DNA of 47,196 nucleotides from Planktotalea frisia. GTDB taxonomy: Bacteria > Pseudomonadota > Alphaproteobacteria > Rhodobacterales > Rhodobacteraceae. Made by a program: the position numbers and the translations under genes. The stretch covers positions 1-47,196 of the forward strand of contig NZ_MLCB01000101.1 of NCBI RefSeq assembly GCF_001890925.1, given 5' to 3'. Below, one piece after another: positions 1 through 47,196 of the stretch (the stretch's first letter is position 1; each line of letters begins with the position of its first letter). Under the pieces are notes generated by a model. That model saw only the letters and a program-made list of their open reading frames with translations. It had not been told where the DNA came from and made no database searches.

Positions 1-149
1 TCAGACAATTTCCGCGTCATAACCCATGAAAAAATTCGGGTTTTGGGGTAGCAGCGGTATATTGAAAAATGATTTACTAAAAAACGCTTTGATACATCGG
101 CAGGATTAAGCTGCCAGCACTCTGAAACACGGCACTTTGTACCTCGCTG
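1..149. other. left edge, no assignable gene
   Basis: No gene can be assigned here. A short open stretch on the plus strand reaches a stop at 49-51 and could be the last codons of a gene entering from the left. The minus strand is also open from 105 down to a TGA at 3-1, but it has no start codon with a ribosome site. Neither tail is recognisable. The stretch lies downstream of the small secreted-protein gene on the minus strand. Confidence 0.4.
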
Positions 150-545
150 CTATACTCCGACCTTCGGCCCAACACAATACAGCGGTTCACCAACTTGCTC
201 GGCCTCATAGAGCTCTGTGCTTTGCGCATCGCCCATAAATGTTGCGCGCAGGCCCGTCGCAGTACGCTCAAACTCCCAGCATTGCGGGTCTGGGCGATCT
301 TCATAGACAAAGCAAATTGCAGGCCCGTCGGCGTACCACTCACCGGACTTGCATTGACCATCCAAGAACGACCATTCCACACGGCGCCCCGGCATATACC
401 GCTCTGCGCCATAGATTTCCCCATCCTCACTGAAATACAGTGTTTTGCCGGTTGTGTAGGCTTCAAACGCATCCGCTGACAAAGGGGCTGCATGGCTGGC
501 CGAGCCGCCAAGCGCGAGCGCACAAAAAACAAGGGCACGTAACAT
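150..545 (-). CDS. small secreted hypothetical protein
   Basis: A 131-residue protein with a clear Sec signal peptide: positive Arg near the start, hydrophobic core at residues 4-14, and an Ala-x-Ala-like cleavage site around residue 19 (SHA/AP). The mature part is acidic, rich in Tyr and Trp, and carries several cysteines that could form disulfides in the periplasm. I chose the second of two close ATGs because GGAG lies 8 bases before it; the first ATG is only 2 bases from that site. It is transcribed divergently from ftsY. No family is recognised and no catalytic motif is evident. Similar short periplasmic proteins are common in Rhodobacteraceae, but no function can be claimed. Confidence 0.7.
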   Translation of the reverse strand: MLRALVFCALALGGSASHAAPLSADAFEAYTTGKTLYFSEDGEIYGAERYMPGRRVEWSFLDGQCKSGEWYADGPAICFVYEDRPDPQCWEFERTATGLRATFMGDAQSTELYEAEQVGEPLYCVGPKVGV

Positions 546-664
546 AGGCATTTCTCCGAATGAGTAATGCCACCCTGCGAGCAAACGGGTGAGGTTTCAA
601 TCCACTTGCTCTTTCAAATTGCGCCAATCGTCTTTAGGTGAAGGGGACTAGCGGAGTTCTGCCC

Positions 665-1918
<1,254 letters not shown>

Positions 1919-1965
1919 GCTTCATCTTTCCAGATAAACTTCGGGGGGGACGCGCAAAGCGTGTC

Positions 1966-1979
1966 GGGGGCTGGCCCCC
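1966..1979. other. GC hairpin before transporter start
   Basis: GGGGG and CCCCC arms flank a four-base loop 12 bases upstream of the DMT-transporter ATG. A weaker hairpin (1949-1965 region) lies just before it. There is no T-run, so a strong Rho-independent terminator is unlikely. It could be an mRNA structure or a small repeat; a similar GGGGC/GCCCC hairpin precedes metZ. Confidence 0.45.
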
Positions 1980-1991
1980 ATCACGCTCTCC

Positions 1992-2900
1992 ATGAGTATC
2001 TCGGACTGGCTTATTTCCCTCGAAGGCACGCCACAAGGGCATGACGTCGCCTTGATTCTTGCCATCATGGCTGCCTTTCTGCATGCCGTCTTTGGTGCTT
2101 TGCAAAAAGGGCGTCACGATCCATGGCTGTCTCGCGGTGCGATTGATGCAAGTTACGGTCTTATGGCGATGCCTTTTGCACTTTTTGTTGTCCCGTGGCC
2201 TGAGCCGCATATGTGGCCGATCTTCGCAGGTGCCTTTCTCATCCACCTTGGCTACAAACTGCTCCAAGCGTTTGCTTATACCAAAGGGGCCTATACGGTT
2301 GTCTACCCTGTGGTGCGCGGCACGGGGCCTTTGTTTACGGTGTTCGGTGCTTACCTCATTTTTGGTGAGACGTTTACCCTTGGCCAATGGTTCGGGGTTC
2401 TAGTTCTGCTCAGCGGCATCTTTGGCCTCGCGTTTTATAACTACATGTACCTCGTTCAAGATCGCGCAACGCTGATGCCTGCCCTTTGGCTCGCCTTTGC
2501 GACGGGCCTTTTCGTGGCGCTCTACACGACCTATGACGCATACGGCATTCGCGCGACGCAGGATCCATTTACGTTTCTCGCATGGTTCTTCTTTATCGAT
2601 GGCATCGCAATCCCGCCGATTGCGTATATGCACTACAAACGGATGTCCAATCCTCCAGCCTTGCCGCCGCTCGCGCTACGCGGCATTGTCGGCGCTTTCA
2701 TCGCATTTGCGTCATTTGGCTCGATTATGCTGGCAACGCGCCTTGACAAGGTGGGCGAAGCGGCCATTTTGCGTGAAACATCGACGGTCTTTGCGGCGCT
2801 CATCGGTTGGCTGGTTTTGAAAGAAACTGTTGGCCCAAGACGGATCGCTTTGATGTCATTGATTGCGCTCGGAGCTGTGATCGTGGAATTTGCAGGTTAA
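1992..2900 (+). CDS. DMT superfamily (EamA-like) transporter
   Basis: A 302-residue integral membrane protein with about ten hydrophobic segments in two similar halves, the layout of EamA/DMT exporters. The motif around YTVVYPVVRGTGPLF in the first half and the LDKVGEAAILRETSTVFAALIGWLVLKE stretch (only partly conserved family-wide) in the second half match the family, where the end of each half holds the conserved G/P-rich helix. The substrate cannot be read from sequence; relatives export amino acids or metabolites. The ATG lacks a good ribosome-binding site and follows a GC hairpin, so the start is moderately certain. yciB starts 18 bases downstream on the same strand, suggesting cotranscription. 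Confidence 0.85.
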   Translation: MSISDWLISLEGTPQGHDVALILAIMAAFLHAVFGALQKGRHDPWLSRGAIDASYGLMAMPFALFVVPWPEPHMWPIFAGAFLIHLGYKLLQAFAYTKGAYTVVYPVVRGTGPLFTVFGAYLIFGETFTLGQWFGVLVLLSGIFGLAFYNYMYLVQDRATLMPALWLAFATGLFVALYTTYDAYGIRATQDPFTFLAWFFFIDGIAIPPIAYMHYKRMSNPPALPPLALRGIVGAFIAFASFGSIMLATRLDKVGEAAILRETSTVFAALIGWLVLKETVGPRRIALMSLIALGAVIVEFAG

Positions 2901-2918
2901 ACGCCGAAAGGGGCCAGA

Positions 2919-3518
2919 ATGGCACAGGAAAAAGACGTCAACCCAATCTTGAAGCAGGTTTTGGAGCTTGGCCCGACGCTGGTGTTTTTCCTGATGTACC
3001 TGCGCATGCGCGACAACAGTTATACTATTTTGGGCACGGAGTATTCCGGCTTCATCATGGCGACGGTCGCCTTTGTGCCCGTCTTGCTGATCGCGATGGG
3101 GATCCTTTGGTATCTCACGGGCAAGCTCAGCCGGATGCAGATTTTTACTGCGTTCATGGTGATTTTCTTCGGTGGTCTTACGGCCTATTTCAACGATGAG
3201 CGCTTCTTCAAGATGAAAACGACGCTGGTTTACGGCTTTTTCGCTGTGATACTGAGCATCGGCTTGGTGCTGGGTAAAAGCTATCTGGCGTTTGTGCTCT
3301 CTGACGCTTTGCCTATGGCGCAAGAAGGGTGGATGATCCTGACACGCCGTCTCACGATGATGTTCGCAGCCCTTGCGGTTGGTAATGAAATCATCTGGCG
3401 CACAATGTCCACGGATGCGTGGGTCAAGATCGAAACCTTCGGCTTCCCGATTCTTTTGTTCGGCTTTCTCTGGGCGCAATTCGCAGCCTTGCAGAAATAC
3501 ATGGACCTTGAGGACTAA
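2919..3518 (+). CDS. yciB: YciB/IspZ-type inner membrane septation protein
   Basis: A 199-residue polytopic protein with five or so transmembrane segments. It carries the family's marks: an N-terminal LELGPTLVFFLMY helix, a central GGLTAYFNDERFFKMK segment and a WRTMSTDAWVKIETFGFPI segment near the C-terminus. YciB (IspZ) is linked in enterobacteria and Shigella to cell envelope integrity and septation, and the biochemical role is not established. It follows the DMT gene by 18 bases, as it does in many Rhodobacteraceae. The start has AAAGGGG about 10 bases upstream. Confidence 0.93.
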   Translation: MAQEKDVNPILKQVLELGPTLVFFLMYLRMRDNSYTILGTEYSGFIMATVAFVPVLLIAMGILWYLTGKLSRMQIFTAFMVIFFGGLTAYFNDERFFKMKTTLVYGFFAVILSIGLVLGKSYLAFVLSDALPMAQEGWMILTRRLTMMFAALAVGNEIIWRTMSTDAWVKIETFGFPILLFGFLWAQFAALQKYMDLED

Positions 3519-3523
3519 GCGCG

Positions 3524-3552
3524 TTGACGCCACGTGGGCGCGCGCCTAAAAA
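3524..3552 (+). promoter_or_regulatory. candidate sigma-70 promoter of metZ leader
   Basis: TTGACG at 3524-3529 and TAAAAA at 3547-3552 are separated by 17 bases. Transcription would start around 3557-3560, at the very first stem of the SAM-II aptamer. The -10 is imperfect, and a start a few bases earlier would be needed to keep the whole stem, so this is a candidate only. Confidence 0.4.
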
Positions 3553-3554
3553 GA

Positions 3555-3607
3555 GGCGTGGCGATTTGATACCGGATTGTGGGCCACGTTAAATATGCCG
3601 CTAAAAG
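3555..3607 (+). promoter_or_regulatory. SAM-II riboswitch upstream of metZ
   Basis: The segment matches the SAM-II (SAM-alpha) pattern: P1 strand CGTGGC at 3557-3562, the conserved GATTTGATACCGGATTG loop element, the returning P1 strand GCCACG at 3583-3588, then GTTAAATATG and the conserved GCTAAAAGG end that closes the pseudoknot. This class binds S-adenosylmethionine and is typically found before metA, metX, metZ or related methionine genes in alphaproteobacteria. It lies 79 bases before the metZ start, as expected for control by SAM level. The match in order and spacing is strong; the structure was not computed. Confidence 0.92.
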
Positions 3608-3652
3608 GTCAATGCTCGGGACCCCCGTTTGCTTGACCGCATCGGGGTTTTT
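3607..3652 (+). terminator. likely riboswitch-controlled terminator/antiterminator
   Basis: ACCCCG (3622-3627, within a run of Cs) pairs with CGGGGT (3643-3648) and is followed by six Ts, a plausible Rho-independent terminator. GGTCAA at 3607-3612 pairs perfectly with TTGACC at 3633-3638. The two helices cross, so they exclude each other. GGTCAA starts inside the end of the SAM-II aptamer, so SAM binding could favour the terminator. A further hairpin, GGGGC/GCCCC at 3657-3669, lies just before the metZ ribosome site. Confidence 0.65.
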
Positions 3653-3685
3653 TCGTGGGGCACTGCCCCGCGCTAGGAGAGCGAT

Positions 3686-4867
3686 ATGAGCCAAGACTGG
3701 AACACGCGCACGAAATTGGTACACAGCGGAACCAAACGCAGCCAATGGAACGAAGTCAGTGAAGCGATATTCCTGACCCAAGGGTTCGTCTACGACACAG
3801 CCGAGCAAGCCGAAGCGCGATTTATCAAAGCTGAGCCGGACGAATATATCTACGCGCGCTATGGCAATCCAACAGTTGCGATGTTCGAAGAACGCATGGC
3901 CGCGATCGAAGGCTGCGAAGCCGGTTTTGCGACGGCCTCTGGCATGGCGGCTGTGAATGGGGCTTTAATGGCTTTTCTCAGTGCGGGCGATCACGTGGTC
4001 GGTTCGCGTGCTTTGTTTGGCTCGTGTCTCTATATCCTAGATGAAATCCTGCCGCGCTTGGGCGTTGAAGTGTCTTTGGTCGATGGGCGCGATTTAGGGG
4101 CTTGGAAAAACGCGATTCGCGAAGACACGAAATTGGTGTTCTTCGAAACGATTTCAAATCCCGCGCTTGAAGTTGTTGATATTAAATCGGTGAGTGCGAT
4201 GGCCCATGCTGTCGGCGCCATTGTTGTCGCGGACAATGTTTTCGCAACACCCGTTTTTTCCAAAGCGGTTGAGCAGGGCGTTGATATTGTTGTGTATTCC
4301 GCGACCAAACATATCGACGGGCAAGGCCGCGCACTCGGTGGTATTATCCTTGGCCCGCAATATTTGATCCGAGGCAAAGTGGAAGCCTATATGAAACACA
4401 CCGGCGGTGCGATGAGCCCGTTCACGGCGTGGATCATGCTCAAAGGTTTAGAGACCATGGATCTGCGCGTGCGCGCGCAAAGCGCGACGGCGGCGAAAAT
4501 GGCAGAGGTGCTTGCGGGACATGAAAGGCTGGAACGCTTGATTTATCCGGGTCATTCAAGCCATCCGCAAAATGCCTTGGTGATGGAGCAGATGGGCAAT
4601 GGCGGCACGATGCTGGCATTCGACGTGAAAGGTGGCAAAGAGGCTGCATTTCGCGTGCTAAATGCGCTGAAAATAGCAGTGATTTCAAACAATCTTGGCG
4701 ATGCAAAAACTATTGCAACGCCGCCCGCTGCGACGACACATCAGCGTTTGCCGCAAGATCAAAAAGAGATGTTGGGTATTACGCCGGGGCTCGTGCGTTT
4801 GAGCCTTGGGATCGAAGACCCTGATGATTTGATTGCTGATGTTCTTCAGGCTCTGGATCACGCTTGA
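3686..4867 (+). CDS. metZ: O-succinylhomoserine sulfhydrylase
   Basis: MetZ is a PLP enzyme that makes homocysteine directly from O-succinyl- (or O-acetyl-) homoserine and sulfide in methionine synthesis. The 393-residue product is full length for the Cys/Met metabolism PLP family. It has the YARYGNPT substrate/phosphate region near residue 52, the EGCEAGFATASGMAA segment, and the PLP lysine K208 in SATKHIDGQGR. AGGAG stands 7 bases before the ATG. The upstream SAM-II riboswitch supports a methionine role and indicates repression when SAM is plentiful. A perfect inverted repeat directly downstream ends the unit. Acyl specificity cannot be decided from sequence. Confidence 0.95.
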   Translation: MSQDWNTRTKLVHSGTKRSQWNEVSEAIFLTQGFVYDTAEQAEARFIKAEPDEYIYARYGNPTVAMFEERMAAIEGCEAGFATASGMAAVNGALMAFLSAGDHVVGSRALFGSCLYILDEILPRLGVEVSLVDGRDLGAWKNAIREDTKLVFFETISNPALEVVDIKSVSAMAHAVGAIVVADNVFATPVFSKAVEQGVDIVVYSATKHIDGQGRALGGIILGPQYLIRGKVEAYMKHTGGAMSPFTAWIMLKGLETMDLRVRAQSATAAKMAEVLAGHERLERLIYPGHSSHPQNALVMEQMGNGGTMLAFDVKGGKEAAFRVLNALKIAVISNNLGDAKTIATPPAATTHQRLPQDQKEMLGITPGLVRLSLGIEDPDDLIADVLQALDHA

Positions 4868-4881
4868 CCCAGAGCGGGTTG

Positions 4882-4901
4882 CGATTTTTCTAGAAAAATC
4901 G
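4882..4901. terminator. bidirectional terminator
   Basis: A perfect 20-base palindrome with arms CGATTTTT and AAAAATCG around CTAG. It lies between the ends of metZ (plus) and the oxygenase gene (minus), and T-rich tracts face both directions, so it likely terminates both transcripts. Confidence 0.75.
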
Positions 4902-4912
4902 GGCGCTTTGCA

Positions 4913-5701
4913 TCATCCAGTGCGCCCGTAAAAGCCAAGTTGTTCCTCTTGGGTAAAGCGCGCGCCCGGGTTTTCGTAATACGTGAACACAGTGACAACA
5001 CGTGGTCGCGGCCCTTGGGCAGGTGTCACGCAATGAGGTGTGTTCACACCGCGAAACACGTTAAGCGTACCCGCTTCTGCATCAAGCGATTGCACGGTGT
5101 CATCCTGCCCTAGAACCAGCTTTTCGACACCTTCGTAGTTTGGATCATCTGCGCTGCGTAAATCGGTGCGATACTGAAATGTGCTGCCCTTTTCGGGCGC
5201 TTGCAAAAGCAAGGTCGTCGTGAACTCAGAGCGATCAAAATGCCAGTTCAGACCTTGCCCCTCGAAATAAGCCATCACGTTCAAACGCGCCAAAGGATCG
5301 TCCATTGCATATAGCGCAGGGCGTTCCATCACTTGCGCAAGGAAATCGACAAAGGGCTGCCATTCATAGAGCTGCGTGACTGCGGTCGGCGCGACTTGAT
5401 CGCCACAAAGCGTCAGGTTTGAAGTGGAAAACTCGTGATAAAGCGCCGAGTCGTCCGGCACATCTGGAATGCTCTTCTTGAAATAGATGTTGTGGTTGCG
5501 CTCATGACGAAAGGCTTCCGATTCAAATTTAGGAAGCGCGTAGTTTAACGTCTCGCGGATCGGCTCCTTGCGCATGAACCCGACAAGATTGAACATCCCG
5601 TTTTGCGCCAGTTCATCGCGGCAACGTTTGACCAGCACCGCGTATTCAGGCGTATCGGGCTGATCGAGCGGGTATGTTTCCAGATCAAGTATCGTCTTCA
5701 T
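4913..5701 (-). CDS. 2OG-Fe(II) oxygenase, amino-acid hydroxylase-like
   Basis: A 262-residue cupin-fold oxygenase. The iron ligands are visible: H154-F-D156 in NWHFDRSEF and the distal H223 in NTPHCVTPA, followed by an arginine (R232/R234) suited to binding 2-oxoglutarate. The local pattern HFDxSEFTxTLLLQ and the RPR-VVTVFTY strand resemble the group that contains the free-amino-acid halogenases of the BesD type. Those replace the Asp with Gly, while this protein keeps Asp and so should hydroxylate. The ATG at 5701 is preferred over an upstream TTG because of an AGAG site 6-9 bases before it. It is divergent from folE2. The substrate is unknown. Confidence 0.8.
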   Translation of the reverse strand: MKTILDLETYPLDQPDTPEYAVLVKRCRDELAQNGMFNLVGFMRKEPIRETLNYALPKFESEAFRHERNHNIYFKKSIPDVPDDSALYHEFSTSNLTLCGDQVAPTAVTQLYEWQPFVDFLAQVMERPALYAMDDPLARLNVMAYFEGQGLNWHFDRSEFTTTLLLQAPEKGSTFQYRTDLRSADDPNYEGVEKLVLGQDDTVQSLDAEAGTLNVFRGVNTPHCVTPAQGPRPRVVTVFTYYENPGARFTQEEQLGFYGRTG

Positions 5702-5876
5702 TACAGCTCTTTCCAAAAAGATTACTCGCCATGTTTAACAGTCTGTTTTTTCTTGGGAAGTCACTTTTGAGCACTTTTGCATCGCCTTTGCCCGCTGTTG
5801 TGTCTGAAAAAGCATGGAAACTTGCGATTACAATCCTTAATAGTGGGCGCACAGATTGCTTTCGGGGGAGGCGGGA

Positions 5877-6968
5877 ATGAATATTCAGACGCCAGTCGCA
5901 GATGAAATTGCCACGCGTGAAGAAGCACAAGCTGCGCTTGTGGCTCTGATGAGCTGGGCACGCGGCGCGAGCACGCAGGAATTGAATGCAATTGATCCCA
6001 AATTGCGCGCGCTTATCGGTAGCAACGAATACCCCGATCTGATCAACGACTACCCCGAGAATTTCGTCGTTGATCCCGCTTACAAAGCGACCTTGCCGGA
6101 TTTACAAAACGGACCAAGTTCGCTCATCCGTGGTTCGCAGCAACTTATCCAGCACGTAGGTATTTCAAATTTCCCCCTGCCGATCCGATTTCACACCAAA
6201 CATGGCAATGATCTGACGCTTGAGACGTCCGTCACAGGGACCGTCAGCCTTGATGCGGATAAGAAGGGCATCAACATGTCCCGCATCATGCGCACGTTTT
6301 ATCGTCGCGCTGAAGAAACATTTAGCTTTGATGTGATCGAAGCGGCGCTTGATGATTACAAGTCCGATTTAGAGAGCTTTGATGCGCGCCTACAGATGCG
6401 CTTTTCGTTCCCCGTGAAGATCGAAAGCCTGCGCTCTGGGCTGTCGGGCTATCAATACTATGATATTTCAATGGAGCTGGCTGAACAGAACGGCGTGCGG
6501 CAGAAGTTCATGCATGTGGATTATGTGTATTCATCAACGTGCCCTTGCTCTCTGGAACTCAGCGAACACGCGCGGCGAACCCGTGGACAGTTGGCGACGC
6601 CGCATTCGCAGCGCTCTGTCGCGCGGATTTCGGTGGAACTGATCGGAAAATCCATTCTTTGGTTCGAAGACTTGATTGATCATTGCCGCAAGGCTGTACC
6701 CACAGAGACGCAAGTCATGGTCAAACGCGAGGACGAGCAAGCCTTTGCAGAGCTTAACGCTGCCAACCCGATTTTTGTTGAAGACGCGGCGCGGCTGTTT
6801 TGCGAACAACTGCTCAAAGACGAGCGGATCGGAGATTTCCGCGTGGTCGCATCCCATCAAGAAAGCCTGCACAGTCACGACGCTGTGAGCATTTTGACCG
6901 AAGGCCCAAGCTTTGCGGCGACCAGCATTGATCCCAAATTGTTCAGCACACTTTTTCACGTGGGTTAA
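5877..6968 (+). CDS. folE2: GTP cyclohydrolase FolE2 (type IB)
   Basis: FolE2 catalyses the first step of folate (and queuosine-type) pterin synthesis, GTP to 7,8-dihydroneopterin triphosphate, using a metal other than obligate zinc. The 363-residue product is of usual length for the Rhodobacteraceae form. It contains the STCPCSLELSEHA segment with catalytic-site cysteine near C222, the TPHSQRS motif, and the C-terminal ASHQESLHSHDA segment. A purine-rich GGGGGAGG site precedes the ATG at 5877; an upstream in-frame start was rejected. It is monocistronic here, divergent from the oxygenase. No convincing Zur palindrome is visible upstream. The other pterin genes folB and folP are 13 kb away in this window. 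Confidence 0.95.
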   Translation: MNIQTPVADEIATREEAQAALVALMSWARGASTQELNAIDPKLRALIGSNEYPDLINDYPENFVVDPAYKATLPDLQNGPSSLIRGSQQLIQHVGISNFPLPIRFHTKHGNDLTLETSVTGTVSLDADKKGINMSRIMRTFYRRAEETFSFDVIEAALDDYKSDLESFDARLQMRFSFPVKIESLRSGLSGYQYYDISMELAEQNGVRQKFMHVDYVYSSTCPCSLELSEHARRTRGQLATPHSQRSVARISVELIGKSILWFEDLIDHCRKAVPTETQVMVKREDEQAFAELNAANPIFVEDAARLFCEQLLKDERIGDFRVVASHQESLHSHDAVSILTEGPSFAATSIDPKLFSTLFHVG

Positions 6969-7092
6969 CGTCAGGGCAGCAATGCGACCAGTGCAATGCT
7001 GCAATGCAGAATGAGCAAAGTTGTTGCCCTACCAATGACTTAGAGCGTGGCCTATATAATCCTCAACAGCAATTCAGCTAATGAGGTTTCAC

Positions 7093-7320
7093 ATGGCAGC
7101 TCTCGATTTTGGCGCAACAAGCGCATCTACATCTTCTTCCGCATCTTTCTTGAAGCGCGTTGGCGCTGGCATCTGGGACGTGCTTGTCCAAATGGGTCAC
7201 GCTCGTGCGCGCACGGCTGAGATGCAGTACTACATGGACATGAGCGATGCCGAGTTGGCTGAAAAAGGCCTGCGTCGTGAAGACATCGTACGTCACGTTT
7301 TCCGCGGCATGCTCATTTAA
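7093..7320 (+). CDS. DUF1127 small arginine-rich protein
   Basis: A 75-residue protein with the DUF1127 pattern in its second half: RARTAEMQYYMDMSDAELAEKGLRRED-type helix pair (residues about 36-60) followed by an I-V-R-H-V-F end. DUF1127 proteins are short and arginine-rich; in alphaproteobacteria some affect small-RNA turnover and phosphate or stress responses, but the activity of this one is not known. GAGG stands 6 bases before the second ATG at 7093, so I start there rather than at 7081. A TATAAT at 7055-7060 may be its -10 box, but no matching -35 is seen. It stands alone before trkH. Confidence 0.88.
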   Translation: MAALDFGATSASTSSSASFLKRVGAGIWDVLVQMGHARARTAEMQYYMDMSDAELAEKGLRREDIVRHVFRGMLI

Positions 7321-7409
7321 CGCACCCACATCACACAAAAGCAATCTGCGCCGCGAATGAGCGCGCGGATGCTTGACAGGGCAGGGGTGCTGAGACAAGC
7401 CTGCGAGCT

Positions 7410-8858
7410 ATGTTGGACCTGCGCCCAGTTGGATATGTGATCGGCCTTTTGGTCATGATGCTTGGTATGGCGATGCTGTTACCTTTGCTCGTGGACTTGG
7501 CCGAAGCGCGTGGGCATTGGCCCGCATTTTTACAAAGCGCACTGATCACATCGCTTGTCGGTGGTTTGGTCGCCTTGGCTTGCTCCAACGGGGTTAAAGA
7601 GGGCCTCAGCATTCAGCAGACCTTTTTGCTGACCACTGGCGTCTGGCTTGCGCTGCCTTTGTTTGGCGCATTGCCCTTTATGTTTGGCGAGACAGAGCTG
7701 CGTTTTGTCGATGCGTTTTTTGAGGCAATGTCGGGCCTGACAACAACCGGCTCTACCGTGATCTCTGGCCTAGACGATCTGCCCAAAGGACTGCTGCTGT
7801 GGCGCGGCCTGATGCAATGGATCGGCGGCGTAGGTATCATTGTTGTGGCGATGGTATTTCTGCCTGAGTTGCGTGTAGGCGGTATGCAGATTTTCCGCGC
7901 GGAAGGCTTTGATACCATGGGTAAAATCCTGCCGCGCGCGACTGCGATTGCCTCGCAAATTTCTTATATCTATGTCGGAATTACGCTGGCTTGCGCGATG
8001 TCTTACATGCTGCTTGGCATGAATGCGTTCGATGCGAGCGTGCATTCGATGACCACAGTCGCCACAGGTGGTTTTGCAAATTACGACGCATCTTTCGGAG
8101 TTTTTTCCGGTCCGATAGAATATGCGGCATCTTTCTTCATGGTGCTCGCAGCCCTACCTTTTGTGCGCTACGTGCAGCTTTTGAACGGCAACCAGTTTGC
8201 GGTTTGGCGTGATGCGCAAGTGCGCGGGTTTTTGATGACAATTGCTGTGTTGGTTGTCATCTGTGCTGCTGTGCTTGCGCTGGCTCAGGACCGTGCGTTC
8301 GAACCTGCGTTTCGCCGCGCCCTATTCAACATTATCTCCATCGTTTCGGGCACGGGTTACGCGAGCGCGGATTACATGCTTTGGGGCTCTTTCCTCGTAT
8401 CGCTCTTCTTCTTTGCGGGCCTTATCGGTGGGTGCGCTGGATCGACGGCGTGCTCTGTGAAAATTTTTCGCTACCAGTTGTTGTTCGCGTCGATCAAAAC
8501 GCAGATTAAACGCATCCATTCTCCGAACGGCATCTTTTCGCCCCGCTATGAGGGCCGCGCAGTGGGTGAGGACGTTCTAAGCTCTGTGATGTCTTTCTTT
8601 GTTTTCTTCGTGGTCACTTTGGGCGTGCTGGCTGTGGCGTTGAGCCTGACAGGGCTTGATATGATCACAGCGCTTTCCGGCGCGTCCGCGGCTTTGGCGA
8701 ACATCGGTCCGGGCCTGGGGCCAGAAATTGGCCCTGCTGGCAACTATGGCGGATTGAATGACCCTGCAAAATGGCTGCTCGCGATTGGTATGTTGATTGG
8801 CCGTCTCGAACTATTGGCGGTTTACGCCATTCTTACCGTCGGATTTTGGAGAGGCTGA
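7410..8858 (+). CDS. trkH: TrkH-family potassium uptake protein
   Basis: A 482-residue K+ channel-like transporter of the TrkH/KtrB superfamily, which works in the inner membrane with a cytosolic TrkA/KtrA subunit not encoded nearby. Four pore-loop filter segments are visible in order: LTTTGST near residue 111, TTVATGGF near 215, VSGTGYASAD near 311 and ANIGPGLGP near 430, each placed between paired membrane helices. Length and order are normal. The stop codon is followed after one base by the start of the ThDP decarboxylase gene, so the two are translationally close and probably one transcript, an unexpected partnership functionally. Confidence 0.94.
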   Translation: MLDLRPVGYVIGLLVMMLGMAMLLPLLVDLAEARGHWPAFLQSALITSLVGGLVALACSNGVKEGLSIQQTFLLTTGVWLALPLFGALPFMFGETELRFVDAFFEAMSGLTTTGSTVISGLDDLPKGLLLWRGLMQWIGGVGIIVVAMVFLPELRVGGMQIFRAEGFDTMGKILPRATAIASQISYIYVGITLACAMSYMLLGMNAFDASVHSMTTVATGGFANYDASFGVFSGPIEYAASFFMVLAALPFVRYVQLLNGNQFAVWRDAQVRGFLMTIAVLVVICAAVLALAQDRAFEPAFRRALFNIISIVSGTGYASADYMLWGSFLVSLFFFAGLIGGCAGSTACSVKIFRYQLLFASIKTQIKRIHSPNGIFSPRYEGRAVGEDVLSSVMSFFVFFVVTLGVLAVALSLTGLDMITALSGASAALANIGPGLGPEIGPAGNYGGLNDPAKWLLAIGMLIGRLELLAVYAILTVGFWRG

Positions 8859-8859
8859 T

Positions 8860-10455
8860 ATGACACAGCGCCCCCTTGGAGCACAGATTTCGCACATGCT
8901 GAAAGCACGTGGGGTCGACACCATTTTCGGAATTCCCGGCGTGCATAATGTCGAGATGTATCGCGGCATCGAAGAGGCGGGGATCACCCATGTGCTTGCG
9001 CGTCACGAACAAGGTGCGGGTTTTATGGCTGACGGCTATGCGCGCGCGACGGGTAAGCCGGGGGTCGCTTATGTGATCACGGGGCCGGGCCTGTGCAACA
9101 CGATGACGCCGCTGGGGCAGGCTTATTCCGACAGTGTGCCGGTATTGGCGATTTCGTCGTGCTTGGATGAAACATCGGCAAAGCGTGGGCAGCTGCATCA
9201 AATGTTGGATCAAGAAGCGGCTGCAGCGACCGTCTGTGAATGGTCTTATGAGGCACGTTCAGCAAGTGCAGCCTATCAGTTGATTGATCGCGCATTCACT
9301 GAATTTGCCAGCGCGCGCCCCCGACCGAAACATATCCAAGTTCCGATCGCTTTGGCGGGTGAAATGGCGAAGGGTGCGGCAGCCGCCTTGCCGAAATCTG
9401 CAAAGCCGCAAGTCTCTCAGGCATTGCTCTATGAAGCGGTTGCAATGATCTTGCGCGCTGAAAAGCCGATCTTTGTATTTGGTGGTGGTGCCGTTGCTGG
9501 CGCGGACGTTGTTGGCGACCTTTTGCGTATGACCGGAGCGGCGAGTTTTACGACCTATGCAGGGCGCGGGATCGTACCATCTGAGGCACCATTGCACTTT
9601 GGTAGCACGCTTGCGCGCGCGGATACGGCTGATGTGTTTGCGCAGTCTGATTTGGTTGTTGTTGTTGCAAGTGAGCTCTCTGAGGTCGATCTGTGGCGCG
9701 ATGATCTAGGGCATGATTGCCCGATGATCCGCGTTGATCTTGATGCGTCAATCTTGGCGCAAGGGCGTGCGGATGATCTATTGCTTCTTGGTGATGCTGA
9801 AAGCTTCTTGCGCGCGATGGCGATTGCGATACCTGCGCGTGTTGATGATCGCGACCCTTGTTGGGATGCGGGTTATGTTACGCAGTGCAAAGTACGTTGG
9901 CGCGCGGAAACAGATGCGGAGCGTCCGGGGATTGTGCCCATTTGCGATGCTTTGCGCGCTGCCCTGCCGAGCGATGCTCTGATCTATTCCGACATGACGC
10001 AATTTGCTTATGTGGCCAAAGAAATTTGGGACATGGATGCGCCGTCGCTTTGGCATCATCCATACGGGTTTGGCACGCTTGGATATGCTTTGCCCGCTGC
10101 GATTGGTGGCAAGATCGGGGCAGGGGATAAACCTGTTGTTGCGATCGCGGGGGACTACGGTTTTCAGTATACGCTGCAAGAACTCGGCGTCGCGGTTGAG
10201 TTGGAACTCAGCTTGCCGATTATCTTGTGGGACAATGGCAAGTTAAAAGAGATCGAGGATTCCATGGTGCGCAGTCAAATCGCACCCAATGCAGTCGTTG
10301 CGCGCAATCCTGACTTTTGTAAATTGGCTGAGGCCTACGGCGGCGTGAGTGCGCGTCCCCAATCGCTAGAAGCCTTGGCGCTGGACGTGAAAAAAGCGCT
10401 GGCCCATCGAGGACCAACGCTTATTCATCTCACACCGGATATTTTGGCAGGTTAG
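8860..10455 (+). CDS. ThDP-dependent decarboxylase, 5-guanidino-2-oxopentanoate decarboxylase-like
   Basis: A 531-residue member of the acetolactate synthase/decarboxylase family. The catalytic glutamate is E50 in ARHEQGAGFMADGYARATG, and the ThDP/metal motif runs from GDYGF (D432) to N459 in LWDNGK with the usual spacing of about 27 residues. The overall pattern best fits the group annotated as 5-guanidino-2-oxopentanoate decarboxylase (AruI-like, arginine transaminase pathway), but no arginine catabolic neighbours are present, so the substrate is uncertain. The first Met of the long frame lies inside trkH; the ATG at 8860 has GGAGAGG before it. The gene ends one base from the convergent protease-like gene. 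Confidence 0.85.
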   Translation: MTQRPLGAQISHMLKARGVDTIFGIPGVHNVEMYRGIEEAGITHVLARHEQGAGFMADGYARATGKPGVAYVITGPGLCNTMTPLGQAYSDSVPVLAISSCLDETSAKRGQLHQMLDQEAAAATVCEWSYEARSASAAYQLIDRAFTEFASARPRPKHIQVPIALAGEMAKGAAAALPKSAKPQVSQALLYEAVAMILRAEKPIFVFGGGAVAGADVVGDLLRMTGAASFTTYAGRGIVPSEAPLHFGSTLARADTADVFAQSDLVVVVASELSEVDLWRDDLGHDCPMIRVDLDASILAQGRADDLLLLGDAESFLRAMAIAIPARVDDRDPCWDAGYVTQCKVRWRAETDAERPGIVPICDALRAALPSDALIYSDMTQFAYVAKEIWDMDAPSLWHHPYGFGTLGYALPAAIGGKIGAGDKPVVAIAGDYGFQYTLQELGVAVELELSLPIILWDNGKLKEIEDSMVRSQIAPNAVVARNPDFCKLAEAYGGVSARPQSLEALALDVKKALAHRGPTLIHLTPDILAG

Positions 10456-10456
10456 C

Positions 10457-12220
10457 CTATTCCCAGCAGCTGACCAATACGGTCATATCTGCTGCGAGTT
10501 TCGCGAGGTCTTCATTATCAAGAGCTGCGCTTTGCGTGGCTGTGTTAGCGGTGATCCCTGCACCCGAGAGGATCTTTGCAATCACATCGCTCGTGATCGA
10601 AAAGCCCACGCCAGCAGGCAAGGTGCGCCCCTTCATGTCCTTGGGGGCGAGCATGCCAATGATGCCGCCCGCGCTATCTAGAACGGGGCCACCAACGTCG
10701 CCAGACATCGCTTCCATTTCGAGGCGGTTTAGCGTCGCTTCGCCGCCTAGCCCTTTGAGATCAGCAAGTGTGCCATAGGTCAGCGTCGGCGCGTTCAAAG
10801 CGCCCTCAAACGGATAACCTGCGACCGCCACGTCCGTTTTCAAACGCGGTGCGCCACTGCGCAAGGCGGCGATGCCTTGAGGTGCGAGTGCTTCGTCAGG
10901 GCGTAGCAGAGCAAGGCCGCTGGCATCATCTGTAGCCACGACCTTCGCATCATAATCTCCGTCAATCGTGATACGGCTACAAGATTGCACAGCCTCAAGG
11001 CTGGTGACAGCTGCGCCGTTAGAGGCGACAAAAAAACCGCTGCGCGACAGTTTAGGTGTGCGAATTTTCAGACCGGACACGAGGTCAATTGCTTGCAACT
11101 CGTCCATGCCAGCAGTGGGGTCCAGCACCGCGTCAAGTCGTGTGAAATTGATCTGCATTTCGCCGAGCAAACGGGTGCGGCGTTCTTCGTCGTTTCTGGG
11201 CCAAATCAGCATAAAGCCTTTGACATGATCGTCCTCAAGGCTCGCTTCTGTGTGCGAAATGAACGTTTCATTCTCGCCCACAAGTGTGAAGCTACGCTTT
11301 TTGCGCTCACGCGGGCCATCTAGGGGCACGATCTCGAGCGTTTGCAAAATATCATAGAGGCCAAAGAGCGTGTTTTCATCACCCGCTTGGCTGATCAGGA
11401 TGACTTTGGCACCCTCAACAAAACCCTTGCCCTCATAATGCGAAAAGGGTGATTCATAGCGATCAAACTCGACTGCGCCTATGGGCATAGCAATTTCGAT
11501 TCCTGCTTCGCGATCCTCAACAAGGCGCAGATCAAGACCGTCCAGAACGGCGTTGTATTGTTTGAAAAGCTCAACGCGCTGAAGTGTCGTTAAAATGCCC
11601 GTTGCCTCAAAACCATTGGCGTCCTGCCATGCTGACATAGAATTACGTGTCCCCCGACCGAAGGATCCATCAATCGCGGCATCATAAAAGCCAGCCCAAC
11701 GCAGTGCGATCTGGAGGTTCTTTTTCGCGTCACGGCTCAAAGCGTTCTCGCTCGCGCGTGCCTCGCGGGGTGTTTCGTCCGCTTCTTCCGGCTCAGGCTG
11801 TGGTTCTGGTGCGGGAGCAGGCGGCGCTTCAGCGACGACTGTGTCATTCTGCTCGGCAGGCAGGGCAGGCGCGAGCGGGGTTACATTCAGCAGATTTGCG
11901 CCCACGGGCCAGAACTGCTGACGAAAAGCTGCGGAGAAGGCGATGAAGCTATCGCGCGGAATGCGCCCTTCGCGGCGATATCCACGCAGCACAGTTTCTG
12001 CATCCTCGGCAGTGTAGGGCCCAAGCGCGACGGCATACCAACCGCCGCCGAGCGAAAAGCCGTTCACGTCAGGTAGATTGCCCGCATAGTCACGCGCACG
12101 GGCTTCAGCAGCGTTCAAGCTAGGTTGCGCTTCGATCTGAACCCAAGCGGCGTCTTGCGCGTATGCGGGGCGCAGCGCTGCAAAGAGGATTACGAAAATG
12201 GTCAGGAAAATGCGTTTCAT
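10457..12220 (-). CDS. secreted SPOR-like/peptidoglycan-binding protein with inactive trypsin-like domain
   Basis: A 587-residue exported protein. Order: signal peptide (residues 1-21, ending AYA), an SPOR-like region (about 22-90, WVQIEAQPSLNAAEARA then GGGWYAVALGPY), a Pro/Glu-rich linker, a peptidoglycan-binding-1 type domain (about 165-230, ALRWAGFYDAAIDGSFGRGTRNSM), a middle region, and a trypsin-like domain from about 390. In the last domain the catalytic positions are changed: His to E409 (VTSLEAVQSC), Asp to G435 (ASGLALL) and Ser to V509 (SGDVGGPVLD). The spacing (26 and 74) still fits a chymotrypsin fold. It is therefore probably a non-enzymatic binding or scaffold protein at the cell wall. 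GAGG precedes the ATG at 12220. Confidence 0.85.
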   Translation of the reverse strand: MKRIFLTIFVILFAALRPAYAQDAAWVQIEAQPSLNAAEARARDYAGNLPDVNGFSLGGGWYAVALGPYTAEDAETVLRGYRREGRIPRDSFIAFSAAFRQQFWPVGANLLNVTPLAPALPAEQNDTVVAEAPPAPAPEPQPEPEEADETPREARASENALSRDAKKNLQIALRWAGFYDAAIDGSFGRGTRNSMSAWQDANGFEATGILTTLQRVELFKQYNAVLDGLDLRLVEDREAGIEIAMPIGAVEFDRYESPFSHYEGKGFVEGAKVILISQAGDENTLFGLYDILQTLEIVPLDGPRERKKRSFTLVGENETFISHTEASLEDDHVKGFMLIWPRNDEERRTRLLGEMQINFTRLDAVLDPTAGMDELQAIDLVSGLKIRTPKLSRSGFFVASNGAAVTSLEAVQSCSRITIDGDYDAKVVATDDASGLALLRPDEALAPQGIAALRSGAPRLKTDVAVAGYPFEGALNAPTLTYGTLADLKGLGGEATLNRLEMEAMSGDVGGPVLDSAGGIIGMLAPKDMKGRTLPAGVGFSITSDVIAKILSGAGITANTATQSAALDNEDLAKLAADMTVLVSCWE

Positions 12221-12466
12221 GTAAAAAGCCTCGTAATCGAACTGCTGAATTTGGATGTAACTTAGCTGGATGTGTAATCCTGCATAGGGCGCAGATTGAG
12301 ATCGGTTTTCGGCAATTTTTAGGCAATAGTCCACCTGATTTGGTAAGATTTACGTGAATTGATGAGTGGCATCAGTAAGAGGGTTGATTGATTGACCCTC
12401 ATGGGCGCAACGGCTAATCAGACGCAACGGCGCGCGTGGCGTGCGAACAATCAGGTGGCGACTGTC

Positions 12467-13390
12467 ATGACTTCGGAAAAACCTAAATCATTTCAAGAGA
12501 TTATCTTGCGTTTGCAAGCCTATTGGGCTGCGCAGGGCTGTGCTGTGATGCAGCCCTATGACATGGAGGTGGGCGCAGGTACGTTTCACCCTGCGACAAC
12601 TTTGCGCTCGCTTGGCTCCAAACCGTGGGCCGCCGCCTATGTGCAGCCCTCGCGTCGCCCAACGGATGGGCGCTATGGCGAGAACCCGAACCGCCTTCAG
12701 CACTACTATCAGTATCAAGTGGTGATCAAACCAAGCCCACCGGATCTCCAAGCGCTTTATCTTGGCTCACTTGAGGCGATTGGCGTGGATATGGAGATGC
12801 ACGACATCCGTTTTGTCGAGGATGACTGGGAAAGCCCGACGCTTGGCGCGTGGGGTCTTGGCTGGGAAGTTTGGTGTGATGGTATGGAAGTCAGCCAATT
12901 TACCTACTTCCAACAAGTGGGTGGACATGATTGCGCCCCTGTTGCGGGCGAGTTGACTTACGGTCTTGAGCGTCTCGCGATGTATATTCTGGACTGTGAT
13001 CACGTGATGGATATGCCCTACAATGACCCACAATCGCCCATTGCCCTAAGCTACGGTGATGTGTTCAAGCAAACCGAAGAAGAATACGCGCGCTGGAACT
13101 TCGATGTGGCCAACACCGAAGTGTTGCTGCGCCATTTTGAGGAAGCGGAAGCTGAATGCGCGCATATTCTTGCGCAAGAGCACGATGATCCCAAGACCGG
13201 AAAGCGCATCATCATGGCGCATCCTGCGTATGATCAATGCATCAAGGCGAGCCATATTTTCAACCTGCTCGACGCGCGCGGCGTGATTTCTGTGACTGAG
13301 CGTCAGGCTTATATCGGGCGCGTGCGCACCTTGGCCAAGGCCTGTGCCGATGCCTTTGTGCAGACGCGCGCGGGCGGACATGTCCAATGA
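12467..13390 (+). CDS. glyQ: glycine--tRNA ligase alpha subunit
   Basis: GlyQ is the catalytic alpha subunit of the bacterial alpha2beta2 glycyl-tRNA synthetase. The 307-residue protein has the family's [21 protein letters not shown] region (only parts quoted), a [14 protein letters not shown] segment and [11 protein letters not shown] near residue 165, all in the class II core. I used the ATG at 12467, which has AGGTGG 8 bases upstream; a longer reading from 12392 adds an untypical tail. The stop overlaps the next gene by four bases. The 246 bases before it hold the divergent start of the protease-like gene and no recognisable T-box or other leader. Confidence 0.97.
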
Positions 13391-13941
13391 GGTTAGGTCA
13401 GTTTTTAGCGGGGTTCACTGTGTTATCAGCAATCATAGCCGGCGGCGCGATGTATTACTTGCAAGTTTACGCGTTCTACGAAGAGATCTCCGCGAGCGGC
13501 GAGAATGATGTACAACTCGTGAGCCTCGTCTCAGGTGAACCAGAACCAATCCTGTTTGATCAATTCGAAGCAATCGACGCCTATACGTCACCCATCCGCT
13601 ACCGCGCCTGCTTTACCACCGTAATGAGCCACTCGTTGCTCAGCGAAACCTACGTGGCTTTTGAAAATGCCGAGCCGCGCAACGCACCAGGTTGGTTCGA
13701 ATGCTTCGATGCGGAAGCCATTGGCGCTGAGTTAGAGGCGGGAACGGCTCTTACATTCTTGGCGCAAAAGAACATCGCCTATGGCGTGGACCGCGTTGTC
13801 GCGATTACCGAAGACGGTCGCGGATACGTCTGGCACGAGCTCAACGATTGCGGCGCGAAAGCCTATGACGGCTCGCCCACCGGGGAAGCTTGCCCGCCCC
13901 GTGACGAATTTACCGGTGAAATGCTGGAAGGAAAGAACTGA
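13387..13941 (+). CDS. DUF6446-type membrane-anchored hypothetical protein
   Basis: A 184-residue protein with one N-terminal transmembrane segment (residues 8-27) followed by a soluble part with several cysteines, probably periplasmic. It matches what I recall as the DUF6446 family, typically found between glyQ and glyS in Rhodobacteraceae. Its ATG overlaps the glyQ stop (ATGA) and its TGA overlaps the glyS ATG, so translation is coupled on both sides. Its role is not known; the tight position suggests constant coexpression with the synthetase but not necessarily a shared function. Confidence 0.85.
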
Positions 13942-15998
13942 TGCCTGATCTGCTGATCGAATTGTTTTCCGAAGAAATCCCAGCACGCATGCAGGGCAAA
14001 GCGGCGGATGATCTTAAAAAGCTGATAACAGATGGCATGGTTGAGGCGGGTTTGACCTATGCTTCTGCTGCTGCGTTCTCGACCCCGCGCCGTTTGGCAT
14101 TGACCATCGAGGGCGTGCTGAACGAAAGCCCGACCGTGCGGGAAGAACGCAAAGGGCCAAAAGTTGGCGCGCCTGACAAAGCGATTGAGGGGTTCTTGCG
14201 CGGCGCAGGTCTGACTCGCGATCAGTTAGAGGAACGCGACACGCCCAAAGGCGCGGTCTATTTCGCGAGCATCGAAAAGCAGGGTCGCCCCGCGGCTGAG
14301 ATTATCGCAGAGGTATTGGAACACACGATCCGAACCTTCCCATGGCCTAAATCCATGCGTTGGGGCAGTGGTTCTTTGCGTTGGGTCCGCCCGCTGCATT
14401 CAATCATTTGCCTCTTGAGTGATGAGGCGGGTAGCGAAGTTGTGCCGCTTGATGTGGACGGGATTGTCTCTGGCAAGACCACGCACGGCCATCGTTTCAT
14501 GGACCCTAAGCAGATCACTGTGAACGGTTTTGAGGACTACGAAGCGCAGCTTAAACGCGCGTTTGTTGTGCTGAATGCAGGTGAGCGCGCCGATGCGATC
14601 TGGGAAGACGCCAAGAACCAAGCCTTCGCCAATGGCCTTGAAGTGGTTGAAGACGCTGGCCTTTTGCGCGAGGTCGCGGGTCTTGTGGAATGGCCTGTCG
14701 TGCTGATGGGCGAGATTGCTGAGGACTTCCTTGGCCTGCCACCCGAGGTCTTGCAAACCTCTATGAAAGAACATCAAAAGTTTTTCTCTGTGAAGAATCC
14801 TAAAACGGGCCGGATCGAGCGGTTTATCACCGTGGCGAACCGCGAAACGGCGGACAATGGCGCGACGATCTTGGCAGGAAACCAAAAGGTTCTGTTCGCG
14901 CGTCTGTCGGATGCGAAGTTCTTCTGGGAAAATGATTTGCGCACGGCCAAAAACGATATGTCGTCATGGACCGAAGCGCTCTCGAATGTGACGTTCCACA
15001 ACAAGCTTGGCACGCAAGCAGAGCGGATCGAACGGATCGCCGCTTTGGCGCGCGAGTTGGCTCCTGTGGTTGGCACGGATGCGGACGAGGCAGAGCGTGC
15101 TGCGCGTTTGGCAAAGGCGGATTTGTCGTCCGAGATGGTTTACGAATTCCCTGAATTACAGGGCTTGATGGGGCGTTACTACGCAGAAGCTGCGGGTGAA
15201 ATGCCTGCTGTCGCTGCGGCTGCTGAGGAACACTACGCGCCTTTGGGTCCATCGGACGCTGTGCCAACTGCGCCTGTGTCTGTGGCGGTTTCTTTGGCGG
15301 ATAAGATTGATACGCTGACAGGGTTTTGGGCGATTGATGAAAAGCCTACGGGGTCCAAGGATCCGTTTGCGCTGCGCCGTGCGGCTTTGGGCGTTATTCG
15401 TTTAGTTTTGGAAAATGACAAAACGCTTGTTTTGATGGCTGTATTCGCCTTTGCGAACGAAAAAGCAGACGCTGCGAACTTGCTATCCTTCTTCCACGAC
15501 CGCCTCAAAGTTTACCTGCGCGAGCAAGGTGTGCGGCACGATGTAATTGATGCGTGTATTGCGATGGACGGCAATGACGATCTTGGGCTGTTGGTAAAGC
15601 GCGCGGTCGCACTCGAAGCGTTTATGAAGACAGACGATGGTGAAAATCTGTTGCAGGGTTTCAAACGCGCAAACAACATCTTGAGCAAAGAAGAAGAGAA
15701 GGACGGCGTTGAGTACTCTTACGGTGGCGATGTGAAATTCGCGCAAACCGAAGAAGAAAAGGCGCTGTTTGCAGCCTTGGAACGCGAGACACCTGTCATC
15801 GAGGCTGCTTTGAGTGCGGAAGATTTTGCGAGCGCGATGAGTGGTATGGCAGGATTGCGTGCGCCGATTGATGCGTTTTTTGAAGCGGTTCAGGTCAATA
15901 GTGACAATCAGACTGTGCGGCGCAATCGTTTGAACCTGCTCAGTGACATTCGCAAATTAGTGGGGTCAGTTGCTGATCTAACGCGCGTCGAGGGATAG
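13941..15998 (+). CDS. glyS: glycine--tRNA ligase beta subunit
   Basis: The 685-residue beta subunit binds tRNA and completes the alpha2beta2 glycyl-tRNA synthetase. The family start [17 protein letters not shown], the STPRRLA segment, the QTSMKEHQKFFSV element and the conserved DKIDTLTGFWAI / GSKDPFALRRAALG region in the HD-like domain are all present, followed by an anticodon-binding-like C-terminus. Length is normal. It is the third gene of the glyQ-DUF6446-glyS unit, starting within the previous stop codon. A PPDK-like gene follows after about 105 bases. Confidence 0.97.
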   Translation: MPDLLIELFSEEIPARMQGKAADDLKKLITDGMVEAGLTYASAAAFSTPRRLALTIEGVLNESPTVREERKGPKVGAPDKAIEGFLRGAGLTRDQLEERDTPKGAVYFASIEKQGRPAAEIIAEVLEHTIRTFPWPKSMRWGSGSLRWVRPLHSIICLLSDEAGSEVVPLDVDGIVSGKTTHGHRFMDPKQITVNGFEDYEAQLKRAFVVLNAGERADAIWEDAKNQAFANGLEVVEDAGLLREVAGLVEWPVVLMGEIAEDFLGLPPEVLQTSMKEHQKFFSVKNPKTGRIERFITVANRETADNGATILAGNQKVLFARLSDAKFFWENDLRTAKNDMSSWTEALSNVTFHNKLGTQAERIERIAALARELAPVVGTDADEAERAARLAKADLSSEMVYEFPELQGLMGRYYAEAAGEMPAVAAAAEEHYAPLGPSDAVPTAPVSVAVSLADKIDTLTGFWAIDEKPTGSKDPFALRRAALGVIRLVLENDKTLVLMAVFAFANEKADAANLLSFFHDRLKVYLREQGVRHDVIDACIAMDGNDDLGLLVKRAVALEAFMKTDDGENLLQGFKRANNILSKEEEKDGVEYSYGGDVKFAQTEEEKALFAALERETPVIEAALSAEDFASAMSGMAGLRAPIDAFFEAVQVNSDNQTVRRNRLNLLSDIRKLVGSVADLTRVEG

Positions 15999-16103
15999 CC
16001 TTATGTGCCGCAGCACGTAAGGCCACAGACTTCGCGCAAGTCAGCGTGCCTTGCGCGTTGAAAATTGACCTCTATGCTGCGCGCAAGCTTAGAGGATGCC
16101 GCA

Positions 16104-18641
16104 GTGCAGAATAACCCACACACGACCTTGATCACCGCCACAGCGCCTGTGTCGCCCGACACCCATGGCGGGCGCACGAAATGTTTGCAACGTTTGGTGC
16201 GACTTGATTTGCCTGTGCCACGCACGGTGGGTTTGTCATTTGATGCGGTTCACCGGATCGCGCGCGGCGAAATGCCGGATATGGCGCTGCTTTTGTCGCC
16301 GTTTGAGCAAGGTGAATTGCTCTGTGTGCGCCCGTCTTCTGGTGATCCTGATTGGGGCGGCCCGAGCGCGATTTTGAACATTGGAATGAACAATGCGCGT
16401 TTTGATGATTTCGCGCAGCGATTGGGCAACGAGACGGCGGCGTCCCTTTATGCACGATTTGTTCATTCTTATTCTCTAAGGGTGGCGCGTCTGGATCCAG
16501 ATGTGTTCGATGAGATTGGTGTAGAGGGGGAAGCATCGCTGAACGCGGCGTTGCGTGCCTATGAAGAGGAAACTGATGAGCCGTTTCCGCAAGATCCGGC
16601 CGTGCAATTGGCCGAGGTTTTGCGCTCTATGGCGCGTGCTTGGGATGGCACGTCCGCGCGTTTGTTGCGTCAGGGAAAGGGCGCGCCTGCGGATGCCGGT
16701 CTTGGCTTGGTTGTGCAATCTATGGCGCTCGGATTTGGCGAGGGCGAATGTGGCTCTGGTGTTTTGCAACTGATTGACCGTGAAACAGGACTTGAACAGC
16801 TCACGGGGCGTTACCTGAGCCAAAGCCAAGGGCGTGATGCGCTAGAGGGCGGCTCTAAAGCGCTGTTTTTGGAACGCGATGCAAGAGGACCATCACTCGA
16901 AGAGCTTGCGCCAGACGCGTTTCGCAGCTTGATCGAGATTGCGCAGTTGATGCGGCTTAAGCTTCGCGAAGAAATGCAGGTCGAATTCGTGATCGAGAAT
17001 GGGCGCGTGCATATTCTGGATGGTGTGCGTGTGTCGCGAACAAGCCGTGCTGCCGTGCGCAGTGTTGTGCGTTTGGCTGAAGACAAGATTATTACGCGGC
17101 AAGAGGCTCTTTTGCGCGTGCCACCCTCAGCGCTGAATGAATTGTTGCATAGGCAGGTGGATCGCAGCGTTTCGAATGATTTGATTGGCCGTGGTGTAGC
17201 CGCGAGCCCAGGTGCCGCGACAGGTAAAGTAGTGTTTACAGCGGCCGACGCCCAAGCGGCAGCGGCGCGCGGCGAATCCTGTGTCTTGGTGCGCCGCGAA
17301 ACCTCGCCCGAAGACATTCGCGGCATGCACGCGGCAAAAGCGGTGCTCACCGAACGCGGCGGTATGACGTCCCACGCGGCGGTGATTGGGCGCGGTATCG
17401 GCCTGCCGTGTGTGGTTGGTGCTACGGAAATGCGGTTTCAAATGCGCAAAAAGCTATTGACCGTTTCGGATGGGCGAACCTTCAAAGAGGGGGATGTGAT
17501 CACCGTTGATGGCACGCATGGTGAAGTGCTTTCGGGTTCTGTGCCGATGCTGGAAGCGACGTTGGATGATGCCTTTCAAACTCTGCTCAGTTGGGCTGAT
17601 GACGAGCGTGATATTGGGATTCGCGCTAACGCAGATACGCCCGCAGATGCGCAAACTGCAAAGATGTTTCTCGCGCAGGGAATTGGGCTTTGCCGCACCG
17701 AGCATATGTTCTTCGAAGATGACCGGTTGACCGTCATGCGCGAGATGATTTTCGCCGAAAGCAGCGAAGATCGCAGCGCCGCGCTAAAGCGCTTGCTTCC
17801 TGTGCAACGTGCCGACTTTACAGAGCTTTTTCGCACTATGGCGGGTCTGCCAGTCTGTTTGCGCCTTCTGGATCCGCCCTTGCATGAATTTTTGCCCTCT
17901 GATCATGCGGGGCACCGCGCGCTGGCCGAAGCGCTGGATATTCCACTCTCCGATGTGACGCGGCGCGTAGAAGCCCTGAGTGAATACAATCCAATGCTGG
18001 GTATGCGCGGTGTGCGTTTGGGCATAAAGGTGCCCGAAATTTACGACATGCAGGTGCGTGCGATTTTTGAAGCCGCGATCAGTGTGACGACCCCTGAAAT
18101 GCCGATCGTTCCAGAGATTATGATCCCGCTTGTGTCTGCAAAGCGCGAAGTTGAGTTGGTCAAGATGCGAGTTGATATCGTCGCGGCTGCAGTGCGCGCA
18201 GAAACCGGTGTGGATTTCGACTACAAACTTGGTGTTATGGTCGAAACCCCACGTGCTGCGTTGCGTGCAGAAGACATTGCAGAAAGCACGTCGTTCTTGA
18301 GTTTTGGAACCAACGATTTGACCCAAATGACCTATGGTTTGTCGCGCGATGATGCGGGTCGCTTTATGTCGGAATATGTGGCGCAGGGGGTCTTTGCGGA
18401 GGATCCGTTTCACACACTTGATGTTGATGGCGTGGGCGAATTGCTCATTTTAGGGGCCAAACGCGGCCGCATGGCGCGTCCTGGTTTAACGCTGTCGATG
18501 TGCGGCGAGCATGGCGGCAACCCCGAATCAATCGCGTTTTGTCGCGCAGCAGGTTTTGACTATGTTTCCTGCTCACCCTTTCGCGTGCCTGTTGCAAGAT
18601 TGGCAGCCGCGCAATTGGCAATCCTCGACAAGCTAGGGTAG
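16104..18641 (+). CDS. PPDK-like PEP-utilising protein
   Basis: An 845-residue relative of pyruvate phosphate dikinase. The swivelling domain has the phospho-histidine H424 in GGMTSHAAVIGRG, and the C-terminal barrel has LCRTEHMFF, SFGTNDLTQMTYGLSRDD and the catalytic cysteine C800 in CGEHGGNP, so PEP/pyruvate chemistry looks intact. The N-terminal ATP-grasp half is reduced: GGKGA-type glycine loop reads GGRTK, and the usual TRNP-STGE and GEDVVAGIRTP segments are not recognisable. The start is uncertain. I prefer GTG at 16104, preceded by AGAGGA at 7 bases, over ATG at 16074 without a ribosome site. It could be a PPDK paralog with altered nucleotide or phosphate use. It follows glyS. Confidence 0.82.
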   Translation: MQNNPHTTLITATAPVSPDTHGGRTKCLQRLVRLDLPVPRTVGLSFDAVHRIARGEMPDMALLLSPFEQGELLCVRPSSGDPDWGGPSAILNIGMNNARFDDFAQRLGNETAASLYARFVHSYSLRVARLDPDVFDEIGVEGEASLNAALRAYEEETDEPFPQDPAVQLAEVLRSMARAWDGTSARLLRQGKGAPADAGLGLVVQSMALGFGEGECGSGVLQLIDRETGLEQLTGRYLSQSQGRDALEGGSKALFLERDARGPSLEELAPDAFRSLIEIAQLMRLKLREEMQVEFVIENGRVHILDGVRVSRTSRAAVRSVVRLAEDKIITRQEALLRVPPSALNELLHRQVDRSVSNDLIGRGVAASPGAATGKVVFTAADAQAAAARGESCVLVRRETSPEDIRGMHAAKAVLTERGGMTSHAAVIGRGIGLPCVVGATEMRFQMRKKLLTVSDGRTFKEGDVITVDGTHGEVLSGSVPMLEATLDDAFQTLLSWADDERDIGIRANADTPADAQTAKMFLAQGIGLCRTEHMFFEDDRLTVMREMIFAESSEDRSAALKRLLPVQRADFTELFRTMAGLPVCLRLLDPPLHEFLPSDHAGHRALAEALDIPLSDVTRRVEALSEYNPMLGMRGVRLGIKVPEIYDMQVRAIFEAAISVTTPEMPIVPEIMIPLVSAKREVELVKMRVDIVAAAVRAETGVDFDYKLGVMVETPRAALRAEDIAESTSFLSFGTNDLTQMTYGLSRDDAGRFMSEYVAQGVFAEDPFHTLDVDGVGELLILGAKRGRMARPGLTLSMCGEHGGNPESIAFCRAAGFDYVSCSPFRVPVARLAAAQLAILDKLG

Positions 18642-18704
18642 CACATAAGAAACGCGCCACAACATGTTGAAGTATTTGGCTGGGTCAGTGGTCCCGACAG
18701 GTCG

Positions 18705-18724
18705 TGAAAAACCTCTGGTTTTTG
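18705..18724 (+). terminator. weak candidate terminator
   Basis: AAAAACC and GGTTTTT arms (18707-18713 and 18717-18723) around a TCT loop, ending in a T-run, lie about 65 bases after the PPDK-like gene. The stem is AT-rich, so strength is doubtful. Confidence 0.45.
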
Positions 18725-18790
18725 CGTAGGGTGGATTTTAACGATTTAGATGCTATCTAGCTGCGAACTGAAATAACGCTTGAGAGCTCG

Positions 18791-19411
18791 ATGCGACGCA
18801 TTTTTTTGTCCCTAATACTGTCCTTGATGGCTTTGCCCGTCTCTGCGGAGGCGGTTTCGCGTGAGTTATCCGCGATGATCGAGCGCGATGAGACCGCTAT
18901 AAAGCGTTTGTCCAAGGCGCGGGTAGATGCACTTTTTCGTCGCGTGAGTACGGGTAGCGTAGGCTCTATCCAATACACGCGCAGTTTTCTCGATGCGTTG
19001 CCTGCGGCGCAGGGCGGAAAACACTTGAATTGTTTGTCAGAGGCGCTCTATTTCGAAGCGCGGGGCGAGACGATCAAAGGTCAATTTGCTGTTGCGGAAG
19101 TGATAATGAACCGCGTCGCGAGTTCGCGCTATCCTGACAGTGTGTGTGGCGTGATCAATCAGGGAACGGGTCGGAAATTCGCGTGTCAGTTCACCTATAC
19201 ATGCGATGGACGTGCTGAGGTAATCACCGAGAAGTCCAATTATGCACGCTTGCGCAAGATCGCAAAGCTCTCGATGTCTGATCTGCCAAAGACACTGACC
19301 AAAGGCGCGACGCATTACCATACGACCGCGGTAAAGCCGAAATGGAGCCGCGTTTTCCCGCGTACTGCAAAAATTGGGGTACATCTCTTCTACCGCGAAC
19401 CACGCGCGTGA
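18791..19411 (+). CDS. cell wall hydrolase (SleB-like)
   Basis: A 206-residue exported protein: signal peptide at residues 1-20 (cut near VSA), a helical stretch, then a Hydrolase_2/SleB-type domain from about residue 78. The catalytic glutamate is likely E84 in [13 protein letters not shown], followed by [17 protein letters not shown], and CQFTYTCDG, all typical of this family of lytic glucosaminidase-like enzymes that cleave peptidoglycan. In non-spore formers it presumably acts in wall remodelling. No ribosome site is strong; the AGAG at 18782-18785 is usable. It stands alone, with folB 37 bases downstream. Confidence 0.9.
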
Positions 19412-19448
19412 GCCGCAATTAATCGCTGAGCGACGCAGAAAGTATGAC

Positions 19449-20369
19449 ATGGCAGACGAAGTAAAACATGCTTTCGAGCATCCGCTCGAACGCTCTTTGG
19501 CGTCTGCGCAAGACCCCGCGTTGGATCGCATTTCACTGCGTGACCACATAGTCGCCGTCGAGATTGGAGCGTTCCAAGCAGAACGCGATATGACCCAGCG
19601 CATTAGCTTTAACGTCGTTGTCGAAGTACGTCACGCCGCCAAGGATTTGGGCGACGATGTTGACTTGATCCTCTCATACGACCGCGTGACCGAAGCGATA
19701 GACATCGAACTTGCCGCTGAACGTTTGAACCTGCTCGAAACTTTGGCCGAACGCGTCGCGGATCGCATTTTGAAAGAGCCGCAAGCCGAGCGTGTGTTTG
19801 TCCGGATCGAAAAACTAGATCGCGGGGGCGGTGCACTCGGTGTCGAAATTGTACGCGCTATGTCTGACGTCTCATCCGCGGCGTCTGCGAGTGACGCCGC
19901 TTTGAATGCACGGGTCGTTTTTTTGAGCGAAGCGGCGATGTCTTCACGAAATGTTTCGAATTGGATAGATCAGCTAACGAAAACGCAGGTGCCTTTGGTG
20001 CTTGTCGTTCCACCTGCGCGATCTGATTTGAGCGCGCGAACACGCCTTGCAAAGGCACAGGTAACGCTGCTTGCAATGGAGCAAAACGCGTGGATTTTCG
20101 CGGCGACAGAGCCGCGTTGCGCGGTCGTTGAAACCCGCACAGAGCTCGATTGGGCCTGTAAAAACAAGCAAATTAGCGTTTGGGCACCGCAGAAATTTGT
20201 GATGGACGCAGTCGAAAGTCCTTTGCACTTGGTGGACGATCCGGTCGCCCTTGCTGATTGGTTCTGCTCGCAAATCGGGGCGCTCGAGTTGGTCGTTGTG
20301 GGCGAAGAGTTGCCGACGTCGCCCATGTCCCTCTGCCGCGCCGTCGCGGTTGAGAGCGAAGCAATATAA
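19449..20369 (+). CDS. folB: dihydroneopterin aldolase with C-terminal extension
   Basis: FolB converts 7,8-dihydroneopterin to 6-hydroxymethyl-dihydropterin in folate synthesis. Residues about 30-140 form the aldolase unit (RISLRDHIVAVEIGAFQAERD, DLILSYDRVTEAID, LNLLETLAERVADRIL, VFVRIEKLDR). A further 165 residues follow that do not belong to the normal 120-residue enzyme. Their pattern of short strands and the motif HLVDDPVALADWF is reminiscent of an amino-acid-kinase-like fold, but this is a guess. The extended form is usual in Rhodobacteraceae as far as I recall. The chosen ATG at 19449 follows a weak AGAAAG site. folP starts 37 bases later, and glmM overlaps it. Confidence 0.9.
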   Translation: MADEVKHAFEHPLERSLASAQDPALDRISLRDHIVAVEIGAFQAERDMTQRISFNVVVEVRHAAKDLGDDVDLILSYDRVTEAIDIELAAERLNLLETLAERVADRILKEPQAERVFVRIEKLDRGGGALGVEIVRAMSDVSSAASASDAALNARVVFLSEAAMSSRNVSNWIDQLTKTQVPLVLVVPPARSDLSARTRLAKAQVTLLAMEQNAWIFAATEPRCAVVETRTELDWACKNKQISVWAPQKFVMDAVESPLHLVDDPVALADWFCSQIGALELVVVGEELPTSPMSLCRAVAVESEAI

Positions 20370-20406
20370 ACTGATCACGTACAGTTTAGAATGATAAGCC
20401 AATATA

Positions 20407-21420
20407 ATGACTGACTATTTCAGACCACTTGCGCAGCTGTCTGCCGTGCGCCCAGAAGGGGCGATGACGCTTGCAGGAACGCAAAGTTGGTTTACGCACG
20501 TCGAACATTTTGTGCGCGGTCGGTCGTCTGCGATCCTTCCTGCGCATGATACTCCGCAAGAGTGGCGTGATGCTGTTCGCGCGCCGCGCGCCTCGATTGC
20601 TGGGCTGGATATGTCAAAGCCGGTCATCATGGGCATTCTGAATGTGACACCCGACAGCTTTTCCGATGGTGGCCGGCACAATTCACCAAAGCTGGCGTTA
20701 AGCCTCGCACAACAGATGGTCAAAGATGGCGCGCATTTGCTCGACATTGGTGGCGAAAGCACGCGTCCGGGGGCTGTCGAAGTGCCTTTTGAAGCAGAAA
20801 TCGCGCGCACGGTTCCAGTGATCGAAGCGATCCGCACCACTATCGAGACACCCATTTCAATCGATACGCGCAAGGCGCGCGTGGCTCATGCCGCATTGGA
20901 AGCGGGTGCAAATATTGTAAATGACGTCTCTGGCTTCAAGTTTGACCCTGATCTCGCGCCCTTGTGTGCTACGACCTCTGCACCCGTGTGTTTAATGCAC
21001 GCGCAGGGGCTGCCTGAAACGATGCAAAAAGCACCCCATTACGAGGATGTGCTTCTCGACGTATATGATTTCTTGGCCGAACAAATCGCGCTTGCGGTAA
21101 GCTATGGCGTGCGCCGTGGTCAGATCATTGTTGACCCCGGTCTTGGATTTGGCAAAACGCAGGCGCACAACCTTGCGCTGATCAAAGGTCTGTCACTGTT
21201 TCACGGTCTTGGATGCCCTGTTTTATTAGGGGCTTCGCGAAAAGGGTTTATCCGTGATATAGGGCAAGCACCAAACGCTGAAGAACGCGCGCCCGGCTCA
21301 ATCGCAGTCGCATTGGCAGCAGTGGTGCAAGGCGTGCAGGTTTTACGAGTTCACGATGTTTCGCAGACACGACAAGCGCTCGCCTTATTTCAGGCGGCGA
21401 CAATAGGAGTTGATTTATGA
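20407..21420 (+). CDS. folP: dihydropteroate synthase
   Basis: FolP condenses 6-hydroxymethyl-dihydropterin pyrophosphate with p-aminobenzoate. The 337-residue product has the TIM-barrel signatures [15 protein letters not shown] (from about residue 77), [13 protein letters not shown] and [12 protein letters not shown], with [12 protein letters not shown] and GASRKGFI toward the C-terminus. An N-terminal extension of about 70 residues precedes the core, common in this order. It lies between folB and glmM, and its stop overlaps the glmM ATG by four bases, so it shares their transcript. Confidence 0.96.
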
Positions 21421-22766
21421 CACGTAAATTATTTGGAACAGACGGCGTGCGTGGCACAGCCAACACATATCCAATGACCGCTGAAATGGCGCTGCGTATT
21501 GGCGCGGCGGCAGGCATTTATTTCCGACGCAATCAAGCAAATGTACACCGCGTGGTGATCGGCAAAGACACGCGCCGCTCCGGCTATATGCTGGAAAGTG
21601 CGCTGACCGCTGGTTTGACATCAACGGGGATGACGGTCTTTTTGATGGGCCCGATCCCGACACCCGCCGTGGGAATGTTGACACCATCCATGCGCGCAGA
21701 TGTGGGGATTATGATCTCGGCGAGCCATAACCCCCATGAAGATAATGGTATCAAGTTCTTTGGCCCTGATGGTTTCAAGCTCTCGGACGAGGCGGAGATG
21801 GAGATCGAAGCACTCGTTGAATCGGGCGTCGATCTGGTTGAGCCGATGAAGATTGGCCGTACGCGCCACATCTATGATGGTCGCTCGCGCTACAATGAAC
21901 GTGTGAAGGCGGCGTTCCCCAATGAGTTGTCGCTCGATGGTATGAAGGTTGTGATCGATTGCGCCAACGGTGCCGCGTACCGCGCGGCCCCCGAAGTTCT
22001 TTGGGAACTCGGCGCAGAGGTTATTCCAGTGGGCGTTGCGCCAAACGGTTATAATATCAATGAAAATTGCGGCTCTACCAAACCGATGACGGCGTCTGAA
22101 GCGGTGATCGCCCATGGCGCTGACGTGGGTATTTGTCTTGATGGCGATGCGGATCGTTGCTTGATCTTGGATGAGACAGGCAAGGTCGCTGATGGTGATC
22201 AATTCATGGGCCTTATTGCTGGCCGTTGGGCCGAAGAAGGGCGCTTGAACAAGAACACATTGGTCGCAACGGTTATGTCCAACCTTGGGCTTGAGCGCCA
22301 TTTGGAAAGCAAAGGTCTCAAGCTTGCGCGCACAGGTGTCGGTGATCGCTATGTCGTTGAAGAGATGCGTAAAAACGGTTTCAACTTAGGCGGTGAACAG
22401 TCTGGGCATATCGTTATGACGGATTATGCGACGACAGGTGATGGTCTTATGGCTGGGCTTCAGTTCTTGGGCGAATTGGCGCGGACTGGGCGCAAAGCGT
22501 CTGAACTCACCAATGTGTTCGATCCCGTGCCACAGATGCTGAAAAACGTACGCTATACCAACGGACAAGTGCCGCTCGAAGATGGAAAAGTGCTGTCTGT
22601 TATCGGTGGTGCAGAGCAAGAATTGATTGGCAAAGGGCGATTGCTTATCCGGAAATCCGGTACAGAGCCGCTGATCCGCGTGATGGCGGAATGCGAGGAT
22701 CCTGATTTGCTGAACGATGTTGTGGATCGCATCGTCGATGAGGTGGCGCGCGCAACGGCTGCTTAA
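21417..22766 (+). CDS. glmM: phosphoglucosamine mutase
   Basis: GlmM interconverts glucosamine-6- and -1-phosphate on the way to UDP-GlcNAc for peptidoglycan and LPS. The 449-residue protein starts [19 protein letters not shown], has the phospho-serine S103 in [12 protein letters not shown], the metal loop DGDADR, the sugar-binding GGEQSGH and the C-terminal phosphate-binding [12 protein letters not shown]. Length is standard. It overlaps folP by ATGA, the usual folP-glmM order. Its TAA interlocks with the stop of the convergent DMT gene. Confidence 0.97.
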
Positions 22767-23689
22767 CCTTTGCGCAAAGCTGCCAAGATGGCGCGGCTTT
22801 GCGTGATAAAAATTCCCACAAGAATAAGGGCCAGCGCAGTGTATAACTGCGCTGGCAGATCTTCCCGCAGCAAGATCACACCGAATATGACAGACCAGAC
22901 TGGCACCATATAGCTCGTGATGTTCATGAACAGTGACCCGGCGGTGGTGATCACACGGACACGGATCAGAGCACCGATCGCCGTAGGAAAAAGAGCTGCA
23001 TAAAGAACTGCAAGACTTGCAGACATCGGGAAGTTGTCGGGCCAACCTTCGGTGAGCAAAGCCAAAGGAACGACTAAGATCGCCGCCACCGTCAAAGTCC
23101 CCGAGGCAAGCGCAATGGGCGGCATTTTGGGTGCGCGACGTGTCAGGATTGACCCGATTGCATAGCCGCAGGCACTACCGATGCAAGCTATCCGGCCCCA
23201 AAAAACCAAATCACTATCACTACTTTCAAACGCCCCCGGTCCAACGAGCATCGAAATGCCGATGAAGCCAATAATCATACCGATGACGCGACGCGGTCCG
23301 ATGCCTTCTTCTGGCGAAAAGATGTAGACCAGTGGAAGCACAATCAACGGAACCGTAGTCATCGCGACCCCGGCAAAAGCGCTGGGTACGTGCTGTTGAC
23401 CCCAAGTGAGCAAGAGCATGGGCATCGCAAATGCAATTGCGCCGATCGCGATGACAAACGGCCAGCCACGAGATTTATGAATAGTTGTAATGGGTTGACC
23501 CATAAGAAAGCCGAGGGCATTCAGAATGATTGCGCCAAGCGCAAGGCGTGCACCTGCGACAGTCTGTGGGCCAAACCCTTCAAGTGATAAGCTCATCGCC
23601 ATAAAGGCGGATCCCCAAATTATCCCGAGAAAGATGATCAGGAGCCAGTTAATAAAGCCGGGATTGTCGGGGGTGGGGGCATTGCTCAT
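22763..23689 (-). CDS. DMT superfamily (EamA) transporter
   Basis: A 308-residue membrane protein with ten predicted hydrophobic helices in two EamA repeats. [17 protein letters not shown] in the first helix, [21 protein letters not shown] and the C-terminal [24 protein letters not shown] are typical of drug/metabolite exporters. The substrate is unknown. It differs clearly from the DMT gene at 1992, which belongs to another branch. The start is uncertain: ATG at 23689 lacks a clear ribosome site, and a TTG lies two codons upstream. It lies downstream of ilvC on the same strand but beyond a strong terminator. Confidence 0.87.
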
Positions 23690-23701
23690 GCGCAAAAGAA
23701 A

Positions 23702-23725
23702 TGACCCCAGCCGAGGCCGGGGTCA
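23702..23725 (-). terminator. Rho-independent terminator after ilvC
   Basis: TGACCCC and GGGGTCA arms enclose a second GCC/GGC stem. Read on the minus strand the hairpin is followed by ATTTCTTTT. It sits 30 bases after the ilvC stop and just before the DMT gene start. Confidence 0.85.
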
Positions 23726-23755
23726 ATCTAAGAATTGTATCGAATTTAGAAGCGC

Positions 23756-24802
<1,047 letters not shown>

Positions 24803-24864
24803 TCAAGTATTGGCGCTAATCTACGCTGAATGTGGCGTTGAACTTTCCGAAAAGCATAGGTAAG

Positions 24865-24894
24865 CACCAATAATCGAATTTTTCATTCACCAAT
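24865..24894. promoter_or_regulatory. candidate Lrp-type operator between ilvC and lrp-like gene
   Basis: CACCAAT occurs twice (24865-24871 and 24888-24894), 23 bases apart, with an AT-rich inverted repeat GAAT-N5-ATTC between them (24876-24888). The site lies in the 137-base divergent intergenic region. Lrp-family sites are often weakly symmetric AT-rich elements, so this is a candidate only. Confidence 0.35.
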
Positions 24895-24915
24895 TCAACA
24901 AATATGAGATATTTC

Positions 24916-25371
24916 ATGCTTGATGATGTCGATCGACGCATATTGCGACAAATGCAGGCTGCGCCCGAGTTGGCAAATGCAGAGCTCGCCGCGCGCTGTG
25001 ATCTCACCAGCGCGACCTGCTATCGTCGGATCGAGAAAATGCAGGCGAGTGGTGTTTTGGGTGGTCAGCAAGCTGTCATTGACTGGCAAGCGCTTGGGTA
25101 CGCGGTTGAAGTGAGTTTGCGCATTACTCTCGATAAAACGCAAACCCGTGCATTTGATGACTTCATAGAAGCTGCACGCGAGGTACGACACGTCATCGAA
25201 ATCCAAACGTTCTTAGGCCGCGTAGATGTGCGCCTTTCCGTAATCGCACGCGATATGAGCCATTATCAGCAGATCTACCGCGAACAAATCCTAAGCCTGC
25301 CGCATATCGCAGACATTGAAGCGTTGATGCATGTGGCGCGCATCAAGCAGAGCGAAGGCTTACCCCTGTGA
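24916..25371 (+). CDS. Lrp/AsnC family regulator (first of a pair)
   Basis: A 151-residue regulator: N-terminal winged helix-turn-helix (LDDVDRRILRQM, ANAELAARCDLTSATCYRRIEKMQASGVL) and a C-terminal RAM/ligand-binding domain from about residue 65 (VEVSLRITLDKT, VIEIQTFLGRVDVRLSVIARDM). These proteins bind amino acids and form octamers or dimers. The ATG at 24916 has GAGA 6 bases upstream; an ATG four codons earlier (24904) is the alternative. It is divergent from ilvC and overlaps the second regulator by four bases. Confidence 0.9.
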   Translation: MLDDVDRRILRQMQAAPELANAELAARCDLTSATCYRRIEKMQASGVLGGQQAVIDWQALGYAVEVSLRITLDKTQTRAFDDFIEAAREVRHVIEIQTFLGRVDVRLSVIARDMSHYQQIYREQILSLPHIADIEALMHVARIKQSEGLPL

Positions 25372-25838
25372 TCGAACCCGTGATTGATCTCGATGACATT
25401 GACCGCAAGATTTTGCGTGCTTTGGCGGAGGACGCCACGCTTGGGGCGGGGGCTCTGGGGCGCCGTTTTGATATGTCGCAACCCGCGATGTGGCGACGGG
25501 TGAAACGTTTGCAAGATGCGGGTGCATTTCGGGCAAGGCGGTTGGTTTTGGACCATGAAAAGCTGGGCTTTGGGGTTACCGTTTTCCTCGGGGTGAAGCT
25601 TGCGACCAAAGGTCGTGTCAGCCTTGAGGATTTCGAGCGCGCCGTCAGTGCCATTCCCGAAGTGCAAACGATTGAGCATGTGCTTGGCATGTATGACTAC
25701 CGTTTGCGCGTTGTGGCGCGTGATATCCCCGATTTTGAACGTGTTCTGCGTCGCCGTATTATGACATTGCCCGGTGCTGGGGATGTGGAAGCGAATGTAT
25801 TATTGAGCGAAGAACGCAGGCCTGGCCCGCTGGGGTAG
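25368..25838 (+). CDS. Lrp/AsnC family regulator (second of a pair)
   Basis: A 156-residue protein of the same family: winged helix (DLDDIDRKILRALAED, MSQPAMWRRVKRLQDAG) and RAM domain (FGVTVFLGVKLATKG, VQTIEHVLGMYDYRLRVVARDI). It starts with GTG overlapping the first gene's TGA, so the two are translationally coupled. The paralogs are clearly diverged, especially in the recognition helix (SATCYRRIEK against QPAMWRRVKR), so they may see different sites or form a mixed oligomer. The class-V aminotransferase begins 76 bases downstream. Confidence 0.9.
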   Translation: MIEPVIDLDDIDRKILRALAEDATLGAGALGRRFDMSQPAMWRRVKRLQDAGAFRARRLVLDHEKLGFGVTVFLGVKLATKGRVSLEDFERAVSAIPEVQTIEHVLGMYDYRLRVVARDIPDFERVLRRRIMTLPGAGDVEANVLLSEERRPGPLG

Positions 25839-25914
25839 GGCTGTATGCAAAGGTAGACTTTGCCAATTGCGCGCAGAGACGTTAGCAAAGCCGTAACAGT
25901 TTCGGAGATAGAAT

Positions 25915-27042
25915 ATGCCTGCATTGCTCGACACAATTGATCCCAACGGCCTTGAAGAATTCTCGGTCGTGTTCACAGACCGCTCGCTCAATTCCATGAG
26001 CGGTGCGTTTCAAGGCGTGATGAATGACATCTCGTCCATGTTGAAAGACGTCTACAAGGCCGACGCTGTTGCGTTGATCCCAGGTGGCGGATCTTACGGC
26101 ATGGAGGCGGTTGCGCGTCAATTCGCTCGCGGTACGGATGTACTGGTCGTACGCAACGGGTGGTTTTCATATCGTTGGAGCCAGATCATTGAAACTGGCG
26201 GATTAACCCAGAGCTGCACAGTGATGAAAGCGCGCCAGACTGGCAATGACACACGCGCACCCTTCGCGCCGGCACCGATAGACGAGGTCGTCGCGACGAT
26301 CCGTTCTGAAAAGCCAGCGATTGTATTCGCGCCACACGTTGAAACATCCGCGGGTGTGATCCTGCCGGATGAGTATGTCACGGCTTTGGCCGCCGCTGCG
26401 CATGAAGTGGGCGCGTTGATGGTGCTCGATTGTATCGCATCGGGGTGTGCCTGGATCGACATGAAGGCGACGGGGGTGGACGTGTTGATTTCCGCACCGC
26501 AAAAGGGATGGTCAGCATCACCGTCTGCGGGACTTGTGATGATGTCTGCGCGTGCAGTGGCGCGTTTGGATGAAACAACATCCGACAGTTTCGCGATTGA
26601 TCTCAAGAAATGGTATCAGATCATGCAGGCCTATGAGAACGGTGGTCATGCGTATCATGCGACCATGCCAACCGATGCGCTGCGTGCGTTCCGCGATACG
26701 ATGTTGGAAACCAAAGAGTACGGTTTTGACAAATTGCAGGCCGCGCAATGGCAGCTTGGCAACGAGGTTCGTGCGTATCTCAAGGGCAAAGGAATAACAT
26801 CTGTTGCCGCAGATGGCTTCGGTGCGCCAGGCGTTGTCGTCAGCTACACGGATGATCCCGCAATTCAAAACGGCAGTAAGTTTTCTGCGCTTGGAATGCA
26901 GATCGCGGCGGGTGTTCCGCTGCAATGCGATGAGCCGGATGATTTTCGTACGTTCCGTTTAGGGCTGTTTGGTTTGGACAAGCTTTATGATGTGGATGGG
27001 ACGATGACGCGTTTGACCAAAGTGTTAGATCAGGTTTTGTGA
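25915..27042 (+). CDS. class-V aminotransferase
   Basis: A 375-residue PLP-dependent aminotransferase of the alanine/serine-glyoxylate type. IPGGGSYGMEAVARQF near the N-terminus binds cofactor phosphate, HVETSAGVILPDEY and LDCIASGCAWIDMKATGVDVL are core segments, and the PLP lysine is K197 in SAPQKGWSASPSAGL. The amino donor and acceptor are not known. Its place downstream of two Lrp-type sensors and near ilvC suggests amino-acid turnover. GAGATAG precedes the ATG by about 5 bases. It is not fused or truncated. Confidence 0.9.
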   Translation: MPALLDTIDPNGLEEFSVVFTDRSLNSMSGAFQGVMNDISSMLKDVYKADAVALIPGGGSYGMEAVARQFARGTDVLVVRNGWFSYRWSQIIETGGLTQSCTVMKARQTGNDTRAPFAPAPIDEVVATIRSEKPAIVFAPHVETSAGVILPDEYVTALAAAAHEVGALMVLDCIASGCAWIDMKATGVDVLISAPQKGWSASPSAGLVMMSARAVARLDETTSDSFAIDLKKWYQIMQAYENGGHAYHATMPTDALRAFRDTMLETKEYGFDKLQAAQWQLGNEVRAYLKGKGITSVAADGFGAPGVVVSYTDDPAIQNGSKFSALGMQIAAGVPLQCDEPDDFRTFRLGLFGLDKLYDVDGTMTRLTKVLDQVL

Positions 27043-27050
27043 AGGTGATC

Positions 27051-27078
27051 GTAGGGTGCGTGAAACCATGCACCTTAC
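27051..27078. terminator. hairpin between convergent genes
   Basis: GTAGGGTGC (27051-27059) pairs with GCACCTTAC (27070-27078) with one mismatch, between the ends of the aminotransferase (plus) and the hydroxylase (minus). No T-run follows on either strand, so it is a weak terminator candidate. Confidence 0.45.
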
Positions 27079-28272
27079 TTACCCATTTGCACCAAGACCC
27101 ATCTGCATGATTGATTTTCGCAAAGGCGCGAAGCTGTAGAGTGCATTTAACCCTGCTGCGCGGGCATCGCGCAGAGGGGCGGCGCTGAGCATAGAGGTCT
27201 GATTAAGCAAAGTTATTCCAGCTTCACGTAGGCGAATATCGTTGAACCGCGCTTTGTGAAACGCATCCAACATCGCGGCATCGCCCAGACCTTCAGGGCG
27301 CGCGATGGCCAAGTCTCGCAAGGCGCGAATGTCGCTGAGCGACATGTTCAAACCCTGAGCACCGATAGGGGGCAGTACATGCGCTGCCTCAGCAATAAGG
27401 GCCAAACGCTCACTGCTGAGACGGTCAGCATGTTGACTGATAATCGGCCAAATCGTGCGCTGGGAGGCCAGTTTGAGCAACCCCAAAACCCCACAAGAAC
27501 GCGTGTTCATTGCTACTTCAAACGAATCCTCGCTCATTTCGTAGAGCGCTTTTGCTTTTGGCCCTTCCTCCATCCAGACAATTGCTGAACTTGGACGGCC
27601 CTCATGATCAGGCAGCGGCACCAGTGTGAAAGGACCACCCGTTCGATGTATTTCGGTTGATACGTTTTCATGAGGCGTCTCGTGTGTAACCGCAAAAGCG
27701 AGTGCTTTCTGACCAAAACGCGTGGTGCTTACGTTAATGCCAGCCGCCTCCCGCATGGGGGATCCACGTCCGTCGGCAGCGATCACCAGGCGCGCTGAAA
27801 CGCGTGTACTATCGCTGAGACCAACGCGTGCTTCGGCGGTGCGGGTGAACAATGTGCGTGCGCCAACGCCTGTCTTATAGGTCACATTGGGTAAGGTTTC
27901 TAAATGCGCAGCCATTTCTCGGCGCAGCAACCAATTGGGCAGATTCCACCCAAACGGATGGTCAGAGATATCTGCGGCGTCAAATTCTTTCGACATACGC
28001 GCTTCGGGTTCAGGACCGCCTGCGTCGATAATGCGCATAATTTGCAAAGGCTGCGCATGCGGAGCAAGGCGGGTCCAAAGTCCAACCTCTTCAAGCAACG
28101 CGCGCGCGGGCTGCAAAAACGCAGTGCTGCGCAGATCTGCGCCTTGGGCATCACGGACGGTGATAGGTTTTGCCGGATCAACACAAATCACATTAAACCC
28201 TGCTTGAGCAAAGGCCGCTGTTGCTGTTAGCCCCGCGATTCCGCCACCTGAAACGAGTATATCGTGATCCAT
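27079..28272 (-). CDS. UbiH/UbiF/COQ6-family FAD hydroxylase
   Basis: A 397-residue flavoprotein monooxygenase of the family that hydroxylates the ubiquinone ring. It has GxGxxG at residues 9-14 (SGGGIAGLTA), the conserved VIAADGRGSPMREAAG motif near the middle, and a GD-type motif in modified form (EAAHVLPPIGAQGLNMSLSD). Which ring position it acts on cannot be told from sequence. GAGGG sits 5 bases before the ATG at 28272. The HAD-phosphatase gene lies upstream on the same strand 70 bases away, possibly one transcript. Confidence 0.9.
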   Translation of the reverse strand: MDHDILVSGGGIAGLTATAAFAQAGFNVICVDPAKPITVRDAQGADLRSTAFLQPARALLEEVGLWTRLAPHAQPLQIMRIIDAGGPEPEARMSKEFDAADISDHPFGWNLPNWLLRREMAAHLETLPNVTYKTGVGARTLFTRTAEARVGLSDSTRVSARLVIAADGRGSPMREAAGINVSTTRFGQKALAFAVTHETPHENVSTEIHRTGGPFTLVPLPDHEGRPSSAIVWMEEGPKAKALYEMSEDSFEVAMNTRSCGVLGLLKLASQRTIWPIISQHADRLSSERLALIAEAAHVLPPIGAQGLNMSLSDIRALRDLAIARPEGLGDAAMLDAFHKARFNDIRLREAGITLLNQTSMLSAAPLRDARAAGLNALYSFAPLRKSIMQMGLGANG

Positions 28273-28342
28273 AAGCACCCTCTTTCGTTACTCATACAGA
28301 TAGGGGATCAAAACAAATCTGCCATAGGCAAAACGCCGCAAG

Positions 28343-28990
28343 TTACGTTTGAACGCTTCGCAAAAACGCAGATAGGTCGTCTGTATGATGCTCGATATGT
28401 GGTTGGGGCAGTGGTTCTGGCGCGACATGTACGGTGCGCATGCCTAAGGAATGGGGCACCGATAGATTGCGTGGATCATCCTCAAACATCGCGGCAGTTT
28501 TGGGTGTCACACCACCGAGCGCAAAAACTTTGTCGAAGGCCGTAGCGTCTGGTTTGGGGTGAAAATCTGCATGCTCGACACCGTATACGGCATCAAATAG
28601 CCCCGACAGCCCGCGCGCTTCGAGCACATTTTGCGCGTAGGGTTCACAGCCGTTTGTGTAAACGATCTTACGGCCTGGCAATGTGCTAATAGCGTGGCGC
28701 AAATCGGGATCTGGTGAAAGTACCGTAAAATCAATGTCATGTACGTCAGTCAGATAAGGTGCCGGATCAACGTTGTGTTCGCGCATGAGCCCCGCCAATG
28801 TGGTGCCGTGCGTGCGCCAATAATGGCCCCTCAAATAGTCAGCCCGCTCTTGATCGACCCCAAGCGCGTCCATCACATAAGCGGTCATGCGCACTTCGAT
28901 TTGATCGAAAAGCGTCATGTGCGGGGGATAGAGCGTGTGATCGAGGTCGAACACCCAAGTGTCCACGTGAGAGAAATGTGCTTTGATCAT
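28343..28990 (-). CDS. HAD pyrimidine 5'-nucleotidase-like phosphatase
   Basis: A 215-residue HAD-superfamily protein close to the SDT1/pyrimidine 5'-nucleotidase group. Motif I is FDLDHTLYPP near residue 13, motif II is VYTNG, the lysine motif is HPKPDATAF and motif III is FEDDPRNL. These predict an Mg-dependent phosphomonoesterase in the cytoplasm, possibly acting on UMP/CMP. No ribosome-binding site is evident before the ATG at 28990. The start is divergent from the GntR-type gene, with 97 bases between. Confidence 0.88.
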   Translation of the reverse strand: MIKAHFSHVDTWVFDLDHTLYPPHMTLFDQIEVRMTAYVMDALGVDQERADYLRGHYWRTHGTTLAGLMREHNVDPAPYLTDVHDIDFTVLSPDPDLRHAISTLPGRKIVYTNGCEPYAQNVLEARGLSGLFDAVYGVEHADFHPKPDATAFDKVFALGGVTPKTAAMFEDDPRNLSVPHSLGMRTVHVAPEPLPQPHIEHHTDDLSAFLRSVQT

Positions 28991-29030
28991 GGGTGTGATG
29001 CTAGTGGGAATAGTCAAGCGTCACAACAGG

Positions 29031-29059
29031 TTGATCAAAAATGCTGCTGCGCATAGGAT
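29031..29059 (+). promoter_or_regulatory. candidate promoter of GntR gene
   Basis: TTGATC (29031-29036) and TAGGAT (29054-29059) with a 17-base spacer would start transcription about 20 bases before the AAGGA ribosome site of the GntR gene. Match is moderate. Confidence 0.4.
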
Positions 29060-29087
29060 TTATTCAAACCAGAACAAGGAAGTGACA

Positions 29088-29738
29088 ATGAGCCAGACAC
29101 GGGCAGGGCAGACAGATGCTTACGCGCTGATCCTTCAAGCGATTGATGTGGGTGTGTTCAAGCCCGGCGATCGCTTGGTCGAAAGTGATCTTGCGGATCG
29201 TTTCGGTGTGTCACGCACCCCCATTCGCGAAGCGCTGCAACGGCTTGAAACGCAAAACCTGCTCACGCGCGATGGGCGCAGTCTGATCGTCGCGTCGCTG
29301 AGCCACAATGAAATGGCAGAACTCTATGCAGTGCGTTCCGAACTTGAAGGGCTCGCCGCGCGTTTGGCGGCCCAACATGCAAGCGCGGAAGAGGTGCTCG
29401 TGCTGCGCGAAATGGTCCAAGAGGATCGCAAATTGACCGATGATCCGTCGGCTTTGTCGCGCGCAAACAGACGCTTTCACAAGCAAATCCACCTTGCCTC
29501 TCATAACCGTTTTCTTGTGCGCCAGCTTGATCTTGTGCACCGATCAATGGCCTTGATGGCGACGACATCGTTGGCAGCAGAGGGGCGCGGTGAAGTCGCG
29601 ATGGAAGAGCACAATGCGATTGTTGAAGCGATCGCTGCGGGGGATCAAGACGCTGCGCAACAAGCGTTGCGTGATCATATTTCAGTGGCGTTCGTAACGC
29701 GGCTCAAGCTTGATTCACTCTCATCCGATGGGGCTTGA
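29088..29738 (+). CDS. GntR family regulator (FadR/FCD subfamily)
   Basis: A 216-residue regulator: N-terminal winged HTH (residues 8-75, FKPGDRLVESDLADRFGVSRTPIREALQRLE in parts) and C-terminal FCD ligand domain (ELYAVRSELEGLAARLAA, FHKQIHLASHNRFL, HNAIVEAIAAGDQDAA), whose histidines usually bind a metal and a carboxylate ligand. The target is unknown; divergent HAD gene is a possibility. AAGGAAG sits 6 bases before the ATG at 29088. Its last 64 bases overlap the end of the convergent glycosyltransferase. Confidence 0.92.
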   Translation: MSQTRAGQTDAYALILQAIDVGVFKPGDRLVESDLADRFGVSRTPIREALQRLETQNLLTRDGRSLIVASLSHNEMAELYAVRSELEGLAARLAAQHASAEEVLVLREMVQEDRKLTDDPSALSRANRRFHKQIHLASHNRFLVRQLDLVHRSMALMATTSLAAEGRGEVAMEEHNAIVEAIAAGDQDAAQQALRDHISVAFVTRLKLDSLSSDGA

Positions 29739-31606
29739 GCCAGATCATGTTCGCTATGACCATGGGCAGTTTTTTCCCAATAAAACGGACGCGTTAAAAG
29801 TTCCCACATGCCTTTGTAAATCGCGAGCGTCCCGAGCCCCATGTAGAGCGTCATCAGCAGTGTCCACGGCATCAGATGTCGGTGTAGCTTGCGCGTGACC
29901 GCGATCATGTAGGTGACCAAGCTTGTGAGCCACATGAATATGAAAGCGATGATGATCGTACTTAACAGATGCGCCGGTATGGCAGCCTCGAGCCACTCGC
30001 GTGCGGTGAAATAGAGCAGCATATGTGACCAAATCAGCGGCGCGAGCATGTACTGGCTGATTGAGGATAAGAAAAACGCCTGAAAGCCAAAGAACTTCCA
30101 AGGCCCAAGCTCAAACAACAGCCTTAAGGGGCGGCGCATATGGGTGAAGTAAGTGATCAAATACCCTTTGAGCCAACGCGAGCGTTGTTTGATCCACGGC
30201 CAAGCTTTGTTGTTGGCTTCCTCCAGCGTGACAGAAGAAATCAGCCGCGTGCGATATCCTGCGCGCGCTAGACGAATGCCAAGATCCGCGTCTTCGGTGA
30301 CATTATGCGCGTCCCAACCATGCAATTTTTCAAGGATATTTCGGCGAAAGAACACGCTGGTGCCACCAAGCGGGATCGCAAACCCGAGCTTGGAGATGCC
30401 TGGAAGGATCAAGCGAAACCACGTTGCATATTCAATCGCGAAAAAGCGCGCGAGCGCGTTGGAGCGTGCGTTATAGAAATCGAGGATCGCTTGCAAACAG
30501 GCGGTTTGTTCTGGTTCAGCAGCAAAGCGTGCAACAACTTCATTGAGCTGTTCCGGGTGCGGCGCGTCTTCGGCGTCATAAATGCCAACAATGTCGCCTA
30601 TGCAAAACGGCAGCGCATAATTCATCGTGCGGGGTTTTGTCGTGATATTCCCGGGCGGGACAATCAACGTGCGCATCCAATTTGGTAGATCTGCGTTCTC
30701 CAAATTCGTGCGAGTCGCAAAGTCATCAGCTTCAATGACCAAAATCACATCCAGCAATGACTTGGGATAATTCAACAACCCAATGCGTTGCAAAAGGGCA
30801 TCCAGGATTTCACTTTCGTCATGCAAAGGAATCAAAATGCTTATGCACGGGAGCTTTTTAGGAAGGGAGAGGCGTTTTTGATCGGTTATCTTTCGTGTGA
30901 ACATTTCTACGGCGACTGCACTGCTTTTCAGCGCCATTCCCAAACAAACCATAGCAACCGAAAATCCAAAAAACGCCTGATACAACCCAACCAATGTGAC
31001 CCACTTCAAAAGGACGGCTGTTAGAAAAAGCGGAATAGTAATTGCCAAAATGGTCTTAAGCTGTGCAGGTAGCGCGCGGCAGCTCAAAGCATCTGGCACA
31101 AGCGTTTCTGCTCGAATGGCTAGAAGGTGATCGCCACTCGCGCGAATAGTTTTGTTTATGTCTTGTGGACTTGCGATGGCACCGGAAATGGGATGCAGCT
31201 GGGACGGCATTTCTTGGATTGCGATTGCCAGCTGTTCTGGACTGCTTGCGGCAAGGACCGTGCCGTTTTTGTCTTTCATCCATGGTACGCAGTGGAGGCG
31301 CAAGCATTCTTGAGGCGGCAAAAAAAGCTGAAGATCAAGATCAGGGCTTGAGGTTTGCAACGTCAAGAAGGGCAAGTTGTGTTGCAGCGCTAGGGTTTCA
31401 AATAGTTCATATTCGCTGATCAAGTCTTGTGCGATCAGTAGATGGCCCAGCTGAGCATCGCTGATTCTTTGATGCCCAAGTGAGACTAAAACGTCAGACG
31501 TCTTAATAAAACCACGTTCAACAAGCATCTTTCCCAAAGGTCGCCGCTTCAACCGAGGCTGTATGGGCTCAATTGGTTTGAGCGCGCGAATCTGGACACT
31601 GCTCAT
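29675..31606 (-). CDS. membrane family-2 glycosyltransferase with N-terminal GspE-like domain
   Basis: A 643-residue protein. Residues about 20-160 resemble the N-terminal MshEN/GspE domain (LGKMLVERGFIKTSDV, LGHLLIAQDLISEYEL), a fold known to bind c-di-GMP in some relatives. Two helices follow (about 190-240). The processive GT2 catalytic domain then shows EADD, DAEDAPHP, TEDADLGIRLA and QRSRWLKG (the D, D, D, QxxRW set), and four to five helices end the protein. It probably makes or extends a beta-linked surface polysaccharide from a nucleotide sugar. AAGGGA precedes the ATG at 31606. carA lies upstream on the same strand, 80 bases away. Confidence 0.9.
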   Translation of the reverse strand: MSSVQIRALKPIEPIQPRLKRRPLGKMLVERGFIKTSDVLVSLGHQRISDAQLGHLLIAQDLISEYELFETLALQHNLPFLTLQTSSPDLDLQLFLPPQECLRLHCVPWMKDKNGTVLAASSPEQLAIAIQEMPSQLHPISGAIASPQDINKTIRASGDHLLAIRAETLVPDALSCRALPAQLKTILAITIPLFLTAVLLKWVTLVGLYQAFFGFSVAMVCLGMALKSSAVAVEMFTRKITDQKRLSLPKKLPCISILIPLHDESEILDALLQRIGLLNYPKSLLDVILVIEADDFATRTNLENADLPNWMRTLIVPPGNITTKPRTMNYALPFCIGDIVGIYDAEDAPHPEQLNEVVARFAAEPEQTACLQAILDFYNARSNALARFFAIEYATWFRLILPGISKLGFAIPLGGTSVFFRRNILEKLHGWDAHNVTEDADLGIRLARAGYRTRLISSVTLEEANNKAWPWIKQRSRWLKGYLITYFTHMRRPLRLLFELGPWKFFGFQAFFLSSISQYMLAPLIWSHMLLYFTAREWLEAAIPAHLLSTIIIAFIFMWLTSLVTYMIAVTRKLHRHLMPWTLLMTLYMGLGTLAIYKGMWELLTRPFYWEKTAHGHSEHDLAQAPSDESESSLSRVTNATEI

Positions 31607-31686
31607 ATCTATCCCTTGAGTTGTGATAGACACGAAATGGCATTGCTATGGTTAAGAGACCGTTAATATGAGGAATTTAATAGTAT

Positions 31687-32856
31687 TTAGCCTGCTTTGC
31701 GTTCATCCATAAACTGAGCAAAACGCTCAAATAGATAATAGCTGTCTTGCGGGCCCGGGCTCGCTTCTGGGTGATGTTGCACGGAATAAACTGGGCGACC
31801 CTCCAAGCGAATGCCACAGTTAGAGCCATCGAAAAGCGAGACATGGCTTTCGATAACGCCCTCGGGCAAAGTCTGGCTATCAACCGCAAAACCGTGGTTC
31901 ATCGAGGTGATCTCAACCTTGCCAGTGTCTTGATCTTTCACCGGATGGTTCGCACCGTGATGGCCGTGGCTCATCTTGATGGTTTTCGCACCCACGGCGA
32001 GCGCGAGCATCTGGTGACCAAGGCAAATGCCGAAAACAGGTAAATTCTCTTTCGCCAGAACCCCTTGAATCATCGCAACAGCATATTCGCCCGTCGCGGC
32101 CGGATCGCCCGGACCGTTGGACAAAAAGACGCCATCAGGATTATGGGCAAGGACCTCTTCAGCCGTTGCGCTGGCGGGCAGCACGACAACATCGCAGCCC
32201 GCTGATGCAAGGCAGCGCAGGATGTTGCGCTTGGCGCCAAAGTCGATGGCAACAACTTTGTGCTTAGGCGCATCTTGTGTCGTGTAGCCGTCGGGCCAAG
32301 CCCACCGCATTTCATTCCAACGATAGCTCTGAGCACATGTGACTTCTTTCGCCAGATCAAGGCCCTCGAGACCAGCGAATGCACGGGCCTGCGCGACCAA
32401 GTCATCTGTATCAAAGTTGCCGTCCGGATCGTGGCAAAGTGCTGCATGCGGTGCACCTTGCTGACGGATTGTTCGGGTCAAGCGGCGCGTGTCGATCCCG
32501 CCAATCGCGATACGCCCACGCGCGGCAAGCCAATCGCCCAGCTCTTGGGTGTTGCGCCAGCTTGACGCTTCTGTCGGATCCCATTTGACCACCATGCCCG
32601 CCGCGACAGGATCGGCGGTCTCATCGTCTTCGGGGTTGGTGCCGGTATTGCCGATATGCGGGAAGGTGAAGGTCACGATTTGCCCAGCATAGGAAGGGTC
32701 GGTCATGATTTCTTGGTAGCCGGTCATCGCAGTGTTGAAGCAAAGTTCGGCCACCGTCGTGCCCGTTGCGCCGAAACCGCGACCGTAAAAAATGGTCCCA
32801 TCGGCAAGAGCGATGCAAGCGGTAGGCGTCTTTAATGTGAGTGCAGGCGTGGGCAT
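31687..32856 (-). CDS. carA: carbamoyl-phosphate synthase small subunit
   Basis: CarA is the glutaminase subunit feeding ammonia to CarB for arginine and pyrimidine synthesis. The 389-residue protein has the N-terminal ALADGTIFYGRGFGATG and FNTAMTGYQEIMTDPSY motifs, then the class I amidotransferase domain with the catalytic cysteine in FGICLGHQMLA and the His-Glu pair in HHPEASPGP. carB is not adjacent in this window. GGGGAA stands about 8 bases before the ATG. The upstream region holds a perfect 14-base palindrome, GCAGATAAATCTGC, at 32905-32918. Confidence 0.96.
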   Translation of the reverse strand: MPTPALTLKTPTACIALADGTIFYGRGFGATGTTVAELCFNTAMTGYQEIMTDPSYAGQIVTFTFPHIGNTGTNPEDDETADPVAAGMVVKWDPTEASSWRNTQELGDWLAARGRIAIGGIDTRRLTRTIRQQGAPHAALCHDPDGNFDTDDLVAQARAFAGLEGLDLAKEVTCAQSYRWNEMRWAWPDGYTTQDAPKHKVVAIDFGAKRNILRCLASAGCDVVVLPASATAEEVLAHNPDGVFLSNGPGDPAATGEYAVAMIQGVLAKENLPVFGICLGHQMLALAVGAKTIKMSHGHHGANHPVKDQDTGKVEITSMNHGFAVDSQTLPEGVIESHVSLFDGSNCGIRLEGRPVYSVQHHPEASPGPQDSYYLFERFAQFMDERKAG

Positions 32857-33077
32857 GTGGCAATTCCCCGTAGTCTGAATGCGCGCGTTTCCGAATGGAA
32901 GGCAGCAGATAAATCTGCGCGAAACTATGGGCAGGGCCGCGTGAGGTCAAGGGAAACAGTAAAAAGAAAAGTATTTAAAAATAGATGGTTAGCTAAAAAA
33001 CGCTCTATTGCGCTGAACGTAGGCATTGGTTAGTGTCCAAGGCTCGATTTAGCCAGGGGATGGGTTTGGAGCGCACT

Positions 33078-33536
33078 ATGCGAGATAAAATCAATGCGGC
33101 ACTAAAGCAGGCAATGCGTGACAAAGCGGCCATCCGGCTCTCTACGTTACGACTTGTGAATGCAGCGATCAAAGATCGCGATATCGCAGCGCGGTCTAAC
33201 GGCGGTGACGAGGGGGCGAGCGACGCTGAAGTGCTTGCGATCCTTGGCAAAATGTCCAAGCAACGTATGGAAAGTGCGCGCGCTTATGAAGAGGGCGGAC
33301 GCCTTGATCTGGCAGAACGTGAGCGCGAAGAAATCGGCGTGATCGAAGAGTTCCTTCCGCGACAACTAAACGAAGATGAAGTCGCCAATGCAGTGACTGC
33401 TGCGATCAAAGCAAGTGGCGCAGAATCAATCCGCGACATGGGCAAGGTCATGGGGATTCTTAAAGAGCAATATACAGGGCAAATGGATTTCGGTGCTGTT
33501 GGCCCTGTCGTTAAAGACAAGCTTTGCGCGAATTAA
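33078..33536 (+). CDS. GatB/YqeY domain protein
   Basis: A 152-residue protein of the YqeY family, which resembles the tRNA-binding tail of GatB. MRDKINAALKQAMRDKAAIRLSTLRLVNAAIKD (in parts) and DFGAVGPVVKDKL at the C-terminus are typical, with two helical subdomains. Function is unsettled; links with tRNA amidotransferase are from homology only. GGAG lies 6 bases before the ATG at 33078. It is divergent from carA, a frequent pairing, and its TAA interlocks with the stop of the convergent glycosyltransferase. Confidence 0.93.
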   Translation: MRDKINAALKQAMRDKAAIRLSTLRLVNAAIKDRDIAARSNGGDEGASDAEVLAILGKMSKQRMESARAYEEGGRLDLAEREREEIGVIEEFLPRQLNEDEVANAVTAAIKASGAESIRDMGKVMGILKEQYTGQMDFGAVGPVVKDKLCAN

Positions 33537-34354
33537 GCGCTTAGGTGGCGATCTAATCCGAGATCCGCCCATATGCGGCGGGTCTTACGCGTATCTTCAA
33601 TTTTTGCGCGGTTGGTTTTGACGATCTCTGGGTCGACATACCCGCGCGGATGGTCAATGTGCAACAAAGGTGCGCTGTAGCGCAAGAATTGTCCTTGGAC
33701 CCCAGCGTTCAGTAAACGCGATCCTAGCTCTTTGTCCTCACCACCATACCGCATGCTTTCGTCAAAGCCGTTCACTTTGATCAATTGCGCGCGCGATGTG
33801 GACGCGTTGCCGCCTGACCATGTGATCCGCACGGGCGAAATTTTATCTAGGAATTTTGCCAAGGGTCTTGGTGCGCTGCCCGCTTTCAAGCGATCGCTCA
33901 GACCTTTGATATTGCCGTTTCGACTAAGCCATTGAGGATCGAACACGCGTTTGGATGTGATGTCTTCTTCGTTTAGCCGTTCTGACGTCTCAGCGTTCAA
34001 TCGAACCACGGAGCCTGTACTAAAACTGTTAGGTCGCGCGAGTTCGATATGACGTGCGATAAATCCGGCACTCGCCAAGCAATCACCATCGATGAAGATC
34101 AGCAGGTCAGCGGCAGAGCTGGCAATCGCTTTGTTCAGAATTTCATTTTTGCCAAATCCGGTGTCGGGATGCCAAACATGTCGCAACGGCAACCGAGGCT
34201 GATGTTTCTCTAAGACGGCTTTGGTTTCGGGGCCAGATCCATCATCCGCGACTGCGATGCGATCAGGCAGACGCGTTTGAGCCTGCAAAGCGCAAAGCAC
34301 AAGGTTCAACGCCCTCGGGCTGTTGTAAGTCGTAATGATAAGTTCTGTTTTCAT
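33533..34354 (-). CDS. family-2 glycosyltransferase (soluble)
   Basis: A 273-residue GT-A fold transferase without membrane helices. It shows ELIITTYNSPRALNLVL, the nucleotide-binding VADDGSGPET, FIDGDCLAS (DxD) and the acceptor-side segment VNGFDESMRYGGEDKELGSRL of the galactosyltransferase-like C-terminal half. Donor and acceptor are unknown; a role in lipopolysaccharide or exopolysaccharide is likely. It follows the DUF2244 gene on the same strand after 18 bases. No ribosome-binding site is clear before the ATG. Confidence 0.88.
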   Translation of the reverse strand: MKTELIITTYNSPRALNLVLCALQAQTRLPDRIAVADDGSGPETKAVLEKHQPRLPLRHVWHPDTGFGKNEILNKAIASSAADLLIFIDGDCLASAGFIARHIELARPNSFSTGSVVRLNAETSERLNEEDITSKRVFDPQWLSRNGNIKGLSDRLKAGSAPRPLAKFLDKISPVRITWSGGNASTSRAQLIKVNGFDESMRYGGEDKELGSRLLNAGVQGQFLRYSAPLLHIDHPRGYVDPEIVKTNRAKIEDTRKTRRIWADLGLDRHLSA

Positions 34355-34372
34355 TGAGGTCTAATGACGTCT

Positions 34373-34870
34373 CTATCTAGCCGCGCGGGCAGAGGAAAAA
34401 GCGGAAGTGAGCTCTGCGAAAAGCTGTTGGCGTTCCTCTTCGCTCAAAAACGCACCGATTTCAACTTCTCGTCCGTTGCCTTTGAGCGTGACATAGTTGG
34501 GAACGGGACCGTCTTTTTGATGAAGCTCTACAGTGACCCAGTAAGTGTTGCTGTCCCAATGCTGATCTTTTGCGCGCGGGTTTGTGCGATGAAGGACGGT
34601 TTGATCGGAACCAATGGTCAAGGTTTCAAGCGTGCTGCGATCTTGGTGGGAGCGGTGCAAAGCAAACCAAATGCCGCCAACCGCGATCAACAAGAAGGGA
34701 AGCAGTGCCCAAAGGAGTGCGGTGCCCAGCAATCCGAAAAGCGGAATTGTAATGAGCGTAAACGTTGCTAGCACAAAGGCGGCCATACCCCGCGGAGGGA
34801 GCGACTGGTGAGGCCAAAGTTCTAGCGTTTGCTCAGAAGCGTTTTGTGGTGAGGACCACGAGTAGGGCAT
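34373..34870 (-). CDS. DUF2244 membrane protein
   Basis: A 165-residue protein of the DUF2244 family, which often neighbours ctaD in alphaproteobacteria. It has an N-terminal LWPHQSLPPRGM segment, two close transmembrane helices at about residues 29-70, and a soluble C-terminal part with W-V-x-V and FLSEEERQQLFAEL near the end. Its function is not known; the gene neighbourhood suggests a respiratory or assembly link. I use the ATG at 34870, with a weak GGA 8 bases upstream. It comes after the ctaD terminator. Confidence 0.82.
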   Translation of the reverse strand: MPYSWSSPQNASEQTLELWPHQSLPPRGMAAFVLATFTLITIPLFGLLGTALLWALLPFLLIAVGGIWFALHRSHQDRSTLETLTIGSDQTVLHRTNPRAKDQHWDSNTYWVTVELHQKDGPVPNYVTLKGNGREVEIGAFLSEEERQQLFAELTSAFSSARAAR

Positions 34871-34922
34871 AAAGATCGTCCATAAAGCTTGGTCTTTACC
34901 CAGAGATAGCAGGCAGTTCCAA

Positions 34923-34953
34923 AAAAGAAAGCCCCGGTGCGAAACACCGGGGC
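34923..34953 (-). terminator. Rho-independent terminator of ctaD
   Basis: GCCCCGGTG (34931-34939) and CACCGGGGC (34945-34953) form a nine-pair stem around a five-base loop. On the minus strand it is followed by TTTCTTTTTT. It lies 29 bases beyond the ctaD stop. Confidence 0.95.
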
Positions 34954-34981
34954 TTGTCAATTTTTGAGCAAAACGCTTGCC

Positions 34982-36655
34982 CTAGTGAGCTGGCGTTTTG
35001 TCCCAGTCTTCCTGCTTTGGAAGCTGCTCAAACGTGTGCTCAGGGGGTGGGCACGGAAGTGTCCACTCTAGCGTGTCTGCATACTCGTTCCATGGGTTGT
35101 TCTGTGTGACGCGTGCGCCCCAGCGGATTGCGTAGGACATAACGCCAAAGAAGAAGATGAACGATGCGAACGATAGGAACGCGCCCCATGAGGAGACATA
35201 GTTCCAATACGCAAACGCCTCTGGATAGTCGATGTAGCGACGTGGCATGCCCTGACGACCCAAGAAGTGCTGTGGGAAGAAGGTTACGTTCGCGCCGATA
35301 AACATCGCCCAGAAGTGCAACTTGCCCGCCCATTCAGGGTACATACGGCCTGTCATCTTCGGGAAGTAGAAGTAGATACCCGCGAAGATCGCAAAGACCG
35401 CGCCCAAGCTCATCACATAGTGGAAGTGCGCAACGACATAGTATGTGTCGTGATATGCACGGTCCACAGCCGCTTGGGACAGCACGATTCCTGTAACGCC
35501 ACCAACGGTGAAGAGGAACAAGAAGCCAAAGGCCCAAAGCATAGGTGTTTTGAACTCGATCGAGCCGCCCCACATTGTGGCGATCCAACTAAAGACCTTC
35601 ACACCAGTTGGAACCGCAATGACCATTGTCGCCAGCATGAAGTAGGACTGCTGTGTCAAGGACATACCAACCGTGTACATGTGGTGCGCCCAAACGACGA
35701 ACCCAAGTGCACCAATCGCGATGATCGCCCAAACCATTGGCAAGTAACCAAACACAGGCTTGCGAGAGAACGTCGCAATCACGTGACTGATAATACCGAA
35801 GCCGGGCAGGATGATGATGTAGACTTCAGGGTGACCGAAGAACCACAAAATGTGCTGATACAAGATCGGATCACCACCGCCGGCTGGGTCAAAGAAGGTC
35901 GTTCCAAAGTTACGATCTGTCAAAAGCATCGTGATCGCGCCAGCCAAAACAGGCAAGGCCAAAAGGATCAACCAAGCGGTCACAAAGATCGACCAAGAGA
36001 ACAAAGGCACTTTGAAGAGTGTCATTCCCGGTGCGCGCATGTTCAAGAAAGTGGTAATCATGTTGATCGCACCAAGGATCGAGCTGGCACCAGAGACGTG
36101 AACCGCAAAGATTGCGAGATCCATCGACATACCGCCTTCGTTCACGGAAAGCGGTGGATACAGAACCCAACCTACGCCTGAACCAAGCTGGTCATTGCCA
36201 CCCGGCGCAAGAACGGAACAAACCGCCAAAACCGTACCAGCAACATACATCCAATAGGACAGGTTGTTGAGACGCGGGAACGCCATGTCAGGCGCGCCAA
36301 GTTGCAAAGGCATGAAGTAGTTACCAAAGCCGCCAAAGAGCGCGGGAATCACTACGAAGAACATCATCAAGATGCCGTGACCCGTGATAAGCACGTTCCA
36401 GAGGTGACCGTTTGGGGTACATTCACTTGCAGCGTCTGCAAACATACGTGCGCCCTCAAGGCACATGTATTGAACGCCAGGCTCCATGAGCTCAAGGCGC
36501 ATGTAGACAGTGAAAGCTACGGAAATAAAGCCAACAAGCGCTGACGTTATGAGGTATAAAATACCGATATCTTTGTGGTTCGTAGACATGAACCAGCGGG
36601 TGAAGAAACCGCGCTGATCTTCGTGTTCATGGCCTTGAATGGCTGCGTCTGCCAT
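34982..36655 (-). CDS. ctaD: cytochrome c oxidase subunit I (aa3-type)
   Basis: CtaD is the catalytic subunit of the aa3 cytochrome c oxidase, with twelve membrane helices carrying heme a, heme a3 and CuB. The 557-residue protein has [10 protein letters not shown] near the start, the heme-ligand helix [29 protein letters not shown] with the CuB histidine and cross-linked tyrosine, the two-histidine element [10 protein letters not shown], and [15 protein letters not shown] with the heme ligands. AGGAGG stands 5 bases before the ATG. The 260 bases upstream probably hold its promoter but no clear one was resolved. ctaC/ctaB are not in the window. Confidence 0.98.
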
Positions 36656-36915
36656 GCGTGCCTCCTGCTGATGTGTAAATTAAGCGCGTAAAAGTCCCTT
36701 CAAGCGCTTGGTATTCCCGTCTGGTTTTAGTTCGCTTCAGCCTCGCATTCAATGTCTGAGTGCACGTTTGACAAACAATATTGTCGCACGTGTTTGTCGC
36801 AATTGGCCGTCAAAGTCGCCATTGGCGTACCAATACGCATTCAGAAACACGCAAATAACGAATTTCTGGTTAAGATTCGCAGCTTAGGCAAAATATTTTG
36901 CGAATCTCGCAAAGC

Positions 36916-37566
36916 TTAAGCTTCAAAGGTCCGCTTAAAGTTGCGTTGCAACGCAACATCCAAATCATCCATGCTGACGGGCAGGCCAAGATCGACCAAA
37001 CTGGTGACGCCGTGATCGGATATGCCGCAAGGCACGATGCCTGTGAAATGCTCCAAATCAGGCTCAACATTGATGGAAATGCCATGAAAGCTGACCCATT
37101 TGCGCAAACGGATCCCAATGGCCGCAATCTTGTCTTCAGCAACTGCACCATTCGCTTGCAGTGGCTTGTCAGGCCGTTGCACCCAGACCCCCACACGTCC
37201 ACAGCGGATTTCGCCAACAACATTGAACTCCGCCAAGGTCGCAATCACCCAAGCCTCTAGTTGTTGCACAAATGCGCGGACATCACGGCCGCGTTTCGCC
37301 ACATCGAGCATCACATAAGCCACGCGTTGACCGGGGCCGTGGTACGTATACTGCCCGCCGCGTTTGGAGGTGTGTACGAGAAACCGGTCAGGATCGGTCA
37401 AATCGCGCGGGTCAGCTGAAGTGCCAGCAGTATAGAGCGGGGGATGTTCCAGCAGCCAGATCATCTCCTCTGCGGTGCCGCCTGCAATATCAGCTGCGCG
37501 CGCTTCCATAAGCGCGACCGCGTCTTCGTATGCGACTAAACTGTTCGATATTTTCCACTCTACCAT
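36916..37566 (-). CDS. lipB: lipoyl(octanoyl) transferase
   Basis: LipB moves octanoate from acyl carrier protein to lipoate-dependent enzymes. The 216-residue product has [15 protein letters not shown], the [19 protein letters not shown] core (parts), [26 protein letters not shown], and the catalytic cysteine and lysine region around [17 protein letters not shown]. Length is normal. I use the ATG at 37566; a TTG three codons upstream is the alternative, and neither has a strong ribosome site. It follows the LytTR gene on the same strand after 38 bases. Confidence 0.95.
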
Positions 37567-37604
37567 GTGGGCCAATTACTATGAGCAGGCAATGCGCACC
37601 ACCC

Positions 37605-38366
37605 TTAAAGCGGGAGGATACCCGCCTCTTTCAAGTCTTTGATGCGACTGCGGCTTGCGGGCAGGGTGCGTCCATCAGAAAGGGTAAGAATCGCTTTGTC
37701 GCCGTCACGCTTTGCTTTGGTGATATGAGCAAGGGCTGCCCAGTGTGAGCGATGCACCTGTAGCCCCGCAACATCCCCCGTCTCACGGATTGCATCGCTG
37801 AGCCGCATCAAAAGCAGTGAGGTGCCGTTGCTTGTTGTGACTTCGACATAATGGTCCTGCACTGACATCGAGATCAGCGCGCCACGTTTTTCCAGATCCA
37901 GTCGTTGCAGCAGAGCTGGCGGTTTTGGCGCGCTAGAGCTGTCGGCCTGGGGCTGTTCTGAAATCAACTGAAATACAAAAGAAATCACACCAGCGGTTAA
38001 GGCGACAGAGCCCATCTGAGTGAAATGTGGAGCGCTTCCAAAAGCGAGCGCGTTGATCAAAGTGACTGTAGTACCAACAGTGAACGCAGTTGCGATCGCA
38101 CCACAAATGCGCGCAGGCCAAGGGGATTTTTGAGCACGCATCGCATCTATGATGAAGGCAGATGTCAGCACGCCCACCGCAAAGGTCACCGGCACGATCA
38201 CAGCCCAATAGGCAAGGCGTGGACCGAAGGAGATGTTTTCCAGCGTGCCAAATGGCCCGGATAGACCAAGCAAAACAATCACCGCAATAAGGATGATCTG
38301 CGCGATGGGTTTGCTAACCGTCTGTCGCATTTCACGAAGCGCGTGTTGCGTCGGGCTGGTGCTCAC
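37605..38366 (-). CDS. membrane LytTR-type DNA-binding regulator
   Basis: A 253-residue protein with four transmembrane helices (about residues 20-140) and a LytTR DNA-binding domain in the last 90 residues: LISMSVQDHYVEVTTSNG, LLLMRLSDAIRE, GLQVHRSHWAAL, ILTLSDGRTLPASRSRIKDLKE. It has no receiver domain, so it is a one-component membrane-anchored regulator. The GTG at 38366 is chosen because GGAGG lies 6 bases upstream; a later ATG is the alternative. It is divergent from a DUF2306-like membrane protein gene, its probable target. Signals sensed are unknown. Confidence 0.9.
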   Translation of the reverse strand: MSTSPTQHALREMRQTVSKPIAQIILIAVIVLLGLSGPFGTLENISFGPRLAYWAVIVPVTFAVGVLTSAFIIDAMRAQKSPWPARICGAIATAFTVGTTVTLINALAFGSAPHFTQMGSVALTAGVISFVFQLISEQPQADSSSAPKPPALLQRLDLEKRGALISMSVQDHYVEVTTSNGTSLLLMRLSDAIRETGDVAGLQVHRSHWAALAHITKAKRDGDKAILTLSDGRTLPASRSRIKDLKEAGILPL

Positions 38367-38399
38367 GAAAATCCTCCGCAGTTGAGCGCAATGAGTGGT

Positions 38400-38434
38400 G
38401 ACGCATGCACAAGGTGCGTCCATGACGGGGTCAT
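38400..38434. promoter_or_regulatory. inverted repeats between LytTR and DUF2306-like genes
   Basis: Two dyads stand side by side in the 104-base divergent region. GACGCA (38400-38405) faces TGCGTC (38415-38420), and ATGAC (38422-38426) faces GTCAT (38430-38434). Both are perfect. They lie near 35 bases before the GTG start of the regulator and 37 before the other ATG. They are candidate operator sites for the LytTR protein. Confidence 0.4.
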
Positions 38435-38470
38435 ACCGCGATTTTACCTGTTTGGAAAAGGACTTATACT

Positions 38471-38950
38471 ATGGATTTCGCTCCGCTACTAAATGCCCCC
38501 CTTCTTGTTCAATGCCACGTTGTCTTTGCCATGACGGCCCTTGTTTTGGTGCCGGTCATGTTGTTTCGGCGCAAAGGTGATCGTCTGCACAAGATCATCG
38601 GACGGGTTTGGGTCCTTGCCATGGGGTTCACGGCGCTCAGCTCGTTCGGGATTATGGATATTCGCTTGATTGGCCCATTCAGTCCTATCCATGGCCTGTC
38701 GCTGCTTACACTTTATTCACTTGCTGGGGCTGTGATCAATGCGCGCGCGGGCAAGATTGAAGCTCACAAAGGCAACATCCTTGGCGCTATGGGGGGCTTG
38801 GTTGGGGCAGGGGTATTTACTGTGTTGCCGGGCCGCTTGATGTCGCAGATTCTATTTCCTAGTGCTGAAGTGATCGGATTTGTTGCGATTTTGGCTTTGG
38901 GCGTTTTGGGGTTTGTCCTGTGGCGCAATAAATTGAAGCATGCGATTTGA
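38471..38950 (+). CDS. DUF2306-like membrane protein
   Basis: A 159-residue polytopic protein with four transmembrane helices. It resembles DUF2306 proteins: a first helix with an H (VQCHVVFAMTALVLVPVML), RRKGDRLHKIIGRVWV with the conserved H-x2-G-R, an IHGLSLLTLYSLAG helix and EAHKGNILGAMGG. Histidines at matching positions in related families suggest heme or metal binding, but this is not shown. AAGGA stands 8 bases before the ATG. It is probably controlled by the divergent LytTR gene. Function is unknown. Confidence 0.8.
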   Translation: MDFAPLLNAPLLVQCHVVFAMTALVLVPVMLFRRKGDRLHKIIGRVWVLAMGFTALSSFGIMDIRLIGPFSPIHGLSLLTLYSLAGAVINARAGKIEAHKGNILGAMGGLVGAGVFTVLPGRLMSQILFPSAEVIGFVAILALGVLGFVLWRNKLKHAI

Positions 38951-39051
38951 GTGGCTACTCCCGCTTTCGTTCGAGTTTTGCAACATTCGCATCGATTTGC
39001 TCTTGGCATGGGAAAAAGGCTCCACTATACGCCGACGAACTTGCTGGTTTT

Positions 39052-39138
39052 GCGGTCGTGGCGGAATTGGTAGACGCGCAGCGTTGAGGTCGCTGTGAGG
39101 TAACACTCGTGGGGGTTCGAGTCCCCCCGACCGCACCA
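39052..39138 (+). tRNA. tRNA-Leu (GAG)
   Basis: An 87-base tRNA including encoded CCA. Acceptor GCGGTCG pairs with CGACCGC. The anticodon arm is CAGCG-TTGAGGT-CGCTG, giving anticodon GAG (reads CUU/CUC leucine codons). A long variable arm, as expected for leucine, and the T arm GGGGG-TTCGAGT-CCCCC are present. Confidence 0.97.
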
Positions 39139-39268
39139 GCAAGTATATTACCCCTCTTAGCATTTGACTTGAACGGCCCCTTTGAGCGCTGCGTCATTTG
39201 CATTTGTGATTGCATTCCGGGCGGTTCGCCGAGGAAGATTGCACAAATTCACAAGAGGGATCCTTCAT

Positions 39269-40036
39269 ATGACAAATTGGGCAGGCCAAGTGGCCATCGT
39301 TTCCGGCGGCGCTTCTGGGTTAGGGGCGGCGACTGCGAGCCAACTGGCAGCATCAGGTCTTAAACTCGCGCTCTTTGATCTGAACGAAGAGAAAGGCACT
39401 GCGCATGCGGCCGCGCTTGGCGGGATCTTTTGCAAAGTGGACGTCTCTGACCCTGAAAGTGTGAAAGCTGGTATGGCCGCTGTGGTGGCGCAACTGGGCG
39501 CGCCGCGGGTTATGGTGAACTGCGCAGGCATTGGCCTTGCGGGTAAAACCGTGAGTCGCGGTGAGCCGCATGATTTCGGCCTTTTCGACAAAACCATCCG
39601 TATCAATTTGATCGGGTCTTTCAACTGTGCCAGCCAAGCCGCGGCGCTGATGGCTTCACTTGACCCGATGGAACCTGATGGCGCGCGCGGGGTGATCATC
39701 AATACTGCGTCTGTTGCCGCGTATGACGGACAAGTGGGGCAGGTGGCCTATTCTGCATCCAAGGGCGGGATTGTGGGAATGACCCTGCCGATGGCACGGG
39801 ACTTGGCTGATAAGGGCATTCGTGTGTGTTCTGTCGCACCGGGATTGTTTTTGACGCCGCTTTTGGAAAGCTTGCCGCAGGATGTGCAGGACTCGCTCGG
39901 GGCGCAAGTGCCGTTTCCGTCCAGACTTGGCGCACCGGATGAGTTTGCCAAACTCGTCGGGCATATTATTGATAATCCAATGCTCAATGGTGAAGTCATC
40001 CGCCTTGATGGAGCCATTCGAATGGCACCGCGCTAA
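39269..40036 (+). CDS. SDR-family dehydrogenase
   Basis: A 255-residue classical short-chain dehydrogenase. The cofactor loop SGGASGLG is at residues 12-19, NCAGIGLAG follows, INTASVAAYDGQ carries the catalytic serine area and YSASKGG the Tyr-Lys pair. The C-terminal APGLFLTPLLESL and GEVIRLDGAIRM are typical of the 3-hydroxyacyl-CoA dehydrogenase (HSD17B10-like) branch. Substrate is probably a 3-hydroxyacyl-CoA, with NAD. GAGGGA lies 8 bases before the ATG at 39269; a longer reading from 39182 was rejected. It stands alone after the tRNA. Confidence 0.92.
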   Translation: MTNWAGQVAIVSGGASGLGAATASQLAASGLKLALFDLNEEKGTAHAAALGGIFCKVDVSDPESVKAGMAAVVAQLGAPRVMVNCAGIGLAGKTVSRGEPHDFGLFDKTIRINLIGSFNCASQAAALMASLDPMEPDGARGVIINTASVAAYDGQVGQVAYSASKGGIVGMTLPMARDLADKGIRVCSVAPGLFLTPLLESLPQDVQDSLGAQVPFPSRLGAPDEFAKLVGHIIDNPMLNGEVIRLDGAIRMAPR

Positions 40037-40400
40037 ACACCAATCCATACGCAGGCCCCCTCAAACAGGGGGGAGACTGTGCGCATGGGATTTGATTTTT
40101 GAAGCATGAGCTTTTGGTTCTGCCGATGCTCGCTGCGTAAAAGAAGGATAAGACAAGAGATAAGGCTGCGGGGAACGGGTTACGGCGTATTTACAAGAGC
40201 GAAATTTCGGCGCTCTTGCGTTTAGACTGTCCTGATTTGAGTGAGTGGAGGCGTCTGGCTCCGCAGTCTTTGCAAAGCAGATGTTGCGATGCAGAAAGGT
40301 CGCGGTTCCAAATGCCCCAACTATTTGGGCTGCGACCATCCTGCTCGGATAGGGCGCACTTTGCTTGACGATCCCATTGGTAGAAAGACACAAAGTCATT
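40037..40400. other. gene-free spacer with two hairpins
   Basis: No coding region is supported. CCCCCT/AGGGGG (40056-40061 and 40067-40072) right after the SDR stop is a possible terminator without a T-run. CAAGAGCG/CGCTCTTG (40194-40201 and 40211-40218) is a perfect eight-pair hairpin of unknown purpose, standing in the middle of the spacer. No clear promoter was resolved before the sensor-like gene. Confidence 0.6.
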
Positions 40401-41876
40401 ATGAGCATCCGCCAAACTGCATCATTTCAAATCGGCGCTGCGCTTTTGGTGGGGCTTTTATCTACGGTATTCGTGACGTGGCTCGCTATGTCACAACCGT
40501 GGAGCGGACTGACTTTGAGCGTGCCCTCTGACGGCATTGGATTGCTGGTGCAAGTGGATGAAACGGGGCCGAGTGCGGCGTTGCCTAAGGGCGCTCGCTT
40601 GATTGCCATTTCCGCTCAAAACGAACCGCAGAGCGTGACGCTGGAAGCGCTGGACCTAACCGAAGAGCCTGACACGCTGAGCACACCGCAAATCCTTGCG
40701 CGCTTTCTGAAACGTCAACAAACTCTCTTTCATATTTTGAGCCGACCGACTGTTTCGCTGTCATACCAAACTGTACAGGGCACACTGGAAACGATCACAA
40801 TCCAACCTTTGCCCCTGCGTCCGCTTGCTGAGCTACCGATTCTATTCTGGCTTCATTTGTGCGCTGGCGTGGTTTCCTTGGTATTGGCTGCTTGGGTTGC
40901 GCTTCAACGAAGCTCTGATCCCGCTGGGCGCATTGCTTTTGCGATGGCTTGCGCCGGACTATGGCTCGTGACGCATGGTGCAGCACTTTATGCAACGCGT
41001 GAATTGGCGCTGAACGTCGCACAATTCAAAACGGCGTCTGCGATCAACTATATTGGCAGTTTTGTCGGTGGCATCGGACTTGTGAACCTGTTTCTAGTAT
41101 GCCCCACGCGTATCGCGCGCCCTTGGCAGCTTTGGATTGCGCCGCTGCTCATAGTTCCCATCGCCTTGCTCAGCCTCGCAAATCTCGACGGGTTTGAAGT
41201 GTCACGACAAGTGACCGTTATGATCGTGGTCTTGGCATTCGTCGCTTTGGTGATCGTTCAAACGATCAAGTGTTGGCGCGATCCGGTCGCGCGTGCGGTG
41301 ATGACATGGCTTGGCATCGCTGTGATCATTTGCTCAGTGGTTTATGTCGTCGCGATCATCATTCCAGCGCTCACAGGCCAAGACCAAAAGATCACTCAAG
41401 GCCCTGCACTTGTCATTATTTTGGTGTTCTACATCGCACTCGGCGTCGCGGTTGCACGGTATCGGCTCTACGCACTGCCGGATCTGTCGATGCGCCTGCT
41501 GTTTTATGTGGGTGGGTTGGTGCCTTTGCTGCTGTTGGATGCGGGTTTGATTTATCTGTTGTCCTTTGAGGCAGCCCCTGCGCTGGGCCTATCGCTTGCG
41601 CTAGTTGGGTTGTTCTATTTGCCACTGCGCGCGCGCATGTTCACTTGGTTTGGTCGCAACAAGACGCCGCCACCAGAAGAGGTGTTCAAACGCATCAATG
41701 AGGTGGTTTTGGCGACAGATCACATCGCGCGGCGCGGCGCGTTTGAAGCATTATTTCAATGGTTGTTCGCACCGATGCAAATCAGAGCAGCACCTGCACC
41801 TGTCGCCAATGCGCAGCTGATCGGCAATGGTGAAGCACTACGCGGATTTGCAATCCGGAAAGTTTCTCTGATTTAA
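40401..41876 (+). CDS. PDZ-like/multi-TM sensor protein, probably truncated
   Basis: A 491-residue protein. After one helix (residues 9-31), residues about 35-135 form a periplasmic PDZ-like region (PSDGIGLLVQVDETGPSAALPKGARLIAI). Then about eight to nine membrane helices follow (about 145-425, including NYIGSFVGGIGLVNLFLVCPTRI and GVAVARYRLYALPDL). The layout is that of the N-terminal half of membrane sensor histidine kinases, in which a GAF or ATPase half should follow. Here the chain stops soon after the NEVVLATDHIARRG stretch, at a run of changed character (ALRGFAIRKVSLI), just where the accessory island begins. I infer a gene cut by insertion or deletion, and the last 15 or so residues may be read from foreign DNA. 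No ribosome site is clear. Confidence 0.7.
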   Translation: MSIRQTASFQIGAALLVGLLSTVFVTWLAMSQPWSGLTLSVPSDGIGLLVQVDETGPSAALPKGARLIAISAQNEPQSVTLEALDLTEEPDTLSTPQILARFLKRQQTLFHILSRPTVSLSYQTVQGTLETITIQPLPLRPLAELPILFWLHLCAGVVSLVLAAWVALQRSSDPAGRIAFAMACAGLWLVTHGAALYATRELALNVAQFKTASAINYIGSFVGGIGLVNLFLVCPTRIARPWQLWIAPLLIVPIALLSLANLDGFEVSRQVTVMIVVLAFVALVIVQTIKCWRDPVARAVMTWLGIAVIICSVVYVVAIIIPALTGQDQKITQGPALVIILVFYIALGVAVARYRLYALPDLSMRLLFYVGGLVPLLLLDAGLIYLLSFEAAPALGLSLALVGLFYLPLRARMFTWFGRNKTPPPEEVFKRINEVVLATDHIARRGAFEALFQWLFAPMQIRAAPAPVANAQLIGNGEALRGFAIRKVSLI

Positions 41877-41946
41877 TAGGGAAAAATTGTAAACGGACTT
41901 GTTTCGTTCACGGCCACTTTTCAATGGGTTACGAGGCCGAGGTAAA

Positions 41947-41981
41947 CGGTTTTTCGCAGGTCAAAAGGCAAAGAAAAACCG
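41947..41981. repeat. inverted repeat at island edge
   Basis: CGGTTTTTC (41947-41955) and GAAAAACCG (41973-41981) are perfect nine-base arms around a 17-base centre. They stand in a 205-base spacer (41877-42081) at the likely boundary between core and island. The spacer also holds two copies of GTAAACGG-like sequence (about 41889 and 41942). It may be a bidirectional terminator or an end or attachment element. Confidence 0.5.
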
Positions 41982-42081
41982 CTGAGGGGGCGGCCACCCA
42001 CCTCAACGGCATAGAAGAATTTTTCTACCCTCATCATTACGCGAATTTCGGCCTGACCTCAAGCCAATTGGCGGTGCAATT

Positions 42082-42945
42082 ATGAGTTGGCGTATCGCAA
42101 ATGAATGCGCAGAACGTCGCTTTGGCAGCGCCGCGCGCAAACAGATCATCATGTTCCTGGCTGATAAGGCCAGCGATGACGGCTCTGGCATCTGGTGCTC
42201 CAAAGGAACGATCCAGCGCCACACAGAGCTTAGCGAGAGCACAGTGAAACGCACGATCATTGACTTCCTGCAGGAAGGCATTTTGATCGAGACAGGGCGG
42301 CGGCATTGCAAGAACGGCTACACCGTCATTTACCGCATTGTTCTCGAACGTGTGGCTTCGATGGAAACCACTGCGGAACCCGATATCGTGACGGGGGTCA
42401 CTGTGAACCCCGTCCAGCCTGAACCCGGTACGGGGTCCACGGTGGCCGGGGTACGGGGTTCACGGTGGACCCCAAACCATCCTAAAACCATCCATAAACC
42501 ACCTACGCGCAGGCGCGAGGCGGCGGCGGAGGTTGAAGATCTTAAATCTGAGAAGATCCTAGCCGCCTATCCTCAGGACAGGATCCGAGACAGACGGACC
42601 TGCCTGTGCCAGATTGCAGTTGCTGTGAACGCAGGCGTTGCGCCCGATGACCTGCTGAAAGCAGTCAAAACCTATGCTGCTGAGACCGAAGGTTACACGC
42701 GCAGTAAGATCTGTTTCTCGGACAATTGGTTCAAGATGCGCCGTTGGGAGAAGGGGCTTGCCCAGATACAAGCCGATCGCGAAAAGGCGCGAGAGGCCGA
42801 AGTCAACGGCCGTACCCGGCTCGCCAGCTGGATCCATGAGCGTCATCCCATGTGCCGCCATATCACCAACCGGCAGATTGAGGATTTGATCTCTGTAAAG
42901 CTCGTGACGCCTGAGAAGGTCCGCGCGGCGGGGCTGCGGGCGTGA
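42082..42945 (+). CDS. phage-type helix-turn-helix replication protein (lambda O-like layout)
   Basis: A 287-residue protein. Residues 1-95 form a winged helix-turn-helix (ANECAERRFGSAARKQIIM, SKGTIQRHTELSESTVKRTIIDFLQEGIL). A proline- and glycine-rich linker, about residues 100-150, is followed by a C-terminal basic region (ILAAYPQDRIRDRRTCLCQI, FSDNWFKMRRWEKGL). This order matches HTH proteins found beside replication genes in prophages and integrated plasmids of alphaproteobacteria. The linker DNA contains palindromic direct repeats (42391-42473), as the lambda origin lies within gene O. GGCGG is 7 bases before the ATG. No helicase loader or primase is next to it. Function is inferred. Confidence 0.7.
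   Translation: MSWRIANECAERRFGSAARKQIIMFLADKASDDGSGIWCSKGTIQRHTELSESTVKRTIIDFLQEGILIETGRRHCKNGYTVIYRIVLERVASMETTAEPDIVTGVTVNPVQPEPGTGSTVAGVRGSRWTPNHPKTIHKPPTRRREAAAEVEDLKSEKILAAYPQDRIRDRRTCLCQIAVAVNAGVAPDDLLKAVKTYAAETEGYTRSKICFSDNWFKMRRWEKGLAQIQADREKAREAEVNGRTRLASWIHERHPMCRHITNRQIEDLISVKLVTPEKVRAAGLRA
42391..42473. repeat. three palindromic repeats inside the replication-protein gene
   Basis: Copy I (42393-42411) and copy III (42455-42473) are 19-base near-palindromes with GGGGTYCAC-like arms around a single base, each with one mismatch. Copy II (42432-42450) keeps the left arm and half of the right. The 19-mer GGTACGGGGTYCACGGTGG occurs at 42427-42445 and 42450-42468, 18 of 19 bases identical and 23 bases apart. 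Centres are at 42402, 42441 and 42464. They encode part of the Pro/Gly linker and look like iterons. Confidence 0.75.
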
Positions 42946-42978
42946 GAGTTGTGGCTCAATTTAAGATAAGGCTGTTGT

Positions 42979-43009
42979 TATCTCAGAAACTGCATTGTTT
43001 TCTGAGATA
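42979..43009. repeat. 11-bp hairpin downstream of replication gene
   Basis: TATCTCAGAAA (42979-42989) and TTTCTGAGATA (42999-43009) are perfect arms around a nine-base loop, 34 bases after the gene end. There is no T-run behind it, so it may be an operator, an mRNA end or an element of the island. Confidence 0.6.
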
Positions 43010-43032
43010 CGGCTCATGTTGGAGTTGCCGTC

Positions 43033-43104
43033 TATGGTCTTCGGGTCATATATCTAATCTATGACTTGTGGATCATATTGACACGTTATGATCTAAAGGT
43101 CATA
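43033..43104 (+). promoter_or_regulatory. triple HipB operator ladder and hipBA promoter
   Basis: Three copies of TATGR-N8-TCATA lie at 43033-43050, 43060-43077 and 43087-43104, exactly 27 bases apart. The outer one reads TATGG at its left half. E. coli HipB binds TATCC-N8-GGATA, the same arm-and-gap layout. A promoter fits among them: TTGACA at 43078-43083 and CATATT at 43101-43106, spaced 17, so copy three covers the -10 and copy two abuts the -35. AGGAG for hipB follows at 43114-43118. Confidence 0.82.
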
Positions 43105-43125
43105 TTGAGTGACAGGAGAACAGTC

Positions 43126-43377
43126 ATGAAGCATCTCGTTCGCACGTCAAAAAATTTGGGCCACGCAATTCGCGAGGCTCGGAAGGCCAAGAACCTGACC
43201 CAGAAGGAGCTCGCCTCGATGAGCGGTGTCTGGCAGGAGACGATCTCTAAGATCGAGAACGGCAGCGGTGGCACCAAGCTAGAAACGCTATTTGATTTGG
43301 TCGCGGCCCTGGACCTAGAGATCACGGTGACCGAGCGCAGCAAGGGTGCATCAGACGGGCTTGAGGATATATTCTGA
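43126..43377 (+). CDS. hipB: HipB-like antitoxin and repressor
   Basis: An 83-residue Xre-type regulator. The helix-turn-helix runs about residues 14-65 (LGHAIREARKAKNLTQKELASMSG, then ETISKIENGSGGTKLETLFDL in part), followed by a short strand-like end (DLEITVTERS) as in HipB, which pairs in the dimer. It would repress its operon and neutralise HipA. AGGAG stands 7 bases before the ATG at 43126; an earlier in-frame start inside the operators was rejected. hipA begins one base after the stop. The three upstream operators indicate autorepression. Confidence 0.92.
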   Translation: MKHLVRTSKNLGHAIREARKAKNLTQKELASMSGVWQETISKIENGSGGTKLETLFDLVAALDLEITVTERSKGASDGLEDIF

Positions 43378-43378
43378 C

Positions 43379-44680
43379 ATGGGTCGCAAGCGCAGCTATA
43401 CGCCACTGAACGTCTTTCTTAACTCGCGGCTCGTGGGTCAATTGGTGCGCGAGTCCTCAGGCGGAGTCAGTTTCGCCTATGCACGAGATTGGCTCAACTG
43501 GGAGCACCGGATGCCAGTCTCGTTGTCGTTGCCGTTACAGGAAAACCGCTACAGCGGCGCACCTGTGATGGCCGTCTTTGACAACCTGTTGCCCGATAGT
43601 GATGTCATCCGCCGAAGGGTCGCGGAACGAGTTGGGGCCGAGGGCGTAGATGCCTTCAGTTTGCTGTCACAAATTGGACGCGACTGTGTTGGAGCGCTTC
43701 AGTTTCTACCCGATGGGCAAGAGCCTCAACCGATGTCTGAGTTGACTGGGGAACCTGTTGACGAGGCTCAGATCAGAGCAATCTTGAGCGACCTCGATCT
43801 CGCGCCTCTTGGTATTCGCCGCGAGAATGACTTCCGAATTTCTGTAGCTGGCGCACAGGAAAAAACGGCACTTCTTCGCAAAGACGGCCAGTGGATTGAG
43901 CCAACCGGCACAACGCCAACCACCCACATCATCAAGCCACAAATCGGCAGACTGCCCAACGGAATGGACCTGTCCGACAGTGTTGAAAATGAGTACTTGT
44001 GCCTCAAGATAATGGAGGCGTTTGGGCTTCGAGTTGCGAATGTCGAGATGGCGAAATTTGGCGAAAAGAAAGCCTTGGTTGTTGAACGTTTTGATCGGCG
44101 CTGGACGTCAGATGGCCGCTTGATCCGTCTGCCGCAGGAAGATTGCTGCCAAGCGCTATCTGTTGTGCCCACGCAAAAGTACCAGAACGAAGGCGGCCCA
44201 GGTATCTCGGACATCATGGAACTCGTGTTGGGGAGCGACGATCCCAACAAAGACCGGTACGATTTTTTCAAAGCCAACGTCCTGTTCTGGCTGCTTGGCG
44301 CGACGGACGGGCATGGCAAGAATTTTAGCGTCAGTCTGTTGCCCGGAGGGCGTTTTCACATGACGCCGCTTTACGACGTTTTGACGGTCCAGCCGACAGT
44401 CGACGCGCGGCAGATAGAGCGAAAATATTTCAAGCTCGCTATGAATTTCGGCAACTCGAACCATTACAAGGTGGCGAATATCGTGGGCCGCCACATCGTG
44501 GAGACCGGAGTTCAATCAGGCTTATCCCGCGCAGTCGTACAGGGCCTGTTCGAAGAACTGCAGGAGACCTCGCACGCGATCGTTGAGGCCACGTTCAACC
44601 AGCTTCCAGAGGGTTTCCCAGAGGCGTTGTTGGGCTCGATCGACGGCGCGTTGAAAGCAAGATTGCACCTGTTGATTTGA
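43379..44680 (+). CDS. hipA: HipA-family serine/threonine kinase toxin
   Basis: A 433-residue full-length HipA kinase. The N-terminal lobe has LNVFLNSRLVGQLVRE and LPLQENRYSGAPVMAVFDNLLPD. The ATP-binding and autophosphorylation loop is SVAGAQEKTALL, VVERFDR follows, the catalytic aspartate lies in GATDGHGKNFSV, and the metal aspartate in PLYDVLTV. All active-site elements are intact, so the kinase should work. E. coli HipA phosphorylates glutamyl-tRNA synthetase and slows growth; the target here is unknown. It forms a two-gene unit with hipB. Downstream is a spacer of 269 bases. Confidence 0.95.
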   Translation: MGRKRSYTPLNVFLNSRLVGQLVRESSGGVSFAYARDWLNWEHRMPVSLSLPLQENRYSGAPVMAVFDNLLPDSDVIRRRVAERVGAEGVDAFSLLSQIGRDCVGALQFLPDGQEPQPMSELTGEPVDEAQIRAILSDLDLAPLGIRRENDFRISVAGAQEKTALLRKDGQWIEPTGTTPTTHIIKPQIGRLPNGMDLSDSVENEYLCLKIMEAFGLRVANVEMAKFGEKKALVVERFDRRWTSDGRLIRLPQEDCCQALSVVPTQKYQNEGGPGISDIMELVLGSDDPNKDRYDFFKANVLFWLLGATDGHGKNFSVSLLPGGRFHMTPLYDVLTVQPTVDARQIERKYFKLAMNFGNSNHYKVANIVGRHIVETGVQSGLSRAVVQGLFEELQETSHAIVEATFNQLPEGFPEALLGSIDGALKARLHLLI

Positions 44681-44949
44681 AGCTGGGCGCGCTTGTCTGA
44701 TGCGAAAATGCGTCTTTTCCGGATCAAACGAAATCACGTCAGGTCGCATAGCCATAGCTGGATCCTCAAAGTCGTGTTTCTGACTGCTGAACATAAGCGG
44801 GCAGCCGTGAAAGACGCGGTGTGAGCACCGCTTCAACAAGAAAATCCCCCTGCGCCAGCGCATTCCTCGCGAGGCAATTTTCCCGCTGACATCCTCTTGG
44901 TGCCCGCTTTGGGCATGTTCATCGAAACACTCAAAGTGAGGATCAAAAA
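44681..44949. other. spacer after hipA, no supported gene
   Basis: The minus strand carries an open frame (44522-44863) extending into hipA, without a ribosome-binding site; part of it could be a gene remnant. A short hairpin TGCCC/GGGCA is at 44901-44915. Nothing else is supported. Confidence 0.5.
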
Positions 44950-45147
44950 ATGGCTACTCAAACACTGAAACTGAACGTCAAATCCGGTGAAAAAGACGGC
45001 AAGAACTTCTGGGACCGCTGCGGTGTCCTCTTCGTCAACACAGATGACACCGGCAACATCACGTCGATCAACGTCAAACATTGCATGTTCCCGGACGTAG
45101 AAATGGTCGCCTTCCCACGCCGCGACAACGATCCGGTCACCGAGTGA
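44950..45147 (+). CDS. 65-residue island protein of unknown function
   Basis: A small acidic to neutral protein: MATQTLKLNVKSGEKDGKNF, then WDRCGVLFVNTDDTGNI and VKHCMFPDVEMVAFPRRDND. The alternating strand pattern suggests a small beta-barrel, perhaps OB-like, but no family is recognised. A purine-rich GAGG site stands 9 bases before the ATG, the frame is free of rare breaks, and a GC hairpin follows the stop, all supporting a real gene. It stands alone between hipA and the AlbA_2-like fragment. Confidence 0.7.
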   Translation: MATQTLKLNVKSGEKDGKNFWDRCGVLFVNTDDTGNITSINVKHCMFPDVEMVAFPRRDNDPVTE

Positions 45148-45155
45148 TCAGTAAG

Positions 45156-45178
45156 CCGGGGCGGGTTTCCCGCCCTGG
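45156..45178 (+). terminator. GC hairpin after small gene
   Basis: A ten-pair stem (45156-45165 with 45169-45178, one G-T pair) around a TTT loop, 9 bases after the stop of the 65-residue gene. No T-run follows, so termination strength is uncertain. Confidence 0.55.
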
Positions 45179-45223
45179 TCCGCAAGCAGTTCAGAGGCTG
45201 GTCTCTGTCTTTTGGATCTGATC

Positions 45224-45787
45224 TCAGAACCGTCCCCTATTCCACTCATGCTCTTCTGCACGAGAAAGGGGCTGAGATGATCCTTCCTTACGGACAAAGA
45301 ACTCTTCCTTACCTTCCGAAGTTACATAAACGGGTTTGTTCGCCCGTGCGACCTGAACATTACAGATCTGCTTGTCGTCATAGCTGGGCCAATCGAGCTT
45401 CCAGAGCTTCATCACATCCTTGCCAAGATACTTGTCGAAGATATTGGCCAGATGGAGCTGAAAACCGTCCCGATCTTTTTTTGAAAAGGTGCCGTAGTCG
45501 AGTTCGAGACCAATGGCATTGCCATGGTCATCCACGCCGATAAAGAGGCTTCCGCCGTCAGAATTCATGAATGCTGCAACTGTCTTGGCGACCACATGTT
45601 CAAGTTTCTTGTTCACTTCGCCTGTGCGCATGTCGTATCTCAGGGTGGATTTGAACTCAATCCAGCCGCCGCGAAGGAGTACGAAGACCTGATCCGTCAA
45701 GATTTTGAAACTGCGATAAATACTTTTTTGATTGTCATGGCGTTGTTGTCCCTTGGGTACGAAAGTTGGATACAACAATAACGACAA
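45224..45787 (-). pseudogene. AlbA_2/Schlafen-type DNA-binding domain, probably 5'-truncated
   Basis: The frame codes for about 145 residues of a typical AlbA_2 (divergent AAA-4/Schlafen-like) domain: WIEFKSTLRYD, HVVAKTVAAFMNSDGGSLFIGVDDHGNAIG (in parts), RDGFQLHLANIFDKYLG and EEFFVRKEGSSQPLSRAE. The N-terminal portion before EFKST shows no known pattern and lacks an ATG or GTG with a ribosome site; only TTG codons are available. It may be the remnant of a longer protein, such as a nuclease or ATPase of a defence or mobile element. If TTG is used, it could be a complete single-domain protein. Confidence 0.6.
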
Positions 45788-46069
45788 GAGCTAACGGGGG
45801 TAAAGACTGGAGCGATCAGGGAGGAGCAAACCAAAGTAAATCATGACCTTGGGTGTAAACACGCAAACCAACCCAAGCGGGTTCATCCCTGTGTGATCTG
45901 GAGGGTCCCAAAGTTATGAACCCGCCAGTGTCACCATCAACTAACCCTTACACTTGTTGCTCGGGCAGTTTTGTTTCATCATCTGATGACAGTCATTTCG
46001 GCTTTCACACTTGAGGGCTTCAGTCCTCGCTACATTTGAAACATTCCTAATCATCTTCAAGGAAGGAAC
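45788..46069. other. gene-poor spacer with long inverted repeat
   Basis: No gene is supported. A perfect ten-base inverted repeat, GCGGGTTCAT (45877-45886) and ATGAACCCGC (45916-45925), surrounds 29 bases, and CTTGGGT/ACCCAAG arms (45848-45854, 45871-45877) precede and touch it. Possible RNA structure, terminator or transposon end; undecided. Confidence 0.5.
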
Positions 46070-46366
46070 ATGAATATGCCCAAGGGGTATTTAGTTGCTA
46101 ATATACGGGTCACCGATGCAGATAAGTTCGCTGCATTTTCTGGCATGGCTGGTCCTGTCATTAAAGCTCATGGAGGGAAAGTATTGGCGAAAGGTCCTGA
46201 TGCTGAGCGGCATGAAGGTAATGTAACAGGAACAGTGATGATGATTGAATTTGATAGTCTTAGTGCTGCTAGAAAATTCTATTTAAGCGATGAATACCAA
46301 GCTGCAAAAGCGATTAGGGACGCCTGCTCTGAAACTGATCTGATGCTTATTGAAGGTACTACCTAG
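46070..46366 (+). CDS. DUF1330 family protein
   Basis: A 98-residue protein matching DUF1330, a ferredoxin-like dimeric alpha-beta barrel fold: KGYLVANIRVTDADKFAAFSG, VIKAHGGKVLAKGPDAE, TVMMIEFDSLSAARKFYLSDEY and ALMLIEG-like end (DLMLIEGTT). The activity of the family is not established. AAGGAAGGAAC precedes the ATG; a second ATG two codons on is an alternative. The base composition is lower in GC than the core genome, consistent with transferred DNA. Confidence 0.88.
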   Translation: MNMPKGYLVANIRVTDADKFAAFSGMAGPVIKAHGGKVLAKGPDAERHEGNVTGTVMMIEFDSLSAARKFYLSDEYQAAKAIRDACSETDLMLIEGTT

Positions 46367-46457
46367 AACAAACTACAACTAGGTTGAGACCGCATGAGTT
46401 GTCGATATCAATGCGACTGGCCACCTCTCATTGGCAAAATCGGAAGTTAAACTCACG

Positions 46458-46646
46458 ATGGACAACACCCTGCACCCAGCCAATGCCCATAAGCAACGAT
46501 GCCCCAGATGTCAGTCGCCCTTGAACACGGTTGTCGTTCACGGGCATGAGCAGTGTGTGGTCTGTAAGTCCAACATCTTTGAGTGCTGCTCAGGGGATAC
46601 GTGTCAGACAGACTACAATCTAAGTGTTGGGTACAAGAGAGGCTAA
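46458..46646 (+). CDS. zinc-ribbon small protein
   Basis: A 62-residue protein with two CxxC knuckles, C15-x2-C18 (CPRC) and C33-x2-C36 (CVVC), followed by a second cysteine cluster (ECCSGDTC, near residues 43-49). It probably binds one zinc ion. It resembles short orphan zinc-ribbon proteins seen in Rhodobacteraceae. The start is uncertain: ATG at 46458 has only GGAAG about 12 bases upstream, and a TTG at 46431 is in frame. Function is unknown. Confidence 0.6.
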   Translation: MDNTLHPANAHKQRCPRCQSPLNTVVVHGHEQCVVCKSNIFECCSGDTCQTDYNLSVGYKRG

Positions 46647-46656
46647 TGCAGGCATA

Positions 46657-46905
46657 ATGAACTTCCGAATGAGAATGTTCCACGACGCCAATGCCCCTCT
46701 TGCTGATGGCCTGCGCAGGAAAGAACTCCTGTCGATCAGTAATGAGGACTTTGAGAGCAAGCACGGCTTCATACAATGGGCTTTCCCAACACCAGAAAGC
46801 AGCAATCAAGTTTCAAATGCTCCTGTTCTAGATTTAGAAACAGCCGTGTGGTTGGCAGAAAAACCAGAGGTTTCCACTTTCTTAGAGGCTATGACGCCGT
46901 CTTGA
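46657..46905 (+). pseudogene. OGFr-related conserved domain fragment
   Basis: An 82-residue frame that holds the bacterial type of the opioid-growth-factor-receptor conserved region: SKHGFIQWAFPTPESSNQ followed by APVLDLETAVWLA. Complete bacterial relatives, as far as I recall, are about 150 residues and continue with a helical end. Here the chain stops at EAMTPS, in the same place where the transposase fragment begins, so the 3' part has probably been lost. AGG stands 4 bases before the ATG at 46657. Function of the family in bacteria is unknown. Confidence 0.65.
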
Positions 46906-47196
46906 CCCAGCCAAAGGCGGGTTTGGTCTGGTACTCCGGGTGGACAGCATCGGCGAAATACACCGCTTCATCCACGCCAAGCTCGGTCATCAATCGCTCG
47001 TAAAGCGCGATGAATTCGGCTTGCTTCTCTGCAGATGAAACCCGTGGCAGGGCCTTGGGCTTGCGATACTCAAAACCCAAGCGAGCCAAAAGCTTGATGC
47101 CGCCGGAATGCGAATATTCAAAGCCAAATTGGGATGCGATGTAGGATCTGATCGGGGCCGTCGAGTGACAGAAGCGTCCGTCCAGCCAAGTGCATA
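46889..47196 (-). mobile_element. IS630-type transposase fragment, partial at window edge
   Basis: The minus strand is open from the right edge to 46889, giving about 101 residues that match an IS630 transposase: RSYIASQFGFEYSHSGGIKLLARLGFEYRKPKALPR (parts), EKQAEFIALYERLM and the catalytic-region YFADAVHPEYQTKPAFGWVK with the first DDE aspartate. Beyond GWVK the family sequence ends and TAS-stop follows, so the 3' part with the remaining catalytic residues is missing. The break coincides with that of the OGFr-like frame. The 5' end lies outside the window. Confidence 0.85.

Follow-up and report, generated by a model that had tools for sequence, protein, structure and literature searches.

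In phage lambda, the replication origin, ori-lambda, is located within gene O (PMC6022878), and the O protein binds four 19-bp iterons (PMC3985674). A comparable placement has been described for the P1 RepL/oriL system, in which the origin is thought to lie within the initiator gene and RepL-mediated amplification suffers when an A/T-rich stretch of repL is changed synonymously (PMC9948254). The Paracoccus plasmids pAES7, pMARC3, and pMOS2 encode HTH_36-type Rep proteins and carry two iteron-like repeats each, and 15-bp repeats are described for pAES1 (PMC3832669). A review of IMEs notes elements with replisome organizers and toxin-antitoxin systems and points out that studies of replication in excised IMEs were lacking (PMC5704250); for all these systems, we follow the excerpts of the cited sources that were available. 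Our literature search, which covered few subscription-journal papers, returned no description of the initiator family presented here or of origin-cassette exchange.

This study concerns a stretch of 47,196 nucleotides from Planktotalea frisia, hereafter the window, with a particular emphasis on the rep gene located near its right end (Table 1). We consider it very likely that this gene belongs to an integrative element and encodes its lambda-O-like replication initiator, and that the DNA encoding the disordered linker of the protein is the element's origin. The initial annotation had ascribed to the gene exactly the plan of lambda O. What the two share is the position of the repeats inside the initiator gene (in lambda, iterons at 39034-39118 in a gene at 38686-39585) and a similar relative place, about 36-45% along the window gene and about 39-48% along lambda O. 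They differ in other respects: direct comparison detected no sequence homology to lambda O, the window has two and a half dyads at spacings of 39 (site 1 to 2) and 23 (site 2 to 3), and no lambda P-like helicase-loader gene adjoins rep, the next genes being those of HipB and HipA, the toxin-antitoxin cargo of an integrative element. By analogy, the window family would work like lambda O/ori without being homologous to lambda O, with binding of the repeats and replication as its predicted activities.

The remaining systems are likewise similar in part. P1 RepL also has a presumed origin within the initiator gene, where synonymous changes matter, whereas the A/T-rich region is the critical part there, and the two systems are likened by description, not by sequence (PMC9948254, available excerpt). 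The Paracoccus Rep proteins are HTH-domain initiators in Alphaproteobacteria as well, but their predicted origins, in the available part of the source, lie outside the rep gene or touch just its start codon (pAES7) (PMC3832669); the window protein matches HTH_36 only below the cut-off and is set apart from them by these descriptions. The element family resembles IMEs in its tRNA attachment site and toxin-antitoxin cargo, and some relatives carry a tyrosine integrase, a relaxase, or a MobC-like protein; it differs in that two mobilisation genes, the MobC-like gene and the relaxase of the clade B type, were sought in 58 loci of clade A, to which the window belongs, and in the window, and neither was found.

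Table 1. Features of the rep region, in coordinates of the window.
Feature	Position	Strand	Basis
Host membrane-protein gene (sensor-like), read as cut short by the element	40398..41876	+	Longer relatives
Left attachment core GCGGATTTGCAATCCG, sharing the anticodon-loop core GGATTTGCAATCC with tRNA-Cys of relatives	41842..41857	+	Comparison with relatives
Conserved hairpin followed by a T-run, candidate antisense-RNA terminator	41979..42009	-	Conservation only
Candidate minus-strand promoter TTGAGG-17-TAATGA for an antisense RNA	42034..42062	-	Conserved columns, putative
Replication initiator (O-like), 287 aa	42082..42945	+	PHROG matches, AlphaFold model
N-terminal winged-helix domain coding (residues 3-92), presumed dyad-binding part	42088..42357	+	AlphaFold model, structure search
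Predicted embedded origin, very low synonymous variation	42391..42540	+	Codons 104-153, comparative
Dyad 1, GGGGGTCACTGTGAACCCC	42393..42411		Pairing at 8/9 positions, comparative table, shuffles
Site 2, half-complete dyad, GGGGTCCACGGTGGCCGGG	42432..42450		Repeat search, comparative table
Dyad 3, GGGGTTCACGGTGGACCCC	42455..42473		Pairing at 8/9 positions, comparative table, shuffles
A-rich tract with AAACCATC repeats, presumed unwinding element	42474..42504	+	61% A+T vs 42% in the gene
CGCGCAGGCGCG hairpin 3' of the A-rich tract, suggestive only	42506..42517		Window copy p 0.41, not significant
Helical C-domain coding, common to subfamilies with different N-domains	42541..42942	+	AlphaFold model, block identities, C-domain tree
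HipB-like antitoxin	43126..43377	+	HTH_3 9.4e-15
HipA toxin	43379..44680	+	HipA_C 5.9e-51

Results

Architecture and relatives of the initiator

The rep gene has the extent first described. Its PHROG matches include phrog_270 (1.8e-14) and phrog_1032 (2.8e-12), both phage replication-initiation families, and phrog_391, labelled 'O-like' (4.4e-10). Pfam matches were found below cut-off only, to HTH_36 (E 0.0046) and Phage_rep_O (PF04492; E 0.099, 13.6 bits against a cut-off of 28.7), and neither a Rep_3 nor a RepC domain matched the initiator up to E 1. At E 1e-5, a phage collection of 50,697 records gave zero matches and two plasmid records were matched by the window protein, while four loci with initiator relatives were found in IMG/VR. 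The sequence search of PDB returned two matches, with E of 0.69 and 0.99.

In the AlphaFold model (input alignment of 26 sequences; mean pLDDT 72.7, pTM 0.36), a winged HTH domain at residues 3-92 is followed by a disordered segment at 99-152 (pLDDT <50) and a helical part at 154-282, which bears out the earlier proposal of an N-terminal winged HTH, a linker with dyads in its DNA, and a C-terminal region. A structure search of PDB gave nothing at E 0.001 or less; the best matches of the N-domain are winged-HTH regulators, several of them MarR-like. The search of BFVD gave 101 matches, and among the matches listed most are phage HTH proteins with low TM-scores.

Repeats in the linker DNA

Three related dyads had been proposed in the linker. 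Dyads 1 and 3 stand; site 2 is not a full dyad, its outer three positions being G opposite G, with just six inner pairs possible. The near-identical 19-mers reported 23 bases apart (GGTACGGGGTYCACGGTGG, at 42427 and 42450) were recovered as such, with 18 of 19 positions identical, a value reached in none of 300 synonymous shuffles. A pair of dyads of the quality of 1 and 3 arose in 5/300 such shuffles, and the plain count of strong palindromes in the window gene, 1, was matched by 7/60 and is not striking. The decisive evidence for the linker repeats is comparative, drawn from alignments of related genes, and not the single-gene palindrome count. The A-rich tract adjoining dyad 3 is spanned by a G-free stretch (42469-42506), and no exact match to the DnaA box consensus was found in 41801-43000.

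A GC hairpin after the A-rich tract is seen in many subfamilies. It was rejected as a firm feature, since only 6 of 23 representatives reach p 0.05 or less against synonymous choice; because the combined p of 8e-7 counts each related gene as an independent observation, we keep the hairpin as suggestive.

Synonymous constraint and the dyad code

Of 295 genomes from the same family, 73, counting the window's own, have a match to the gene at E 0.001, as do three of six from the same genus. This patchy distribution is as expected of a mobile gene; some relatives are broken or partial. In the first clade A set of 17 distinct genes, 3/42 usable linker codons vary synonymously, compared with 170/223 outside the linker (Fisher 9e-18). 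The corresponding values are 10/39 and 218/226 for a larger clade A set of 56 distinct genes (from the window, a locus on a viral contig, and other clade A loci, with L158 dropped for its length and identical genes merged) and 6/39 and 154/173 for 13 genes of a clade about 64% identical. From the 17- and 13-gene sets, genes <270 aa were left out and identical genes were merged; the codon counts come from related genes and are not independent events. The low synonymous variation runs from codon 104 to about codon 153, past the dyads and through the A-rich tract. The linker bounds were set after the first alignment, and unbiased sliding windows pick the same stretch.

The dyads are described by 59 distinct linkers taken from 82 loci (L102 and L180 being without the anchor, and L177, the outlier for dyad 1 in which the first site is deleted, being included). 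In dyad 1, a single base pair prevails at each of positions 1-4 and 7-9, occurring in 55-58 of the 59 linkers, position 6 is T-A in 28, C-G in 23, and another combination in 8, and the centre is T in 27, A in 24, G in 5, and C in 3. The paired change at position 6 keeps the dyad symmetric despite altering two amino acids. Within the dyads, the freest third positions are those of codons 107 and 120, and these form the centres of site 1 and site 2. These linkers were taken at a fixed length of 87 bases, so their equal length is uninformative, and the position of the anchor after dyad 3 is the valid check of spacing; it falls in the same codon in 81/82 loci. In the remaining locus, L177, 39 bp are missing, exactly the distance from site 1 to site 2; this in-frame loss of a repeat unit leaves two sites.

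Homologous linkers, then, retain the repeats, with nearly fixed dyad bases and the synonymous constraint at the DNA level that the initial annotation had proposed as a test, and these results support its reading of the segment as a putative embedded origin. At the protein level, the linker is conserved at 0.983, compared with 0.971 and 0.940 for the folded parts, although it is disordered in the model. The disordered middle of the protein appears to be spelled by the DNA signal and not chosen for the protein, so this conservation should not be read as a sign of protein function.

Constraint acting at the RNA level, through hairpins in the rep transcript or an antisense RNA spanning the linker, would draw on palindromes able to form hairpins, and synonymous constraint alone does not separate DNA from RNA. 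However, positions 7-9, which flank the centre and would lie within or next to a tight loop, hardly vary, whereas the centre itself varies freely, and site 2, unable to form a full hairpin, is about as conserved as the full dyads. Fixed letters rather than exchange of pairs argue for sequence recognition, and we regard an RNA-level cause as very unlikely.

Outside these clades, the divergent initiator L061 carries a linker array of GGGGTGAAGGAGATTCACCCC palindromes, with five strong palindromes in the gene compared with a shuffle mean of 0.42 (0/60 shuffles). Given this array, the embedded-origin plan may extend beyond the present clades.

Search for a regulon

If the protein were a self-controlling transcription regulator and the dyads an operator within its gene (roadblock autoregulation, without an origin), the regulator-like matches of the N-domain would be accounted for, and the dyads would suit a dimeric regulator. 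The dyad pattern GGGGTYCACNGTGRACCCC was searched in six whole genomes, with the backward pattern as control. All matches with 0-1 mismatches lie inside the initiator gene; a set of good genomic sites elsewhere, which the initial annotation had named as evidence for a regulator, did not appear in the six genomes. With up to three mismatches, matches outside the gene and backward controls numbered about 5 and 4 (G000), 3 and 6 (G013), 7 and 5 (G049, two of whose places outside the gene have two mismatches), 3 and 4 (G045), and 4 and 2 (G094), while weaker matches in G188 exceeded the control, at about 15-17 compared with 3. With good sites only within the initiator gene and weaker ones near the control in 5/6 genomes, the regulon reading was rejected. 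A regulator also fits poorly with constraint that continues past the dyads, via the A-rich tract, to about 42540, with the position of the gene at the att end of mobile elements, and with PHROG matches to replication initiators; we consider it improbable.

Probable exchange of N-domains together with their dyads

Two further subfamilies have N-domains without significant BLASTP similarity to that of the window and a related C-domain; one of them occurs twice in the window's own assembly (L036 on C148 and L037 on C159). Comparison of L036 with L092 gave 73-100% identity in most 30-column blocks past the linker, with one late block at 60%, compared with 0-50% in blocks before the linker and 60-70% in the transition block(s). 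The switch point between the N- and C-parts lies just 3' of the A-rich tract. At the same gene position, the linkers of the other subfamilies carry different palindromes, GTCTCA...TGAGAC and TTTGCCC...GGGCAAA, and are constrained as well: synonymous variation affects 5/35 linker codons and 138/214 others in one subfamily (four genes; N-domain 74/101, C-domain 64/113), and 7/45 and 126/195 in the other (seven genes; N-domain 49/91, C-domain 77/104). N-type and dyad type thus co-occur.

On a C-domain tree of 47 rows (L084 dropped for lack of the anchor, identical C-domains merged), the three N-types together need six changes, the minimum possible being two, which indicates that the N-domain and dyads moved together; the well-supported branches force only two changes for each of two N-types and one for the third, each type taken singly. 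L052 has its C-domain in another clade, yet its dyads are those of its own N-type, so the dyads go with the N-domain. From the co-occurrence of N-type and dyad type, we predict that the N-domain recognises the origin, which would be swapped as a cassette.

Swapping of N-domains near the linker, together with the loss of one repeat unit in L177, might instead point to a linker that has no function today, a recombination hotspot whose uniformity comes from gene conversion between elements. Such uniformity is at odds with three linker types that are each constrained and with freest third positions, in the window type, that coincide with the dyad centres, and we give this explanation hardly any credence compared with a functional origin.

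In L036, L049, L050, L055, and L074, the upstream gene, which we take to be serC-like, is perhaps another attachment site.

The leader and a possible antisense RNA

Two leader types occur between att and rep, and both conserve a minus-strand hairpin with a T-run and a TTG[AC]G-N16/17-TA motif. In the second type, found in L105 and others, the conserved hairpin at that place is a different one, and in L152-L154 one stem pair is altered on both sides (A-T to G-C). A plain scan of the leader region found two terminator-like sites compared with 1.0 expected from shuffles, and a consensus scan of the region reported no minus-strand promoter. On the basis of this conservation, the rep leader may be the target of a short antisense RNA serving in copy control.

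The integrative element and its attachment sites

In 55 of the 58 clade A loci, the 3' half of a tRNA-Cys gene, cut at the anticodon core GGATTTGCAATCC, lies just upstream of rep; the other three are L130 (only 136 bases upstream available), L157, and L158. The same place in 22 clade B loci holds tRNA-Arg (15), a tRNA-Phe-like core (6), or neither (1). Five clade A loci have an intact tRNA-Cys 7-10 kb downstream, which we read as the other element end; the loci extend only about 10 kb, and longer elements would escape. Just before this far-end tRNA-Cys, a tyrosine integrase is encoded in three of the five (L107, L113, and L117, with Pfam matches for the integrases of L113 and L117), and four of the five encode HipA. 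At a distance of 0.5-6.5 kb downstream, HipA with at least 30% identity recurs in 31/58 clade A and 14/22 clade B loci. In clade B, 17/22 loci encode a MobC-like HTH protein (the label is ours; Pfam gives HTH matches only) and 5/22 a relaxase (PF03432). The earlier suggestion that the island with HipBA belongs to a mobile element agrees with a tRNA-targeting integrative element of this kind.

The window's tRNA-Cys is intact elsewhere in the assembly, and what precedes the attachment core is instead a membrane-protein gene, which ends at that point. The frames of eleven relatives of the membrane protein span 709-855 aa, one of them being broken by an internal stop. Nine match the window protein up to its residues 478-486 and two lose the match earlier; in seven examined further, 251-267 aa continue past the match. 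We interpret this arrangement as integration into a secondary site, which would have interrupted a host membrane-protein gene. Only 5.1 kb of the contig lie beyond the rep start, and it stops short of the right end of the element. The integrase and right end of the element and the missing C-terminal part of the host gene were sought in the window's own assembly and not found; a kinase on C132 (32% identity), considered as that C-terminal part, and an integrase on C36 (25% identity, beside tRNA-Met), considered as that of the element, were taken as other loci.

Downstream of HipA, a 65-aa frame at 44950-45147 has no Pfam match, and many clade A loci share its sequence downstream of rep, a conservation seen at the DNA level only; a Schlafen AlbA_2 domain protein (6e-17) is encoded at 45224-45787 (minus strand) within the presumed cargo. 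Two initiator copies lie about 14-24 kb apart on one contig in the pairs L109/L135 and L144/L147, which suggests stacked elements. In L071, L079, L137, and L138, integrase genes lie just outside the left att, upstream of rep, as expected for tandem elements. The 4.6-kb contig of L153 (coverage 342) was considered as a free replicon and rejected: its ends have no direct overlap and, on visual inspection, repeat each other in inverted orientation, as expected of a contig flanked by IS copies, and it is therefore not evidence for a plasmid. No terminal overlap indicating circularity was found at ten other loci, among which L044, only part of a contig, is uninformative.

Discussion

On evolutionary grounds, an origin embedded in the initiator gene is strongly supported by the comparison of related sequences. 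In the mechanism that we propose, the element would be excised by its integrase, after which the winged-helix N-domain, probably as dimers, would bind the dyads GGGGTYCAC-N-GTGRACCCC inside its own gene. The resulting protein-DNA complex would open the adjoining A-rich tract, and the C-domain would recruit the host helicase machinery, loading of the helicase and replication being the predicted outcome.

We further lean, less firmly, towards viewing these initiators as two-part proteins. An origin cassette, comprising the winged HTH, its own dyads, and the A-rich tract in one frame, would be swapped onto a shared helicase-recruiting C-domain, and the linker would be a by-product of the DNA signal. 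Each swap would change replication specificity, and perhaps incompatibility, in one step.

If the embedded-origin reading is true, the lambda O/ori plan would be extended from phages to widespread small chromosomal elements of marine bacteria, in which the amino acids of a disordered linker would be set by a DNA signal. The family would offer a natural series of domain-and-origin swaps for testing recognition, and the 150-bp predicted origin could serve as a Rhodobacterales replicon.
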